NCBI GenBank assembly: GCA_949879795.1
Contig: CATLBR010000006.1
Coordinates: 1-64,000 of the forward strand
Reading direction: 5' to 3'
From: an uncultured Hungatella sp.
GTDB lineage: Bacteria > Bacillota > Clostridia > Lachnospirales > Lachnospiraceae
Length of the DNA: 64,000 nt
Below are positions 1 through 64,000 of the stretch, in pieces. The stretch's first letter is position 1; the number at the start of each line of letters is the position of its first letter. The notes beneath the pieces were generated by a model, which had not been told where the DNA came from, made no database searches, and saw only the letters and a list, made by a program, of their open reading frames with translations. Made by a program: the position numbers and the translations under genes.

Positions 1-2194
1 CGCCGCCGGACAACACCTCCGCCCAGGCTCTGGTTACGTGCTCTATATCCGAAACCGTCTCTCTTGTAAAACACAGCCGCACCGCCCCAGGCGCCATTTC
101 CAGAATTCTCTCTGCCTGATCCAGCAGACACAGGGGATCCGGATTGTAGATAATATTATAGCAAAAAGCACAGTGGTTTCTCACCGGCAGTTCTTTACCT
201 GTGCGGTCCTTCATCATCATCCACTGGGGCCTGCGGGTGCAGCCGGATGTGGTCTTTTTCACACACTGGGCAGACACCATGGCAGGAAGGAATCCGTACA
301 CAATCAGTTCCTTTCCTCCTGCACCCACAGTCGCCAGCTCCCTGCCGTTGAGTTCCAGGGGCAGCGTCACCCTGTCACAGCCAAGCTCCGACAACACTTT
401 CCCCGAGTGACGGTTGAAAACATACAGGTTATGATCTCCATAAACCGGCAGCTCTACTTTTCTCTCCCGCAGATATTCCAATTCTTCAAGCGCCCTCACC
501 AGTATCCCGTCAAAATCTGCCTCTCTGAGCCGGGAAAGTCTTTCTTCAAAATACGCCTCCCCCTGTTTCCGAAAGATCACCGGCATGGCCAGGACACAGG
601 CTTTCCCATGTTCATGGCACTGTCTCACTATCTCCGGCCAGCTTTCTGCCTCCGTCCCGTCCGACTCCACCATGACCTGGCGAACCTGAGATATCGCCAG
701 CACACGGGAAAGTCCGGAAGTGTCCGGCAGGAGTATATGGAGATCAGGATATCTTTCTCTCTGGTCAATCCCTGCCCTTTTGGCTGATCTTGTCTCGCCT
801 TCCCACACGGCCTTTTTCTCGGGATTTCTCTGTTTTGCCGTCCTGCGGTATGGCTGCAGCACAGACTCCTTCAGAGCCTCCAGCCCATCTCTCCTCAGCT
901 GATTGAGCGCCTGGACAGGCACAAACACCTGGCCTTCCACCTCTGTCTCCAGCTCCCGGAACACAAAAGGTGTGCTGCCTGTCTTTTTTATCTGCTTTTC
1001 CAGCTTTTCTTCCGACAACGGCTGATTCTGAGCCTTCTCAACCCTGGCTCCAAAGACTTCCACCTGTGAATTTCCACCTGTTTCCAGACAATGTTCCAGC
1101 TTCAGGGACAGCGGCTCCCCCTCTTTCACAGTCAGGTGTCCCATCACCGGCTCCTTCTTTTCCGTCTCCACATAAAGCCTGTCCAGCTTGGCAAACAGTT
1201 CCTGGTCAGCCTGGCGGAATCCGGGCTTTTCTTTTCTGGCAATCATGTCAACTCCGTTGTGCTGCCTGTAGTACCCCTCTGTAAAGCCGCCCCTGTCAAA
1301 CAGGTTCAACAGCATCTTCCGGTCCGCAGGATCCACCTTGTAGCCTTTCCTTCCGTTTTCAAGGTAAGCGTCCACATACTTTCTGTAGACATGAACCACT
1401 CCGGCCGTGTATCTGGGACTTTTCATCCGCCCCTCGATCTTCAGAGAGCAGATGCCCGCATCTATCAAATCGGGCAGAATGTCCAGCGTGCACAGATCCT
1501 TCATGCTCAGGATATAGCTGTCCTCCCCGTCTCTCTGGCCGTGCTTTACTCCCTGCGCGCCAGCTCCCTGGCCGGAAGACACCCGGTACGGAAGACGGCA
1601 GGGCTGTGCACACCTTCCCCTGTTGCCGCTTCTCCCGCCGATAAAACTGCTGAGAAGACACTGCCCGGAGTAGCAGTAGCACAGAGCCCCATGGACAAAA
1701 GACTCAATCTCTATGTCAGTCTCCATGTGAATCCGCCGAATCTCTTCAAGAGACATCTCCCTGGCAGTCACAACCCGCTTCACTCCCAGTCTTTCCAGGA
1801 TTCTGGCCCCGTAAACGCCTGTGACGGTCATCTGTGTACTTCCGTGAACCGGCAGATAGGGAAACCACTGTCTGATGCAGGAGACCGCCCCCAGATCCTG
1901 GACGATCACCGCATCCAGCCCCCGCTCATAATATGGGACGAGAAAATCGTACAACTCCCCCATCTCCTGCTCCTTCATGAGAGTGTTCACCGTCATGTAG
2001 AGAGACACTCCACGGAGATGGGCATAGTCGATGGCCTCCAACAGCTGCCCCTGGTCCGGGTTGTCCGCATAAGCCCTGGCTCCGAAACGGCTGCCCCCTA
2101 TGTAAACCCCGTCGGCCCCCGCCGCCACGGCGGCTTTCATGCTCTCAAATGAACCTGCCGGTGCCAGAACCTCCGGCTTCCTTTTTCCTGCCAT
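1..2194 (-). CDS. U32 family peptidase (DUF3656-type), C-terminus outside window
   Basis: U32 proteins include collagenase-like proteases and tRNA/rRNA hydroxylation factors; which role applies here cannot be told. The minus-strand frame opens at an ATG at 2194 with the site AGGAG a few bases upstream, 10 bp after the zapA stop, and stays open to the window edge (about 731 codons). The N-terminus reads MAGKRKPEVLAPAGS, the classic U32 opening, followed by GADGVYIGG, VHGSTQMTVT and the conserved segment FVHGALCYCYSGQC with C-rich NRGRCAQPCR. The long C-terminal part still reads as protein (e.g. AVRLCFTRET) near base 60-90, which fits the longer clostridial DUF3656 form. It is the last visible gene of the ruvB-zapA-U32 run and is probably co-transcribed with it. 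The stop codon is not seen. Confidence 0.9.
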   Translation of the reverse strand, partial: MAGKRKPEVLAPAGSFESMKAAVAAGADGVYIGGSRFGARAYADNPDQGQLLEAIDYAHLRGVSLYMTVNTLMKEQEMGELYDFLVPYYERGLDAVIVQDLGAVSCIRQWFPYLPVHGSTQMTVTGVYGARILERLGVKRVVTAREMSLEEIRRIHMETDIEIESFVHGALCYCYSGQCLLSSFIGGRSGNRGRCAQPCRLPYRVSSGQGAGAQGVKHGQRDGEDSYILSMKDLCTLDILPDLIDAGICSLKIEGRMKSPRYTAGVVHVYRKYVDAYLENGRKGYKVDPADRKMLLNLFDRGGFTEGYYRQHNGVDMIARKEKPGFRQADQELFAKLDRLYVETEKKEPVMGHLTVKEGEPLSLKLEHCLETGGNSQVEVFGARVEKAQNQPLSEEKLEKQIKKTGSTPFVFRELETEVEGQVFVPVQALNQLRRDGLEALKESVLQPYRRTAKQRNPEKKAVWEGETRSAKRAGIDQRERYPDLHILLPDTSGLSRVLAISQVRQVMVESDGTEAESWPEIVRQCHEHGKACVLAMPVIFRKQGEAYFEERLSRLREADFDGILVRALEELEYLRERKVELPVYGDHNLYVFNRHSGKVLSELGCDRVTLPLELNGRELATVGAGGKELIVYGFLPAMVSAQCVKKTTSGCTRRPQWMMMKDRTGKELPVRNHCAFCYNIIYNPDPLCLLDQAERILEMAPGAVRLCFTRETVSDIEHVTRAWAEVLSGG

Positions 2195-2204
2195 ATCTTG
2201 TCTC

Positions 2205-2684
2205 CTATCGTCTTCCGCTGTTCCGGTCCCCAGATACCTGGCCGGAGGCCGCCTGGACCGCTTTCAGTTTCAAAAGCTCCTCCTGGGCTTTCTCCAGCTC
2301 CTTTTTCACCCTGTCCAGCTCCTCTTTCTTGCTCTCTAAGTCTCTGGTCACATTCTCCAGGCGCAGCTGGGTCGTCACCAGCTCATGTTTAAGCCCGTAA
2401 CTTTCTTTCTCCATCTCGTCTCTCTGACGCTCGCTGACAGCCGCCCGGTTGGTAGCCTTAAAGTAGTCGTCGGCGATGTTCAGGGAGATCATCACTGCCT
2501 GGTACTCCTGGCTCTGTCTGGTAAATCCCTCCTGGCGTTTCAGCTGGGCGGTCTTCTCGTTGATATAGCTGGCCACCCTCTGAAAATAATGTTCATCTTC
2601 TGTACCTCCGAGAGTATATATCTTTCCGTCTATCAAAACCTCCGCGTAATTTTTCGTATCCACAAACCTGCCTTTATTGTTCAT
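2205..2684 (-). CDS. zapA: Cell division protein ZapA
   Basis: ZapA binds and bundles FtsZ at the division septum. The product of 159 residues starts MNNKGRFVDTKNYAEVLIDG and contains the ZapA globular head (YTLGGTEDEHYFQRVASYIN) followed by a long charged coiled coil to the C-terminus, longer than the about 100-residue E. coli protein but typical of Clostridia. A start further upstream (2726) is possible and would overlap ruvB. I chose 2684 because AAAGGAG lies 8 nt before it and the homology begins there. It sits between ruvB and the U32 peptidase, a conserved clostridial order, and is expected to share their transcript. Confidence 0.88.
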   Translation of the reverse strand: MNNKGRFVDTKNYAEVLIDGKIYTLGGTEDEHYFQRVASYINEKTAQLKRQEGFTRQSQEYQAVMISLNIADDYFKATNRAAVSERQRDEMEKESYGLKHELVTTQLRLENVTRDLESKKEELDRVKKELEKAQEELLKLKAVQAASGQVSGDRNSGRR

Positions 2685-2712
2685 TTTCCCTGCTCCTTTC
2701 CCCACTGCCGTC

Positions 2713-3717
2713 TCACACCCCCGCATTTCCTGCGATACCTAAATGTCTGTAGGCGTGCTCCGTGGCAACTCTTCCTCTGGGCGTGCGGTTCAGCAGCCCG
2801 TTCATCAGAAGGTACGGCTCATACACATCCTCCAGAGTTCCTGCATCCTCGCCCAGCGCCGCTGCCAGAGTGTCCAATCCCACCGGCCCCCCTGAAAACT
2901 TCTGGATGATGGTGAATAAAATGGCCCTGTCGTTGTTGTCCAGCCCCAGCCGGTCCACATCCAGGATATCCAGGGCAAAATCTGCCACCTTTTTGGTGAT
3001 CACCCCGTCATATTTCACCTGAGCGAAATCCCGGACACGCTTTAACAGACGGTTGGCAAGTCTGGGAGTTCCCCTGGACCGCCTGGCAAGTTCCAGAGCT
3101 CCCTCCTCCTCGATCTCTACATCAAGGACCCTGGCGGACCGGATAATGATGGCTTTTAACTCCTCCACTGTATAAAACTCCATCTTTGCCACCACCCCGA
3201 AGCGGTCCCGGAGGGGAGCAGTCAAAAGCCCTGCCCGGGTAGTTGCACCCACAAGGGTAAATCTGGGAAGTTCCAGCCGGAGAGACCGGGCGGAAGAATC
3301 CTTCCCCAGCATAATGTCTATGGCAAAGTCCTCCATGGCAGGATACAGCACCTCCTCCACCTGGCGGTTCAGCCTGTGTATCTCATCCACAAACAGCACA
3401 TCCCCCTCCTGGAGATTGTTGAGGATAGCCGCCATCTCCCCCGGCTTCTCGATAGCCGGACCGGAGGTTATCTTTATGTTCACTCCCATCTCATTGGCGA
3501 TAATTCCGGACAAGGTAGTCTTTCCCAGTCCGGGAGGCCCATAGAACAGCACATGGTCCAAACTTTCTCCCCTGGACTTCGCCGCGTCGATATATATTTT
3601 TAAAGTGGATTTCAGCTTCTCCTGGCCGATATAATCTGTCAGAAGCTGAGGTCTCAAGTGAGATTCCACCTTCACATCTTCCTCTGTCAAATCCGTATTG
3701 ATGATCCTGCGTTCCAT
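2713..3717 (-). CDS. ruvB: Holliday junction branch migration ATPase RuvB
   Basis: RuvB is the hexameric AAA+ motor that drives branch migration of Holliday junctions with RuvA. The 334-residue product has the family length. It opens [14 protein letters not shown], has Walker A GPPGLGKT at residues 60-67, Walker B with D111-E112 (VLFVDEIHR), sensor sequence LVGATTRAG, arginine-finger region DRFG and the C-terminal winged helix ending in [14 protein letters not shown]. It lies 139 bp downstream of ruvA and 28 bp upstream of the chosen zapA start. Confidence 0.97.
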
Positions 3718-3856
3718 ATTCTCTGCCTGACACCCGGTTTTTTATGCCCGGTTTCCTTTCTGCTGTCTGATATTCCAGGAAAGCGGCCGCTCCCTGCCAG
3801 CGTTTCCTGGTGAACCCGCCGCCTCCGATTTTCCTCCGCGGCGTTGAAACCTGCGC

Positions 3857-4468
3857 CTAAAAAGCCAGATGCTTAAGCGACGCCCTCAGCACTTCTTCCC
3901 CCGTCATCTCCGGGGAGATCTCCGTCTTTCCCACGGCTCTGGCCGCCTCCATAGGCGAGTAGCCCAAAGCAATCAGGGCTTCCACCGCCTCTTTTCCCGC
4001 CTCACTGAGACCGTCGCCGCCATCACTCCTCTCAAGCCGCGCGGCAGCCGCAGGCAGAAACCGGTCTACCGAGATCTTGTCCTTCAGATCCAAAATGATC
4101 CTCTGAGCCGTCTTGCTGCCGATGCCCGGGGCTTTTGCGATGGCCTTGGCATCCCCTGAGAGGACGGCCAGTCTCAGAGCGTCCGGCCCCATGACAGACA
4201 GAAGCCCCAGAGCACCCTTGGGCCCTATGCCGCTGACTCCCAGAAGTTTTTTGAACATCTTCAGATCTTGGCGGCTCAAAAAACCGTAAAGACTCATGGC
4301 ATCCTCCCGCACTTGCAGATATGTATAGATCCGTACCTCTTTTCCGATAGCGGGAAGTCCCTCCAACACGGACAGGGGCACCCGAATATTGTAGCCTACC
4401 GCCCCTGCTTCCACCACGATCATATCTTCATCTATCTCTGTCAATGGTCCTCTGATATAGGAAATCAC
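3857..4468 (-). CDS. ruvA: Holliday junction DNA helicase subunit RuvA
   Basis: RuvA tetramers bind the four-way junction and load RuvB. The product is about 203 residues: N-terminal OB fold (ISYIRGPLTEIDEDMIVVE), central helix-hairpin-helix pair (LLGVSGIGPKGALGLLS and KAPGIGSKTAQRIILDL) and a C-terminal RuvB-binding domain (EALIALGYSPMEAARAV). I take the GTG at 4468 as start because it gives the usual M-I-S-Y-I-R-G opening. An in-frame ATG at 4486 would add MREVET and lacks a clear ribosome site. ruvB follows after 139 bp without a strong terminator, so they are probably one operon. Confidence 0.95.
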   Translation of the reverse strand: MISYIRGPLTEIDEDMIVVEAGAVGYNIRVPLSVLEGLPAIGKEVRIYTYLQVREDAMSLYGFLSRQDLKMFKKLLGVSGIGPKGALGLLSVMGPDALRLAVLSGDAKAIAKAPGIGSKTAQRIILDLKDKISVDRFLPAAAARLERSDGGDGLSEAGKEAVEALIALGYSPMEAARAVGKTEISPEMTGEEVLRASLKHLAF

Positions 4469-4561
4469 TGTTTCTACCTCTCTCATCTCAGTCTGTCTTT
4501 ATCATCATAACATACGCCCGATTTCTTTGCAAGACGAACCGAACAGGCATTCTGTAACACC

Positions 4562-4617
4562 AAAAAATGCCCCAAAAGCCATGGGGGACACAGACCGTCT
4601 TCGGCTGTCTCCCCCAT
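4562..4617 (-). terminator. Rho-independent terminator of asnA
   Basis: On the minus strand a hairpin with arms ATGGGGGA / TCCCCCAT (4581-4617) encloses a second stem and is followed after a short gap by T6 (4562-4567 on the complementary strand). It lies 42 bp past the asnA stop and separates asnA from ruvA. Confidence 0.75.
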
Positions 4618-4658
4618 TCACTTTCAAGACATTTTTATACTGCCCCGACACTGGCCGG

Positions 4659-5705
4659 CTACAGCAGATATATCTTACGCTCTTTGCAGATTTTCCTCAT
4701 TTCCTCCGGCCATATGCTTGCCTGAACTTCTCCTATATGAGCCCGGTCAAGAAGAAGCATACACAGCCTGGACTGGCCGATGCCGCCGCCGATGGTAAGA
4801 GGCAGCTTTCCCTCCAGAAGCATCCGATGGTAGGGCAGGTCCCTTCTCTCCTCACAGCCTGCCTTCACAAGCTGCTCCGCCAGTGAAGATTCATCCACCC
4901 GGATTCCCATGCTGGAGATCTCAAGAGCGCATCCCAGAGTCTCAAACCAGAACAGGATATCCCCGTTGAGCTGCCAGTCGTCATAGTCCGGCGCGCGGCC
5001 GTCGTGGGGCTCCCCGCCTTTCAGCTTGTCGCCTATTTTCATAAGAAAGACACATCCGTGCTCTCTCGTGATCAGATTCTCTCTCTCCTTAGGCGTCCTG
5101 TCCGGATACATATCTTCCAGCTCCTGGGAGGTTATAAAGAAAATGTCCTCCGGAAGGCGCTTTACCGCCTGAGGGTATTTGTACCACACCTCATGCTCCA
5201 TATGCTTGATGATCTTGAAAATATTCTTCACCGTTTCTCTCAGTGTGTCCTCCGTCCTCTCTTCCCTGGTGATCACCTTCTCCCAGTCCCACTGGTCCAC
5301 ATAGCAGGAGTGAAGATTATCCAGATCTTCGTCACGGCGGATGGCGTTCATGTTGGTGTAGAGTCCCTCTCCCGGTTTAAAACCGTAGCGGTGAAGAGCC
5401 ATTCTCTTCCACTTGGCCAGAGAGTGCACCACCTGAATGGTCTCATCGGGTATCGCCGCCATGTCAAAAGCCACCGGCCGCTCCACGCCGTTCAGGTCAT
5501 CGTTGAGACCGCTGCTCTTCTCCACAAAAAGAGGCGCCGATATCCTCTCGAGATTCATCTCCCGTCCAAATTCTTTCTGAAATGTGTCGCGTATGTACTT
5601 GATCGCCTCCTGAGTCTGGCGGATGGTCAGACGAGGGTCGTAATTTTCCGGCAGTATAAGATTCATGCTCATATCCTCCTGAATTTCATAATCTATCCGC
5701 TTCAT
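4659..5705 (-). CDS. asnA: Aspartate-ammonia ligase (asparagine synthetase A)
   Basis: AsnA makes asparagine from aspartate, ammonia and ATP (AMP-forming), using a fold related to class II aminoacyl-tRNA synthetases. The 348-residue product carries [43 protein letters not shown], a motif-2-like region, and the C-terminal [14 protein letters not shown] motif-3 segment. The start at 5705 (MKRIDYEIQ) has AGGAGG about 9 nt upstream; a further-upstream start at 5732 has none. It is monocistronic, with the terminator noted just downstream. It is convergent with nothing and divergent from the kinase gene at 5855. Confidence 0.96.
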
Positions 5706-5854
5706 TATAGCGCCGCCTCCTTTTAAAGTCAAATGTCACCTGTCTGCCTGTATCATGATTTTTGACGAAATTTTCAGAAAACTATATCAAAATTTTCAGA
5801 TATATGATAAAATATATCTATGATAAAATCGGAAATCAAACAAGGAGGATTACC

Positions 5855-6493
5855 ATGGGAAAAGATAAGTACAATATCACCATCAACCGTCTGTATGGCA
5901 GCGGCGGGCGCATCATGGGCAAGAAACTGTCCCAGGAACTGGGTATCCCGTTTTACGATGAAGAGATTCTGAAGATGGCCTCCGAGGCCAGCGCAATCGG
6001 CGAACAGTATTTCCGCCTCAATGACGAGAAGGCGGGCAATAATCTGTTTTTCCGGGCCATTGGAGGCTTGAAGACCAGCCTTGAAGAGCCATCCCTTGAT
6101 GACGATATCACCTCCCCGGAGAATCTCTTCCGTTTCCAGGCAAAGATGATCCGCCAGGTAGCCCAGGAACAGTCCTGCATCATCATGGGCAGGTGCGCCG
6201 ATTTCGTGCTGGAAGCCGCCGGGTTCAAGAACCTGATCCGCATGTTTGTGTACGCCGACAGCAGCACCTGCATCCGCAGGGTCTGCGAGGTGGACGGCGT
6301 GGACACCAAAGAAGCCCTGCGCAGGGTTAACCGCATCAGCAAACAGCGCAGGGATTATTATAAATATTATACCGGGAAAGAGTGGGAGGACATGTCCAAC
6401 TACGACCTGCCTCTCAACACTACCACCCTGGAACTCGACCCGGCAGTGCAGCTGGTGAAAGAATACATGCGGCTGAGGAATATCGAAATGTAA
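5855..6493 (+). CDS. Cytidylate kinase-like family protein
   Basis: The 212-residue product belongs to the cytidylate-kinase-like P-loop family (Cytidylate_kin2), proteins of unknown exact substrate that differ from housekeeping Cmk. It begins MGKDKYNITINRLYGSGGR; the P-loop is the glycine-rich GSGGRIMGKK, followed by FYDEEIL, IIMGRCADFVL and a lid-like basic segment RISKQRRDYYKYYTGKEW. The start is set by AAGGAGG 7 nt before ATG 5855; the frame is open further upstream without a ribosome site. It has its own terminator. The upstream 60 bp are very AT-rich and contain two direct copies of AAATTTTCAGA (about 5769 and 5790). Confidence 0.85.
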   Translation: MGKDKYNITINRLYGSGGRIMGKKLSQELGIPFYDEEILKMASEASAIGEQYFRLNDEKAGNNLFFRAIGGLKTSLEEPSLDDDITSPENLFRFQAKMIRQVAQEQSCIIMGRCADFVLEAAGFKNLIRMFVYADSSTCIRRVCEVDGVDTKEALRRVNRISKQRRDYYKYYTGKEWEDMSNYDLPLNTTTLELDPAVQLVKEYMRLRNIEM

Positions 6494-6536
6494 GCGTTTA
6501 TATACAATCATCGGCGTTCCTTTGCGGCGCCCACAG

Positions 6537-6565
6537 GCCATCAGAACATGTTCTGATGGCTTTTG
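6537..6565 (+). terminator. Rho-independent terminator after the kinase gene
   Basis: A near-perfect palindrome with arms GCCATCAGAAC / GTTCTGATGGC is followed by TTTTG, 43 bp after the stop codon. Confidence 0.85.
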
Positions 6566-6587
6566 TAATAAAATTTTAATATTTTTT

Positions 6588-6629
6588 CGACAGTAATCTG
6601 TCGTATTCGGGAAAAAGATGTGATATACT
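6588..6629 (+). promoter_or_regulatory. Palindrome and -10 upstream of the NlpC/P60 gene
   Basis: The perfect palindrome CGACAGTAATCTGTCG (6588-6603) is followed by a likely -10 hexamer TATACT (6624-6629), 84 bp before the start codon at 6713. The position would suit an operator or overlapping -35 region; no regulator is identified. Confidence 0.4.
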
Positions 6630-6712
6630 AATTCTATTGTTTTTCACAAGGCGGCCGCCGGGCCATGACATTCCGGCGGTGGTTTACCCTACGATGTAGC
6701 AGGAGAATACCC

Positions 6713-8368
6713 ATGTTTGACAAAGAAGATTACAGAAAAATATTGGAAAAAGCCAGAAAAAAGCGAAACAATAACGACTACTTCCGTTATCTGATCATAG
6801 CCGCCATTGCGGCGGTATCCATCGGACTTATAGTTCTCATCGGAATACTGTTCAAAAACGCCGGTTCAAAAAGCTCGGAACCGGGCCAGGAGGCCGTTCA
6901 GTCTCTGGCCCAATCCGAATCATCTTCCATAGCGGAAACCACCATAGACCAGGAATCCCTGCGCCAGTCGGAAGAGGAAAGTCTGGAGCAGGAGCGTCTG
7001 GCACAGGAAGCTGCTGACCGTCAGGCCGTGGTGGACTCCTACAGCAATCTGGGCTTCATACAGGTGTCCGGTTATCTCAATGTGCGCAAAAGCCCTTCTC
7101 CCACAGGAGAAATTATCGGAAAGCAGCAGGAGAACAGTGTCTGTGATATTCTTGGCCAGGAAGGCGACTGGTATCAAATTCATTCCGGCCAGGTAGACGG
7201 GTATATTTCCAGCCAGTATGTTCTGACCGGTGAGGAAGCCCGGTCGCTGGCTCTGGAGCAGGTGAAGATGATGGCGGTGGTGACGGCGGACAACGTGAAT
7301 ATCCGCCAGACTCCCGAGATGACCCCGGACAACATCGTGGCTCAGGCACTTTTAGACGAGAGGTATGAAGTTATAGACCAGCAGGAAGGCTGGGTACAGA
7401 CTGTGGACGGATACATGTCCGCTGATTTTGTGGATGTCAGATTCGCGCTCAACGAGGCCAGAAAGATGGACTTGAAGGCCATGGCCATCAACCAGTACAA
7501 GAACCTGCTCATCTCCAAGGTCACCGGCTATCTGAATATCCGCAGCTCACCAAAAGATGAAGGTAACTCCAACGTCATCGGCAAGCTGCCCGGCAAGGCC
7601 GCCGCCGAGATCCTGGGCACGGAAGACGGATGGTACAAGATCCACTCAGGCAATATCACCGGGTACGTGACCACCGACAGCCAGTACACCGCCACCGGCC
7701 AGGAAGCTGTAGATCTGGCCATGGACCTGGCGTCGCTCATGGCCATAGTCAACACGGACAAGCTCAACGTCAGAACCTCCCCCTCCACCGATGCCACCAT
7801 CTGGACTCAGATATCTAAGGAAGAACGGTATCCTGTTCTTGAACAGAGAGACGGTTGGGTCCAGATCGAGCTGGACGGCGGTGACGAAAATGAATCCAGC
7901 GACGGCGCCTTCATTTCCACCAGGGATAACAATGTAGAAGTCCGCTACGCCCTGGCTGAGGCCATCAAGTTCTCACCTCTTGAAGAACTTGCCAACCAGC
8001 AGGCCTCCAGAAGAAACCAGATCGTCAACTTTGCTCTTCAGTACGTGGGCAACCCCTATGTTTGGGGCGGAACCAGCCTGACAAACGGGGCGGACTGCTC
8101 CGGATTTGTCCAGTCCGTACTCCGCAACTACGGCATCAGCCTTCCCAGAACTTCCAGGGAGCAGGCTAAGGTGGGACGTGCCATCAACTCCGGCGAGATG
8201 CGCCCCGGAGACCTGATCTTCTACGCCAACAGCAGCGGAACCATCAACCATGTGGCCATGTACATCGGCAACGGGCAGATCGTCCACGCGGCAAGCAGGA
8301 GAAGCGGCATTCGTATTTCCACCTGGAACTACCGGAGTCCGGCCAGAATCCGGAATGTGATCGATTAA
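6713..8368 (+). CDS. Membrane-anchored SH3-domain NlpC/P60 peptidoglycan hydrolase
   Basis: The 551-residue protein should cleave peptidoglycan stem peptides outside the membrane. Order: a basic cytoplasmic N-terminus, one membrane segment (about residues 23-45), a Q/E/S-rich linker, four bacterial SH3 repeats (each with LNVRKSP / VNIRQTP / LNIRSSP / LNVRTSP openings), then a C-terminal NlpC/P60 domain. Catalytic residues visible are C462 in NGADCSGFVQ, H513 in TINHVAMYIG and H525 in IVHAAS. The start ATG 6713 has AGGAG 7 nt upstream. Monocistronic, ending at a clear terminator. It may act in cell separation, germination or turnover; the sequence does not decide which. Confidence 0.93.
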   Translation: MFDKEDYRKILEKARKKRNNNDYFRYLIIAAIAAVSIGLIVLIGILFKNAGSKSSEPGQEAVQSLAQSESSSIAETTIDQESLRQSEEESLEQERLAQEAADRQAVVDSYSNLGFIQVSGYLNVRKSPSPTGEIIGKQQENSVCDILGQEGDWYQIHSGQVDGYISSQYVLTGEEARSLALEQVKMMAVVTADNVNIRQTPEMTPDNIVAQALLDERYEVIDQQEGWVQTVDGYMSADFVDVRFALNEARKMDLKAMAINQYKNLLISKVTGYLNIRSSPKDEGNSNVIGKLPGKAAAEILGTEDGWYKIHSGNITGYVTTDSQYTATGQEAVDLAMDLASLMAIVNTDKLNVRTSPSTDATIWTQISKEERYPVLEQRDGWVQIELDGGDENESSDGAFISTRDNNVEVRYALAEAIKFSPLEELANQQASRRNQIVNFALQYVGNPYVWGGTSLTNGADCSGFVQSVLRNYGISLPRTSREQAKVGRAINSGEMRPGDLIFYANSSGTINHVAMYIGNGQIVHAASRRSGIRISTWNYRSPARIRNVID

Positions 8369-8388
8369 AGATACCCTGATGTCAAAAA

Positions 8389-8430
8389 AGCGTCTGTACA
8401 CAGTTCCTCCTTCTGTGTGCAGGCGCTTTT
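8389..8430 (+). terminator. Rho-independent terminator
   Basis: Hairpin arms AGCGTCTGTACACAG / CTGTGTGCAGGCGCT with two mismatches, followed by TTTT and a second T-run. It closes the NlpC/P60 transcript. Confidence 0.85.
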
Positions 8431-8474
8431 CATCTGTTTTTAAATATCACATATCTCAGTCCGTTTTATCCCGT

Positions 8475-9890
8475 CTAAATCAGAAAGTCTCCAAAGGTGA
8501 GCAATAGGGGAGAATCCAGCACGGGAAGATTTACGATCACCCAGTCTCCCTCCTCCTCGCGAACCATATCTTCCTGCAGTTCATATATATCGCCGGTAAG
8601 CAGATCCGCAAGGCGGACGGTGTGTGAAAGTGCCCTGTCTTTTATCCGAAGAGATACCGTACCCTCGTAAGTCTCCGACAGGATATTTCTGCTCACCCAG
8701 TAGCACAGGCCGTGAGAACCATTTGGTTTTTTAAATCCGTAATGGCGTGTATTTTCAAAGTCAAAATCCTCTCCCAGAAGGCGTGGAGATTTGAGAATAA
8801 CTCCTTCCACAGGCAGCTCTGCCCTTGTATACTCATCGTGAAACACACTGGTCAGATTCTGCAGAGCCCGGTATGAAAGTTTTGGCGTATATTCTCCCGT
8901 AGAGCGTCCGTTCTCGTCAAAATCCGCACCGATCACTCCAAAATATCCGTAATCCAGATAGGACTTCACATCTCCATTTTTACCGCGCAGCGCTTCGATC
9001 ATGTCCATACAGGAAAAATAGGAGGTCATATCCGCACCACAGCCCAGATCCACTATGAGATGCCTCAATAGAAACTTTGCCTGTTTGACAGGAGTCCAGG
9101 CACCGCCTTTTAACGCACCGCAGCCGTCGGATCTGGATTGTGTCCCGCTCTCCCCCTGAAAGATCTTCAGAGAAGGTTTATAATTCTTCCGGATCCTGTC
9201 ATAGAGAGCAAAAGATTTCTCAAATTCCTCATCCATAACCCGATAACTGTGATAGGAGATACCGTCCAGATCATCGCATACCTTTGTCCCGCACAACCTG
9301 TCAAGAAAACCGTCCTCGTTGTCTTTATGAGTCACAAATCCCAGCACCTGGCAGTGGGGATCCGCCTCCCTGCACGCTTTTGCCGTGGCCCTGGTAAATG
9401 CTCCCAGCTCTTCCGGGTTGGGACCGTGTTTCCAGCAGCTGCTCCCGTCCGGTTCATTCCATATTTCATAAAAACGGATCCGCCCTCTGAAATGGGTCAC
9501 GGTCTCTTTTACATATCTCTCCCAGGCATCTTTCTCCTCCCTGGAAAAAATCGGCGGACACCCCACTGCGCCAAACTCGATTTTTGCCTGAGGGGTATAC
9601 AGCTGATTTCCATAGCACAGGCAAAGCCACGGTTCCACCCCTATGGAGATCATGTGATCCACAATCTTGTCAAGCCATGTGAAATCAAATACCCCTTTCT
9701 CCTTTTCCGTCCTCTGCCATCCGGACTGAAGACGGGCCCATTTTACACCGGACTCAGCCACGAATTTATAGGCCTTCTCCGGATCAAACACATCCCTGTC
9801 CAGTTTTTCAAATCCAAGCCCGATTTTGGAGTGACGGATATCTATAGATTTTTTAGGAATAATCCTGCCTGCTTTTTTCAATCGTTCCAT
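8475..9890 (-). CDS. Clan-A glycoside hydrolase (GH39/GH5-like)
   Basis: A 471-residue intracellular (no signal peptide) glycosidase. The TIM-barrel hallmarks are FYEIWNEPDGS with the presumed acid/base E146, and KIFQGESGTQS with the presumed nucleophile E247. This is the clan GH-A arrangement of beta-xylosidases, alpha-iduronidases and related retaining enzymes. A C-terminal beta region follows residue 350. The exact family and linkage cannot be fixed from sequence alone. It is the last gene of the glycan operon, 30 bp after the DUF4886-like gene, and probably cleaves oligosaccharides brought in by the adjacent ABC transporter. Confidence 0.8.
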   Translation of the reverse strand: MERLKKAGRIIPKKSIDIRHSKIGLGFEKLDRDVFDPEKAYKFVAESGVKWARLQSGWQRTEKEKGVFDFTWLDKIVDHMISIGVEPWLCLCYGNQLYTPQAKIEFGAVGCPPIFSREEKDAWERYVKETVTHFRGRIRFYEIWNEPDGSSCWKHGPNPEELGAFTRATAKACREADPHCQVLGFVTHKDNEDGFLDRLCGTKVCDDLDGISYHSYRVMDEEFEKSFALYDRIRKNYKPSLKIFQGESGTQSRSDGCGALKGGAWTPVKQAKFLLRHLIVDLGCGADMTSYFSCMDMIEALRGKNGDVKSYLDYGYFGVIGADFDENGRSTGEYTPKLSYRALQNLTSVFHDEYTRAELPVEGVILKSPRLLGEDFDFENTRHYGFKKPNGSHGLCYWVSRNILSETYEGTVSLRIKDRALSHTVRLADLLTGDIYELQEDMVREEEGDWVIVNLPVLDSPLLLTFGDFLI

Positions 9891-9920
9891 GTTCTGCCCT
9901 CTCTTTTAGATTTTCTCCGG

Positions 9921-10667
9921 TCAGCCGATACTGCACACGATCTTCTTTATCTCACTGACTATCTCCGTATCCGGGTCCTCAAAAGGCATAAACTCAACCT
10001 GAGGAATATAGCGGCTTGCTGCTATATCGATGCCGGCTGCTTTTTTGGCCCATGTCAGCGCCGCCGCATATCTCCCGTAAAGATAATTCAAATGAAAGCC
10101 GTCTCTCGTGATGCATCTCCCCCCGTCTTTAAAGTAAGGCGTTTCCCTTATTGCCTGTATCACTTCGCCGCTTCTTATAAGAGGAAGACCGTGTCTTTGG
10201 GCCGCGTTTTCGTACGCGTTCTTCAGCGCGCAGAACATCTGCCGCTGGTCTCTGCCGTATCTGGCAAAATGTTCATGGCTGCTGTCCTTTTCATATGCCC
10301 ATGTCTGATTGAGGTATATTTGAGCGTCGGAATGCTCAGCCAAATATTTCAGTATTGCCCCAAGAAACGGTTCGTATGTATCCTCCAGACCGCTGTCGCC
10401 GCTTGCCTGCTGTATGACGATCACATCATACTGTTTTTCGTTTAATATCTCCTCCACAGAAACATATCTGTCGGTTCTCACACCGTTTTTCTGGTACTGA
10501 TATTCCCTGGAATTGCTCTCTATATTTCTCCAATGCCGTTCCAGGGAACAGCCTCCCACATATAAGTTGATCACTTCATTTTCCAGGCCGCCGCTTTCAC
10601 ATATCTGATGAAAAAAATACAGCGCGTCTTCTGAAAAACTGTTTCCTATGGCAAGAATTCTGTACAT
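9921..10667 (-). CDS. SGNH-fold DUF4886-like hydrolase
   Basis: A 248-residue cytoplasmic protein with the DUF4886/SGNH signature: MYRILAIGNSFSEDALY, in which S10 of GNSF is the likely nucleophile, and DGFHLN with D189 and H192 completing a triad. Family members are putative esterases acting on carbohydrate O-acyl groups; direct evidence is scarce. The start at 10667 is chosen because AGGAG is 8-9 nt upstream, whereas the in-frame ATG at 10676 directly abuts that site. It follows the DUF6259-type gene with 14 bp between, in the glycan operon. Confidence 0.75.
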   Translation of the reverse strand: MYRILAIGNSFSEDALYFFHQICESGGLENEVINLYVGGCSLERHWRNIESNSREYQYQKNGVRTDRYVSVEEILNEKQYDVIVIQQASGDSGLEDTYEPFLGAILKYLAEHSDAQIYLNQTWAYEKDSSHEHFARYGRDQRQMFCALKNAYENAAQRHGLPLIRSGEVIQAIRETPYFKDGGRCITRDGFHLNYLYGRYAAALTWAKKAAGIDIAASRYIPQVEFMPFEDPDTEIVSEIKKIVCSIG

Positions 10668-10681
10668 ACCATACATCTCCT

Positions 10682-12670
10682 CTAAGCAAGTTCACAAAAG
10701 CCGACAGAGTTGGGTTCCAGTACAACCGTTTTTCGCTTTCCCTCTTCTGTACATAAGGTAAACTCAACCGCATCTGAAGCCGTATTCCAGCAGGCAACGC
10801 CCAGGCAGCCGTCTTCTCTGCGATACCCTGCGCACCGCACGAATTGACTGCTGACCGTATATCCCACTGTGTCTACAAAACGCCCCCGGATCATGTAGTC
10901 CCCATGTTTCCTGCGCAGAGCGATGGCCTCCTTCATATAGCTGATATAGTCCGGTATCTCGCCGGGCAGACCCAGACAGCGGAAAATAGACAGGTCAAAG
11001 GCAAAACCCATGATAAACGAGTAATTGATATTCTCCCGATAGTTCGTCTCGTCCATAGCCATATTTCGATTGGTCAGTACATTCTCCGGGAACGTATAGC
11101 GGTACAGCTGACAGAACGCTGTGCCGTCATATGCCGTTCTCGGGCTGGAATGTATAAAGTCCATATGCTGGGCATAGATGTCCACCATATACTCCATGGA
11201 CGTGATCTTATCCTGGCCATAGCTCTTCACCAGCTGCCTCAGCTGAGCGTACTTATCCTCTTTGCCGCAGTGGGAGTGGCTGGGCTTCTTGTGAGGATGA
11301 TCTTTTGCATAGCAGAAATTGGCATTTCTTCCTCCCAAATCATAGAGAACGCCGTCTGCCCCCAGATCCATGCAGTATTTAGTGACATCCAGCATCTTCT
11401 GCTGCCATTCCGGGACAGAGGGACACGCCGCGTACATAGGCATGGGCGGATTGCAGATCTTCCGGTAAGTCCCCTCCCCGCAGTATGTCTCTGAAAAAGG
11501 CAGTTCCTCATTCCAGATGGTCCTGAGAGTACATCGATCCCCGCCCTGGAATCGATAAAAGTCGCTCTGATGATCAATGAGATAGTAGCTGAGGAATAAA
11601 AGCACCCTGCCTCCCTTTGAATGGACATAATCGATGCCTTTCTGAAGCATCTCCCTGCCTCCCATATCGTCAGCTAATTCATAGTCCGGCCACATTCGGG
11701 CAAATCCGCCCTTTTCCCATCCCAGAAGGAACAGTGTATTGATACCTGCCTTCTGGGCCTCGTCGAAAAGCATGGGAATCTGGGAGTAATCCCAGTTCAC
11801 TTCCCCGTGGTGAGGTTTCATGATCACCCGCAGCCATCCCTGGAACTCTGCCGCCCATGACGGGATCTCCGGTTTCTTCCATCCTGTAGATATCAGCCAT
11901 CTCCGATAGATGTCAGCGCCCGTATGCCAGTCTCCCTCGTGCAGAATGATTACAACCGGAGCACTCTCCCATGTCTCTCCCGGGTCACAGAACGGATATT
12001 TGATTACACCGAGACGCAGAGTGTTCTGCCTCATGTTCCGCTCCGCTCTCAGACATACAGTCTGATGAGTCGTATCATGACTGCCTATATACAGACCCTC
12101 CCGCTCATTATACCAGTCAATCCACTGCATGGAACCCAGGCCCGGATATAACACATTCAAATCTGTGTGGTTCTGCTCCGGCATCTCATACGGGCGGAAA
12201 CCGGAATTCATGGACAGGCGGACAAATGCAGGATTTTTGACCCTGTGCCCCAGGGTATGCGGCCACACCAGATAGTCGTCCTGGCCTTCCCGGATCTTCT
12301 GCGCCCCCGCCACCGGCGTCAGCTGCCATTCGATCAGCTGCACATCGCTGCGGTTCTCCATAAAAGTGGTGACGCAGATCCCTTCCCCTTTGGCCCGAAA
12401 ACAAATCTTCAGCGTTACATCCAGCACCCGGTCGTCACTTTTCAACCTGTCATAACACAAGGTCAGACTGTTTTCTTCCTGAAGTACAATGACATCCTGA
12501 TTTTCTCCGTAGATCGTGCGCTCTGCCCTGCTCCCCTCACTGTAGATCAGTCTCCACATGGCATCCGGAATTTTTACATATTCTCCGCCTGTTCTGGTAT
12601 TTACCAGAGAGCACAGTTTCCCCTTCTCGTCTATAGAAAGAATAAAATTATTTCCACTTAATGTATACAT
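10682..12670 (-). CDS. DUF6259-type putative glycoside hydrolase
   Basis: A 662-residue cytoplasmic protein with an N-terminal beta-sandwich (FILSIDEKGKLCSLVNTRTG), a TIM-barrel middle (GINTLFLLGWEKGGFARMWP) and a small C-terminal beta domain, the layout of alpha-galactosidase-like clan D/DUF6259 proteins. Candidate catalytic acids are the aspartate in LGADGVLYDLGG and the glutamate in KITSMEYMVD; this is inference. The start is ATG 12670 (MYTLSGNNF), which has GGAGG 8 nt upstream; an ATG at 12691 lacks one. It follows the LplC-type permease by 27 bp. Substrate unknown. Confidence 0.75.
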   Translation of the reverse strand: MYTLSGNNFILSIDEKGKLCSLVNTRTGGEYVKIPDAMWRLIYSEGSRAERTIYGENQDVIVLQEENSLTLCYDRLKSDDRVLDVTLKICFRAKGEGICVTTFMENRSDVQLIEWQLTPVAGAQKIREGQDDYLVWPHTLGHRVKNPAFVRLSMNSGFRPYEMPEQNHTDLNVLYPGLGSMQWIDWYNEREGLYIGSHDTTHQTVCLRAERNMRQNTLRLGVIKYPFCDPGETWESAPVVIILHEGDWHTGADIYRRWLISTGWKKPEIPSWAAEFQGWLRVIMKPHHGEVNWDYSQIPMLFDEAQKAGINTLFLLGWEKGGFARMWPDYELADDMGGREMLQKGIDYVHSKGGRVLLFLSYYLIDHQSDFYRFQGGDRCTLRTIWNEELPFSETYCGEGTYRKICNPPMPMYAACPSVPEWQQKMLDVTKYCMDLGADGVLYDLGGRNANFCYAKDHPHKKPSHSHCGKEDKYAQLRQLVKSYGQDKITSMEYMVDIYAQHMDFIHSSPRTAYDGTAFCQLYRYTFPENVLTNRNMAMDETNYRENINYSFIMGFAFDLSIFRCLGLPGEIPDYISYMKEAIALRRKHGDYMIRGRFVDTVGYTVSSQFVRCAGYRREDGCLGVACWNTASDAVEFTLCTEEGKRKTVVLEPNSVGFCELA

Positions 12671-12697
12671 GTTCATTACCTCCGTCTTCATCTTCTG

Positions 12698-13597
12698 TCA
12701 GCCCTTCACCGCACCGATCATGACACCTTTGACAAAATGCTTCTGCACAAAAGGATAGATGATCAGCATAGGTATTGTCGACACCACAATCAAAGAATAC
12801 TTCAGAATATGTTCAATGCCGAACACTGGACCGCCCGACATATTATCTATCATCATCTCCGCGTCTACTTTGCTGGCGATGAGAATCTCCCTCAGGAAAA
12901 TCTGCAGAGGGTACAGCTGATCCTTGGACAGATACATAAACGCATTGAAGTACGCGTTCCAGTGAGCCACGGCATAATACAGAGTGATAACCGCAAAAAT
13001 CGATTTTGACAGAGGCAGCACTACCTCAAGAAGATATTTGATGTCACTGCACCCGTCAATCTGAGCCGCCTCCAAAAGCTCCTGCGGAATCGAACTCTGG
13101 AAAAAAGTTCTCATGATAATCATGTTATACACGGCGATGGCTCCGGGAAGCAGCATGGCCCACACCGTGTTCAGTATACCCAGATTTCTGACCAGGAGGT
13201 AGTTGGGAATCATACCTCCGCTGAAAATCATGGTAAAGGTAAACAGCATCATGATCGGCCCCTGGCCCGGCATATCCCTTCTGGAAAGAGGGTACGCGGC
13301 AAGGGTGGTCATGAAAATATTGATCATGGTGCCGAAAACCGTGTAAAACGCCGAGTTGCGCACTCCCAGGAGCACTTTCTTATTCCTGAATACCGCCTTG
13401 TACCCCTCCAGAGAAAACTCTGTGGGAAACAATACCACATCCCCTGCCATGACAGACTCCGGTGTGGAAAATGAACAGGAGACCACATAGATCAACGGAT
13501 ATAATACGATCAGCCCTATCAGTGCCAGAAAAACGGTAACCACTGCGTAAAACGTTTTGTCTCCTATGGACAACTGTACTTTTTTCCCTTTCCCCAT
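12698..13597 (-). CDS. Carbohydrate ABC transporter permease, LplC/YtcP type
   Basis: A 299-residue inner permease of the CUT1 class with six predicted membrane segments. The coupling EAA loop reads EAAQIDGCSDIKYLLEVVLP, and the sequence ends HFVKGVMIGAVKG, the standard LplC C-terminus. No ATPase gene is present in this operon, as usual for LplABC-type systems that share a genomic MsmK-like ATPase. It follows the LplB-type permease with a 16-bp gap. Confidence 0.93.
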   Translation of the reverse strand: MGKGKKVQLSIGDKTFYAVVTVFLALIGLIVLYPLIYVVSCSFSTPESVMAGDVVLFPTEFSLEGYKAVFRNKKVLLGVRNSAFYTVFGTMINIFMTTLAAYPLSRRDMPGQGPIMMLFTFTMIFSGGMIPNYLLVRNLGILNTVWAMLLPGAIAVYNMIIMRTFFQSSIPQELLEAAQIDGCSDIKYLLEVVLPLSKSIFAVITLYYAVAHWNAYFNAFMYLSKDQLYPLQIFLREILIASKVDAEMMIDNMSGGPVFGIEHILKYSLIVVSTIPMLIIYPFVQKHFVKGVMIGAVKG

Positions 13598-13613
13598 ATT
13601 CCATTTCCCTCCT

Positions 13614-14534
13614 TTACCACAGACTTGTCTCGCTGAGTTTTTTCGAAATCCGGTTCACGATCAGGATCAGGATCAGGTTGATAACCGAGTTAAACATTCC
13701 TGCCGCTGTGGAGAACGAGAAATCAGGGATACCTGCGCCAAATGCCTTCTTGTACACGTAGGTGGAGAGTACCTCCGAATATCTCAGGTTTAAACTGTTC
13801 TGTAACAGGAACACCTTCTCAAATCCCACATTCATGACCTTTCCTGCATCCATGATCAGAAGGATCGTAGCAGTGGGAAGAATAGACGGGATATCGATAT
13901 ACCATACCCGCTGCAGCCTGGAGGCCCCATCTATCTGAGCCGCCTCGTGAAGCTGCTGATCCGAGTTGGCCAGCGCCGCCACATAGATGATGGAGCCCCA
14001 CCCCGCGCTCTGCCAGATACCGGACCACACATAGAGATGAGGAAACGCGGCGGGATTGCCCAGAATATCGACCGGCCTGGATCCTGTTATCATCTGGCAG
14101 ACAGTACCGTACAGACCGACGATGGGATTCACCAGCTGCATAAGCATACCCACCAGAACCACCACGGAGATAAAATGGGGAATATAGGTGAGGGTCTGTA
14201 TGGTCTTTTTAAAAATACCGTTGGTCATGATATTCAGCGACAAAGCCAGAACGATGGGAATGACAAACCCTACGCTCAGCTGATAGAGACTGATTCTCAG
14301 GGTGTTCACCAGCAGACTGGTAAACTGCCTGTCAGCGAAAAATTTTCTGAAATTGTCCAGACCCACCCATGGGCTGCCCCACATACCTGCTCTGTTGGAA
14401 AAATTTCTGAAAGCGATCTGCAGCCCCGCCATAGGGACATATCTGAAAATCATCAACCAGATCATAGGCAGAATCAGAAGCAGATAAAGCTGTCTGGCCC
14501 TCCAGATCCTTTTTTTTAAATTCCTTTTCGGCAT
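13614..14534 (-). CDS. Carbohydrate ABC transporter permease, LplB type
   Basis: A permease of about 306 residues with six membrane segments and an EAA loop HEAAQIDGASRLQRVWYIDIP. The start ATG 14534 has AGGAGG 9 nt upstream; the preceding codon TTG (14537) is an alternative. The partner permease follows directly and the binding lipoprotein is encoded upstream, separated by a hairpin. The family imports complex oligosaccharides. Confidence 0.93.
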   Translation of the reverse strand: MPKRNLKKRIWRARQLYLLLILPMIWLMIFRYVPMAGLQIAFRNFSNRAGMWGSPWVGLDNFRKFFADRQFTSLLVNTLRISLYQLSVGFVIPIVLALSLNIMTNGIFKKTIQTLTYIPHFISVVVLVGMLMQLVNPIVGLYGTVCQMITGSRPVDILGNPAAFPHLYVWSGIWQSAGWGSIIYVAALANSDQQLHEAAQIDGASRLQRVWYIDIPSILPTATILLIMDAGKVMNVGFEKVFLLQNSLNLRYSEVLSTYVYKKAFGAGIPDFSFSTAAGMFNSVINLILILIVNRISKKLSETSLW

Positions 14535-14577
14535 CAAAACTATCCTCCTTCCATCTTGTCCAGCATTAACTTAAAAT

Positions 14578-14616
14578 GGGTATCCCTCAAGTCATTTTCT
14601 GACTTTCAGGATACCC
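14578..14616 (-). terminator. Intercistronic hairpin between binding protein and permeases
   Basis: On the minus strand arms GGGTATCC / GGATACCC enclose an inner stem AAGTCA / TGACTT, followed by a weak ATTTT. It lies 8 bp past the binding-protein stop, before lplB. Such hairpins in ABC operons commonly act as partial terminators or mRNA stabilisers that raise binding-protein output; that role is inferred here. Confidence 0.65.
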
Positions 14617-14623
14617 GTCTCCA

Positions 14624-16465
14624 TTATTTCTGCCAGCCCTTCTGTGAAAGTTCAAGGTATCTGGACAGACCTATTGTATCCAGTTCTTTCAGATAAGTAT
14701 CCCACTCGGCCTCTACATCTGCCCTTCCGGTGAACCAGGTTGTCAGCTTCTCGAATACATACGTATCCAACTCCTGATAAATGGTTTCGGCCTCCACGGA
14801 ATCTTCCAGACTGGCGTAATTGATCTTGGTAACCGGCTCCTCAGGAATAAGATCTACAATATCTGTCAGATACTGCGCCAGCGTGTACTCGTTAGCAGGA
14901 TTGCTCAGAGTTTCCTCGTCAAATTCCAGAAGCGCCGCATAGTAACCGCCTGCAACCTCCCCTGTTCTGAATGCAACCGTCTGATTCATCCAGTGGATAT
15001 TGGAAGGCACACGCCATGTGGTCTTCATCTCATAGATGTATGCAGGATATCCTGCAAAGATCGCATTTTCCCAATCGTACTCTACAGGTCTTCCCACTCT
15101 CTCAGATACCTGGCGCTCGATTTCTTCCTCGTCCAAATTGGTTACATAATCCCAGTTTTCTCCCTGTTTTCCCCAGCGGTTTGTGATTACAAAGTCTTCC
15201 CTGCACATGAGATCCAGAACTCTGAACGCTACCTCCGGGTGCTCGCAGTCCGCGGTAATATAGGCCTTTGCCTGAGGTACATCCGGAGCCCAGGCTATAG
15301 ATGAGAATCCGTCCGGTCCCTTGAGAGGCTCCAAAAGCCGCCAGTCTTTCTTGCTGGGATGGTCACTGGAAATAAAGTCCGTATTATAATAGCTCCACGC
15401 GCCTACAATCTGGTCTCCGTTGGAATTCAGAATTGACTGGAACGTCTCTGCGTCCTGGGTAAAGGATACCGGGTCATACAGACCTTCCTGAACCAGTTTG
15501 GATATATATTTCACCCCTTCTTTCCAGCCGTCCTGGGTGTAGGATACGGACAGCTGTCCATCCTCTGAAACCAGGAATTTTTTCTTGTTTGAAGAATGGG
15601 TAAATGCGTTCATAATATATTCCCATGCCATGGCGCCGTACTTATCATAGGGCATCTCGCTTCCTAAAAGAGGAATCTCATCTGCCTTGCCGTTGCCGTT
15701 GGGATCCTGAGTCTTGAAAGCATAAAGCATCTGATAAAACTCTTCCGTTGTCGTAGGAGCTTCCAGATTCAGAGCGTCCAGCCATGGCTGATACACCCAC
15801 ATTCTGCAGTAGGGCGGATTGGTGGTACTCTCGAAATAGGAGGGGAATGACCACACATGGCCGTCACTGGTCCTCATATACTCCACGATGTCCAGCTTGG
15901 AATTTTCATAAACTCTTTTATAGCCTTCTGCCGTGTAATAAGAACTATTTTCAAAATAATCCTCCAGTGGAATGATGTATCCTTCTTCGCCCCAGCTCAT
16001 GGCCTGCGCATCTGAATGACTCCATGAAATGATATCGGGAAGTTTCTCTCCCCCCGCAATCATCATCTGCAGTTTCTCGGTAGCCTCGTCTCCTGACGGG
16101 AATAATACAAACTCAAAATCAATGTTGGCAGCGTCCTCCACCATCTTCGTGTAATAGTTCGTGTCATAATCTTCAACATAGGCGTTCTTCTGAAGGCCAA
16201 TGGTGATAGTCACCTTTTCCTTGCACACCGGTTCAGCTCCCGGCTCATTGAGAATCGGGTCATGTTCAAATCCGCCGGCTGCCTCCGAAGTCCCTCCTCC
16301 GGCTGCCTGAGTTCCGCCAGCCTGGGTTCCTCCTGCCTGGGCTCCTCCTGCTGCAGGGGTCTGATCTGTCTCCTTGCCGGAGCTGCCGCACCCGGACAGC
16401 AGCGACACTGACATTGCTGTCATCAATACTGCCGCCAATAACTTCTTAATTGTTCTGTGTTTCAT
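14624..16465 (-). CDS. Extracellular solute-binding lipoprotein (LplA/YtcQ type)
   Basis: A 613-residue lipoprotein that captures sugar outside the membrane for the LplBC permeases. The signal peptide MKHRTIKKLLAAVLMTAMSV ends in lipobox LLSGC with the lipidated cysteine at residue 26. A low-complexity Gly/Ala/Gln spacer (AGGTQAGGTQ repeats, residues about 37-62) precedes a type I binding-protein fold. Start 16465 has GGAGGAGG just upstream. The gene begins 20 bp inside the end of the SGNH esterase gene, suggesting translational coupling. A hairpin follows the stop. Confidence 0.92.
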   Translation of the reverse strand: MKHRTIKKLLAAVLMTAMSVSLLSGCGSSGKETDQTPAAGGAQAGGTQAGGTQAAGGGTSEAAGGFEHDPILNEPGAEPVCKEKVTITIGLQKNAYVEDYDTNYYTKMVEDAANIDFEFVLFPSGDEATEKLQMMIAGGEKLPDIISWSHSDAQAMSWGEEGYIIPLEDYFENSSYYTAEGYKRVYENSKLDIVEYMRTSDGHVWSFPSYFESTTNPPYCRMWVYQPWLDALNLEAPTTTEEFYQMLYAFKTQDPNGNGKADEIPLLGSEMPYDKYGAMAWEYIMNAFTHSSNKKKFLVSEDGQLSVSYTQDGWKEGVKYISKLVQEGLYDPVSFTQDAETFQSILNSNGDQIVGAWSYYNTDFISSDHPSKKDWRLLEPLKGPDGFSSIAWAPDVPQAKAYITADCEHPEVAFRVLDLMCREDFVITNRWGKQGENWDYVTNLDEEEIERQVSERVGRPVEYDWENAIFAGYPAYIYEMKTTWRVPSNIHWMNQTVAFRTGEVAGGYYAALLEFDEETLSNPANEYTLAQYLTDIVDLIPEEPVTKINYASLEDSVEAETIYQELDTYVFEKLTTWFTGRADVEAEWDTYLKELDTIGLSRYLELSQKGWQK

Positions 16466-17495
16466 GAAACCCTCCTCCTTCTTGTGAAATACCCAGCATT
16501 TGGGCAACTACCGGCCCTATCTTCATAGCCATGCGATAGGAACCTAAATCATTGGGATGAATCCCGTCTCTGGTACAGTTGCAGCAATAATCTCCTTCCA
16601 GCAATGTCCTCCCGTCAATAAATGCCACATTTCTGTCACCGTTAGCCCTGGCGTATTCACAGGTCTCACGCACGATCTCCAACCGCCTCATATTGTCTTT
16701 ACTGCGGTCGGTTATGATATCCGGTCTTGAGATCATGATATAAGGAATGTCCGGATGAGCGCTTCGGATCGTCTTGTACATGGGCAGATGTGTCTGCTCC
16801 AGCTCCTTGGCGCTCTCGGCATTGTGGTCATAATCGCACACAAATCCGCACATATCCAGTCCTGCCATGTACTCTGCCATGGCCCTCTCTCCTCTTGCGT
16901 TTCCCGCAAACCCCAGGTTCAGGTAATTCAGGTTATATCTCTGAGATATCATAGATACATAACAGCTGCCGGGACGGCTGGCCCAGGCTCCCTGAGTAAT
17001 TGAAGAACCGTAAAATACCACCGGTCTTTCATTTCTGTATGGCACACCTGCTTCGACCTTGGCGTCTGAATCGATTCCGATCTCCAGTCCGTGAAGGTTC
17101 CCGATATAAGGAAAATTCAATGTATAAGGAATCATCTCGTTTCCATCTGATATCGTCACCTGTCTGGACTCAAATTTTCCGTCACATATAAAGCACTCCT
17201 GTCTTCGGAATCCCGCCGCGAAGATTTCCCGATTTTCTTTCTCATCTACACGGAAAAGGTCAAATCCCACTCCTCTGCTCTGAGAAACGATTGCTCTGAC
17301 AGCCATGGTCTTTGAATTAGTACAAAAACGGATTCGTCCGCCGGCAGGATTGCTGTATAGTTCTGTCACTCCTGCGCTTACCTTCTCTGCCACGTTCAGA
17401 GGAAGACGTTCAAACTGATGATTTGTCCCATAGATGGCAAATATCGGCAGTTTATAATCAATCCACTTTTTGTCGTCATTTTCACCTGGCCTCAT
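16446..17495 (-). CDS. SGNH/GDSL hydrolase with N-terminal GxDLY domain
   Basis: A 349-residue putative carbohydrate esterase. The N-terminal jelly-roll domain carries the GxDLY-like motif VGFDLFR (residues 76-82). The C-terminal SGNH_hydro_2 domain carries FYGSSITQGA with nucleophile S164, the GFAGNARG block with G196 and N199, and DGIHPND with D310 and H313. No signal peptide is visible. The start has AGGAGG 6 nt upstream. It heads the structural operon and overlaps the binding lipoprotein gene. Deacylation of the imported glycan is the likely role. Confidence 0.87.
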   Translation of the reverse strand: MRPGENDDKKWIDYKLPIFAIYGTNHQFERLPLNVAEKVSAGVTELYSNPAGGRIRFCTNSKTMAVRAIVSQSRGVGFDLFRVDEKENREIFAAGFRRQECFICDGKFESRQVTISDGNEMIPYTLNFPYIGNLHGLEIGIDSDAKVEAGVPYRNERPVVFYGSSITQGAWASRPGSCYVSMISQRYNLNYLNLGFAGNARGERAMAEYMAGLDMCGFVCDYDHNAESAKELEQTHLPMYKTIRSAHPDIPYIMISRPDIITDRSKDNMRRLEIVRETCEYARANGDRNVAFIDGRTLLEGDYCCNCTRDGIHPNDLGSYRMAMKIGPVVAQMLGISQEGGGFHETQNN

Positions 17496-17612
17496 ATTTT
17501 CCTCCTTTCATCACTCTGCATCTCTGATATCTGATACCCGCATTGTAACAGATTATCTCTCAGATAAAAATCATAATTTCTTTCTGATTCCGGAATATTC
17601 CCCTCTTTTCTC

Positions 17613-19721
17613 TTATAATTTTTCCGCCTGTACTGCTTTTTTATTGGTTTCCTTCCATTTTCCCGGCGCCAGGCCATATAATTTCTTAAAGGACTTATAA
17701 AAAGCATCTACCGTATTGTATCCCACCGTCTCCGCAACCCTGGCCATGCTCATATCCGTCTCCATGATGTACTGTTCCGCTTTTTTCATCCGCATCGTCT
17801 CCACATACACACCAAAATTTTTTCCTGTCTGCTCTTTAAAAAGTGTGGAAAAATATTTATCTGATAATTCAAAATGTTGTGCAGCATAACTCACGCACAT
17901 ATCCTTGTTTGTATAATTTTCCTCTACAAATCGAATCATTTTCTGGCAAAATGCATTCTTACTGTCAATCTTATTTTTTCCGATGCAGTCACACAGATAA
18001 CAGCCGACTCTCTCCAGTGAGTCTATCAGCTCGATCACAGACTTATCGCTTCTATAAAACAGTTCTGAAGTCTCCTTCTCATGCTGTTCCGTCTCATCCC
18101 ATATTCTGGCAATAGGATTCTGAACTTCAAAAAAAAACTGCATAATCTCATTTTCCGAATACCAGTTTGTCCTGACAACATAGGAGCGTACTTTTTGAAA
18201 CAGGGCCTGAAGAGATTCCTTTTCTTCCGCGCTGATCAAATCATAGATCCTGTTTCCCAGATTTAGTTTAAATACCTTCTCCCGTATATCTATGGGCTTT
18301 TGATATCGCTTCATCCTGCTGTCGTACTGGTCCGCGGCCTGGCGGTTCATCAGCCGTGCCTGCTGGTAACAGAGCTGCACGTTTTCCACTCCCGCGCCTA
18401 CAGAGCTGATGCCGATATATATATCCAGTTCTTCCTCCAAAAGCTCCTGCATTTTTTTAGAGATTTCGCTCAGGTCCATCGCCCTGTCATTTTCAATCTT
18501 GATAATATAATTCCGTTCATTCCGCCCGGTACTCAGCCCGATACAGGAGAATGATCTGCAGATAAACTCCTCGATCCTATAAAATACCTCCAGAATTTCG
18601 CCTTCCTGCTCCAGTCTCGTTCCGATACAAGCGACACAGTAAAATTCCATATCCCAGCGCAGATAATTCTCAAGATCTTCCTTTTCCTTTGAAGAATATA
18701 CTCCGTTGAGCAAAAGTTTTTCCATAATATTCCCGGAAATTGACTCCTTGAGTGTCTCCAGCTCTTCCAAAACAACCCCCATATTCCTCGCCCGGCTGAC
18801 AGCCCAGAAGACACAGAACAGAATCATTCCCATCACGGCAACCGCGATGTAGACGGTTATCACCCGGTTTACATCGCTGATTCCCTGGCTGATGGTGGCA
18901 TTGGCTATCCCTAAGGTCAGGTAAAGTCCGCTGCCCGGCACCGGTACTTGAAATACCGTATAATGCTCTCCAGCCAGCCTCACACGTTTCTTCTCATATG
19001 TGCCCTGGGGCAAAACCTCCCCTTCATAGTTTTCCCGGTACAGAATCTCCCCATAGCGGTCCGCAATATAGGCGAAATCGGACGGATTTTCATTGTCCAA
19101 TCCAAACATTGTGCTGATTTTCGGCCGGTCCATGGTAAATATCAGAGCAGCATCATAGGCAAAGCGATTATCACCTACTATTTTCGAAATGCCGATGATC
19201 TCTCCCCCTTCTTCTCCCTGGGCTTCCGCCACATACTGGATTCCCCTCTTGTCTTCGAAGACCATCTGCTGAAATTCCTCATAGCCCATTCCGTTTCTGC
19301 TGTATTTCTCATATTCCTGTTTTCCGGGACTTGTCAAGATTGTTTTTCTAGAAATAATAACCGGATTATATCGAAATATCATGTATTCGCTGAATTCTTC
19401 GCCGTTAAGGTGAAAACAACTGTTAAAAAAATCTTTCGTTCGAAGCAGGTCCAGAGTATTGGCGGCCGACGGCTCTCCTTCGATGGCGGCAGTTCTCCGT
19501 ACATATATGTTGCTCCCCAGCATTTCCGCTCCCTTGATCATCTTATAAATCTGTTCATCCAGATATGCGGCCTCCTTCTCCAGACTGTTGTACCGCTCGA
19601 TCAGAATCCGTTCTTTCGTACCTCTGTACATGGTTATATACATGGGAACCATCAGCAACAGGAAAACACCCAAAATACACAAATAAATTCTTATATACCT
19701 TTTTACTAATTTTTCACTCAT
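17613..19721 (-). CDS. Membrane-bound AraC-family regulator of the glycan operon
   Basis: A 702-residue one-component regulator. Membrane segments near residues 12-32 and 290-310 flank an extracytoplasmic sensor region (Cache-like by position). The cytoplasmic part ends in an AraC double HTH (about 595-690): MIRFVEENYTNKDMCVSYAA, then FELSDKYFSTLFKEQTG and VAETVGYNTVDAFYKSFKK. This layout is standard for regulators placed beside LplABC operons in Firmicutes, where an external sugar or binding protein is thought to signal. It ends 118 bp upstream of the SGNH gene on the same strand. Confidence 0.9.
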   Translation of the reverse strand: MSEKLVKRYIRIYLCILGVFLLLMVPMYITMYRGTKERILIERYNSLEKEAAYLDEQIYKMIKGAEMLGSNIYVRRTAAIEGEPSAANTLDLLRTKDFFNSCFHLNGEEFSEYMIFRYNPVIISRKTILTSPGKQEYEKYSRNGMGYEEFQQMVFEDKRGIQYVAEAQGEEGGEIIGISKIVGDNRFAYDAALIFTMDRPKISTMFGLDNENPSDFAYIADRYGEILYRENYEGEVLPQGTYEKKRVRLAGEHYTVFQVPVPGSGLYLTLGIANATISQGISDVNRVITVYIAVAVMGMILFCVFWAVSRARNMGVVLEELETLKESISGNIMEKLLLNGVYSSKEKEDLENYLRWDMEFYCVACIGTRLEQEGEILEVFYRIEEFICRSFSCIGLSTGRNERNYIIKIENDRAMDLSEISKKMQELLEEELDIYIGISSVGAGVENVQLCYQQARLMNRQAADQYDSRMKRYQKPIDIREKVFKLNLGNRIYDLISAEEKESLQALFQKVRSYVVRTNWYSENEIMQFFFEVQNPIARIWDETEQHEKETSELFYRSDKSVIELIDSLERVGCYLCDCIGKNKIDSKNAFCQKMIRFVEENYTNKDMCVSYAAQHFELSDKYFSTLFKEQTGKNFGVYVETMRMKKAEQYIMETDMSMARVAETVGYNTVDAFYKSFKKLYGLAPGKWKETNKKAVQAEKL

Positions 19722-19859
19722 ACTATTTCCTTTTTTTATTGAAATATCACTATTTTCATAGTAAATTTTATCATAAGACCATGGAAAATGGTATTATAAA
19801 ATTCTTCCTGAGTTGGAAAATTCCCCTTTTTACAGAAATCACAGGATAAGACAGCAGAT

Positions 19860-19901
19860 ATAAAAATAACCACCTGCCTCTCATGGAAGATGATGGTTAT
19901 T
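19860..19901 (-). terminator. Terminator of the M20/acetyltransferase operon
   Basis: Arms AATAACCA / TGGTTATT followed on the minus strand by TTTTTATA, 68 bp past the stop of the last acetyltransferase gene. The remaining gap up to 19968 shows nothing else. Confidence 0.7.
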
Positions 19902-19968
19902 GATACATTTTTAATAAATTTTCACTTTTCAATATCTCACGAACCTGCTTGATTTCATTGACGGCAGC

Positions 19969-20622
19969 TTACTTTTGGTCGCTGATAACAGAATGGCTGT
20001 AAATATAAAATTCTTCCTGGCTGGGTTTTTCTTTTTTCTCCTTCTTCTCAAACCCCCTGTCAAACTCCTCTGCCGCTTTCTCGTCCATATTAAAAACAGG
20101 ACTGTCATGATAAAACCATTTTCTGCCGTCAAAAAATCCGTCTGTCAGTTCCTTCACCAGCATGGCGCACGGAAAAGTCCCGTTTTCCAGACACACATGA
20201 TACTTTTTACAGCTCTTAAACCCTCTGGAAACATAGTTTCCCGGATTTCCGAAAATAACAATGGCCTCATATCCCAGATTTTCCGCCTTTTTAAACGAAT
20301 GCTCCAACAGTGCCTTTCCGATCCCGCGGCGCTGAAATCCCGGCAGAACGCTGACAGGCCCGAAGGTGACAATCTCCTTCTCCTCTCCTGCCTCATCTAC
20401 AAGCCTGGATCTCGTGTACATCACATTCCCCACAATTCTGCCGTCCAACTCTGCGACCAGATCCAGCTCACTGATAAAATCCTCGTGATCTCTCATCACA
20501 TGAGCCAGATAGTGCTCACTGCACCCGGGAACATATAGATTCCAAAACGCCTCCCGGATCATCGTCTCAACCTCTCTGTAATCCTCCAAAACTTCTCTCC
20601 TGATTCTCAAGTTCTCTGTCAT
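19969..20622 (-). CDS. GNAT family N-acetyltransferase (YhbS-like)
   Basis: A 217-residue cytosolic acetyl-CoA-dependent transferase. The GNAT core runs from RIRREVLEDYREVETMI, through the acetyl-CoA binding motif VLPGFQRRGIGKALLEH, to VIFGNPGNYVSRGF. A C-terminal charged tail (KKEKKEKPSQ) is an extension. The YhbS-like subgroup has no settled substrate. It is last in an operon after another GNAT (29-bp gap) and the M20 hydrolase. Confidence 0.85.
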   Translation of the reverse strand: MTENLRIRREVLEDYREVETMIREAFWNLYVPGCSEHYLAHVMRDHEDFISELDLVAELDGRIVGNVMYTRSRLVDEAGEEKEIVTFGPVSVLPGFQRRGIGKALLEHSFKKAENLGYEAIVIFGNPGNYVSRGFKSCKKYHVCLENGTFPCAMLVKELTDGFFDGRKWFYHDSPVFNMDEKAAEEFDRGFEKKEKKEKPSQEEFYIYSHSVISDQK

Positions 20623-20651
20623 GTCAATCCCTTCTCCTGTAATTTATCTCT

Positions 20652-21257
20652 TTAAAAAGTCTCAAGCCTTTCTTCGATCCTGCCCCGGACCTCCTCAAAG
20701 GCTTTTGGAGCTCCCTGATCTTTCAGATGGTTTCCGATGTGTTTCTCCAGCCAGACCATGTTGTACCACCTGCCAAACTTGTACCCGCACTGAAAAAACT
20801 CTCCCACCAGACGGTAGCCCAGATGCCGGTGAAATTCCAGGCTGTCTCTCGTGAGATAAGGATCTTCCTCCTGCATGGGAGAGGCGACACAGGCGTTCAT
20901 ATTTAAAATCCCTTGCTCCCTCAGAGCCATCTCCAGGGCAGCATGCAGTCTTCTGCCGATCCCCCTCTTCTTCTGATCCCTTGCCACATAGATAGATGTC
21001 TCCACTGCCCAGTCGTAGGCTGCCCTGTCATGGAAAGTACCTGCATAGGCATAGCCTGCCATCTCACCGTCCCGCTCTGCCACAAAATAGGGATACCGTT
21101 TTAACGTCTTCCGGATCCGCCTTTCAAATTCTTCTGCCGTGGGGATCTGATATTCAAATGTTATGGCGGTCTTCGCCACATAGAAACCATAGATTTCCAC
21201 CAATTTTTCCGCATCCTCAGGTGCCGCGGTCCGGATCCTGATATCCTGACTTTTCAT
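20652..21257 (-). CDS. GNAT N-acetyltransferase, phosphinothricin/methionine sulfone type
   Basis: A 201-residue transferase resembling the PAT/YncA group, which acetylates the alpha-amino group of phosphinothricin or methionine sulfoximine/sulfone. Visible: IRTAAPEDAEKLVEIY, FEYQIPTAEEFERRI, YAGTFHDRAAYDWAVETSIY, the acetyl-CoA motif VARDQKKRGIGRRLHAALE, and the closing KFGRWYNMVWLEKHIG typical of the group. Start has AAGGAGG upstream. It lies 17 bp after the M20 hydrolase gene. Confidence 0.87.
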   Translation of the reverse strand: MKSQDIRIRTAAPEDAEKLVEIYGFYVAKTAITFEYQIPTAEEFERRIRKTLKRYPYFVAERDGEMAGYAYAGTFHDRAAYDWAVETSIYVARDQKKRGIGRRLHAALEMALREQGILNMNACVASPMQEEDPYLTRDSLEFHRHLGYRLVGEFFQCGYKFGRWYNMVWLEKHIGNHLKDQGAPKAFEEVRGRIEERLETF

Positions 21258-21274
21258 GGTATCCTGCCTCCTTG

Positions 21275-22609
21275 TTACTGTGCATTCTCATTTCCCTGAT
21301 TCCTGCACAGCTCCCACACAATGGCGGAAAAGGTCTGGATTGCTTCCACCAGCACCTTCTCGTCAAAATCAAAGGCCGTGGTGTGCTGGGCCGAGGCCAT
21401 GGGGGTCATGGATCGCATGTAAGTGGCCTTTCCTCCGTGTTCCTGAACCCGGTTCATCATCAGGGAAATGTCCTCGCTGCCCCAGTTCTGAGCGTTTTTA
21501 CAGCTGCTGACCCGCAGATGGGGAAGATCCCGCTCCACGATCCCCCCGATCTGTTCCAGAAAATCCTCGTCGCTGCGCTGGGACTGGGCGCCTCCCTGAA
21601 AGATCAGTTCACAGGTACAGCCCCACATCTGAGCCGCCGCCTTACAGATCCGGACCGCCTCCTGATCCATAAACTCGTTGATCTTTGTGGTCTCTCCCCG
21701 CACCTCAAACTGGATCACCCCGTGATCCGGCACCACATTCCGCCCGGTCCCTCCCTGAATGGTGCCTACATTGACACGGGAGATCCCGCCGCTGTGTCTT
21801 GGGATGGCTGTCAGGTTCAAAACCGCGCCGCAGGCCGCCATGATGGCGTTTTTTCCCTTCTCCGGAAATCCTCCCGCGTGAGCCGCCTGGCCGTAAAAAT
21901 GGGCATCATATTTGCTGGTGGCAAGGGAGCCCCAGGTCCCCGGTGTCACGTCTCCGTCGTCGGGTCCCCCCGTGGGAGCGATGTGGGTTCCCACGAAATA
22001 GTCCACATCGTCCAGATGGCCGTGGGCCACGATGGCTCTAGCCCCCTTGGCCCCTTCCTCCCCTGGCTGGAAGATCAGCTTTATGGTGCCCCGAAGCTCC
22101 TCCTTCAATTTCATGAGGACTTCCGCCACTCCCAGGCCTATGGCCCCGTGGCCGTCATGGCCGCAGGCATGCATGACGCCTCGGTTTACGGAAGAAAACC
22201 CTTCTCTGTATGGCCGGTGGGACTCGTTTTCCTCCTCCAGAATCCCCAGGGCGTCTATATCAAACCGAAGGGCCACCACTGGTCCCGGTCCCAGCCTCAG
22301 AATCCCCATAACTCCCGTGAACCCTTCCTTCATCTCCTCTGTCAAATACCGCGCCGGCGCTCCCTGTTCCAGGGCCAGCCTCCAGTGGGCCTCCAGTTCC
22401 TCCGGCGTAGGAACTCCGACCCGGGCCTCTTCCAGACACAATTCCTTTCCCGTCACCACCTCATATCCCAGCCTGGTCAAAGTCTTATTGATAATGGCTG
22501 AGGTTCTCATCTCCAGCCAGGCCGTCTCCGGGTATCGGTGAAAATCACGTCTCCTCTCTCTGCTCACCTGGTCAAGGGCCTGGGCGTGTTCTATGATCCT
22601 ACCGTTCAT
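21275..22609 (-). CDS. M20 family metallo-amidohydrolase (AbgA-like)
   Basis: A 444-residue zinc amidohydrolase of the M20D group, resembling aminobenzoyl-glutamate hydrolase subunit A and related aminoacylases. Metal and catalytic motifs are MHACGHDGH, FQPGEEGAKGA, GTHIAPTG and the closing SAQHTTAFDFDE. An insert with repeated Pro/Glu around residues 60-90 separates the N-terminal helices from the first metal motif. It leads a three-gene operon with two acetyltransferases, which suggests deacylation and acylation of the same class of amino compound. Substrate is not determined. Confidence 0.88.
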   Translation of the reverse strand: MNGRIIEHAQALDQVSRERRRDFHRYPETAWLEMRTSAIINKTLTRLGYEVVTGKELCLEEARVGVPTPEELEAHWRLALEQGAPARYLTEEMKEGFTGVMGILRLGPGPVVALRFDIDALGILEEENESHRPYREGFSSVNRGVMHACGHDGHGAIGLGVAEVLMKLKEELRGTIKLIFQPGEEGAKGARAIVAHGHLDDVDYFVGTHIAPTGGPDDGDVTPGTWGSLATSKYDAHFYGQAAHAGGFPEKGKNAIMAACGAVLNLTAIPRHSGGISRVNVGTIQGGTGRNVVPDHGVIQFEVRGETTKINEFMDQEAVRICKAAAQMWGCTCELIFQGGAQSQRSDEDFLEQIGGIVERDLPHLRVSSCKNAQNWGSEDISLMMNRVQEHGGKATYMRSMTPMASAQHTTAFDFDEKVLVEAIQTFSAIVWELCRNQGNENAQ

Positions 22610-22761
22610 TTTCCCCTTCCTCTCTCTTTTTATAATTCTTCTCCAGAACCATTTTTATCGCTCCCCGCGCGGCGTAATTAATTTTCCCTACGCTTTTCCT
22701 GAAAAGACTGATCCTGTTCATTTTTATCCTTATATCTTACCATACAACCTCCCCCATTTCC

Positions 22762-22811
22762 ATAAAAAAAGATGTAAAGTCCTCTGACCTTTTATCAAAA
22801 GACTTTACATC
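22762..22811 (-). terminator. Terminator of the polyamine-type ABC operon
   Basis: An 11-bp perfect stem GATGTAAAGTC / GACTTTACATC with a 19-nt loop, followed on the minus strand by T7. It lies 35 bp past the stop of the PotC-type permease and separates that operon from the M20 gene. Confidence 0.85.
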
Positions 22812-22845
22812 TCTTACTTTCAATGCTTCTTATTTTCCCGTCGGT

Positions 22846-23625
22846 CTATACCACGCTCTTAAGCCCCAAAGTCTTCTCGATCACCAGCATGACACCCAGG
22901 GTAATCACCATCAAAAGAGTGGCAAGAGCCGCGATGGTGGGATCAAAGTGGTACTCCACATAAGCCATCATCTCGATAGGCAGCATGGAGACTCCCGCGC
23001 TGGTGAGGAAGGCTGACAGAGATACGTTGTTAAAGGAATTAATGATGGCCATAATACAGGCTGACACGATCCCTGACTTGATATTGGGCAGCAGGATATG
23101 AAAAAAGGTATACACATTTCCCGCCCCCAGGATCCTGGCCGCCTCCTCCATGGAGAAGTCAAAGTTGGCGAGGCTGGAGGTCACCACCCTCATCACATAG
23201 GGGATGGACAAAATGGTGTGGCCGATCAGGAGACTGGGCATAGCCGGAAGTTTGAACCGGTTCACCACATACCGGAGCATGACAAAACCCAGAACAATAA
23301 CCGGGATCAGCACCGGGGACAGGAACAGGCTCTTGATCAGTTCCTTGCCCTTAAAACGGTAGCGGTTCAGAGCGTAAGCTGCCGGCAGCCCCAGAAGCAG
23401 GGCCACAAAGGTGCCTCCAAAAGCAATGATAATACTGTTTTTTGCCGCGCTTCCAAAGCTCTTCACCTGTAAGATCTGCTGATACCACCGAAGGGTAAAG
23501 CCCTCCCCCGGAAATTTCAGATAGGTGGTGTTGCTGAATGAGGCAGCCATGATCACCAGAAGGGGCCCGATCAGAAACACGTATACCAACAGCGTAACAA
23601 TCAACAGAGATTTGCTCTTTTTCAT
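22846..23625 (-). CDS. ABC transporter permease, PotC type
   Basis: A 259-residue permease with six membrane segments and the EAA loop EEAARILGAGNVYTFFHILLP, as in spermidine/putrescine and related transporters. It is the last gene of a four-gene operon ordered PotB-, PotA-, PotD- and PotC-like. Start has GGAAGGAG upstream. Confidence 0.9.
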   Translation of the reverse strand: MKKSKSLLIVTLLVYVFLIGPLLVIMAASFSNTTYLKFPGEGFTLRWYQQILQVKSFGSAAKNSIIIAFGGTFVALLLGLPAAYALNRYRFKGKELIKSLFLSPVLIPVIVLGFVMLRYVVNRFKLPAMPSLLIGHTILSIPYVMRVVTSSLANFDFSMEEAARILGAGNVYTFFHILLPNIKSGIVSACIMAIINSFNNVSLSAFLTSAGVSMLPIEMMAYVEYHFDPTIAALATLLMVITLGVMLVIEKTLGLKSVV

Positions 23626-23725
23626 GGTTAACTCCTTCCCGGCAGGCCTGCCCCGGAGCCTTACGGCCCCAAAGCAACCGGCTTTTATAGAGTGGCCGGC
23701 ACAACCCTAAAAGATGCGCCGATAC

Positions 23726-24910
23726 TTACTGTACTGAGAACAGCTCATTCCATCTGGCGGTCCAGTCAGCCTTGTTGACATTGATGGCAGTCCAGTCAGG
23801 AATCAGCAGGTTGTCGATCATTTCCTTGCCATAAGTAAAGTTTGCCGCCTGTTCAGGTGTCAGCTCCACGTCGATTCTCACCGGGGAGTCCACGCCATCC
23901 AGAGCCTCGGCCAGCTGCACTTCCTTGGAAATATAGAAATCGATAAACGCTTCGGCCAGCTCCTTGTTGGGGCAGCCCTTGATGATGTTCAGGGTGTTGA
24001 AGCCGCTGTATACGCCCTCAGACGGGTCTACCCACACATAATCCTCGGAAGCGGATTTTGCCGCCGTGTAGGAATAGTCCAGAAGAACTGCCACGGAGAT
24101 CTCACCCTGATTCAGCATGGTGATGGTGTCGTTGGCGCTGGTGTAGGTCTTCATGATGTTGGGTTTCAGCTCTTCAAACTTGGCAAAGATCCCGTCATCG
24201 TCAACTCCCGGTGTAAGACCCAGCATCTTGGCTACGGAGTAGTACAGAAGGGGGCCGGAGGTTGTGGTGATGTCAGGGATGGCGATGCTGTCTTCCAGCT
24301 CCGGATTCCACAGGTCTTCCCAGGAAGTGATCTCGATGGGGCAGGTGGACTTGTCGTACACGATACCCAGTCTGTTAAAGGTGTAAGCCGGGCCGTACTC
24401 TGATCCCAAAGGTGCCTTGGCGTTATCGTAGATGGAATCTAAGTTGGTCAGCTTGCTGGAATCTATGGTCTCGATCAGACCTGCATCAATCATGTCCGCC
24501 ACGAAAGCGTCGCCGATGATGACCACGTCGTAGTTCTCCGGAGTCTCCTTGATCTTGGTGACACGCTCCGCGTTCTTGCCGCCTTCCACGATGAGTTCGC
24601 AGCCTGTAGCCGCCATGAAGGGATCATACACATTCTTCTGGAGCAGCTCGGCGTTGAAGGAAAAAGTGGAAATTCTCAGCTGCTGTCCCTCAAAGGAAGG
24701 AAGGTTCCCTCCCGGAGCCTCTGTTGCTGCTGCCTGGGTCTCGCCGCCTGCCGCCGCTGTGGTCTCAGGAGCCTTGGTATCCTCCGCCGCTGCTGTGGTC
24801 TCCGCGGCCCCGCCGCTGCTCTCTGTCTGGCCGGAACCGCCGCAGGCTGCCAGTGACATGGTCATGGCCGCTGCCATGACAACGCTTAACCATCTTTTTT
24901 TCATAATCAT
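23726..24910 (-). CDS. Polyamine-type substrate-binding lipoprotein (PotD-like)
   Basis: A 394-residue extracellular binding lipoprotein. The signal peptide MIMKKRWLSVVMAAAMTMSL leads to lipobox LAAC, then an Ala/Thr/Glu-rich spacer (residues about 30-65) and a periplasmic-binding fold opening LRISTFSFNAELLQKNVYDP. The fold matches the SBP_bac_8/PotD group; the ligand could be a polyamine, another cation or an organic acid. An in-frame ATG two codons downstream is an alternative start. A 100-bp gap precedes the PotC gene. Confidence 0.85.
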   Translation of the reverse strand: MIMKKRWLSVVMAAAMTMSLAACGGSGQTESSGGAAETTAAAEDTKAPETTAAAGGETQAAATEAPGGNLPSFEGQQLRISTFSFNAELLQKNVYDPFMAATGCELIVEGGKNAERVTKIKETPENYDVVIIGDAFVADMIDAGLIETIDSSKLTNLDSIYDNAKAPLGSEYGPAYTFNRLGIVYDKSTCPIEITSWEDLWNPELEDSIAIPDITTTSGPLLYYSVAKMLGLTPGVDDDGIFAKFEELKPNIMKTYTSANDTITMLNQGEISVAVLLDYSYTAAKSASEDYVWVDPSEGVYSGFNTLNIIKGCPNKELAEAFIDFYISKEVQLAEALDGVDSPVRIDVELTPEQAANFTYGKEMIDNLLIPDWTAINVNKADWTARWNELFSVQ

Positions 24911-24922
24911 GTTTCTCCTTTT

Positions 24923-25960
24923 CTAGAGCAAAATAATTTTCCCCGGAGCCAGGGACAATGTCACCTGATCTCCTATTTTGTAAACACTCTCCTGGTCCGT
25001 GCTGACCTCGAACTCACCGATAGCGGTGCGCACATTGTACTGGTTGCGCTTCCCAAGAAATGTACTTACCATAACCTGGCCTGTCAGGGGGTTGGGAGCC
25101 GAGAAACCTTCCGGGACAATGGTAATGTCCTCCGGGCGGATACAGGCCTTCTGACTCTGTCCTTCTCTTTTCCCCTCGATTCGGATCTGACTGTTGTCCG
25201 GCAGAAGATAGAATCCCTCCCTGTCAGTTTTCTTGATATCCATAAAATTCTCAAAGCCCACAAAACGGGCGATAAACTCGGTCTTGGGGTGGTTGTAGAT
25301 CACAGACGGGCTGTCCATCTGCTCGATAACCCCGTGGTTCATGATGGCCACCTTGTCTGAGATAGCGAAACACTCCTCCTGGTCGTGAGTCACGTAGATG
25401 GCCGTAAATCCGAACTTCTGCTGGAGGCGGCGGATCTCCACACGCATCTTGACCCGGAGTTTGGCGTCCAGATTGCTCAGAGGCTCGTCCAGAAGAAGCA
25501 GATCCGGCTTGATCACCAGAGCCCTGGCCAATGCCACCCTCTGACGCTGGCCGCCTGACATCTCCTTGGGGAACCGGTTCTCAAAACCTGCCAGATCCAC
25601 GGTCTCCAACATCTCCATGACCTCTTTTTTCATCTGGTCCTGGGGAACTTTTCTCATCTTAAGGCCAAAGGCCACATTGTCAAAAACGGTCATGTGGGGA
25701 AAGAGAGCGTAGCTCTGAAACACAAAACCGAAATTCCGCTTGTTTAAAGGAACCTGAGTGTAGTCCTTGCCGTCAAAAATAAATTTCCCGTCCATGGGAG
25801 TGGAGAACCCGGCGATGAGCCGCAGCGTAGTAGTCTTCCCGCAGCCGCTGGAGCCTAAAAGAGAGACCAGTTCCCCCTTTTCCACCTGAAAATCAAGATC
25901 TTTGAGGATCACATTTTTATCGTATCCGGCAGTGATGTTCCGCAATTCCAAAAGCGCCAT
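24923..25960 (-). CDS. ABC transporter ATP-binding protein, PotA type
   Basis: A 345-residue ATPase that powers the surrounding transporter. Walker A LLGSSGCGKTTTLRLIAG, Q-loop FVFQSYALFPH, signature MSGGQRQRVALARALV, Walker B LLLLDEPLSNLD and the switch histidine in VTHDQEE are all intact. A C-terminal TOBE domain (residues about 275-345, IRPEDITIVPEG) fits the PotA/FbpC group. It lies between the PotB and PotD genes. Confidence 0.95.
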   Translation of the reverse strand: MALLELRNITAGYDKNVILKDLDFQVEKGELVSLLGSSGCGKTTTLRLIAGFSTPMDGKFIFDGKDYTQVPLNKRNFGFVFQSYALFPHMTVFDNVAFGLKMRKVPQDQMKKEVMEMLETVDLAGFENRFPKEMSGGQRQRVALARALVIKPDLLLLDEPLSNLDAKLRVKMRVEIRRLQQKFGFTAIYVTHDQEECFAISDKVAIMNHGVIEQMDSPSVIYNHPKTEFIARFVGFENFMDIKKTDREGFYLLPDNSQIRIEGKREGQSQKACIRPEDITIVPEGFSAPNPLTGQVMVSTFLGKRNQYNVRTAIGEFEVSTDQESVYKIGDQVTLSLAPGKIILL

Positions 25961-25985
25961 ATTTTTCTCCTTTATCTTCTGACAT

Positions 25986-26831
25986 CTATATGGTGGGGTT
26001 CAGCTTTCTGCTGATATTGTTGATCACACTTGACACTGCCACCGTGACGACGATCATCACCACCGCCACCACCGAGGCCTGGGTCCAGTCTCCCAGTGAC
26101 ATGGCCTGCTGATAGATCATAGTGGCCAGCACCCTGGTGTCGGTTCCTCCCAACAGCTGGGGCGTGGTGTAGGCGGTAAGGCAGCCGGTAAACACCAGAA
26201 CGCTTCCCGTCACCAGGCCAGGAATACTTAAAGGAAGAACCACATGGCGGAAGGTGCCCAGCCTGGAAGCCCCCAGACTTCCCGCTGCCAGATTCAGATC
26301 CTCGGAGATATTGTCCATGATTCCGATGAGGGACAGGATCATCAGAGGAAGGAACAGCTGGATAAAGCCCACCACCATGGAGAACTCGTTGTACAGAAGG
26401 CTTATGGGCTTGGCGATGAGACCGGACTTCACCAGAAGATCGTTGACAATCCCCTTCTTACCCAGGATCACCATCCAACTGAAAGAACGGATCACAGGGC
26501 TGGTGAACATGGGGAATACGGCCAGAGCCATGAGCACTCCCTTGTTTTTCGAATATTTGGAAATGTAATATGCCGTGGGGAAACCAAGAACGGCACACAC
26601 CGCGGTACTGGTCAGGCTCAGGCGGATACTCCTCCAGAATACCTGCTTAAAATAAGTACTTTCCAGCAGCGCAAAATAGTTGGCCATGGAAAAGGCGCCG
26701 CTTTCGTCAGCAAAGGTTTTAAATAGCAGGGAAAAAAGGGGTATCAGCATGAAAAATGCCAGAAACAGACAGCCTGGCAGTATGAACAGCCAGTATATAT
26801 TGGTTTTCTTCTCAAGCAAGGGGACTCCCAC
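25986..26831 (-). CDS. ABC transporter permease, PotB type
   Basis: A 281-residue permease with six membrane segments and the EAA-type loop NLAAGSLGASRLGTFRHVVLP. The start is uncertain: GTG 26831 opens the frame, but the ribosome site GGTGGGAG overlaps it and would better serve TTG 26819 (giving MLEKKTNIYW). It is first in the operon and has a good promoter about 100 bp upstream. Confidence 0.88.
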   Translation of the reverse strand: MGVPLLEKKTNIYWLFILPGCLFLAFFMLIPLFSLLFKTFADESGAFSMANYFALLESTYFKQVFWRSIRLSLTSTAVCAVLGFPTAYYISKYSKNKGVLMALAVFPMFTSPVIRSFSWMVILGKKGIVNDLLVKSGLIAKPISLLYNEFSMVVGFIQLFLPLMILSLIGIMDNISEDLNLAAGSLGASRLGTFRHVVLPLSIPGLVTGSVLVFTGCLTAYTTPQLLGGTDTRVLATMIYQQAMSLGDWTQASVVAVVMIVVTVAVSSVINNISRKLNPTI

Positions 26832-26926
26832 CTTTCTTTTGTCGCTTTTATGCTCTGCCTTTCAGAGCGCCTCTGCCCGTGAGATATGGGCAAATCACCC
26901 TGAACTCCAGTAAGACTGACAAAATT

Positions 26927-26955
26927 AACATATCATTCCTGTCAGAAAATGTCAA
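26927..26955 (-). promoter_or_regulatory. Sigma-A-type promoter of the polyamine-type ABC operon
   Basis: On the minus strand TTGACA (26955-26950), 17 bp, TATGTT (26932-26927), about 100 bp before the first permease gene. Confidence 0.65.
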
Positions 26956-27054
26956 TAGTATAATCGAGTAGAGGAGGCTTTTTTCCTGCTCAACCCACGG
27001 CTCCCCGTGCCGCTGGCAGGCGGCAGCATTCCTTTGGGGGGACCGCGGGTAAAA

Positions 27055-27092
27055 AGAAAAAACAATCCCCTGTCTCGGCGATTGTTTTTTCA
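27055..27092 (-). terminator. Rho-independent terminator
   Basis: Arms AAACAATC / GATTGTTT, followed on the minus strand by T6, just past the stop of the 144-residue gene. The stem is symmetrical and could work in both directions. Confidence 0.8.
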
Positions 27093-27098
27093 GGCGGA

Positions 27099-27533
27099 TT
27101 ACAGAAATTTTCGTATATCCGCAGTGAGTTTTTCCTCCAGAGCGATGATCTTTTTGGCAGCGCTTTTCGACTTCTCATCCGCTGCCTTGTACTGGTTCAG
27201 ATACTTATTCAGAGATTTCACCCCCATGTCGCATCCGTCCGTCATCAGATTCGCGATAGTTTGGTCTGATTCGTTCATAGCCAGCTTCATGTTGGTCTTC
27301 ACCCAAGACATGCCCTTGGCCATGGGGTTGGGCTCCTTTCCCTGGTCGTGATAGTCGTCCAAAAGAGCTTCGATCTCGGTTCTCAGCTTCTCATGCTGGT
27401 CTTTGCATCGGATCAGGGAATCTCTCAGCTCCTTGTTGTTCACATAGTCCACCACTTCGTCGATGGTCGCCACCCCCATCTTGACCCCCGCGTCGCACTC
27501 CCTCAAAAGATTTATGGTATCCTGTTCAATCAT
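27099..27533 (-). CDS. Small four-helix protein, function unknown
   Basis: A 144-residue, wholly helical, soluble protein without signal peptide. It opens MIEQDTINLLRECDAGVKMG and has regularly spaced hydrophobic and charged residues with an alanine/lysine-rich C-terminus (KAADEKSKSAAKKIIALEEK). The pattern recalls ferritin-like DUF2383-type bundles, but I see no metal-binding signature good enough to assign one. Start has GAAGGAG upstream, and a terminator follows. Conserved in related Clostridia as a hypothetical protein by recollection, not by search. Confidence 0.7.
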   Translation of the reverse strand: MIEQDTINLLRECDAGVKMGVATIDEVVDYVNNKELRDSLIRCKDQHEKLRTEIEALLDDYHDQGKEPNPMAKGMSWVKTNMKLAMNESDQTIANLMTDGCDMGVKSLNKYLNQYKAADEKSKSAAKKIIALEEKLTADIRKFL

Positions 27534-27625
27534 AATTTCCCTGTCTCCTTCCTGTGATCGTTCTATAGGGACAGTATAAACGGTTTAGGGGGATTTATGC
27601 GCGGGCCAAAGATGTCTTGCCCAGG

Positions 27626-27814
27626 TTACTCTTTTATCCTGTCAATGTCCGTGAGGCCGACTCCCAGACTGGTAAGCAGCGCCTTTAAAAGAAGATACTG
27701 TTCTTTTAACTTAGCGTAGGTCCTCACAGCATTCTCCTCTCTTGCCAGCATCATGTATTCCTGAATGTCCTTAAACTCATCCATAGCGTTTTTCATTATT
27801 TCAGCACCGTTCAT
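27626..27814 (-). CDS. Small helical protein, function unknown
   Basis: A 62-residue soluble helical peptide beginning MNGAEIMKNAMDEFKDIQEY and ending TSLGVGLTDIDRIKE. A good ribosome site (AGGTGAAG) precedes the ATG. No recognised domain. It lies 92 bp upstream of the 144-residue protein gene and may be co-transcribed with it. Confidence 0.6.
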   Translation of the reverse strand: MNGAEIMKNAMDEFKDIQEYMMLAREENAVRTYAKLKEQYLLLKALLTSLGVGLTDIDRIKE

Positions 27815-27911
27815 TTCTTCACCTCGTTTCTGCTGACCTCAACGTCTTTTACATAATTTATTATAGTTTAAAGTCCATAAGCTGTAAAGTAAGACTGATT
27901 AAAAATTCCTC

Positions 27912-27940
27912 TTGCAAAATCCTGGAAAGTATGCTAGAAT
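27912..27940 (+). promoter_or_regulatory. Promoter of tRNA-Leu
   Basis: TTGCAA (27912-27917), 17 bp, TAGAAT (27935-27940), ending 22 bp before the tRNA. Confidence 0.65.
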
Positions 27941-27962
27941 AATCAACGTTGCAGGAAACGAT

Positions 27963-28045
27963 GCCGGCCTGTCGGAATGGCAGACGAGGTGGACTCAAAA
28001 TCCATTGGTAGCGATACCGTGCGGGTTCAAGTCCCGCGGCCGGCA
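27963..28045 (+). tRNA. tRNA-Leu(CAA)
   Basis: An 83-nt class II tRNA. The acceptor stem GCCGGCC pairs with GGCCGGC, with discriminator A. The anticodon stem-loop reads GGA CTCAAAA TCC, giving anticodon CAA (leucine UUG codon). A long variable arm and a T-arm GCGGG TTCAAGT CCCGC are present. CCA is not encoded. The 165 bp downstream hold no gene and no convincing terminator. Confidence 0.96.
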
Positions 28046-28214
28046 CTCCTTGGCAGGGGCGAGAACCGTTGAAATATCGGGTTTTTCCGGTATTTTGGCG
28101 GTCTTTTCTTTTGATATATTTTGATTACCTTGATTACCTCCATTGCTTCTGTTCCATTCATTTCCTGGCTGACCTTCCCCCATAAAGTCCCGCTTTTAAT
28201 TCCCTTCATGAACT

Positions 28215-29702
28215 TCACGGATTCAGAAACCTCACCGCCTCATACCCTCCTGCAAACCGTTCTCTCATCTCCTCATAGATTTCCCAGTGGCCTTCTATGG
28301 GCCTTGCCGGCTCTTCCTCCCGCTTTACAAGACTTTCTGCCGCCTCCCTGGCCGTGGAAAACCACCCCAGGGCCACTGCCGCCATAAAGGCAGCCCCTGT
28401 GCAGGCCTCCTCCCTGACCGTGGTCCTGTACACCGGAAGGCTGAACACATCTGCCAGGATCTGCCGCCAGACCCGGCTCCCGGCCCCGCCGCCGGAGATC
28501 ACCATGGACTTGTGGCCCACAAGACCCATGTCCAGAAACAGATCATAGCACTGCCGCAGATTCATAGCTACTCCCTCCATCACCGACCGGACCATATGGG
28601 CCTGTCCATGCCCCAGAGAAAGGCCCAGAAAGGCTCCTCTGGCATAAGGGTCTTCATAAGGCGTCCGCTCCCCGGCCAGATAGGGAAGAAACAGAAGGCC
28701 CCCGCTGCCTGGCTCCACGGTTTCCGCCAGGTCTGACAGCTTCTCGTAGCTGTCTTCCGTCCTCAAGATATCCTTTTTCAGCCACCCCAGAGTATTGCCG
28801 CCGTTTAAGCTACCGCACTGGGTATACCACAGGCCCGGGACACTGTGGCAGAAGGTCTGGGTCCTCAGCTTCCTGTCATAAAAGGGAACTTTGGACACTG
28901 CCAGAATCTGGGAGGCCGTGCCGATGTTGCAGCACAGAGTCTCCTCCTCCACGATACCGTTTCCTGTCAGCTGCATAGCAGAGTCCGCCCCTCCCGCCGC
29001 CAGAAGCGTCCCCTCCACAAGTCCGGTCTCCCGTGCCGCCTCCGCTGTCACCTTCCCCACCATGTCATAAGGCCTTCTCACAGCCGGAAAAAGGTCTTCT
29101 CTGATATCCAAAGCCTCCAGAAGCTGTCCGCACCATCTCTTGTCTTTCACGGAAAAAGCCAGACTTCCCCCCGCATCCGTCTCGTCGGTGTCAAAACCGC
29201 CTCCCAGACGATACCGGATATAGTCTTTGGGAAGAAGCACATGGGCCATGTCCTGATAGAGGCGGGGCCGGTTCCTTTTCACCCACAAAAGAGAACAGAT
29301 CATCATTCCCGCCACAGGCCGGTTCATCAGCTCCCTCTCCAGACCTTTCATCCTGACAAGCTCCAGGATCTCCTTCCCCTCTTTTCCGCTCCTCTGGTCC
29401 TGCCAGATCATGGCCGGCATCACAGGTTTTCCCTGACTGTCCAGGGCTGTCAGGCCGTGCATTTGTCCGGAAAATCCTATGGCCCTTATCTGCTCCGGCC
29501 TGATCCCCGCCCGGGTCATTACCCGCCTTATGACTTCTTTCGTCCCTGCCCACCACTCCAGAGGGTCCTGTTCCCCACAGCCTGCCCCGGGCCTCATCAC
29601 CGGATACTCCCGGCCCGCTGCCTGCGTCACCTGCCCGTCCCTGCTCATGAGCACCGCCTTCACCGACGATGTTCCCAGATCAATTCCCATCACATATTCC
29701 AT
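28215..29702 (-). CDS. xylB: Xylulokinase
   Basis: A 495-residue FGGY kinase that phosphorylates D-xylulose for entry into the pentose phosphate pathway. Opening MEYVMGIDLGTSSVKAVLM is the ATPase phosphate-1 motif. Xylulokinase-type features are IGFSGQMHGLTALD, PAMIWQDQRS, GGADSAMQLTGNGI with the catalytic aspartate, and VISGGGAGSRVWRQILADV. Start has GAGGT 7 nt upstream. It stands alone: no xylose isomerase or transporter is adjacent. Confidence 0.93.
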   Translation of the reverse strand: MEYVMGIDLGTSSVKAVLMSRDGQVTQAAGREYPVMRPGAGCGEQDPLEWWAGTKEVIRRVMTRAGIRPEQIRAIGFSGQMHGLTALDSQGKPVMPAMIWQDQRSGKEGKEILELVRMKGLERELMNRPVAGMMICSLLWVKRNRPRLYQDMAHVLLPKDYIRYRLGGGFDTDETDAGGSLAFSVKDKRWCGQLLEALDIREDLFPAVRRPYDMVGKVTAEAARETGLVEGTLLAAGGADSAMQLTGNGIVEEETLCCNIGTASQILAVSKVPFYDRKLRTQTFCHSVPGLWYTQCGSLNGGNTLGWLKKDILRTEDSYEKLSDLAETVEPGSGGLLFLPYLAGERTPYEDPYARGAFLGLSLGHGQAHMVRSVMEGVAMNLRQCYDLFLDMGLVGHKSMVISGGGAGSRVWRQILADVFSLPVYRTTVREEACTGAAFMAAVALGWFSTAREAAESLVKREEEPARPIEGHWEIYEEMRERFAGGYEAVRFLNP

Positions 29703-29863
29703 TGTTTACCTCCCCTGCCATCATCTTTTTACACGCCTCTCCCGGGTCTCTCACGATCCTTCCCTTTTCCCAGGACTTCTGTCTCCCATTATATCGTAAG
29801 CGATGAATGATAAGAGATTCTTAAAACTGATTGAAAAAGATTAGTCATGGAATGATCAGTAAC

Positions 29864-30820
29864 CTACACCAGCCCCATGAATTTCAGCACGAACAGCCAG
29901 CCTGTCAGGGTAAATGCTCCGGCAAAGGTTGTCAAAAGCGTCACACTGGCTGTCAACGTTCCTTTGTGTCCCATATTTTTCGCCATGACAAAACAGCTGA
30001 CCGTTGTAGGTGATGCTGTCATGACCAGAAACGATACCAACTGATCCCTCCGAAAGCCCACGGCCACCGCTATCGGCAGGAAGATGGCCGCGAATACAAC
30101 CAATTTAAGAGCAGAGGCCGCGACTGCCGGCTTTAACTCTCCCAAAGCCTCGCTCACATCAAAGGAGGCTCCCATAGACATAAGGCCCAGAGGGGTGGCA
30201 AGAGCTGCCAGGTAATTCATGGTCTTTCCCATGACCACCGGAATCGGAAGTTTTACAAATGCCCACATAGAACCGCCTAGAATTCCCAGGATAATAGGGT
30301 TAGTTATGATCCCCCTTCCCAGTTCAGCAAAAAAATGTCCGTCTATTTTCCGCTTTTCTCCCTCCTCCTCTGGCCCCCAAAGGGTCAGAATCAGTACCGC
30401 GGCGATATTGTACAGTGGTACGCTTCCCAGTACCATAAGCGGAGCCATTTTAGAAGAGCCATAGAGACTCTCGATAAAAGCAATGCCAAGCAGAGACGCG
30501 CTGCTTCGGTAAGAGGCCTGTACAAATTCGGCCCGGAAATCCCTTTTTGCGAAAATCATGGACATAGCCGCCGCGATTCCAATGGATAGTGCGGTAGCCG
30601 TCAGACACAAAATGATAAATTTCCAGTCAAAACCCGCGCCAAAATCCGTCTCCGCCATATCTTTAAACAGCAGAACAGGAATAGCCACTTTAAACACCAG
30701 ACTGTTCAGTCCCACGGACAGAGGCTTTGTGATCAGCCCCATCTTCCGAAACGCCATTCCCAGAATCATCAGAAAAAAAATCGGCACTGTCGCGTTGAGA
30801 CAAAAGATAAGATTATCCAT
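29864..30820 (-). CDS. AEC family transporter (auxin efflux carrier-like)
   Basis: A 318-residue membrane protein with about ten membrane segments of the AEC/malonate-carrier group: LNATVPIFFLMILGMAFRKM at the N-terminus, IPVLLFKDMAETDF, and the C-terminal SPTTVSCFVMAKNMGHKGTL. Substrates in bacteria are mostly organic acids or amino acids; this one is unassigned. It starts 22 bp after the GH1 gene, so it is likely in the beta-glucoside transcript. Confidence 0.85.
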   Translation of the reverse strand: MDNLIFCLNATVPIFFLMILGMAFRKMGLITKPLSVGLNSLVFKVAIPVLLFKDMAETDFGAGFDWKFIILCLTATALSIGIAAAMSMIFAKRDFRAEFVQASYRSSASLLGIAFIESLYGSSKMAPLMVLGSVPLYNIAAVLILTLWGPEEEGEKRKIDGHFFAELGRGIITNPIILGILGGSMWAFVKLPIPVVMGKTMNYLAALATPLGLMSMGASFDVSEALGELKPAVAASALKLVVFAAIFLPIAVAVGFRRDQLVSFLVMTASPTTVSCFVMAKNMGHKGTLTASVTLLTTFAGAFTLTGWLFVLKFMGLV

Positions 30821-30842
30821 AACCAGCTCCTCTTTATCATCA

Positions 30843-32288
<1,446 letters not shown>

Positions 32289-32292
32289 TTAC

Positions 32293-32400
32293 TATGAAAG
32301 TCCGCCGCCGATTAGGCGGCATAAATTCAGGTATGCCCAGTGCGCCCGCCAGACTTTCATGGGTGGTGGCGCGCCTGCCCCGCCAGGCAGGCGGCATACA
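32293..32400 (-). other. Structured intercistronic region between EIIC and GH1 genes
   Basis: The 141-bp gap holds several perfect stems: ATGAAAGTC (32294-32302) with GACTTTCAT (32352-32360), GTATGCC (32331-32337) with GGCATAC (32393-32399), GCCTGCC with GGCAGGC (32374-32392), and GCCGCC / GGCGGC around 32304-32320. The first two pairings cross each other, so they are either alternative or pseudoknotted. It could set differential expression of the two genes; no known riboswitch consensus was recognised. Confidence 0.5.
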
Positions 32401-32408
32401 GGTTTATT

Positions 32409-33725
32409 TTAGTCCTCAGATATTTGTACTTCTTCCTGGCGGTTGGCAATCAGGACAAATGGCGTATAAATGACCGCTGCCAGCAAAATGCACAATATCT
32501 GTGTCACCGCGGCCCCCAGACTGCCTGCCGAGGCCAAAAAGGCTTCCAGACCCAAGGGCGTAGTCCACGGCACATTCACCACCATGCGCCCGCAGAATCC
32601 AATACTGGTCATAAAATACGCGAACGCGGATGTAGCAACCGGTGTAATCATAAAGGGAATGGCTAAAATCGGGTTCATCACAATCGGCAAACCAAAAATT
32701 AACGGCTCATTGATGTTAAAAATGCCGCAGGGGATAGCCAGCTTCGCAATGGTCTTATAATCCTTCCGTTTGGAAAACAGCATAATAGCGATCAGCAGCC
32801 CGCCTGTAATACCTGCTCCCGTAACCGTGGTGAAACAGGACTGGAAGGGCTTTACGATAATATTGGGGATCGCGATTCCAGCCGCGTAAGCCGCTTCATT
32901 TTCCGCGAAAGACGCCAACAGTACTGGTTCATAAATTGCTTTCAGGGCCTGTGTTCCATGGATACCAAAGCCCCACAAAATCAAAGTGCAGAACATCACC
33001 AGAAGATATCCCGGCAGGCCTGTCAGCACATTGCTTAAAGGCGCCTGAATGAACCGAATAATAGCGTCCGGCACACTCAAACCTGTAATGGAATGGAATA
33101 CCAATCCAAACACGGATACAGAAAATATGGTCAGACAGGCAGGGAACAGGACTTCAAAGGAACGGGCTACATTGGACGGCACACTTTCCGGCATATGAAT
33201 GGATAGTTTTCCGCTTTTTGCCAAACGGCAGTAAATCTCTGTAGAAGCCAGCGCCGCGATCATACCTACAAAAAGGCCTTTGGCACTGGTAAAGTCGGAA
33301 GAAAGAGCATTGGCGATGGTAACTACGGTTCCATCAGACAAAGTTTTGGATACAGAAGTAAGACACAAGGATATGTATGACCCCAGAGCAACCGCGGGAA
33401 TCGCTTTATCCCGAAGCCCGTAGCTTTCTCCCAGTTCCATGGCGATCAGAATCACAGAACCAATGGCGATAAAATTCATGGTTCCATAATTGGCTGCCGT
33501 GAATGCAGGATTAAAATACCCAAGCCAGCTCATGCCCGGCAGATTGGCCAAAGACATATATCCCTGTGTGGTATTGCATACCATGTTGGAAAACAGTGTA
33601 CAAAACGATCCAATGATAATAATCGGCAGCAGCGAAGTAAGCCCGTTTTTAATTGCGGAAAAATGCTTTTGTGACTGAAGTTTTGTGGCAAAAGCCAGAA
33701 GCCCGTTCATCATTTTCTCTTTCAT
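32409..33725 (-). CDS. PTS EIIC component, cellobiose/lactose (CelB) type
   Basis: A 438-residue membrane permease of the lactose/cellobiose PTS family with about ten segments. It begins MKEKMMNGLLAFATKLQSQK and has the family GIHGTQALKAIYEPVLLA, FNINEPLIFGLPIVMNP and TTPLGLEAFLASAG segments. The start at 33725 has AGGATGGA upstream at good spacing; upstream in-frame ATGs (33737, 33761) do not. No EIIA or EIIB gene is seen nearby, so these must come from elsewhere in the genome. A divergent LysR-type regulator lies upstream. Confidence 0.93.
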   Translation of the reverse strand: MKEKMMNGLLAFATKLQSQKHFSAIKNGLTSLLPIIIIGSFCTLFSNMVCNTTQGYMSLANLPGMSWLGYFNPAFTAANYGTMNFIAIGSVILIAMELGESYGLRDKAIPAVALGSYISLCLTSVSKTLSDGTVVTIANALSSDFTSAKGLFVGMIAALASTEIYCRLAKSGKLSIHMPESVPSNVARSFEVLFPACLTIFSVSVFGLVFHSITGLSVPDAIIRFIQAPLSNVLTGLPGYLLVMFCTLILWGFGIHGTQALKAIYEPVLLASFAENEAAYAAGIAIPNIIVKPFQSCFTTVTGAGITGGLLIAIMLFSKRKDYKTIAKLAIPCGIFNINEPLIFGLPIVMNPILAIPFMITPVATSAFAYFMTSIGFCGRMVVNVPWTTPLGLEAFLASAGSLGAAVTQILCILLAAVIYTPFVLIANRQEEVQISED

Positions 33726-33907
33726 CTTATAATCCATCCTTTTCTTGTTAGTGGAGAACACTTAACTGTCCCGAACCCAGGCCTTAGATTCCAGACTTTT
33801 TACCGTTTTGTCATCCGCGCGGACTTCGCGGTACCGCCGCTTGCCCTCTGTTTCAGCAAACAGCAAGATTATTGTTCTTGATCTCACTATATCATGGATT
33901 ATTATTC

Positions 33908-33936
33908 TTGAATATCGAATATATTTATTATATAAT
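33908..33936 (+). promoter_or_regulatory. Promoter of the LysR-type regulator
   Basis: TTGAAT (33908-33913), 17 bp, TATAAT (33931-33936), 55 bp before the start codon. Confidence 0.65.
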
Positions 33937-33954
33937 ATTCCCAATAAGAATATT
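33934..33954. promoter_or_regulatory. Candidate LysR operator
   Basis: A 7-bp perfect inverted repeat AATATTC-N7-GAATATT overlapping the regulator -10 region in the divergent intergenic region. Spacing and AT content fit a LysR-type site that would allow autoregulation; the target on the PTS side is inferred. Confidence 0.45.
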
Positions 33955-33991
33955 TATGAAAGCCAATGACTACATGTCAGGAGGACTTATC

Positions 33992-34906
33992 ATGGACATA
34001 GAACTTATCAGAACGTTTCTAAATGTTGTGGAATATCAAAGCATTTCAGCTGCGGCTAAACGTCTCTTCACCACCCAGGGAACAGTCAGTAAAAGACTCC
34101 AGCAATTGGAACAGGAACTTGGAGCGCCGTTACTGGTACGCCACAAAGGATTCCGAAACATAGAACTTACCGGGTACGGCAACGCTTTTATCCTTCTGGC
34201 CAAGCAATGGGACGCTCTCTACAGGGACTGTCAAAACATAAAAAATAATCCCAGCCGAATTCACCTTGCTGTTGGCGCCAACCAGCTTATCCACCTTTTT
34301 ACCTTCTCCTCCTTTTACCAGAACTATGTCATGACCCATCCGTGGATATGTCTTTTTACTGATACCCTCCACTCTTCTGAGCTGTATCCTCTGGTGGACC
34401 ATCACCGCATTGATATCGGTTACGCGTTTATCTCCCGAAACTACCCTCATATTATACAGATTCCACTGTATCAGGAAAGCATGTATCTGATCTGCCATCA
34501 GACCAGTCTTTATGAAAATGACCTCCCCCTTTCCGCGCTGGACCCCGCAAAGGAGATCTATTTCCGATGGGATACGGACTTTGAAACCTGGCATGAGCAG
34601 CACTGGCCCGATGCCAGGTACCTGATGCGGTCCACGGCCAGTTCCATCTCTGCCAGTTTTTTCTCTACCCCGGGCCTGTGGGCCATCGTCCCTTACAGCA
34701 TGGCTCACAATATGGCTCAAAACTTTCCTTTATCCATTTACCGTCTGGCAGAAACTCCGCCTAAGCGAACCTGCTACCAACTGGAACACCGCTACCCAAG
34801 CCCCAGCCGTGTTCCCGCCCTGGACGACTGGAAAAATGAGTTAAAGTCCTATCTCAATAAAAATTCCCAGCTTCTTGGACTGGAGTTATGTGAATCTTTG
34901 CTGTGA
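33992..34906 (+). CDS. LysR-family transcriptional regulator
   Basis: A 304-residue regulator. The N-terminal winged HTH (residues 1-60: IELIRTFLNVVEYQSISAAA, TTQGTVSKRLQQLEQELG) is followed by a type 2 periplasmic-binding effector domain. Start ATG 33992 has AGGAGG 7-8 nt upstream; the open frame extends 40 codons further without a site. It is divergent from the beta-glucoside PTS genes, the usual arrangement for their regulator. Confidence 0.9.
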   Translation: MDIELIRTFLNVVEYQSISAAAKRLFTTQGTVSKRLQQLEQELGAPLLVRHKGFRNIELTGYGNAFILLAKQWDALYRDCQNIKNNPSRIHLAVGANQLIHLFTFSSFYQNYVMTHPWICLFTDTLHSSELYPLVDHHRIDIGYAFISRNYPHIIQIPLYQESMYLICHQTSLYENDLPLSALDPAKEIYFRWDTDFETWHEQHWPDARYLMRSTASSISASFFSTPGLWAIVPYSMAHNMAQNFPLSIYRLAETPPKRTCYQLEHRYPSPSRVPALDDWKNELKSYLNKNSQLLGLELCESLL

Positions 34907-35046
34907 CTGATGCATGTTATACATGCGTTTATTATAGCAAACCCGCGCGAATTAGCAACCCATTTTGCATAAGTTACCCAGTAAAAGCTATTCCTTGTTT
35001 TTTGGGGGAATATATGACAAATAAACAGATGAATGATATAACTTAC

Positions 35047-35080
35047 GGGCAGCCTTCTCTCAAAGATGGCTGCCCGTTTT
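35047..35080 (+). terminator. Rho-independent terminator after the LysR gene
   Basis: Arms GGGCAGCC / GGCTGCCC followed by GTTTTC, 140 bp after the regulator stop. The gap in between has a small palindrome (ATGCATGTTATACATGCGT, about 34912) and no supported gene. Confidence 0.65.
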
Positions 35081-35119
35081 CTCCTGCCTGAAATTCTTTT
35101 CCCTAAGACCCTTTCACTC

Positions 35120-36517
35120 TCACCCCATCAGCAGCCACACAGGAACGCTGACCAGAAGAGCCGCCATATTCATGATGGCAAAAGGCCACGCCGTGTCTTT
35201 CACGTCGTCCCAGACGATCCAGCCTCTGGCGGCGCCGTTGGCGAAGATCCAGTTCATGGATATGGAAGGGATATTGTAAATGGCCGTACAGCACATGGCG
35301 CTGAAAGTCACCACCGCCACAGGCATACCAGAGGCTGCCGCCAGAGGGCCGAACAGGGCGGTGCATATGATACAGATTCCCGTCACGTCTACAACCGCCT
35401 GCCTCCAGAGGTAGGTCAGAGCGCAGATGGCGATGATGATGACAAAGGGGTTCCCCACATAAGCCACCACCGGCCCCAGGACGTGGATCACCCAGGTGGT
35501 GACACCGAAGGTTGTGATCCCGCTGAAGATGGGCATGAGGAAAAACATGCTGATCATCAAAAACCACGGAACCACCGTCGACAGGTCTCTGGTGTTCAGG
35601 AGTCCCAGAATAAACGCCAGGGAGAATCCGATCATGGAGGCTGTGGTGTTGTCGATTCCCACAGAGGGACCGAAAATCCACAGAACCACGGTGATAAAAA
35701 GCACTACGAATCCTTTTTTCTCGTCCTTGCTCATGGGACCAAGCTCTTTATAAGCCTTCTTGGCGGAGCCCTTCTCATAAGAAGACACCTCAGGCTTGTA
35801 CTTGATCAGCACGTAGACCGTCCATGCCACGGTCAGGGCTGTCAGCCACAGTCCTGTCACCGCCAGCCAGCCCACAAAGCTGTAGGTCTCGCCGGACATG
35901 GAAGCCGCCAGCACGTAGGAGGTGGAGGTGGCCCAGGCGCTGGTCATCATGGCCACCTGGGGCCACATGCCCATAAAGATCCCCACCGCTCCTTTGCTGT
36001 GCTGCTCCAGCCCGTCATTTCTGGCAATGGCCTCGGCCATGGGGGCAAAGATGGTGATCTTGGCCTGGCCCGAGGGGACGAAAGGATTGACGATAAATCC
36101 CGCCGTCTCCAGAGCAATGACCTGGGCCGCCCAGGTGTCGGGGAAAAAGGTCATCAGTTTAAAGGCCAGCCGTTTTAAAAGCCCTGTCTTGTTGACCCCT
36201 GCCGTCAAGGCGTAAGCGAAGATGATAAACCAGATGGTGCTGCTGCCGAAACCTTTTGTCATCACGTCATTGATGGTCAGCGTGTGGGTCAGGATCAGGA
36301 TCACACAGCAGATGGCTCCTGAAATGATCATGGGAACCACGTCAAACACCATGAGAAGAACAAAGGCGGCAAATACTCCGATGGTGTTCAGGGCCTGCTG
36401 ATTTAATCCTCCCTCCCCTTCGCTTGCGGGAATCATGAAGAGAAACGCCGTAAGCACTGCCAGGGAAAGAAGAATGCCGATCAGTTTCTTTGTTTTCTTA
36501 TTTTTCTGGTCTCCCAT
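35120..36517 (-). CDS. SLC13/DASS family anion transporter
   Basis: A 465-residue transporter with about 12 membrane segments, in the divalent anion:sodium symporter (CitT/SdcS-like) superfamily that carries di- and tricarboxylates or sulfate. Visible helices include LIGILLSLAVLTAFLFMI, TIGVFAAFVLLMVFDVVPM and FVNPFVPSGQAK-like AGFIVNPFVPSGQAKITIFA, the last close to the family SNT-type hairpin. Start ATG 36517 has AAAGGAGG upstream. It lies 17 bp after the end of the broken flavoprotein gene and was probably co-transcribed with it, suggesting uptake of an unsaturated carboxylate. Confidence 0.85.
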   Translation of the reverse strand: MGDQKNKKTKKLIGILLSLAVLTAFLFMIPASEGEGGLNQQALNTIGVFAAFVLLMVFDVVPMIISGAICCVILILTHTLTINDVMTKGFGSSTIWFIIFAYALTAGVNKTGLLKRLAFKLMTFFPDTWAAQVIALETAGFIVNPFVPSGQAKITIFAPMAEAIARNDGLEQHSKGAVGIFMGMWPQVAMMTSAWATSTSYVLAASMSGETYSFVGWLAVTGLWLTALTVAWTVYVLIKYKPEVSSYEKGSAKKAYKELGPMSKDEKKGFVVLFITVVLWIFGPSVGIDNTTASMIGFSLAFILGLLNTRDLSTVVPWFLMISMFFLMPIFSGITTFGVTTWVIHVLGPVVAYVGNPFVIIIAICALTYLWRQAVVDVTGICIICTALFGPLAAASGMPVAVVTFSAMCCTAIYNIPSISMNWIFANGAARGWIVWDDVKDTAWPFAIMNMAALLVSVPVWLLMG

Positions 36518-36534
36518 TCCAAACCCTCCTTTCG

Positions 36535-38575
36535 TCACGAAAGCCCACGGACAAGCTCATTGGCCGCTTTCACGGCGTCGGCGATCAGTCCCGTCTTGTC
36601 GCAGTCTCCGATCTTGTACACTGCCGGGACAAACTCTTTAATCTCCTCAAACAATTCGTCGTTCCTCTTTCTGGACGGGGTGATGATCACCACGTCGTAG
36701 GGAGAAACTTTGTGGATTCCGTTGTGATAGTAATGTACCCCCCTGAGCATCCACGCTCTCGATCCTGGAGTGGAACAGCATCCGGATATCGGCCCGCTGA
36801 GTATCTTTGCTTCTCCTGATGAAATTGCCGTCTGTCAGCTTCTTTCTCAGATACACTTTCCGGTCTCGTGTAAACCAGCTTTCCGCCGCCACGGCCTTGT
36901 CCCCTCCCGGTCCCACCATGGTAACCTGGGCTCCTTCCTCTGCCAGGTCCAGGGCGAACTCGCAGCCCGTAAACCCGGAGAACCACACCTTCTTGTGCCA
37001 GTCTCCGAAACTGCGGAATTCCCGCCTCCGCTCCATGGCCTCGAAGAGGGTCATGACCATGGGCTGGCCCTTAAACTGCTCCGGCAGCACCTCTCTGGTT
37101 CCGGAGGCAAGGATCACCATGTCCGGAGCGAAATCCCGGATTCTCCGGGCAGTGGCCTCATAGCAGACTCTCACGTCCACATTGAGGGCAGCCATCTGGC
37201 CCTGAAGATAGTCGATGAAATTCTGGAACTCGCAGAGGTGAGGCGTGGTGGCCATGATCCCCACATTGCCTCCCAGTTTTCCCGCCTTCTCCCACAGCGT
37301 AACTTTAAATCCCCGCAGAGCCGCCACCCTGGCAGCCTCCATGCCGGCCACGCCTCCTCCCACGATCAGAAGCCGTTTTCCGGTCTCCACTCTGGTCAGG
37401 GGAATGGTCTGACCTAAAAATCCCACCATGCCGTTGCTCTCGTAATTGACGGAACAGGGGAAGCACCTGGTGTCACAGCCGATACACTGGCGCACATCAC
37501 AGGGCATGTTTTTGCCTTCTTTAAACTTGTGGATCCACTCTTTGTCCACATAGGCCTCCCGGCCAAAGTAGAGGATATCCACCAGTCCCTCTCTGACGAT
37601 CTTCTCCGCCATCTCCAGGCTGGTGACACGTCCCACCCCGATCACCGGGATATGAGCCGCCTTTTTGATGGCCGCCGCCAGATGAACCCAGCAGGCTCTG
37701 GGGTAGTACAGCACAGGCAGACAGCCCTGACCAGCGTAAAGGGAACCGCCCTGAGACACGTCGATGTAGTCCAACCCTGCCTCTTCCAGGGCCGGGACAA
37801 TGTATTTACAGATGTCCTCGGAGGTGTTGCCCAGCTCTCCTTTCAGGTCGTCCCCGTTGATACGCAGGGACACGGGGAAATCTTCTCCCCCTCCCCTCTT
37901 CATCTCCTTCACCATCTCCACTGTAAAGCGAAGGCGGTTTTCGATGGGGCCTCCCCACTCGTCGTCCCGGTTGTTGAACATGGGATCTAAGGAACAGGCG
38001 CCGAACATGATGTCCGAGTGGGCGTTGTGGACAGACACTCCGTCAAACCCGGCTCTCCTGGCCCTCTCGGCGGCGATCCCGCAGTACCGGATAATCTCCT
38101 TGATATCCTCCGACGTCATCAGGTGGCTCTCTCTGTACTGGGTGGAGGTCTCTCCGTTTCCCATGTCATTGTAAGCGTATTTTTTCATATCCTCGCTTAA
38201 ATCGGAGAAATAATTTCCCTGCATAAACCCGAAAAGCCCAAGCTGGATCGAGCACTTTGCCCCGTAGGAGTGAATCACGTCCGTGACCTTCTTCCAGGCC
38301 TCCACATGGCTCTCCTGGGAAAACCGGATCCTCACCCTGCAGGAATACTGGATCCCCGCATCCTCGGGGATCGGGTTGACGATCCCCACCTATATGTATC
38401 CCACGCCGGACTGGGCCAGCTGCCGGTAGTACTCCACGGTCAGGTCATTGGGGCATCCGTCCGGGTCTGAGGGGTGAGAACCATAGGGCCCGATTCCGAT
38501 ACGGTTTTTCAGTTCCATGGTACCCAGCTTGATAGGCTGGAAAATGGCCATTTTATCTGTGCTTGTATATTCCAT
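36535..38575 (-). pseudogene. Broken OYE-type Fe-S flavoprotein reductase (2-enoate/dienoyl-CoA reductase-like)
   Basis: Family enzymes have an FMN TIM barrel, a 4Fe-4S cluster and an FAD/NAD(P) domain, and reduce activated double bonds (2-enoate reductase, 2,4-dienoyl-CoA reductase, BaiCD/BaiH). The gene starts at 38575 (AAGGAGGAG upstream) with MAIFQPIKLGTMELKNRIGI. It is split twice. An in-frame TAG at 38392-38390 follows GVGYI, and the same frame continues VGIVNPIPEDAG. A G6 run near 36738-36743 shifts the frame so that the true C-terminus (VHYYHNGIHK ... VPAVYKIGDCDKTG) lies one frame over; removing one G restores it. The Fe-S cysteines (RQCIGCDTRCFPC) and FAD motif (LLIVGGGVAGMEAA) are intact. 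Without these two lesions it would be about 680 residues. Sequencing error in the G run is possible; the TAG is harder to explain that way. Confidence 0.85.
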
Positions 38576-38611
38576 ATAATCTCCTCCTTGAACTTTATCG
38601 CCTATCTGTTT

Positions 38612-39406
38612 TGCGTCCGGGCCGGGGAGCCCGGGTTCGAAAAACAGCTGTTCGGGTATCAGTACGAACAGAAACTCCAGGAGCTTTTAAACGGCGACCC
38701 GGTTTCCCAGGACATGAGCTGGACCGACGCCCTGTTTGGAAATGAATATTGCCATTTTTCTCTGGCTCTCACAAATGTGAAAGAGCTTACGGCCCAGGAG
38801 ACAGAGAATCTGAAATACCTTCTTCTCCAGAGCGCCCACTTTGCCATGGTCCTCATGAGAGGCTCCTACCTGATCCTCATCGTCAACCGGAAAGCCGAAT
38901 ACCAGAACTAGTATCTGTCCCTGCTGAGACAGGCGGCAGACCAGTACCATCTGATCTTCGGCGTCAGTGATGATTTTTCCGATATCCGCAAACTGAAAAA
39001 ATATTACACCCAGGCCAAAGAGGTCCGGGAATTTCTCATGGCTCAGAAACAGGAGACCAGTATCGGTTGTTTCTCTCAATACCGGCTCCGGCTTCTGATC
39101 CGTGACGTCTCCGCCGTCTGGCCGCCTGATTTTTATTCTGACGACGCCCTTGGCCTGCTCATGGACTATGATTCTTCCAAAAACACGGAATACTGGAAAA
39201 CCCTGTCCGCCTATATCCGCCACGGCATGAACAAGGAGCTGGCCAGAAAAGAGCTGAACATTCACCGGAACACCCTGACCTACCGCCTGGACAAGATCCA
39301 GGAGATCCTGGGCCACAGCCTTGACGACGGAGAATTTCTCATAGGACTTTACGTCTCCGGCCTGATCCGGCAGTCCCAGCGGGAAGGTCCTCCTACTTCT
39401 TCATAG
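38612..39406 (+). pseudogene. Broken PucR/CdaR-type regulator remnant
   Basis: The frame reads FEKQLFGYQYEQKLQELLNG, a middle section, then TAG at 38909-38911 after AEYQN. It continues in the same frame with YLSLLRQAADQYHLIFGVSD and a C-terminal PucR HTH (KELARKELNIHRNTLTYRLD). The N-terminal sensor domain and a credible start codon are missing: the readable part begins only about 35-60 bp from the start of the divergent flavoprotein gene. It was probably the regulator of the neighbouring reductase locus. Its 3' end overlaps the convergent SDR gene by 14 bp. Confidence 0.75.
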
Positions 39407-40253
39407 CCATTTCTTCCGCTGTCACGGTCTGTTCCTGGCCTCTGAAATTCATGCCGTTATAGCCTTCGCAGAAGCAGCCACCGTCCACCAGCACGTCAAT
39501 GCCGTTGACAAAGCTGTTGCGCTCATCTGCCAGGGCCACGAAGCTGAAAGCCAGCTCCTTTGGAGTTCCGATCCGATTCAGGGCACAGAAAGACAGGGAG
39601 CTGGCCTTTGCCCGGTCGCTGTCCGGATTCTGGGTCATCTTCGTGTCAATGACTCCCGGGGAGACGGACACCACCCGGTTATTCTGGCCCCGTCCCCGTA
39701 CATAGGCGCTTTTTTTCGTGTAATATTTGACAAATGATTTTGATATGGCGTAAGCCATGCCTGCTTTTTCCGACATTCCCATCATGGCTTTCTCAAAGGC
39801 CCCTATGTCTGTCAGGGCCAGATCAAAGACCTTCAACGGCAGTTTTTCCTCGGGCAGCATGTAGGCGGTAGAGGAAGCCACATTCAGGAAACAGCCGCCT
39901 GTCATATATTTGGAAAACTCCTCATTGACATAGACCACGCTGAAGGCGTTGGTCTTCATGATCTGCTCTCCGGGAAATCCGTTGGAAGGAGACAGTCCCG
40001 CCACGCTGTACACGGCGATGATCCGGCCCATCTCATGGGCTTTCTCGGCAAGAGCCTTTACGTCCTCTCTCTTGGAAACGTCGGCGACCATGCCCTCGCA
40101 GGTCACTCCCTCTTCCCGAAGCTGTCTCAGAGTCCGCTCCACCCGGTCAGCGGAAATGTCCGTGATCAGAACAGCGCTTCTCTCCCCCGCGTACTTTGCC
40201 GTATAATATCCCATGCCGCCGGACGCCCCGGTCACTACACTTATTTTTTCCAC
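39393..40253 (-). CDS. Short-chain dehydrogenase/reductase (BaiA/HSDH-like)
   Basis: A 286-residue NAD(P)-dependent oxidoreductase. The cofactor motif is VVTGASGGMGYYTAKY, followed by ITDISADRVERTLRQL, the serine in LNVASSTAYM, and the catalytic tyrosine/lysine in MAYAISKSFVKYY. An insertion of about 45 residues between the serine and the YxxxK motif matches a clostridial subgroup annotated as hydroxysteroid or unknown SDRs. The start is taken as GTG 40253 with GAGGAG upstream, since the SDR homology begins there. It follows the OYE-type reductase gene; together they may process an enone or hydroxy compound. Confidence 0.87.
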   Translation of the reverse strand: MEKISVVTGASGGMGYYTAKYAGERSAVLITDISADRVERTLRQLREEGVTCEGMVADVSKREDVKALAEKAHEMGRIIAVYSVAGLSPSNGFPGEQIMKTNAFSVVYVNEEFSKYMTGGCFLNVASSTAYMLPEEKLPLKVFDLALTDIGAFEKAMMGMSEKAGMAYAISKSFVKYYTKKSAYVRGRGQNNRVVSVSPGVIDTKMTQNPDSDRAKASSLSFCALNRIGTPKELAFSFVALADERNSFVNGIDVLVDGGCFCEGYNGMNFRGQEQTVTAEEMAMKK

Positions 40254-40284
40254 AACGATATTCTCCTCTCTTAAAATGATGTTT

Positions 40285-40340
40285 GGGTCAAAAAGTATTT
40301 TGCAAGCAAACTTGCGCCGGATTTTTCGACCTTTTGACCC
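40285..40340. repeat. Palindromic element in the OYE-SDR gap
   Basis: Arms GGGTCAAAA / TTTTGACCC, with an inner stem GCAAG / CTTGC. The outer arm sequence recurs in the palindrome at 52717-52740, also followed by a GATACC/GGTATC segment, so this may be a dispersed intergenic palindrome. Confidence 0.5.
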
Positions 40341-40353
40341 TGGTATCACAAAA

Positions 40354-42288
40354 TCAGATGGCCAGAGCCGTATCCACAGCCTCTTCGATGGCCTGCAAGG
40401 CTCTCCTGGCCTCCTTCGCGTCCCCGATGACGTGACAGGAAATCCCCTGTTTCCCGCAGTATTCTTCTGCCCATGTGTGGTTCACACTCCGGCTTCCCAC
40501 AGCCGTCACCACAGATTTTCCGGGAATCAGGGTTTCTCCCTGAGCCGTCTGGGCCACCACGCCCTCTTCTGTCACTGCCTTGCACAAGGCTCCCGGAACC
40601 TGGCGGATCCCCGATGTCTGAAGATTGATCATAATGTCCATCATCTGCCCGCCGCTTATATCCCCTCCGATCCGGTCTTTCATCTCCACAACAGACACCT
40701 GACAGCCCTTGTCCGCCAGATACAGGGCGCACTCGATTCCCACCAGCCCGCCGCCGATGACTGCCACTTCCCCGGCAAGAGAGACCTGTCCCATGAGAAC
40801 CTGCTCATGGCTGTAGACATTTTCCCCCTCAATCCCCGGAACAGACAGCTTCACCGGGGCGGCACCTGCGGCTATGACAACCTCATCCGGTTTCAGCTCT
40901 TCCAAAAGAGCCTCATCTGCCCTCACACCCAGCCGGACTTCCACTCCTGCCCGGAGAAGCTGCTCCCCTCTCGTCCTGGCTGCCTGGGCCAGCACTTCTT
41001 TGTGAGGAGCCTGTCCTGCGCAGATAAACTGACCGCCCAGACAGTCTTTCTCTTCCACCAGCACTGCCCTGTGGCCTCTCTGGTGAAGAATCCAGGCAGC
41101 CTCCATGCCCGCCATGCCGCCTCCTGCCACAACTACTGTTTTCGGGTTGTCTGTCTTCTCAAGCCTTCTCTCCAGCTCATGGCCGGCAAAAGGATTTCTC
41201 AGACAGGTCACATGTCTGGAGCCTCCTGCCTTCTGAACGCTGTCCAGACACCCCTGATTGCAGCTGAGGCAGCGGACAAGATCACCGAGACGTCCTTCCC
41301 TTGTCTTCTCACAGAAGTCCGGATCGCAGATCTGGGGACGACCCACAAAGATCATGTCCAGCCGCCCGTCTTCCACATAGGGAGCCGCCGTCTCCGGGTC
41401 CACGATCCTGCCGCCTCCTGCCACAGGGATATGAACTCCCGCCTTGATCCTGACCGCGTTGTCCAGGTTGAACTCCTTGGGCGTATACATGGACGGCACC
41501 TCATAGCGGAAGGCTGCCGTCATCTTGTTGCCTCTGGAGATATTGACAAAATCCACCCCTTCTTTTTCCGCCATGTTGATGAAAGAAATGGTGTCCTCCA
41601 GAGTGTTGCCCCCCTCTATGTAATCGTCCTGGGCCACCACCCGCATGCCCACGGGAAATCCTTTGGGCACATTGGAGCGGATCGCCCGGATACATTCCAG
41701 AGGATATCTGGCCCTGTTTTCCAGGCTCCCTCCGTATTCGTCCTCCCTCCTGTTAAACCCACAGAGGAAATGAGCCGGGGAATACTGGTGGCCGCAGTGA
41801 AATTCCACGGAATCGTACCCTGCCTCCCAGGCCCGCCTGGCCGCCTCTCCGAAGGCTTCCGCAACCTCCTCCAGGGTCTCTTTGGAGGCTCCTTTAAAGG
41901 TCATGCCCCGAAATTCCATGTCGCAGGGCACAATGGCCGGGAGAGACGGGTCTGTGGCCGTGGCGCAGAAGCCGCCCTGCCAAAGCTGTATGGAGATCTT
42001 TCCTCCCTCCTGGTGAACAGCCTCCGCCAGTTTTCTCAGCCCCGGGATATACTCGTCTCCGCAGATCCTCAGGAAATTGCCCGGAGCCGTAGGGGCGTGG
42101 ACCGAGGTGGCCTCCACCACGATGAGCCCGCAGCCGCCCCTGGCGATCCGCCTGTAGTACTCGATCATTCCGTCGCTTACATAGCCTCCGTCCAGGCACA
42201 GGCGGGTGGTCATGCCAGGCAGCATGATCCTGTTTTTCAGAGTCATGTTGCCGATGGTTATAGGCTGAAACAATGCTTCACAATTCAT
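40354..42288 (-). CDS. OYE-type FAD/FMN/Fe-S NADH:flavin oxidoreductase
   Basis: A 644-residue intact enzyme of the 2-enoate reductase/2,4-dienoyl-CoA reductase/BaiCD-BaiH group. The N-terminal FMN barrel opens LFQPITIGNMTLKNRIMLPG and has FHCGHQYSPAHFLCGFNRR. The 4Fe-4S site is RCLSCNQGCLD with a fourth cysteine in VTCLRNP. The FAD and NAD motifs are TVVVAGGGMAGMEAAWIL and VAVIGGGLVGIECALYL. The start at ATG 42288 has AAGGAAGG upstream; the open frame continues upstream but is not coding-like. It is followed by the SDR gene. Substrate unknown; steroid, bile-acid, aromatic or enoate reduction are all possible. Confidence 0.92.
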   Translation of the reverse strand: MNCEALFQPITIGNMTLKNRIMLPGMTTRLCLDGGYVSDGMIEYYRRIARGGCGLIVVEATSVHAPTAPGNFLRICGDEYIPGLRKLAEAVHQEGGKISIQLWQGGFCATATDPSLPAIVPCDMEFRGMTFKGASKETLEEVAEAFGEAARRAWEAGYDSVEFHCGHQYSPAHFLCGFNRREDEYGGSLENRARYPLECIRAIRSNVPKGFPVGMRVVAQDDYIEGGNTLEDTISFINMAEKEGVDFVNISRGNKMTAAFRYEVPSMYTPKEFNLDNAVRIKAGVHIPVAGGGRIVDPETAAPYVEDGRLDMIFVGRPQICDPDFCEKTREGRLGDLVRCLSCNQGCLDSVQKAGGSRHVTCLRNPFAGHELERRLEKTDNPKTVVVAGGGMAGMEAAWILHQRGHRAVLVEEKDCLGGQFICAGQAPHKEVLAQAARTRGEQLLRAGVEVRLGVRADEALLEELKPDEVVIAAGAAPVKLSVPGIEGENVYSHEQVLMGQVSLAGEVAVIGGGLVGIECALYLADKGCQVSVVEMKDRIGGDISGGQMMDIMINLQTSGIRQVPGALCKAVTEEGVVAQTAQGETLIPGKSVVTAVGSRSVNHTWAEEYCGKQGISCHVIGDAKEARRALQAIEEAVDTALAI

Positions 42289-42504
42289 AGGTTCCTTCCT
42301 TTCTGCTTTTGTTATTTCTGTTCTCCGCTTGAAGTATAGGTCTATTGTATCAGCCGCCCTCCCCTGACCCAATGGGCCCTGTGACAAAGTACGGCCGCCT
42401 GGGGTTGTGCAAACGCACAAAGAGGACGCTGATCTCTCAACGTCCTCAAATAAAGTGATTTTTTTCCTGTCCATCTTTTATAATCCGTCTTGCGTATGGA
42501 ACCG
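42289..42504. other. Intergenic leader upstream of the OYE-type gene
   Basis: About 216 bp without a gene. It contains a small hairpin (TGTGC / GCACA near 42410) and an inverted repeat GAGGACG / CGTCCTC (42422-42447). No promoter was clear enough to call. Confidence 0.4.
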
Positions 42505-42585
42505 CCAGTTTCGGATTTCCCGTTTCCATCGTCCAAACCACGAAATGGGCAGTGAGCCCGCAAGGCTCACTGCCCGAGAAACTGG
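42505..42585. repeat. Nested hairpin at the end of the nucleotidyltransferase gene
   Basis: A 12-bp perfect stem GGGCAGTGAGCC / GGCTCACTGCCC (42547-42575) inside an outer 8-bp stem CCAGTTTC / GAAACTGG (42505-42585). It begins 8 bp past the stop of the minus-strand gene. It has no strong T-run, so it may be a terminator-like hairpin or an element boundary structure. Confidence 0.6.
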
Positions 42586-42592
42586 AATTGAT

Positions 42593-43348
42593 CTAATTCC
42601 TGATCTGTGTTATCATATACGCAGCATATTCATGGGCATTATTTTCAGCCCATTCTGTTGATTTATCAGATAAATATTCATCTAGCGCCTGTACTATTAA
42701 AGTTTGATACTTTTCAGGGACATTGCGCATTCCCCATTTACCACCTTCCTCTTTTGACAGGATAAGTTCTTCTTTTTTGTATGCTAATACTCTGCATAAG
42801 TTTAGAATAATGTAAGTGGGATCCTCCATTATTTCCGTTTCAGCTTCCTCAATATCACTCCATATACTATCAAAGTAGTCTTGTTTCCTGACTGCTCCAA
42901 AGACATCTTTGATATCGTTTCCATAAAGACATCTTCCCCTGTGATAAATAATAGTAAAATGAGCTGCCAGATCTTTATCTGTTCCCTTCATTTTATCAAT
43001 ATAATCCCAGGGATTGGTTTTATACCATTCTAAATGCGCAATAGAAAAGTGCAGTTCGAAAGGTGTCGGATAAACAAACGGATTGCATACCCCTCTTTTA
43101 ACAATGCTCAGTTCGATTCCTTTTGGATGAGCATATGTATTTAATTCTACAACCATATCCATGAAGCGATGTTTTATGTTGTCCGGAATAGCTTCCTCTA
43201 CTACAACCAGCAAATCAATATCACTTTTTTTCTCATTATAGCATCCCATAACAGCAGAGCCATGAAGATAAATCCCAATCAGATTATATCCTAATATTTT
43301 TTGACTTTGTGTAACAAAACTTTTAAGCAAATCATTTAAAGCATCCAT
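42593..43348 (-). CDS. Aminoglycoside nucleotidyltransferase-like protein (DUF4111)
   Basis: A 251-residue protein with the ANT(9)/ANT(3'')-type layout: an N-terminal nucleotidyltransferase domain with GSAVMG (30-35) and metal-binding D43 and D45 in SDIDLLVVV, then a C-terminal DUF4111 helical domain (LNLCRVLAYKKE, KWGMRNVPEKY). Such enzymes adenylylate spectinomycin and/or streptomycin, but many distant members are untested. Start 43348 is chosen from AGGAG 9 nt upstream. Base composition is clearly more AT-rich than neighbouring genes, pointing to acquisition with the adjacent radical SAM island. Confidence 0.82.
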   Translation of the reverse strand: MDALNDLLKSFVTQSQKILGYNLIGIYLHGSAVMGCYNEKKSDIDLLVVVEEAIPDNIKHRFMDMVVELNTYAHPKGIELSIVKRGVCNPFVYPTPFELHFSIAHLEWYKTNPWDYIDKMKGTDKDLAAHFTIIYHRGRCLYGNDIKDVFGAVRKQDYFDSIWSDIEEAETEIMEDPTYIILNLCRVLAYKKEELILSKEEGGKWGMRNVPEKYQTLIVQALDEYLSDKSTEWAENNAHEYAAYMITQIRN

Positions 43349-43615
43349 ATCTAACATCTCCTCTAAAACATCTACTACAGCGGTCAATACCGGTTGTGAT
43401 CTGATGATTTTTACTCATAAAAATGCTTGTGTTTCTGCCTGCTGAAGATATGGAGTAATGGAACGCCGGGGACTTGCAGTCCGTGGACCGCTATTCCCCG
43501 TTTTTTTACATTTCACTACAATTTTTCTCTTAAACTTCTTGACGAAAAACAAAATATCCGATATTATAATGTCTAACATCAGACCGTCTATTATCAGAAT
43601 AAAGTGAGGGACGAT

Positions 43616-44071
43616 ATGGACAGAGAAGAAGTAAGAGCCTGTGTAAATCAATATTGCCTACTGCGGGATATACAGTATGCCGCCTATGAACTGCACGCAA
43701 GAAAGCACAATCTGACATCAAAAGAATTATTTGTATTGGATATAATCTGGTTTGCCCAGGACGGCTGCCTGCAATCGGAAATATGCGAACGGCTGTCTGC
43801 CACAAAGCAGACTGTAAGCGCAATCATTAAAAAGTTTTGGAAATCAGGGTATCTGTCGCTTACCGAAGCAGAAAATGACCGCCGAAATAAAATCGTCCGT
43901 TTTACAGACGCAGGCAGGGAATACACAAAAAATATTATCCCGCCTGCCGCCAGTGCCGAAATTGACGCAATGGCTGAATTAGACGAAAAGGATATCGTCG
44001 AAATGATACGTATTACTACAATCTTTTCAAACCACATGAAACAAAAATTCAGCGAAATCAAAGAGGAATAA
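43616..44071 (+). CDS. MarR-family regulator of a radical SAM mobile pair
   Basis: A 151-residue winged-helix regulator. The HTH region is SKELFVLDIIWFAQDGCLQS, ICERLSATKQTVSAIIKKFW and the wing EAENDRRNKIVRFTDAGRE. ATG 43616 has GAGGG upstream; an upstream GTG (43604) is less likely. A DUF1848 gene follows by 21 bp. The MarR-DUF1848-radical SAM order matches the known 'radical SAM mobile pair' module found in mobile DNA of Firmicutes. Confidence 0.85.
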   Translation: MDREEVRACVNQYCLLRDIQYAAYELHARKHNLTSKELFVLDIIWFAQDGCLQSEICERLSATKQTVSAIIKKFWKSGYLSLTEAENDRRNKIVRFTDAGREYTKNIIPPAASAEIDAMAELDEKDIVEMIRITTIFSNHMKQKFSEIKEE

Positions 44072-44092
44072 CTACGGAATCGGAGGTAGAAA

Positions 44093-45016
44093 ATGATTAT
44101 CAACACAGGAGGACGGACAGATACCGTCCAGTATTACACGGAATGGCTCTTGAACCGCTTTTCAGAGGGGTACGCGCTTTCACGCAATCCGCTGTTTCCA
44201 AACAAGGTGACACGCTATGAACTGACCCCGGACACGGTAGACTGCGTTGTGTTCTGCTCTAAAAATTACAAGCCCATACTGCCACGGCTGCATGAGATTA
44301 CAGACCATTTCAATACTTACTTCCACTACACGATTACCGCTTACGGAAAAGAGATTGAGCCGGGCGTTCCTGGCATAGAGGAAAGCATGGAAACCTTAAC
44401 CAGACTGTCCGAAATCGTTGGAAAACAGCGGATTGCATGGAGGTATGACCCCGTTCTGCTGACAAAGGAATATACCATTAAACGGCATTTAGAAACCTTT
44501 GAGTGTATGGCAAAGGTACTTTCCCCATACATTGACCGCTGCATTTTCAGCTTTGTAGAAATGTATAAAAAACTGGAAAGCAATATGCCGGAGCTTATCC
44601 CCCTGTCTGAACAAGATATGGACGCACTGGCACAGGGGCTTGGAGCGATTGCGGAACAAAACGGGATTTACATTCAGACCTGCGGAACAGCGGTTGATTT
44701 TTCCCGTTATCATATCCATTCTTCCGGCTGCATGACGCTTGATATTTTGGGAAATGCCAACGGTATTATCTTTAAGGACTTAAAGCATAAAGGCACACGG
44801 CAGGGCTGCCGCTGTATCGAAAGCCGGGACATAGGAGCTTATGATACCTGCATGAATGGCTGCAAATACTGTTATGCCAACAAGAACCCGCAGAAAGCAT
44901 TTGAAAACTACAAATACCATGACAAAACTTCTCCCCTGCTGCTTGGTGTGATAAAGCCGGAGGACACCATTATACAGGGGGCGCAGAAGTCTTTCCAAAA
45001 GGAGAACCGAAAATGA
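44093..45016 (+). CDS. DUF1848 protein (radical SAM mobile pair protein A)
   Basis: A 307-residue protein of the DUF1848 family, opening MIINTGGRTDTVQYYTEWLL and containing SRNPLFPNKVTRYELTPD and VDCVVFCSKNYKPILPRL. The C-terminal part has a cysteine cluster (GCRCIESRDIGAYDTC, NGCKYCYA) typical of an Fe-S site in this group. Its biochemical role is unknown. It normally works with a second radical SAM protein encoded directly downstream, which is reduced to a fragment here. Start has GGAGG upstream, and the stop overlaps the next start as ATGA. Confidence 0.85.
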   Translation: MIINTGGRTDTVQYYTEWLLNRFSEGYALSRNPLFPNKVTRYELTPDTVDCVVFCSKNYKPILPRLHEITDHFNTYFHYTITAYGKEIEPGVPGIEESMETLTRLSEIVGKQRIAWRYDPVLLTKEYTIKRHLETFECMAKVLSPYIDRCIFSFVEMYKKLESNMPELIPLSEQDMDALAQGLGAIAEQNGIYIQTCGTAVDFSRYHIHSSGCMTLDILGNANGIIFKDLKHKGTRQGCRCIESRDIGAYDTCMNGCKYCYANKNPQKAFENYKYHDKTSPLLLGVIKPEDTIIQGAQKSFQKENRK

Positions 45017-45141
45017 CGGAAAGTACAAAGACAAAGAGTTGTTTATCGGTTCTGTCACTGACCCCTACAATCCACAGGAAGAAACCTACGGGCGCACAAG
45101 GGCTTTACTGAAACAGCTAAAAGGAAGCGGCGCAAGACGGC
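45013..45141 (+). pseudogene. Remnant of radical SAM mobile pair protein B
   Basis: The original start (ATGACGGAAAGT, overlapping the DUF1848 stop) is joined directly to an internal piece in another frame that reads YKDKELFIGSVTDPYNPQEE and YGRTRALLKQLKGSGA, characteristic of SPL-like radical SAM protein B. The CxxxCxxC region that should lie between is gone. The junction falls at TACAAAG/ACAAAG direct repeats. The 3' end is lost at about 45141, just before the methyltransferase gene. Confidence 0.7.
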
Positions 45142-45150
45142 ATGATCCGG

Positions 45151-45732
45151 TCAGCTTCCTCGTCGCTTCCCCACATATCTTCGAACCCGCCTTCTATAAT
45201 CCACATACTCCCCGCCAAATACCTCTGTCAGAAACCGCTCTTCCCGCAGAATCTGCACATGCAGCATTCTCATGGCAAATCCCGAAGCCACCAACATAAA
45301 AGTATTAAAAAATATCAGCAGCAGCCCCACATACATCAGATCAAACCCCAAAAACGCCGGGTTCCTGCTGATCCCATAGATTCCCTCCGTCACAAACTTC
45401 CTCTCATCTCCCCGGGTAATTCCCACCCGCCAGCTGTCCCCCATGGCAGCTACTGCCAGAAAAAAGACAAAGTCCCCCAGAAATCCCAGAATCACACCCG
45501 CCACGGCCAGGACTCCCAGATTCCCCGCCTCCCCCATGAATATACTGCCCGCCTGAACCATAACCACCAGACCTGTGGCCCCTCCCAGCGCCACCTCACC
45601 ATAAAACTCCTGGTCTTCCATGCAGCCTCCCGCAAGCCGGCCCGTCCGTATCCCCTTTTGCCTTTGCGTAAACATTTTCCCCAGATAAATCCCATAAAAA
45701 ATCACAAATATCAGAAATCCCAGCGCTCTCAT
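45151..45732 (-). CDS. Isoprenylcysteine methyltransferase (ICMT/PEMT)-like membrane protein
   Basis: A 193-residue membrane protein with four to five segments and the C-terminal ICMT/phospholipid methyltransferase signature: VTEGIYGISRNPAFLGFDLMY and EERFLTEVFGGEYVDYRRRV. Bacterial members methylate unknown lipid or small targets with S-adenosylmethionine. Start has GGAGAAG upstream. Its last codons (YVGKRRGS) abut the remnant of the radical SAM island, so the native C-terminus may have been altered. Confidence 0.83.
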   Translation of the reverse strand: MRALGFLIFVIFYGIYLGKMFTQRQKGIRTGRLAGGCMEDQEFYGEVALGGATGLVVMVQAGSIFMGEAGNLGVLAVAGVILGFLGDFVFFLAVAAMGDSWRVGITRGDERKFVTEGIYGISRNPAFLGFDLMYVGLLLIFFNTFMLVASGFAMRMLHVQILREERFLTEVFGGEYVDYRRRVRRYVGKRRGS

Positions 45733-45846
45733 GCCCCTCTTCTCCTTCCCTTCTCAAAAAACTCCCTTCCAGGAGCTCTCTCATATATTATTGTGTTCTA
45801 TTGTACCTCATTTCTAAGTTTTTTGAAAACTATATGAGATATTTTC

Positions 45847-47073
45847 TCAAATCAAATTACAGGGAATAAAACAATTTTGGGCATCTATGGGAATCACTTC
45901 CTCACACATACAGACAATACCGCCGTTTCCTCTTTTCAGTTTTGCTTTGTCCAGCAACTCATATTTCTTAACTTCACGCCGGTCTGGATTTGCTGATTTT
46001 TTAATTTCCAAAGGGTGAATGATACCATTTTCTTCCACAAATAAATCAATTTCTTTCGCGTTTGAATCCCGATAATAAGTCAGGTTTACCTTTGAAGGCC
46101 CATAGGCGAAATTTTTAAGCAGTTCGATCACCACATGATTTTCAAAATAATGCCCGCTTGCCGCCCCGTTCATAAGCGTATCCCGGGTAAGCCACATAGA
46201 CAGATAAGAGCATAATCCTGTATCGCAAAAATACAGCTTTGGCGTTTTGGTAAGCCGTTTCAATTCATTATTGGCATATGGCGGCAAGAGATAAATAATG
46301 CCCAGGCCCTGCAAAAGGCGCGCCCATTCCTTTGCCGTCGGCTGGGATATTTCTGCCGCTTCTGCCAATGTCTTATAATTTATCTGCTCCGCAGTCAACG
46401 CGGCACAGGCCTTCATGAATTTATAGAAACGAACTGTATCGGTAATTCCGCCTTCTTCCGCAACATCCCGCATAAGATAGGTTTCGATATAAGAATTAAA
46501 ATATTCCTGCCTTTGCTCTGGATCCGCCCCCTGGGCATCCGGCATACCTCCCCGCCAAATATGTTCAAATACCTGAATGATATCATTTTGGGGAACAAGG
46601 GGCTGTCTTCCAAGCAGACAGGGCAAAGAAAAATCCATCTCATTTGGAAATGTCAGACCTTCCGCTTCATTTTTCGAAAAACTGTACAGTTCCAAAATCC
46701 CAATTCTGCCAGCCAACGTTTCACGAATATTTTTCATCATCTTATACTGCCGCGATCCAGTCAGCCAAAACAATCCCCGTTCTTCGCTTTCATCACACAT
46801 AATCTTAATCTGTTCAAACAATTCCGGTGCCTTCTGTATTTCATCAATAATAATCGGCGGTTTATAAGTTTGGAAAAATAATACCGGATCGGATTTCGCA
46901 AGTGTTCGTGCCATTGTATGATCCATAGAAACATAGGTACGGCTTTGTTCTGCCGCTAAATGCTTTAACATTGTTGTCTTTCCAACCTGTCTCGCTCCTG
47001 TTACAAGAACCGCTTTGAAAAAGGAACTCATGTGTAAGAATTTACGCTCTAACGCGCGTTCTAGATATCTCAT
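45847..47073 (-). CDS. AAA ATPase with DUF4143 domain
   Basis: A 408-residue protein of the AAA_14/DUF4143 group. The N-terminal P-loop is VTGARQVGKTTM (Walker A residues 26-34), Walker B is IIIDEIQKAPELF, and LFWLTGSRQYKMM follows. The C-terminal DUF4143 part has the PDEXK-like segment NAKEIDLFVEENGIIHPLEIK. The cellular role is unknown, though the group is common in gut anaerobes and mobile regions. Start 47073 has GAAGGGGG upstream; the open frame extends upstream without a site. Confidence 0.88.
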   Translation of the reverse strand: MRYLERALERKFLHMSSFFKAVLVTGARQVGKTTMLKHLAAEQSRTYVSMDHTMARTLAKSDPVLFFQTYKPPIIIDEIQKAPELFEQIKIMCDESEERGLFWLTGSRQYKMMKNIRETLAGRIGILELYSFSKNEAEGLTFPNEMDFSLPCLLGRQPLVPQNDIIQVFEHIWRGGMPDAQGADPEQRQEYFNSYIETYLMRDVAEEGGITDTVRFYKFMKACAALTAEQINYKTLAEAAEISQPTAKEWARLLQGLGIIYLLPPYANNELKRLTKTPKLYFCDTGLCSYLSMWLTRDTLMNGAASGHYFENHVVIELLKNFAYGPSKVNLTYYRDSNAKEIDLFVEENGIIHPLEIKKSANPDRREVKKYELLDKAKLKRGNGGIVCMCEEVIPIDAQNCFIPCNLI

Positions 47074-47305
47074 ATTTTGTCCCCCTTCTTTATGATAAAA
47101 TAAAATATACTTTATTTTATCATAAATCCATTGCTGTTTCAATCTTATTTTTGCTTTCTTATTATGCCAAACAAAAACAGCCATTCCCCCACAACAAAAG
47201 AATGGCTGTTTCCTGCCTTGCATTCTTTTAACACCTCAAAAGGCGTGCCCGCTTCCAGGATAAATCTGTCCACATAATTCCCCACAATATAGGGAATCCA
47301 GATTT

Positions 47306-47467
47306 TTACCCCTGTCCTACTACCTTCTCAATCTCCTCCAAACTCACATCACAACCATGTTCCCCGGCCAGTTCCACAAGCTCCTGGGCTGTCTCACAGG
47401 CCGCCGCCTGATCCTGAAGCTCCACGCTCTCCCTCAACAGGCCCACAAATTTATCTAAATCCCCCAT
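47306..47467 (-). CDS. Small Nif11-domain-like peptide
   Basis: A 53-residue ORF with a good ribosome site (AAAGGAG, 9 nt before ATG 47467). The peptide opens MGDLDKFVGLLRESVELQ, continues QELVELAGEHGCDVSLEEIE and ends VVGQG. This matches the Nif11-type leader pattern: short helical, acidic, with the AxxxG-x-x-(F/C)xxSxEEL-like end. There is no obvious core peptide after the domain and no modifying enzyme in view, so it may be a stand-alone Nif11 protein or an orphan. Between it and the DUF4143 gene a short frame reads KIWIPYIVGNYVDRFILEAG and looks like a fragment of another gene. Confidence 0.55.
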   Translation of the reverse strand: MGDLDKFVGLLRESVELQDQAAACETAQELVELAGEHGCDVSLEEIEKVVGQG

Positions 47468-47534
47468 AACCTTCCACTCCTTTCCTTCACTTTAGGGTTT
47501 CCCCCTAAATGTTTTCGAAACTCAAAACTCAGCT

Positions 47535-47693
47535 GAATATTCTGACAATATATTCCAGGAAAAGCCATTACGCCATGGAGCCAAGACCATAAAAAACAGG
47601 AGGGCCCTCTGCCCGAGTGTTTTTTGCTTTACTGGGCTTGGCGGAATGACTGGCGTACTCAGGCTTTGTATGGAATATATTGTCAGAATATTC
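47535..47693. repeat. 159-bp palindromic element, family A copy 1
   Basis: The ends are perfect 22-bp inverted arms (47535-47556 and 47672-47693). Inside are nested stems AAAGCC/GGCTTT, ACGCCA/TGGCGT and GCCAAG/CTTGGC, around a shared core AACAGGAGGGCCCTCTGCCC. The whole can fold as one long hairpin. The 7-mer CTCAGCT flanks both sides and might be a target duplication. A second copy lies at 60864. No ORF inside is supported. Confidence 0.88.
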
Positions 47694-47721
47694 TCTCAGC
47701 TTCGACTTTCGCAATTATCTA

Positions 47722-47827
47722 AGGGTTTCCTCTATCCCGGCCCAATAGCCATAATGGTATCCTTTAGGCTTTCCTCTGTCCCGGCCCAAATGGCCATAAT
47801 GGTATCCTTCAGGATTTCCTCTGCCTC
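47722..47827. repeat. Tandem 44-45 bp repeat, 2.4 copies
   Basis: Units start at 47722, 47766 and 47811 (partial). The shared part includes TTTCCTCT, TCCCGGCCCAA and GCCATAATGGTATCC. The partial third copy forms the last codons of the 1100-residue gene, so the repeat abuts its stop at 47809. Confidence 0.8.
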
Positions 47828-50800
47828 GCCCCCATCTCTTTGGGGCCCTTGACATTTTCTCTGCGCATACTGCTCCAGTCAGTGGTCTGGGTCTTTCCGC
47901 TGCCAAATCTCCGGCTCATCTCCTCAAAAGAACGCCGCATCCTGCCTCCGGCAGCCTCCCTCAACCGTCCTTCCATCTGCCGCTCCTTCTCATTGTCCGT
48001 CACCCAGTCCCCTGTGGCCAGTTTTCCCGCCTGATCCGCCAGCTTTTTCTCTGTCCTGTCTCCCGCCGGGCCGTCCGGGTTCTCCAGATAAGCCCTCAAG
48101 TCTTTCAGAGAAGAATTGGACAGCCCGTCACAGGCCTCCTGGTACTTGGAAAGCTGGTCCATAGGAATCACCGTCTTCCCCATGGTATCGGCCTGAGAAA
48201 CCTGCCGGATCAGCTCCCGCATCACCGCCGTCTGGGCCGCCATATTCCAGATCGCCTTCGGATCATTCATGGTCTTTGGATCCCCCATGATCCCATTCAC
48301 GTAACCCATGTACAGATTTCCTTTATACATGGCACTGTTGAACATATGAATATTCCTTCTGGCCTCGCAGTCCTCGGGAGTCATATTTCGGAAATACTCA
48401 TCCCTGGATTTTCTCATGTCGTCTCCCATTAGGTTCTCCCCAAGATAGTACCCCTGGGACATCTGCTGCAATTCCCTCTGATTCGTAAACAGATAGGTCA
48501 TGGCAGGCATGAGCGTGGCCAGATCTTTTTGGGAACTCATGGCCTCTATCATCTTCTCAGGGGTGTCCACTTCTCTCCCCAGGAGCTGGGAAAATTCCTT
48601 TTTTAAGTCCACCCTGGAAAATTCCTTCACAGCGTCCGCCACCACTCTGCCCACTCCCTCCGGGGTTCTGAGAGCGGCGTTGGTCTCCTGGGCGATACGC
48701 TTCTTTTCGTCCAGTTTTGCCTCCGGGTTCAGAAGATCTTCCAGAGACATGCCGTTTTTCAGCATCTGTCCGTGTAAAATGGCCATGGTACAGGTTGGAC
48801 GGCTGTTGCTGCCAGGCAGACTGATCCGGTAGAAATTGGCGAAACCGTCCATTGTATCCGAAGGATTCTTTTTTTGTTCCGTGTGCGCCTCTTGAAAAGG
48901 AACTCCCAAAAGCTGCTCAAATTCCTGATCTATCCTTTTCGCTCCCCTGAACTGTCTGTCCTTTTCAACCATGGCCAGCCTGGTCAGCCCTCCAGTCAGT
49001 TTCCGGCTCTGGGAATTGAAGGCTTCCCGGCTTTCCGCCTCCATCTGGTTGGCCTGCTGCCACTGTTCTTTTAAGGGAGTGATCTTCCGAATTCCCAGGA
49101 AGTTTAAAAACCGTTGTCCCGCCGTAGGCCTGGGCTCGTGAAGCAGCCCTCCCCGGTTGACGGCTATGGGGGAGCTTAAGGCGTAGGTATGGTCGGGCTG
49201 CTCTTCAAGGACGGCAAAAGAGATCTTCTGATCCGGCTTCAGACCGGCGGCCACGGTCTCATAACGAAACATCTCCGCCTGTTTTTCCGGGTCCAGGTTC
49301 TTATATTTCTCCCCGAAACGCTCCCGGACCGACTGGCCGTTGATCATGATCAGGTCAAACTGGTCCAGGCCAGCCCGTCTCATAAGATCCTGCTGCCGCC
49401 CGGCGCCAAGATAGGCGAAGGTGGTGTCGAAGGTATTTTTCGCGTAATCTTTCTCCATGTCCGTCAGCCTGGAAGGCTTGGCCATGTGGGCGGCCAGGGT
49501 GTTGGCGTCGATGTGGGGATTCTCCTCAAAATTCATGGTCAGAGTGTCCGGGTGCCGCATGGGCAGGGGCTGAATATCCATGATCTCTTCTATGGTAAGA
49601 TTTCTAAGCCCCACCGGCGCCCTCTCACGGATCTCCCTCTCCATCCCCCGGCGGACAGACTCCTGAACCGGCTCCGGCAGTTCCTCAAAAGCCGCCCTGG
49701 GATCCACAGGCCTGTCAGAGTCCCTTGAATAAGGCCCGTTCTGGCTGATCCGGTTAAAGACAGCGCCAAGGAAAATCCGCATGTTGTCCTCGTCGCTCCC
49801 CATGACAAGGGGTTTCCTGGCCTGATCCATACGCCCATCTATGCCTCCGAGGATTCTCTGCCTCATGGCCTCATCAGGGATTCTCCTGGCGGCCTCCCGG
49901 TTCCCCGACGCCAAATCTTCCTTTATGCTGGCCAGGGTGGTCAGCCGCAGCTGCTCCCTATCCGCCTCCTGGTTGATCCGATTCATGGCGGACAAGAGAA
50001 AGCGGGCCACAGGCTCATGTTCCGGGGCGATAAAAGGCAGCTTTTCCTCGTAGCTTCTCTGGTCCATAAGCAAGCCGGAGGCATTTCTTCCGCCGCCGTT
50101 TATCATATTGGCGGGAATCCTGCCCTCCCGCCACTCCTGGATCATGGCCTGGCCGTATTCCTCCCGCAAAGCCCTCTCTTTGTCCTGATACCAGGCGTCA
50201 AAGAGCCGCTCCTCCTCCCGTGACCGGCGGCGTCCCTCCTGCTGCCTTCTCACGTTGTCATCAAAAATTTTCCCGAAGCTGCTGATCTCCCTCTGCAGTT
50301 CCTGTTCTCCCTTTCGATCCAGAAAACTGCCCTCTCCTCTCAGGTAGGCCTCCAGCCGGCCGGGGCGGGAGGTAGAAAATTCCGTGGCGATCTGGTGGAT
50401 CTGCCCCATTTCAGCGGCGATTTCCCCATAAGACCTTCCATGAGTCAGGATCCCTCCCGCCTCGCCCAGAGTCTTTCCCCCGGCCTCCCCGTAAAGGCGG
50501 CTGTGGCGCTCCACCATATACCGGAATTTCACGGCTTCTCCCAGGCCGACAGAACTCTCCCTGCCATAGGCGGACCCTGCTGCCTGGATAAAAAAACTCC
50601 TGCTGTCCATGCGCCGGTCATAGGTCCTCAGATCCTCCTCCCCGCCGAACCCGTCCACAAAAGCCGCTTTTCTCGCCACCCGCTCCTTGGTCTGGGAATA
50701 GTCGATGTGAAGGCTGGTCAAGGTCTCCAGCCGCTGTCTGGCAGCCTCAAAAGTCTCCGGCCTCGCCGGATCCAGCTCAGGAAAAGGTTCCCGGTCCAGC

Positions 50801-51111
50801 TGGTCGGCGGCTCTCCGGTACATCTGGCCGTAGGCCCGAAGGCTCTGGTTCGCCTCCCCCTCGGTCACGTTCTGGGTGGGATTTCTCCTCATAAAATCCA
50901 CGGCTCCCTCCCCGAGCCTCCGCTTCTCCTCCGGGGACATGGCCGCCATCTGGTCCAGAGTATACCCGGAGGCCAGGCCATACATCAGCACAAAACTGGT
51001 TCTGGACACCCCACGGCTTAAGGTGGCGATCCCGCTGGTGTCCGTGAGAGCGGCAAAAAACCGTTCGTCATTGATCTCCTCTCCAAAAAACAACCGATAA
51101 TCAAATTCCAT
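47809..51111 (-). CDS. Large protein of a conjugative element, function unknown (1100 aa)
   Basis: I do not recognise this 1100-residue protein. It is hydrophilic, without signal peptide or membrane segment, and rich in Arg and Glu with many helical charged stretches (e.g. REISSFGKIFDDNVRRQQEG). It opens MEFDYRLFFGEEINDERFFA, and its C-terminus is basic and serine/arginine-rich. It is last in a run of conjugation genes and starts 15 bp after the 246-residue gene. Size, position and cytoplasmic nature would fit a translocated effector, a structural coupling factor or a relaxosome accessory protein, but none is shown by a motif. The 3' end lies in a tandem repeat. Confidence 0.75.
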   Translation of the reverse strand: MEFDYRLFFGEEINDERFFAALTDTSGIATLSRGVSRTSFVLMYGLASGYTLDQMAAMSPEEKRRLGEGAVDFMRRNPTQNVTEGEANQSLRAYGQMYRRAADQLDREPFPELDPARPETFEAARQRLETLTSLHIDYSQTKERVARKAAFVDGFGGEEDLRTYDRRMDSRSFFIQAAGSAYGRESSVGLGEAVKFRYMVERHSRLYGEAGGKTLGEAGGILTHGRSYGEIAAEMGQIHQIATEFSTSRPGRLEAYLRGEGSFLDRKGEQELQREISSFGKIFDDNVRRQQEGRRRSREEERLFDAWYQDKERALREEYGQAMIQEWREGRIPANMINGGGRNASGLLMDQRSYEEKLPFIAPEHEPVARFLLSAMNRINQEADREQLRLTTLASIKEDLASGNREAARRIPDEAMRQRILGGIDGRMDQARKPLVMGSDEDNMRIFLGAVFNRISQNGPYSRDSDRPVDPRAAFEELPEPVQESVRRGMEREIRERAPVGLRNLTIEEIMDIQPLPMRHPDTLTMNFEENPHIDANTLAAHMAKPSRLTDMEKDYAKNTFDTTFAYLGAGRQQDLMRRAGLDQFDLIMINGQSVRERFGEKYKNLDPEKQAEMFRYETVAAGLKPDQKISFAVLEEQPDHTYALSSPIAVNRGGLLHEPRPTAGQRFLNFLGIRKITPLKEQWQQANQMEAESREAFNSQSRKLTGGLTRLAMVEKDRQFRGAKRIDQEFEQLLGVPFQEAHTEQKKNPSDTMDGFANFYRISLPGSNSRPTCTMAILHGQMLKNGMSLEDLLNPEAKLDEKKRIAQETNAALRTPEGVGRVVADAVKEFSRVDLKKEFSQLLGREVDTPEKMIEAMSSQKDLATLMPAMTYLFTNQRELQQMSQGYYLGENLMGDDMRKSRDEYFRNMTPEDCEARRNIHMFNSAMYKGNLYMGYVNGIMGDPKTMNDPKAIWNMAAQTAVMRELIRQVSQADTMGKTVIPMDQLSKYQEACDGLSNSSLKDLRAYLENPDGPAGDRTEKKLADQAGKLATGDWVTDNEKERQMEGRLREAAGGRMRRSFEEMSRRFGSGKTQTTDWSSMRRENVKGPKEMGARQRKS

Positions 51112-51125
51112 AATATCGCTCCCTC

Positions 51126-51866
51126 CTATTTTTTTCTACTTCCCGGCAAATGTCCTCTCTCACCTGGTTCTCCAAAATCTCTGGAAATTTCCTGCCTGTT
51201 TTCCCGGCAGGGCCTTTCCCTCCGCCTCTCCCCCTTTTCCGGCAGAAACTGCCCAGACAGGCTGTCAAAGGATCTTCTGGTCCTGGCCTCCTTTTTGGAA
51301 CCTTCCTCCACCGGGCGGACCCTGGCCTGCTCCCTCTCCTCCACCTGTCTGGCATAGTCGGCCATGGCCTCCTGATTTTTCCGGTACTGCTCCTGCCGTT
51401 CCCGAGAGATCTCATAGTCTTTCTCCTGAGCCTCAAGGTCAGACATTTCCTTCTGGTAAAATCCAAACCCGGACCAGAACTGTTTCCAGCCCCCGGGAGA
51501 GGCGGGTTTGGGGGATACCGGTGGTTTTAAGGGCAGCACGGGAGTGACAGCCGGGATCTCTTCCCTTCCCACAAGCACCGCCCGCATGGGCCTGTCCGTG
51601 TAAAAGCTCAGAGCGATCTCACCCTCTGTCAGGTTGGTGATCACATGGTTGACAGCCATCTCCAGATTGCTGTCATTGACCTCGATCCCATACTTTTCCC
51701 TGTAAGATTCCCCCTCCACTCTCAGCCGGTCCAGTACGTCTCCCACGCTGGCCTTGGTCACCTGAAAATCAGGGTCCCCTCCGCCGAACAGCCGGACAAA
51801 CTGGGCCTTCACCTGCTCATAAGCGCCCCCTGCTCCGCCCTCCAATACCACCCCGGATTTTGGCAT
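51126..51866 (-). CDS. Conjugative-element protein with charged C-terminal half, function unknown
   Basis: A 246-residue soluble protein. An N-terminal globular part (GGAYEQVKAQFVRLFGGGDP to ALSFYTDRPMRAVLVGREE) is joined by a proline-rich linker (PVLPLKPPVSPKPASPGG) to a long Glu/Arg/Gln coiled-coil tail. Start ATG 51866 follows the preceding stop by one base, so the two genes are tightly coupled. No family recognised. Confidence 0.7.
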   Translation of the reverse strand: MPKSGVVLEGGAGGAYEQVKAQFVRLFGGGDPDFQVTKASVGDVLDRLRVEGESYREKYGIEVNDSNLEMAVNHVITNLTEGEIALSFYTDRPMRAVLVGREEIPAVTPVLPLKPPVSPKPASPGGWKQFWSGFGFYQKEMSDLEAQEKDYEISRERQEQYRKNQEAMADYARQVEEREQARVRPVEEGSKKEARTRRSFDSLSGQFLPEKGERRRERPCRENRQEISRDFGEPGERGHLPGSRKK

Positions 51867-51867
51867 A

Positions 51868-52572
51868 CTACTGCCCCCCTGCCTCCTTAATGTGATAGAT
51901 ACCGGCTCCCGACACCGCCTCATACCGGATCAGCACGCCTCCCGCCGGAATCCAGGTTCCATTTTTCAACCCATAACTGTTTGTCTCTTCCCAGCTGGAA
52001 TAAATCGCCTCTGACACCACAACTCCCCCTGGACAAACCCCTGCCAAAAAGGCTGAGAGGGCTTGAAAATCGTACCATATGGTATTATTTTTCGACCCTC
52101 TGGTATTGCTCAGCTTGCACTTGAGACGTAAAATATACCCATCCGTGGCCTCCTCTTTATAAAAGCTGAACAGTTCCTGATCCTCCGGCCCGAGATAGGT
52201 GATCCTCTTATCCTCCAGGGTCACGCTCCGGGATTCCCCGCAGTCCTCCCCCACAGTCTTCATCATGGCCCTCATCCGCTCCTCCCAGGACAGGAGGCTT
52301 CCCGCCTGGGAAGCTGTGAGAAACGTATTCCGGTTGGGAATCCGGGCTCCCAGGATCTCCCGGTTCTCCCGCCAGATCCCGCTGCTGTCCACATAATATC
52401 CGTCCGGGGAAAATCCGTCATGGACGAAACTTCCGTCCTCCTGGACGTATCTCCAGCCTCCGCCGTCCACTCTCTCCCAACCGGCACCGAAAGCCGTGTC
52501 TGAAAATAAACACATAAAGATCAGACAGAAGACCCCTGCTCTTTTTCCCATCTTACCTCTGTTCTTTCCCAT
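51868..52572 (-). CDS. Secreted protein with cell-wall-binding-like repeat
   Basis: A 234-residue exported protein. The signal peptide (MGKNRGKMGKRAGVFCLIFM ... AFGA) is followed by a segment GWERVDGGGWRYVQEDGSFV and DGYYVDSSGIWREN that resembles choline/glucan-type cell-wall-binding repeats. A C-terminal domain of about 140 residues is unrecognised (FSFYKEEATDGYILRLKCKL). Start 52572 has GGAGGAAAA upstream; the longer upstream frame is not coding-like. It belongs to the conjugation gene run and probably acts at the donor surface. Confidence 0.75.
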   Translation of the reverse strand: MGKNRGKMGKRAGVFCLIFMCLFSDTAFGAGWERVDGGGWRYVQEDGSFVHDGFSPDGYYVDSSGIWRENREILGARIPNRNTFLTASQAGSLLSWEERMRAMMKTVGEDCGESRSVTLEDKRITYLGPEDQELFSFYKEEATDGYILRLKCKLSNTRGSKNNTIWYDFQALSAFLAGVCPGGVVVSEAIYSSWEETNSYGLKNGTWIPAGGVLIRYEAVSGAGIYHIKEAGGQ

Positions 52573-52716
52573 GATTTTTCCTCCATTTCCCCAGGTTCCC
52601 ACCAAAAGTTCCGTTGGGAAGCCGATCATTCCGCTTTTGCCCTCCGGGCAGCGTCTCCTGCCAGAGCGAATGAATACCAGCAGTGTCTGGCAATCCTGAA
52701 CCGATGTCACGATGTT

Positions 52717-52740
52717 GGGGTCAAAAGGTCTTTTGACCCC
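52717..52740. repeat. Perfect 11-bp palindrome
   Basis: GGGGTCAAAAG / CTTTTGACCCC with a 2-bp loop, followed by TCTGATACC. It resembles the element at 40285-40340. It lies upstream of the 234-residue gene, in a 439-bp gap (52573-53011) with no gene. Confidence 0.7.
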
Positions 52741-52816
52741 TCTGATACCGGATTACTCCGCCCTTTGTGTTCCTGCAATCCTCATGTCACTTAGTTAAGC
52801 GAATTCCGTCGTTGCT

Positions 52817-52928
52817 CTCCGTGAGCCTGGACCGTCAGGGCGAATTAATGCTGTGGAGAAGAGACCTGTTTTTCGGGCTCTTCGGAACGTTTAGCAATTC
52901 TGAGCCCAGACGGTCCAGGCTCACGGAG
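52817..52928. repeat. 112-bp palindromic element with 20-bp perfect arms
   Basis: Arms at 52817-52836 and 52909-52928 are perfectly complementary (CTCCGTGAGCCTGGACCGTC and its complement). Inside, GGGC-GAATT-GCT pairs with AGC-AATTC-GCCC, and AAGAGACC with GGGCTCTT, giving a long bulged hairpin. It is a single copy in the window. It lies between the giant lipoprotein gene and the secreted-protein gene. Confidence 0.8.
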
Positions 52929-53011
52929 GGCCCCACGAATACCTAAACGAAACCTAAACCCAGACAGGAAACCCTGCCCAGAGGCCCCGCGAATCCCCAA
53001 GGCAACACGGT

Positions 53012-56000
53012 TCAAGGTTCCGATTTTTTCTTCACTTTTTCCGTATCCATATCCAGCACAAGTCCGACTCCGCACTTTCCCAAAATCTCTGACAGTGTTT
53101 CCTCCCAGCCCCCTCTTCCCGTCTTTTTCTCAGCTCTGTCCAGAGGTTCCCTCATCTCTTTAATAACCTGGTAAAATTCAGCGGACCGAAAGGCCTTTCG
53201 CCTGCCCTCCTCTGTCTCAAACACCGTCTCCTGATAGTTCTTAAACTCTTCTCGGAAAGGGCTGGTCTGATAGCCGGCCGTTTTTAGTTTTTCTTCTACG
53301 ATCAGTTCCTCTATCTCCCGTATCCGGCTCATGGCGGACAATTTCTGAAGAAGAGACTCCCGATCCACAATCTCAGGGCTGAACCCTGTCAGCTCATAAA
53401 ATTGCTCCAGGCCCTGCTCCTGTTTGTTTACCACGCTGTCAGGGCTGACCCGTCCCAGCAGATCCTTAAGATAAGGTTCCCACTGGCTATCCTCTCCCTG
53501 ATCCAGGAAACTCTGCCGTATGTCCCCCAGCACCGTCTCATAGCAGGCCATGTTTTCCATGGAAGCCAGTTCCTTTTCCGTCTTCATATTGGGATCCCAT
53601 GGCTTTTCCAAGGCATCCTGGGCCTTCTGCTGGTCCTGATACTGGCTCTCCCTGTCATTGAGGGCCTTCGCCGCCTGCCTCTCCTGCTGATATTTCCGGT
53701 ACTCCTGCCGCCTGGCCGGTTCCATGTTTCCTATGGCCTGGTCGGACAGTCTCAAGTCCACTAAAAGATTCTCCAAGGTCTTCTCGTAGGCGGCGCTGAT
53801 CAGAAGCCCTTCCTTCTCCAGAAGTTCCGCATCCTGAGCGGGAAAGGGAATCCCCGGCCCAAGGCCTGCCAGCTCATAGATTTCCCGGACAGCCTTTCTC
53901 TGGTCCAACAGCTTTTCTCTCAGCCAACGCCCATAAGTTCTGGTATCCTCCGAGATACGGGAAAATCCCATCTGGCTGGCTATATGTTCCAGTTCCAGGT
54001 CCTGATCTTCTTCGCTCCCGTAAAAAAGGACTCTGGCCTGTCTGTCGGCCTCTTTTTCTTCCTGGTCAGGCTCCAGGATCTTGTAGCTTCCGGCCTTGTC
54101 GACTCCCTCACCCTGTGACCAGGAAAGCCTGTGGGTCCTGTCCAGATATCCATTAGCCAGACTGTCCAGATGGTCCCTCATGGCCTGGCCCTCCAGGGCT
54201 CTCTGGGTCTCATCCAAATCCATGGAATAGCACTTGGCCCTGGAGATATCCGAAGACTGATAGACATATTCCTCTGTGTCATATCCCACCACCATGAATT
54301 TCCGGCTGACAGACCCGCCCTCGTCAGCTTCTTTATAGGGAAAAGCCCGGTAATAGGCCCCTGACTTGAGACTGATGGCAAGTCCGTTGTTCAGATTCAC
54401 CAACATGATTCCCTCTGAGAGGGAACTGACTACCACCTGATCTTTATTTAAAAGACAGAACTGGTCCGCCCCGTAGGTGTCCGACGCCCTGCCCTTTTCC
54501 GTCTTCTCCCTGATCATGTCCTCCTGTTCCTGGGAAACCCAAAGCTGCCCTTCCGTCTTTTCACCGGTCAGGGTCTCCTGTCCATAATGGCTCACCCCAT
54601 AGCTTTTCACCGGGGAGGAAAGTTTGTCCAAAGTGAGAAACAGCCCTGCCCCCACATCGAAGGTGCCGTCCGGATTTTTGGCTCTATAAAATTTGATTCC
54701 CTCATCGGTCACATAAAAGACTACTTCCGTACCCTCTCCCCCAGCCGGGTCTTCATTGGAATCATAGAGCATTCCCACATCAACGGCCCGTCCCGGCACA
54801 TTCTGATCCCACAAAATGTCTCTGCCGTTATTGTAGCGGATACGGCTTTTTACCGGTTCCTGGTTATCTGCCTCTTCCTCTGTCTGTTCCATTTCCGTGT
54901 AGTAGATCCCTCCCAGCTCCCCGGAGGCTGCCACCATCTCTCCCGTGTCCACTTCCTCGATCCAGTTCACCTTTGTTCCCTCTGGGAAAATCAGGCGATA
55001 CCCGGTGGGATAGGGAGCCAGGGTCTCCTGTATGGTTTTGACCACCCTCTGTACAGAGGAATCGCCTCCCCCTTCTGACCCGCCGGATTCCCCCTCACTG
55101 TCTTCTCCGCCGCCAAAGTCCCCCGGACCGCCATCACCTTCCGCTTCGCCAGAATCTCCCGGCTGGCTGCCACTGGTTTCCTGTCCATCATCACTCCCCG
55201 ACTCACCGTCTCCGGCTTCCTCCCGTACAGGCTCTCCCAGTTGTCCCACAGTCTCATAGTAGGAAAATTCCCTGACAGGGGCCAGATCACCTTCCTCAGA
55301 CCTGGCCGTAACCTCCATGGCGGGCCTGGAATGACTGGGGCTTTGATACTGGCCTGGCAATTCAATGTCAGCGTAGCGGCTCACCGCCTGCCTTCCCCCT
55401 GCCCCCTCATAAATACTGGTCTTGTAGGCGTAAACTGCCTCCAGGCCATCGGCTGTCTGGCCGGCAAAGGGTTCCTGGTTGACGTTTTGGTCCTGCTGCC
55501 AGTTTCCAGGCGCCAGCCATGGGATCAGAAGATAATCTCCCGGATCCATGCCGAGATTAAGCCGGTTCTTGATTCCCTGATCTCCCTGGGCCAGAAGGGC
55601 CAGAGACTCCTTTGCCGCCCCTCCCATCTCTTTCCTCTGATTCTCGTCAAAATACCTCCAGAAAATCTCAGGCTGATACCTGCCTTCCCAGGCCGCCCAG
55701 ATTCCCAAATAAAAAAGCCACCGGTTCCTGAGATTTTTCCAGCTCCAATCATTGGCCTCCAACAACTGCCCCAGGGTTAGCTGACAGGAACCCTTTACCT
55801 GGTTGCTCTGGCTCATCCGGTACAGGGTAGAAGAAAACAGGCTGGGAACGCCTGCCAGTTCCATGTTCAGGGTGTTGTTGGTGGTTCGGAAAGGGCTGAA
55901 CCTGTCCGGAACCTTACCTGCCAGCCCGGCCTTGATGTTGTCCATGGTGTAGAGTTCCATGTAGCGTTCCAGATCCTCCAGACTGTGGAAAATCCCCTCT

Positions 56001-57172
56001 TCATCGGTGTTGGCGTCCTCTGTATTCAAGGTCTGCCAGCACCTTACCTGGTCCTCCCACGCCGTGTTCTGAGAATAAAAACCCACAGCAGAGTCCCTGC
56101 CTCCCATATCCAGGTCGTAGCAGGCCACAATGGTTGTAAAGGTGGTATTTTCCACCACCTCATTTTCTTCAAGGTTCCCGTCATCTCCCTCCCCCTCTTC
56201 TTCCATGGGAAGCTCCACCGTAATAGGGATATACACGTACCACATTCCGTCCATGACCACATCGGAAATGGTGACTTCCGCTTTGGCCAGCAGCTCAGCC
56301 GCCTTTTCCCCTCCCCGGCTGGCCGCCTTCTGCTTCAGCCGTGACGCTTCCTGGCTGATCAACGTTCCAAAATCATTGCGGTAAAGTTCCCTGCCCTGAT
56401 CATCATACACATAGGCCGTGGTTCCGCTGAAAATAAAATACTGCCTGTTTCTCACCAGGCGGCTGGCCATGACCCTGGATTTTTCCGCTGAATTTCCCGT
56501 CTCCGCCTGATCTGCCCCGTCTGCCTTATTCCTGCCGCCGTCCAGAATACAGCTGTAGAAAACCTTGTAAGCCCTGGTCCAGGGATTATAGGACATCAAA
56601 ACCAGCACATCATTTCCGGTATCCTTTTCCGCTGTGCCTTCTGGCCCTTTCTCCCCAGCGCCTTCCGTCTCTTTCCCCGCAGCGCCTCCTGCCTCTTTCT
56701 CCGCAGCGTCTTCTGTCTCTTTCTCTGTGGCGTCTTCTGTCTCTTTCCCCGCAGCTTCCTCTGTCTCTTTCTCTGTGGCGTCTTCTGTCTTTTGGGGCGC
56801 TGTCCCCTGAACCGCCAGGACACCAGAGGCCTGCTCTCCGTAATAAGGCGTGCGGTAAGCGTAGATAAAATCACCCTGGTCCGTGTAATCCAGCACCTTG
56901 AAATCAATGATTTTCTCCGGTTCGCTCTCATGATCCGGGAGAATATAAAAGGCATCCCTGCCTTCTATATCATACTTTCTCTCCTGATCCTCCTCTGTCA
57001 CAGCCTGGATCCTGGCACCCACCTGCTCATTGAGATCAAAAACCGGAGGAAGTGTCTCAGGCTCAAAACTCTGAAACCGAAAATCCCCGTTATAGATAAT
57101 GGAATTACAGCCTGTGAAAAAAACACATGCCGCTGACAAAACCACACATATTATCCTTTTCACAATCCGCAT
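53012..57172 (-). CDS. Giant lipoprotein of a conjugative element (1386 aa)
   Basis: An unrecognised 1386-residue surface protein. The signal peptide MRIVKRIICVVLSAACVF ends in FFTGC with the lipidated cysteine at residue 22. Residues about 130-187 are an imperfect KETE/DATEKETE-type acidic repeat. A Gly/Ser/Asp/Glu-rich linker lies near 650-710. Between and beyond are beta-rich globular parts, and the C-terminal third is helical and charged. It follows the pilin gene in the transfer cluster after a gap filled by the structured elements at 57199-57738. A role in cell-cell contact or in the outer transfer channel is plausible but inferred. Start has AAAGGA upstream. Confidence 0.8.
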   Translation of the reverse strand: MRIVKRIICVVLSAACVFFTGCNSIIYNGDFRFQSFEPETLPPVFDLNEQVGARIQAVTEEDQERKYDIEGRDAFYILPDHESEPEKIIDFKVLDYTDQGDFIYAYRTPYYGEQASGVLAVQGTAPQKTEDATEKETEEAAGKETEDATEKETEDAAEKEAGGAAGKETEGAGEKGPEGTAEKDTGNDVLVLMSYNPWTRAYKVFYSCILDGGRNKADGADQAETGNSAEKSRVMASRLVRNRQYFIFSGTTAYVYDDQGRELYRNDFGTLISQEASRLKQKAASRGGEKAAELLAKAEVTISDVVMDGMWYVYIPITVELPMEEEGEGDDGNLEENEVVENTTFTTIVACYDLDMGGRDSAVGFYSQNTAWEDQVRCWQTLNTEDANTDEEGIFHSLEDLERYMELYTMDNIKAGLAGKVPDRFSPFRTTNNTLNMELAGVPSLFSSTLYRMSQSNQVKGSCQLTLGQLLEANDWSWKNLRNRWLFYLGIWAAWEGRYQPEIFWRYFDENQRKEMGGAAKESLALLAQGDQGIKNRLNLGMDPGDYLLIPWLAPGNWQQDQNVNQEPFAGQTADGLEAVYAYKTSIYEGAGGRQAVSRYADIELPGQYQSPSHSRPAMEVTARSEEGDLAPVREFSYYETVGQLGEPVREEAGDGESGSDDGQETSGSQPGDSGEAEGDGGPGDFGGGEDSEGESGGSEGGGDSSVQRVVKTIQETLAPYPTGYRLIFPEGTKVNWIEEVDTGEMVAASGELGGIYYTEMEQTEEEADNQEPVKSRIRYNNGRDILWDQNVPGRAVDVGMLYDSNEDPAGGEGTEVVFYVTDEGIKFYRAKNPDGTFDVGAGLFLTLDKLSSPVKSYGVSHYGQETLTGEKTEGQLWVSQEQEDMIREKTEKGRASDTYGADQFCLLNKDQVVVSSLSEGIMLVNLNNGLAISLKSGAYYRAFPYKEADEGGSVSRKFMVVGYDTEEYVYQSSDISRAKCYSMDLDETQRALEGQAMRDHLDSLANGYLDRTHRLSWSQGEGVDKAGSYKILEPDQEEKEADRQARVLFYGSEEDQDLELEHIASQMGFSRISEDTRTYGRWLREKLLDQRKAVREIYELAGLGPGIPFPAQDAELLEKEGLLISAAYEKTLENLLVDLRLSDQAIGNMEPARRQEYRKYQQERQAAKALNDRESQYQDQQKAQDALEKPWDPNMKTEKELASMENMACYETVLGDIRQSFLDQGEDSQWEPYLKDLLGRVSPDSVVNKQEQGLEQFYELTGFSPEIVDRESLLQKLSAMSRIREIEELIVEEKLKTAGYQTSPFREEFKNYQETVFETEEGRRKAFRSAEFYQVIKEMREPLDRAEKKTGRGGWEETLSEILGKCGVGLVLDMDTEKVKKKSEP

Positions 57173-57215
57173 TTCTCAAAATCCTTTCCGTTTTTTGTGG
57201 GTTGGCAGAAGGTCC

Positions 57216-57424
57216 GTCCCGTCAGGATTGGAATACCATTCGGGCACGCTTTCGCTCTGGTTTGCCAAGCATGTCCGAAAGCCGCCAGTGGCGGTTTCGG
57301 ACACCTCTGCAGCGGTACGTGATGTCACCAACCGTCAGGTTGATGACCTGCTTGCGCTTCAGCGCAATTCCTCTTGGACCGGCGAGGCAAATGTCCCTCA
57401 TTGGTATTCCAATCCTGACGGGAC
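57216..57424 (+). repeat. Family B structured element 1, 23-bp perfect arms
   Basis: The arms 57216-57238 and 57402-57424 pair perfectly (starting GTCCCGTCAGGATTGGAATA). Conserved core blocks shared with element 2 are ATTCGGGCACGCTTTCGCTC, TGCAGCGGTAC, GGACCGGCG and GGCAAATGTCCCTCATTGG. Extra internal hairpins are TCCGAAAGCCGCCA/TGGCGGTTTCGGA, GTCACCAACC/GGTTGATGAC and TGCGC/GCGCA. Confidence 0.88.
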
Positions 57425-57583
57425 TACATCCTGGCAAGCCACAAAAAGAAGCCACGGAAATAGAATCTCTACCTGTAAAGTTTTCTGTGGCCCAAGGTAT
57501 AACTGCTATCTCTCTAAGTCTGTGAATACACAACGAGCGGAACATATTTTTAGGGAGCGATTTTCAGGCTTGCCGGTGTAGTA

Positions 57584-57720
57584 GTCGAACCCCGCTCCTG
57601 TTCCCAATGAGGGACATTTGCCCCGCCGGTCCTTAGCTCGCGTATTTCGCGAGCTTAGTACCGCTGCAGGGGCAACCAGAGCGAAAGCGTGCCCGAATGG
57701 GAACAGGAGCGGGGTTCGAC
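57584..57720 (-). repeat. Family B structured element 2, 23-bp perfect arms
   Basis: Inverted relative to element 1 and shorter (137 bp). Its arms (57584-57606 and 57698-57720, starting GTCGAACCCCGCTCCTGTTC) pair perfectly with each other but have no similarity to the arms of element 1, while the core blocks are nearly identical. A different internal hairpin (AGCTCGCG / CGCGAGCT) replaces those of element 1. Confidence 0.88.
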
Positions 57721-57748
57721 GGACTTTCCCGCCAACCCTGACCCCAAA

Positions 57749-58096
57749 TCAGCTTCCCGACTGTTTGGTTTCCAGTGAGATCCCGGTTCCGCCCTGTGTG
57801 TTCATCCATTTGGTCATGGCGGGAAGCATCAGGTTCAGCGCCGTGATCAATACGAAGATCAGCACAAACCCGATGATGGCGTTTTTCAGCGCCCCCTTTG
57901 CTTTCTCTCTGTCCTGAGGCTCCTCGGCCTTCGCCAGTTTTACTCCCAGAAATACACAGTACAGTGTTCCCAGGGCTCCCACGATCAACAGAAGCGGCCC
58001 TGCCGCCATGTTGATCAGGTCCACGATGGGCTTTGCTGCCGTCTGAAACGGGTTGCCGCCGGTCAGGGCAACAAGTTCTAACATTCCTGACATCAT
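57749..58096 (-). CDS. Pilin-like conjugal transfer protein (Mbov_0395/TrbC-VirB2 type)
   Basis: A 115-residue membrane protein with two hydrophobic segments (about 27-52 and 72-95) separated by a short basic cytoplasmic loop (KLAKAEEPQDREKAKGAL), the layout of VirB2/TrbC-like pilins and of the Mbov_0395 group. It would form part of the type IV secretion channel in the membrane. Start has AAGGAGGAG upstream; a second ATG follows directly. It sits 34 bp after the Ig-like membrane protein gene. Confidence 0.82.
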   Translation of the reverse strand: MMSGMLELVALTGGNPFQTAAKPIVDLINMAAGPLLLIVGALGTLYCVFLGVKLAKAEEPQDREKAKGALKNAIIGFVLIFVLITALNLMLPAMTKWMNTQGGTGISLETKQSGS

Positions 58097-58130
58097 GTCT
58101 CCTCCTTGTTTGGAATATGTTTTTTGTTCT

Positions 58131-59459
58131 TTATAACACCTTTATGGTCCTTCTCCAGTAGACGAAACCTGCCGCCCCCAGAAGAAGAATGGCAAAAGGA
58201 ATTACAAGCAGTTTTTTATTCCAGACAGAATACCGGTTCTGTATGGAAAAATCATAGTCCCGCATATTTCCCGCCTGGTCTTTTACCTCCACATGATAGA
58301 CCCCGTTCGCGGCGATCTGCCCCATGGAAGCATAGGCCTCCTGACGGTTGCGCAGGATACGGGTTGTGGCCATGGGCTCTGAGGAAGTGAAAGTGACAGG
58401 ACCATCCAGAAAGCACTGGTCCACATACCGATCAAATCTCAACGCCGGGGCCACGGTATCCCTGGTAAAATTCATCTCCCAAAAGCCTTTGCCCCCAGGC
58501 TCCGCAAACAAGATCTTATACTGGCCGTCCTGTTCCGTGTGAAAGAAATCTTCCCCTGATTCCACCGGCTCTCCGTCCAGAAGAACAGAGGCCACAGACA
58601 GGCCCATGGGAGCGTTTATGTGGGACAGGTTCATGGTTCTGTCTATGTAAAGGCGAAAGCCTATGGTCACATGGTAGCTCACCTCTCCCGCCAGGCCCAG
58701 AAGATTGTCTTTCATGACGATCTCATAGCTTCCCGGCTGATTGAACATAAGCCCGTCGGAAAAATCGGTCAACTCCCCGTCCCGGCGGACCTGAAAGGCC
58801 ATGAGGCCGTCGGACAGAGAAAGTCTGGCCTGGCCCCGGAACCACCCGCCTACGGGCACGTTGGTGTCAAAATACTGGCCGTCTGGAAGCATATAGCGAA
58901 ACAGCCCTTCTTTTTCATTGTATTTCAGAGTGAGAGGGGGATTTTCCTCTACCGTCACCTGTCCTGAATTCGCCGCTGACCGCAGAGCCTCTGTGTAATC
59001 GTTGTCGATCTGAAAGGTAAAGACGCCGTAGTTGCCGTCCCGCTCCGGTGTGGAGTAGATCCGCAGCTCGTAGGAACCGGGGTCCAGCACGATTCCGTCC
59101 TGAAACCCTGTCTCCTGGCCGTCCTGCCACAATGTAGGAAAACAATTTTCATCCAGGTCAAACACAGCCGCCTGCAAGGTCTCTCCCTCCGTGCCATTGA
59201 CCGTAAAACTGCCGATTCCGGAAACCGTGTACTCGTAGCCGTTTCCCACGTCCTCCCCTGTCATGACGCAGGGAATGGGCCCGCCCTGGGCAAAGGCAGT
59301 CATGAGCCACAAGAAGGACAGAAGGAAACCGGCCCAGAGGGCGATCCTCCTTTTCGCCGCCCGGCCTCTGCCTGTCCGGCCCCGGTCCACTCGGCGGCTG
59401 ACTGCCTGATCCGGATCCTCCCGGCTCACAACTGCCTGGCCATGCTCCTCCCGGTTCAT
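58131..59459 (-). CDS. Type I membrane surface protein with Ig-like regions, conjugation cluster
   Basis: A 442-residue protein. The basic N-terminal 35 residues are followed by a hydrophobic segment (IALWAGFLLSFLWLMTAFAQ). A beta-rich extracellular part of about 340 residues follows (YEYTVSGIGSFTVNG, DPGSYELRIYST, NGVYHVEVKDQAGN, the last Ig/Big-like). A C-terminal membrane anchor (LLVIPFAILLLGAAGFVYW) is followed by RRTIKVL. It overlaps the preceding gene by 4 bp (ATGA), so they are translationally coupled. It may mediate contact or line the outer channel. Confidence 0.75.
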   Translation of the reverse strand: MNREEHGQAVVSREDPDQAVSRRVDRGRTGRGRAAKRRIALWAGFLLSFLWLMTAFAQGGPIPCVMTGEDVGNGYEYTVSGIGSFTVNGTEGETLQAAVFDLDENCFPTLWQDGQETGFQDGIVLDPGSYELRIYSTPERDGNYGVFTFQIDNDYTEALRSAANSGQVTVEENPPLTLKYNEKEGLFRYMLPDGQYFDTNVPVGGWFRGQARLSLSDGLMAFQVRRDGELTDFSDGLMFNQPGSYEIVMKDNLLGLAGEVSYHVTIGFRLYIDRTMNLSHINAPMGLSVASVLLDGEPVESGEDFFHTEQDGQYKILFAEPGGKGFWEMNFTRDTVAPALRFDRYVDQCFLDGPVTFTSSEPMATTRILRNRQEAYASMGQIAANGVYHVEVKDQAGNMRDYDFSIQNRYSVWNKKLLVIPFAILLLGAAGFVYWRRTIKVL

Positions 59460-59896
59460 AACTGCCTTCCCTTCGTCTCTTTCACCGCCTGGTCCTGAGC
59501 CATCCCCGTTTCCCGTAATTCACGGCCAGGTTGATTTCTCTCTGTCAAAAACTCCCCCGCCTGACCACGTTCCGTTTCCCGATACTCAGCGCCAGGCTGA
59601 CCTCCTGTTTCCCGAAACTCCTGTCCCGGCTTCCCGCCCCTCTCCATGGCCCCCTGGGCCTGCCTTGCCTGGCGCTCCGGTCTTTCCCTTCGGCGAGTCT
59701 GTTCCCCCTCCACCCGGGCCTCCAGCTCCTTTATGGTGATCCGTTTTCGGTAAGGGTTGTCCTGGCGGCTGCCTGCCTTCCCCTCCCTGTCCACCGGGGA
59801 ATACCCGTTTGTCTTCCTTCTGGCCTTCTCCTCCCTCAGGACAGACAGCTTTCTCTCCCAGAGGGCTCTGTTTTTGGGACTGTCAAAAAATGCCAT
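59456..59896 (-). CDS. Small charged conjugation-cluster protein, function unknown
   Basis: A 146-residue, very hydrophilic, probably disordered protein (MAFFDSPKNRALWERKLSVL, then Gly/Gln/Glu/Arg-rich repeats such as GQEFRETGGQPGAEYRETE). No domain recognised. Start has AGGAGG upstream. It begins two bases after the stop of the binding-protein gene and overlaps the next gene by 4 bp. Confidence 0.7.
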   Translation of the reverse strand: MAFFDSPKNRALWERKLSVLREEKARRKTNGYSPVDREGKAGSRQDNPYRKRITIKELEARVEGEQTRRRERPERQARQAQGAMERGGKPGQEFRETGGQPGAEYRETERGQAGEFLTERNQPGRELRETGMAQDQAVKETKGRQL

Positions 59897-59898
59897 GG

Positions 59899-60666
59899 CT
59901 ATTCCTCCTGAGCCTGTTGGTCGAGAAAGGTATTGATGGCCTGGTTCAGGCTGGCCACAAAGGTTTCCTGGCCCGGCGCCGTGTAAAAGACCTGGCTGAT
60001 CCTGGGCCCCTCCCTCAGTTCCATGGCCTGAATCTCCTGATCCCGGCCCAGAAGCCCCAGGGCCTCCCGCTCCGTACAGATCCCCGCCAGGATCACCCCC
60101 TCCTTCACGTCCTCCGGAATCTGTCCCACATCGCCGTAGGTCTGTCGGCCCAATTCCCCTATAAAAGGAATGTTCAGCGCCTCAAACCCCGGAATCTGCC
60201 AGGAAAGTCCCACGGTTCCGTCAGAATATCCTGCCAGATTGTCCACATACCGGTTCCTCCGTGTGATGAGATACAGCCCCTGCTTTCCGTAACTGCGGGA
60301 GGCCAGGTGGGTGTCCCTGTAGGTCTCCGTCATGGTCAGTCGGCCTGCGGCAAGATCCACAGCCCCGTCGTCCAGAAGAGCCATGAGCTGACTGACATCC
60401 TCCGCCTGCCGGTACTCTACCGTGACCCCCAGGTTCTCCGCCAGAATCCGAAAAATCTCCGGCTCCATGCCCACAAACTCACTGCCCTCTTTCCTGGCAT
60501 AAGGGTCCTGCCCATCCAGAATTCCCACCGTCAGAACGCCGTCAGCCACCACACTCACAGTCTCCTCCTGCTGGGCCTTTTCAGGCGAACACCCGGCCCC
60601 CAAAAAAGCCGCCGCCAGAACCGGAAGAATAACCACCGCCCCTCTCCCCATTTTTTTCTTCTTCAT
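59899..60666 (-). CDS. Solute-binding lipoprotein (SBP_bac_3 type) in the conjugation cluster
   Basis: A 255-residue lipoprotein. The signal peptide MKKKKMGRGAVVILPVLAAA leads to LGAGC with the lipidated cysteine at 26. The rest is a type II periplasmic-binding fold of the polar amino acid group (VLTVGILDGQDPYARKEG, VGMEPEIFRILAENLGVTVE, LAAGRLTMTETYRD). No permease or ATPase is near; the neighbours are transfer genes. It could be a sensor or surface receptor for the element rather than an importer part; this is inference. Confidence 0.83.
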   Translation of the reverse strand: MKKKKMGRGAVVILPVLAAAFLGAGCSPEKAQQEETVSVVADGVLTVGILDGQDPYARKEGSEFVGMEPEIFRILAENLGVTVEYRQAEDVSQLMALLDDGAVDLAAGRLTMTETYRDTHLASRSYGKQGLYLITRRNRYVDNLAGYSDGTVGLSWQIPGFEALNIPFIGELGRQTYGDVGQIPEDVKEGVILAGICTEREALGLLGRDQEIQAMELREGPRISQVFYTAPGQETFVASLNQAINTFLDQQAQEE

Positions 60667-60863
60667 AATCTCTTCCTTTCCTACCGATGTTGACTTTCGC
60701 CCCCTGATACCACGAATCGCTTCACACCACGTATCTACGCCCCGCTTCAGTCATTGCCAAACGACTGTCACTGGTATCCGGCACCCCGCTTCTCCATTCC
60801 CTAGCGGTCGGACTCATCCTGACAAGCTGTTGATCTGTTATTCCAGAAACCAAAAACCTGGCT

Positions 60864-61023
60864 GAATATTCTGAAATTATATTCCAGGAAAAGCCATTAC
60901 ACCATGGAGCTTAAGACCATAAAAAACAGGAGGGCCCTCTGCCCGACTGTTTTTTGCTTTACTGGGCTTAAGCGGAATGCCTGGTGTACCAGGCTTTGTA
61001 TGGAATATAATTTCAGAATATTC
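60864..61023. repeat. 160-bp palindromic element, family A copy 2
   Basis: Perfect 22-bp arms 60864-60885 and 61002-61023. Inner stems AAAGCC/GGCTTT, ACACCA/TGGTGT and GCTTAAG/CTTAAGC surround the same core as copy 1. Relative to copy 1 the outer arm, the third and the fourth stem differ by changes on both sides that keep pairing. Flanks AACCTGGCT and AACCTTGGCT resemble each other. It lies in the 379-bp gap (60667-61045) between VirB4 and the binding-protein gene; the rest of that gap shows no gene. Confidence 0.88.
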
Positions 61024-61045
61024 TCACAACCTTGGCTTTCACAAA

Positions 61046-63742
61046 TCACATATCAAACAGCTCCTCGATCCCCTTAGCCGCCACGATATCCACGCAGGTC
61101 CGCTCCGACGCCGATGTGACCACGAAGGCCCGGCCCCTGCCGTTGTTGACGATATCCTCCTGCTCGCTCTCGTTGATGGCTCCCGCCTTCTCGTACAGCT
61201 TGCACAGATCCTCCATGTCGTTGGGGGCCAGGGGGAAGATAAAGGAATACTGGCTGGCGTTGATGATGGCCGTGGATTTGCGGGCCAGCTCCTCGGTGCC
61301 CACGAAATCCTTGATGTTCTGGGTGATCACGATCTGCATGCCGTTGTATTTCCGGATCCTCTTGGCCAGCTGGTACATAAAGTCCAGGGCAATGGGATAT
61401 TTGCTGTCGATAAACACATGGGCCTCGTCGATGACCACCACGATCTTCCGGTTGGCCTTATACTTCATATTGTATTCCCGGTTTTTGATGATCTCATTGT
61501 CCAGCCATTTCAGCACCAGAAGCATCTGGCCGTTGGCGATGATGTTGTTCTTGTTGGCAAGAAGAGACTGGAAATTAAATACAATAAAGTTCTCGTTGGT
61601 GCTGATACTGGCCTCCCCGTTCCACAGCACAGCGTTGCGGCCGCCCTGGGCAAACTTGGAGATATAGTTTAGAAGCACCTTCAAGTTGTTCTTGATATAG
61701 TCGCCGGAGCTGGTCTGGACATCGTTGATGATCTTGTCGTAAAGATCGTCAAAAATGGGGTAATCCCCAGGCTCCAGCTGGCTTAAATCCGTGTTCTCGT
61801 CGATTCCCTTCTGCTCATACATGCGGATCGTCATGGTGTTCAGATACTCCAGGGCGTCAGAATCGATCCCGGGAAGAATCTGCCGGTAAAACTCCTCCAG
61901 GAACTGGAGATGAGTGTGAAAGCTGGTGGCTGCCTGGTCTTCGCCGCTGCCCTCCTCCTCGTCGGAGAGGGTGGTGATAATATGAAAAGGATTGAGCCGT
62001 CCCTGGCTGGCGCTGCCCACGTCGATGATCTTCCCGTGCATATTCTGGGCCAGCTTGGTGTACTCATTCTCCGGGTCCAGGATAAAGATCTTGCTGTTTT
62101 CCGCCGCCAGCTGGGTGAGAATGGTCTTGGTGGCATAGGATTTTCCCGAACCCGACTTTCCGATGATCACCGTGTTGCTGTTGACCCTCTCCTTGTCCCT
62201 CTGGAAAAAATTGATAAACGCCGGGCTGCCCCCGGACTGGCCGATGTAGATCCCGTCCTTGTCCCGCAGATGGCGGACCACATAGGGGAAGGAGGCGGCC
62301 ACGGAGTTGGAGTGAATTCCCCTCTGGTAGCTTTTAAAAGCGTCGTATCCCGAGAGCTGGGAAGAACTGTAGGCCTCGAACTGCTGAAGCATAAGGTCCG
62401 TCACCTTGAACCCTTCCTCCGCCAGATCCCGGCGGACCTGACGCTTAAAAGAAGCCAGCTTCCGGGAATTTTCTCCAACCGGCTGACGCCGGGCCTGGGA
62501 CAGCTCATAGTCATTGACCGTCACAAAGGTTCCCACATTAAACAAAACCTCGTTCTCCCCCTGGAGAAGGCGGAGAACCTCTGACAGGGTGTCGATGTGC
62601 ATACCCACCTCCATCAGCTTGCTGGTCTTGCTGGTACTGGACTCCTGCTCCCTCAGCTCGTCGATGGACCGGTCGATCTGCCGGATCCCCTTGTACCGGT
62701 CCATGGGGGTCATTTTCATCACCACCTTGGTGCCCATCTGGTTGAAAAATCCTGCCCCCCAGGCATTTCCCACCATCATAGGGTAATCCCGGACACGGAA
62801 ATTGTGGGTGATCAGATCGTCGAACTGGACCGTCCTGGGGCCGAACTTGACAGTCTGGGGCATGATCCAGTTGCGGAAATCCTCTGGTTTTAAATCCCAG
62901 GCCTCCCTCTCGTCGAAATTCATGCCATAGCTGTACTTTAGGAAAATGGCCAGCTCCGGCCCTGTGAGCTGATGACACTCCATGTTGTTGACAGCAAAGG
63001 AAGCCATGGCCTCCCGGATCTGATTGTGGAGGAAATTCTTGTCCTTGTGGCAGAACATCAGGTAATGGACCGGCTGGAACACCTGGTCCCTGGTGTTAAA
63101 ATTCTCCAGCTGCCGGATCCGGTCATAGATGATCCCCACCCGAACCGTCAGCTCCTCGTCGTTGAAGAGATCATTTAAATAGGCCTCCTCCAGTTCCTCC
63201 TCCTTGCCCTTCTCGCCCTCAATAAAATCGTCAAAAAGCAGAGGCTGGTCCAGCTTCACCAGACAGATGGTCTCGTCCGCGGCGGCGGTGCGCAGGACGG
63301 CCCCAAAACACCGGTCGATCATGCTGTTCTGTCTGCTCTCGCTGTAGAACCGAAACTCCACCGACGGAACCCTCATGACCACGGCGCTGTGGCCGTTTAA
63401 GTACCGGATAAATTCCCCGTCAATGTCCGTGAACGGCGTAATGTCCTCCACGGAAAAGGCGGAAGAAGACTTTGTCTGATCCCTCCGGTGAAACACCCGT
63501 CCTCTGGCAAAATATTTGACCACATAGAAGAGAAGCTGGTATCCCTTGTCGTCGTCTAATGGAAAGATCAGGGCCACGGTGATCAGGATCACCGCCATCA
63601 TGAGCATCAGCCTTCCCGGAAGATTGGACACCAGAATGGAGACAGCAAGGCCCATCCCCATACTGCCCACCAGAACGTCCATCAGCTCAATGCCCTTGAA
63701 CAGCTCCATTCTCACTTTCGTTCGTTTCGGTATGATCCTCAT
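61046..63742 (-). CDS. PrgI-VirB4 fusion, type IV secretion ATPase
   Basis: An 898-residue motor of the conjugative type IV secretion system. The first about 90 residues hold a PrgI/VirB3-like part with paired hydrophobic segments (LVGSMGMGLAVSILVSNLPG and LMLMMAVILITVALIFPLDD). The VirB4/CagE N-terminal domain follows, then the ATPase with Walker A IIGKSGSGKSYATKT (about 526-533), Walker B KIVVVIDEAHVFID (about 767) and VITQNIKDFVG. Start has GGAGGAG upstream and overlaps the previous gene by 4 bp (ATGA). This is the surest marker that the region is an integrative conjugative element. Confidence 0.94.
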   Translation of the reverse strand: MRIIPKRTKVRMELFKGIELMDVLVGSMGMGLAVSILVSNLPGRLMLMMAVILITVALIFPLDDDKGYQLLFYVVKYFARGRVFHRRDQTKSSSAFSVEDITPFTDIDGEFIRYLNGHSAVVMRVPSVEFRFYSESRQNSMIDRCFGAVLRTAAADETICLVKLDQPLLFDDFIEGEKGKEEELEEAYLNDLFNDEELTVRVGIIYDRIRQLENFNTRDQVFQPVHYLMFCHKDKNFLHNQIREAMASFAVNNMECHQLTGPELAIFLKYSYGMNFDEREAWDLKPEDFRNWIMPQTVKFGPRTVQFDDLITHNFRVRDYPMMVGNAWGAGFFNQMGTKVVMKMTPMDRYKGIRQIDRSIDELREQESSTSKTSKLMEVGMHIDTLSEVLRLLQGENEVLFNVGTFVTVNDYELSQARRQPVGENSRKLASFKRQVRRDLAEEGFKVTDLMLQQFEAYSSSQLSGYDAFKSYQRGIHSNSVAASFPYVVRHLRDKDGIYIGQSGGSPAFINFFQRDKERVNSNTVIIGKSGSGKSYATKTILTQLAAENSKIFILDPENEYTKLAQNMHGKIIDVGSASQGRLNPFHIITTLSDEEEGSGEDQAATSFHTHLQFLEEFYRQILPGIDSDALEYLNTMTIRMYEQKGIDENTDLSQLEPGDYPIFDDLYDKIINDVQTSSGDYIKNNLKVLLNYISKFAQGGRNAVLWNGEASISTNENFIVFNFQSLLANKNNIIANGQMLLVLKWLDNEIIKNREYNMKYKANRKIVVVIDEAHVFIDSKYPIALDFMYQLAKRIRKYNGMQIVITQNIKDFVGTEELARKSTAIINASQYSFIFPLAPNDMEDLCKLYEKAGAINESEQEDIVNNGRGRAFVVTSASERTCVDIVAAKGIEELFDM

Positions 63743-64000
63743 CCCTGATCTCCTCCATGGTCTGCCTGAGTGTCCCTCTTAAACAGGTATTTTCCCGTGT
63801 CGATCCGCCTTCCCTGCTCATCTTTCCCTCCGTCCATCTGCCTTCTGGTGGCCAGGAAATCCACATGTTTCTTTCCCTGCTCATCATAAGAATAGCTGGT
63901 GTTGGTAAAGGTCCCCGTCCGGTTGGTCTCGTGGTAGCTGCCGTCTGCCTGCTTCTCAAATTCCGTGCGGACTCCAAACAGCTGACGGTGGGTTTTCACA
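63739..64000 (-). CDS. Conjugation-cluster protein, N-terminus outside window
   Basis: The visible about 87 residues are hydrophilic (QLFGVRTEFEKQADGSYHET to KYLFKRDTQADHGGDQG), with alternating Gly/Asp/Lys/Arg. The frame is open to the window edge. A GTG at 63999 could start it, but continuation to the right is equally likely. It overlaps the VirB4 start by ATGA. No family recognised. Confidence 0.55.
   Translation of the reverse strand, partial: VKTHRQLFGVRTEFEKQADGSYHETNRTGTFTNTSYSYDEQGKKHVDFLATRRQMDGGKDEQGRRIDTGKYLFKRDTQADHGGDQG

Follow-up and report, generated by a model that had tools for sequence, protein, structure and literature searches.

The DNA examined here, a window of 64,000 nucleotides from an uncultured Hungatella sp., contains on its minus strand a gene cluster of the conjugative-element type (47809-63742). 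Three genes from this interval are listed in Table 1, and a Pfam search of three further large ORFs of the cluster gave no match. Between a type IV secretion pilin gene (PF18895, 3.2e-13) and a 1386-aa ORF without a Pfam match lies a head-to-head composite of two structured copies, A and B, in inverted orientation. We call such a pair divergent, meaning that the structured strands point away from each other. The 1386-aa ORF itself carries a low-complexity repeat at about 56600-56800, and EKETEDA / AGKETE residues recur in it.

The initial annotation, which was made from the sequence alone, had described this locus as a nested palindrome at 57199..57738 with a conserved core on unrelated arms. 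The locus is right and the interval slightly short, as matches to the covariance model R1 span 57193-57744. Both pairs of arms are indeed complementary at 23 of 23 positions, all by Watson-Crick pairs; at equal base use, 64 kb should hold about 2e-7 perfect inverted repeats of 23 bp with loops no longer than 200. All four of the core blocks listed in that annotation are found in both A and B, and the inverted arrangement inside outer inverted flanks was also seen: A and B share inverted-repeat blocks of 36 nt (I1, 89%), 29 nt (I3, 97%) and 15 nt (I6, 93%), and the flanks around A (I5) are 82% complementary. The internal hairpins differ as described, in that copy A has an extra hairpin and a longer apical hairpin than copy B. 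The statement that the arms have no similarity between copies was too strong: 10 of 23 positions agree in the same orientation, mainly at the ends (GTC...CCA), and the sequences otherwise differ.

Folding was compared with that of 200 dinucleotide shuffles. The z-scores were -9.2 for copy B as RNA, -11.1 for copy B as DNA and -9.7 for copy A as RNA, and in each case none of the 200 shuffles folded equally well. At the curated threshold, Rfam found one tRNA in the window, off the copies; at E-values up to 5 it added miRNA-precursor models alone, below threshold, on two stretches. Copy B is one of the 20 sequences from which R1 was built, and copy A is absent from the alignment (A1).

The element is absent from the same gene junction in five relatives. 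This junction measures 576 bp in the window and about 110-170 bp in the five loci (L346-L350) where the same two genes are neighbors, the latter spacing being estimated from the ends of protein matches at junctions too diverged for the insertion point to be read. These five were the loci with a clear neighbor gene among nine further pilin loci, and L351-L354 were left out. The genomes of L346-L350 gave no BLAST match to copy B, and the single R1 match seen in G015 lies on a different contig from the pilin locus. One of the loci left out, L354 (G000:C14:39481-39777), is a second pilin homologue in the window's own genome, with two stop codons within the match.

Table 1. Coordinates of the composite and of neighboring genes in the window
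Feature	Position	Strand	Remarks
Copy A, entire covariance-model match	57193..57448	- (structured strand)	R1, 102.3 bits, 1-187 of 187
Copy A 5' arm (GTCCCGTCAGGATTGGAATACCA)	57402..57424	-	23/23 Watson-Crick with 57216-57238
Copy A 3' arm	57216..57238	-	Pairs with 5' arm; inverted repeat I2
Copy A head, 163 nt	57239..57401	-	Inner stem, apical stem, mini-hairpin, expanded peripheral hairpins; from sequence and fold
Copy A mini-hairpin, GC-GAAA-GC (GNRA loop)	57248..57255	-	
Extra hairpin of copy A	57272..57303	-	Related optional hairpin in L002, L038, L042
Outer inverted flank of copy A	57192..57213	not assigned	Partner 57426-57447; I5, 82% complementary
Spacer between divergent copies A and B, 110 bp	57449..57558	not assigned	
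Copy B, entire covariance-model match	57559..57744	+ (structured strand)	R1, 190.0 bits, 1-187 of 187
Copy B 5' arm (GTCGAACCCCGCTCCTGTTCCCA)	57584..57606	+	23/23 Watson-Crick with 57698-57720
Copy B 3' arm	57698..57720	+	Pairs with 5' arm; inverted repeat I4
Copy B head, 91 nt, minimal form	57607..57697	+	From sequence, folds and alignment
Copy B mini-hairpin, GC-GAAA-GC (GNRA loop)	57681..57688	+	
T4SS pilin	57749-58096	-	PF18895
SBP_bac_3 protein	59899-60666	-	
TraG-like P-loop protein	61046-63742	-	PF19044, 6e-19

Spread and anatomy of the family

BLAST with copy A identified additional copies on contigs C4, C6 and C32 of the window's genome, and BLAST with copy B matched 5 of 61 genomes, that of the window among them. 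With R1, for which 150 of 439 candidates were scored in the window's genome, we obtained at least 10 matches there; 3 of these are opposite-strand shadows of palindromic copies, which leaves at least 7 copies, and the one on C7 is truncated. A covariance-model search with copy counts per genome, as the initial annotation had proposed, showed that at least 78 of the 200 genomes examined from the window's family carry R1 matches, as do 77 of its 199 sampled genera, when 13 candidates were scored per genome. We take this family to be Lachnospiraceae because the named carriers largely belong there. In a class-wide sample, 7 of 291 genomes had matches, and all 7 belong to the window's family. Copy numbers can be high: with 150 candidates scored and shadows not purged, Eisenbergiella tayi DSM 26961, whose genus is a member of Lachnospiraceae, has at least 135 matches, and Lachnospiraceae bacterium CE91-St56 has 31. 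A scan of named genomes with the core pattern found at least 80 loci, with labels that are largely Lachnospiraceae or unclassified Clostridia/Clostridiales; Eisenbergiella, Mediterraneibacter, Blautia and Butyrivibrio are among the genera of the matches listed, and the few metagenome-assembled genomes labeled Muribaculaceae or Selenomonadaceae may be mis-binned.

A set of 184 copies was assembled from 193 matches by removing 9 overlapping opposite-strand shadows. Such shadows (36-54 bits) are retained in the totals given above for the 200 and the 291 genomes, for E. tayi and for CE91-St56. The set retains a few partial matches, and 33 further matches, most of them in stretches already covered, were kept out of it. 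Loci picked by the exact core pattern supplied 97 of the 184 copies, and the letters of the apical stem are to that extent conserved by choice; the GNRA loop described below lies outside the pattern.

We considered whether R1 might match hairpins generically, which is argued against by the class-wide result, with all 7 carriers in the window's family, and by the conserved letters of core and loop. An element borne by phages, plasmids or viruses was likewise rejected in two narrow tests, each of a single query: copy B was unmatched in plasmids and phages, and one exact core pattern occurred in no viral contig. Rfam searches of 15 loci with copies identified a tRNA in L128 and a 'drum' RNA in L180, neither on a copy, and none of the copies tested has the Rfam match that would have told against the initial annotation's idea. 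The element is an abundant repeat of a major gut-bacterial family, and we found no published description of it in the titles and abstract openings of open-licence papers on repeats of Lachnospiraceae, Butyrivibrio and Eisenbergiella and on MITEs. The MRSC-65-2 motif, in the portion of PMC11109978 that presents it, is likewise a multi-copy structured candidate for a mobile or repeat element, with strong covariation and a possible function as DNA. That motif is a single long stem with UYCCGG repeats from diverse phyla, whereas the element here combines a junction with a GNRA hairpin and has different conserved blocks, and by description we set the two apart. Some undescribed mobile or repeat candidate of the same paper could be related to the element here.

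In its simple form, the element is one long palindrome in which terminal inverted repeats (TIRs) are followed by hypervariable complementary arms and, at the apex, by a conserved head of some 90 nt. The head consists of an inner stem, an apical stem and a mini-hairpin of the form GC-GNRA-GC. The sides of the apical stem, CCGGT-CTTAG and CTTAGTACCG, are kept and its tip covaries, and some copies, copy A included, have extra hairpins. On the structured strand, the loop of the short junction hairpin is of the GNRA type in 145 of the 163 copies in which it was located (GAGA 64, GAAA 43, GGGA 14, GCAA 12, GGAA 10, GTAA 1, GCGA 1), the loop having gone unlocated in 21 of the 184. The arms differ in extent: copies of the window's genus have a perfect stem of about 23 bp followed by an imperfect outer stem, and in CE91-St56 and E. 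tayi the arms extend over 62-112 alignment columns.

RNAalifold predicted 51 pairs in an alignment of 20 copies, of which 29 had changed on both sides, a number reached by none of 500 shuffles; homologues thus keep complementary arms of changing sequence, the outcome on which the initial annotation had made its idea depend. Pairing holds in 96.8% of the cells of the unfitted 20-copy alignment, which scores above all 500 shuffles and above the slid versions on each of five measures; the cells of these and of the later paired-change counts are not independent, as the copies share ancestry. Strong covariation in the head and inner stem, and a GNRA loop read on one strand, would suit a stand-alone family of structured RNA genes, trans-acting non-coding RNAs or ribozymes, with stems under RNA selection and copies that spread as passengers. 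A mild G.U excess on the GNRA strand of the inner stem also speaks for such genes. We nevertheless judge them distinctly unlikely: single genomes hold dozens to more than 100 matches, the orientation of neighboring genes is mixed, duplications lie directly at the ends of the element, and the long arms have no excess of wobble pairs, nor have the head helices once a single consensus G.U pair is set aside (see below).

Among the 143 of 184 copies with both neighbors called (by mechanical ORF calls), flanking genes fall into four orientation classes of 47, 40, 30 and 26 copies. By eye, a few copies lie just 5' of an apparent start codon and ribosome-binding sequence; a cis-regulatory RNA was rejected in view of the mixed orientation over these 143 copies. 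On the 3' side the nearest called ORF lies at a median distance of 47 bp, and such very stable hairpins near genes could be bidirectional terminators or stabilizers of mRNA ends, with arms that vary as pairing alone matters. The ends in CE91-St56, which read A-run, stem, T-run, agree with this. In genome G022, however, the runs are on the wrong sides (T-run before, A-run after), termination needs no conserved junction head with a GNRA loop, and the duplications and copy numbers argue against terminators as well; we regard this explanation as exceedingly improbable.

Mobility in two relatives

Most copies in CE91-St56 are 238 bp long, with ends GGGTGYAGATAAAAA / TTTTTATCTRCACCC and 9-bp direct repeats on their flanks. 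We examined 29 loci in this genome and recognized both ends in 23 copies. At least 8 of 9 bp of the duplication match in 12 of these and all 9 in 8, compared with 1 of 506 swapped flanks, in which the left flank of one copy is set against the right flank of another. The elements of a second relative, G236, have ends around AGGTAATTGCGAAACT and duplications of 10-11 bp; at least 10 bp match in 8 of 12 elements, which were picked for having both ends visible, compared with 0 of 132 swapped flanks. The other 11 of 23 copies in CE91-St56 and 4 of 12 elements in G236 fall below these thresholds. From these target-site duplications (TSDs), the element is mobile in CE91-St56 and G236. A third genome, G106, has duplications at 2 of 5 loci (10/10 and 10/11), a count made without a swapped control. 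The initial annotation had opposed a new structured element to a core that matches a known transposon end. The family is structured, as was proposed, yet in relatives it is also mobile DNA with TIRs and TSDs, and on this evidence the element is both mobile and structured.

The features by which MITEs are recognized were found in several genomes. Copies within one genome share TIRs in CE91-St56, G159 and G236, where the end sequence occurs 97, 152 and 62 times and the reversed pattern 2, 0 and 4 times, respectively; TSDs are present in CE91-St56 and G236; and the elements are dispersed, multi-copy and free of an internal transposase gene, for which their length of about 190-530 bp is too short. 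For G159 no duplication length stood out, and the ends reach further out than first placed. Within the window's genus, the window composite included, neither a TSD nor an unambiguous TIR was found; ends TTTTTCGTTCAGG...CTGAACGAAAAA are common to two G022 composites and are not clearly present in the window copy. Prokaryotic MITEs, as presented in the part of a review drawn on here (PMC10969869, including QMITE2), are similarly small, non-coding, bounded by TIRs, TSD-making, dispersed and highly base-paired. Unlike the MITEs of that account, the element here is most conserved at its apex, with ends and arms that differ between the genera examined; its long arms change largely by paired substitutions, one junction head occurs in many genera, and no parent insertion sequence (IS) was found in the scans made.

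Shortened versions also occur. CE91-St56 has six short end pairs without a head, and two short elements of G236, 130 and 114 bp long, have duplications and are among the eight counted above. These look like internal deletions of the palindrome, and they are therefore silent on whether the head is needed for movement.

The element would be moved in trans by a transposase of the cut-and-paste type that recognizes its ends, presumably, given duplications of 9-11 bp and inverted ends, a DDE transposase and perhaps one of the IS4 group. ISLre2, the sole transposase family searched for (E up to 0.001), was found once in G248 and not in E. tayi, and as the partner transposase of the latter it was rejected. 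In CE91-St56, G106 and G236 the places examined, and in G159 those listed, contained no IS-sized element with the same ends.

Two observations concern the ends themselves. The bases next to the G236 end AATTGCGAAACT vary among L375-L382 (AGGT, AAGT, AGGC, AGAT); these bases are mostly complementary between the two ends and lie inside the duplication. In CE91-St56, solitary GGGTGYAGATAAAAA ends with no recognizable partner within 2.3 kb occur at L300-L307 and L309-L311, and are either decayed elements or another use of the motif.

How the arms stay matched

Arms change faster than heads. For 25 E. tayi copies, the innermost 60 nt of the arms have a median pairwise identity of 0.58 (shuffled 0.52) versus 0.83 for the heads, and for 22 copies in CE91-St56 it is 0.82 (shuffled 0.47) versus 0.96; choosing these copies by a 13-nt motif of the head lifts head identity slightly, and the omission of copies with an N near the core, near the end of a locus or lacking the end or core pattern also slightly favors conserved heads.

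The initial annotation read complementary arms whose sequence has been replaced as pointing to selection for the paired structure. As a conclusion from the arms alone this is not supported. Of the 142 arm cells deviating from consensus in the 22 CE91-St56 copies, 80 are compensated, 2 are changed on both sides and unpaired, and 60 are one-sided (37 mismatched, 15 Watson-Crick, 8 G.U); L267, whose arms are unrelated, was left out of this count. In the head helices of the same copies, only 2 of 26 departing cells are compensated and 24 are one-sided. Such a difference fits rewriting of the arms. Wobble pairs tell a similar story for the long arms of CE91-St56 and E. tayi, with 30 G.U versus 50 A.C. 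Selection at the RNA level predicts G.U intermediates and predicts that head helices should behave alike; neither is seen in CE91-St56 and E. tayi, which favors copying of DNA from arm to arm. The one-sided mismatches of young arms, at 37 cells, are not rare and count against pure arm copying.

What stands of the earlier claim is a structured family, and in its inner stem a mild G.U excess gives scope for some selection on the folded strand. Across all genera, isolated G.U pairs in this stem number 47 and A.C 28 (two-sided p 0.037), so that some strand-specific selection on pairing is likely there; the model-fitted alignment, with its bias in favor of pairs, gives 119 and 30. For the head, the same alignment gives 187 G.U versus 76 A.C; a single consensus G.U pair accounts for 110 of the 187, and setting it aside leaves 77 and 76. 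We read these results as a head under selection, an inner stem partly so and outer arms maintained by self-copying.

The arms would remain near-perfect largely through copying of one arm from the other during DNA synthesis, and template switching in a long palindrome would rewrite both arms at once. Mutation patterns compatible with template switching have been reported in RNA genes, and the hairpin maintenance described in the part of that report consulted (PMC8794818) is the process that we propose for the arms here; the helices of RNA genes in that account have 2 to 10 consecutive pairs, and here 62-112 alignment columns of a mobile element would be involved. We also considered whether arms might be copied from the insertion target by fold-back synthesis, which was dropped: E. 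tayi copies that share ends have, by eye, related though diverged arms, and arms are common to most copies in CE91-St56. The many copies of the family, with their conserved heads and rewritten arms, document in nature how long near-perfect palindromes change, and they make the template-switch model of compensatory evolution testable. It is also a warning that covarying stems alone are no proof of selection on RNA.

Taken together, these repeats are probably small mobile elements of Lachnospiraceae, MITE-like and non-coding, in which the arms are self-copied and the head is selected. Selection would maintain the head because source elements require it in single-stranded, folded form, either as DNA during mobility or as RNA. 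If the head does act as RNA or folded DNA, it would be a new structured nucleic acid present in about four in ten of the genera sampled (77/199).

The most puzzling part is the occurrence of different ends and duplication lengths under one head, and on this basis another reading can be put forward, tentatively and as a rather unlikely one. The head would be an independent selfish module, one folded strand, either RNA or single-stranded DNA, that contains a junction as well as a GNRA hairpin and has been carried across Lachnospiraceae in transposon frames with unrelated ends and with duplications of 9 versus 10-11 bp, its palindrome being rewritten arm from arm. Such a head would recruit moving or repair machinery, so that the element keeps its head and exchanges its ends. 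BOX, RUP and SPRITE of Streptococcus, in the portion of PMC3049150 used here, are MITE-like too, and BOX is modular; in S. suis different modules flank the same boxB modules, which is the nearest precedent found for one core with different ends. As described there, boxB folds largely apart from the stem of boxA and boxC, whereas the head here tips a continuous palindrome, a comparison made by description.

Composites and arrays

The window composite belongs to a more general pattern. Neighboring copies less than 1.5 kb apart (n=28) are divergent in 18 cases, tandem in 10 and convergent in none. Repetitive extragenic palindromic sequences (REPs) are 20-40 bp long and often occur in inverted pairs, and the preference for head-to-head pairs is one reason to consider a REP/RAYT-like element moved by a Y1 transposase. 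A strand-specific fold fits as well, with a mini-hairpin that is very stable as DNA too. So does GTAG beside the foot of the hairpin, which is present in many copies of the window's genus; it is, however, not evident in copies of CE91-St56 or E. tayi. Duplications of 9-11 bp with inverted ends fit insertion of the DDE type and not Y1 chemistry. The REP/BIME sequences with RAYT transposases, in the part of PMC3733652 that we used, are alike in being dispersed palindromic repeats, but the elements here, at about 190-500 bp and with TIRs and TSDs in relatives, do not fit REPs in length. We consider this origin very improbable, and return to MITE-like elements as the preferred reading.

One head-to-head composite is present twice in G022, inverted and 8 kb apart, with 84% identity over 532 aligned columns. 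Movement or duplication thus involved the composite as a whole. Of 8 longer spacers between neighboring copies, 4 contain an ORF of 100 aa or more and the other 4 lack one.

Several loci have arrangements that are more complex. At L087 7960-8695 (G036:C85), the DNA between two divergent copies consists of tandemly repeated units of about 70-80 bp (GTTGCCTAAACGAAGG...GGCACAAAAGGCAAGTTGGGA) without a 100-aa ORF. In L101 4090-4765 and L102 4394-4951, both from G159, three or four copies follow one another head to tail at intervals of about 165-190 bp, and units of 350-415 bp with at least two heads seem to be present in the same genome, judged by lengths only. Just past 3874 in L140 (G022:C130), beside a composite, lies an apparent collapsed remnant in which the outer ends are joined, with neither arms nor head between them (TTTTACGTTCAAGAGGTTGGC...TGCCAACCTGAA).
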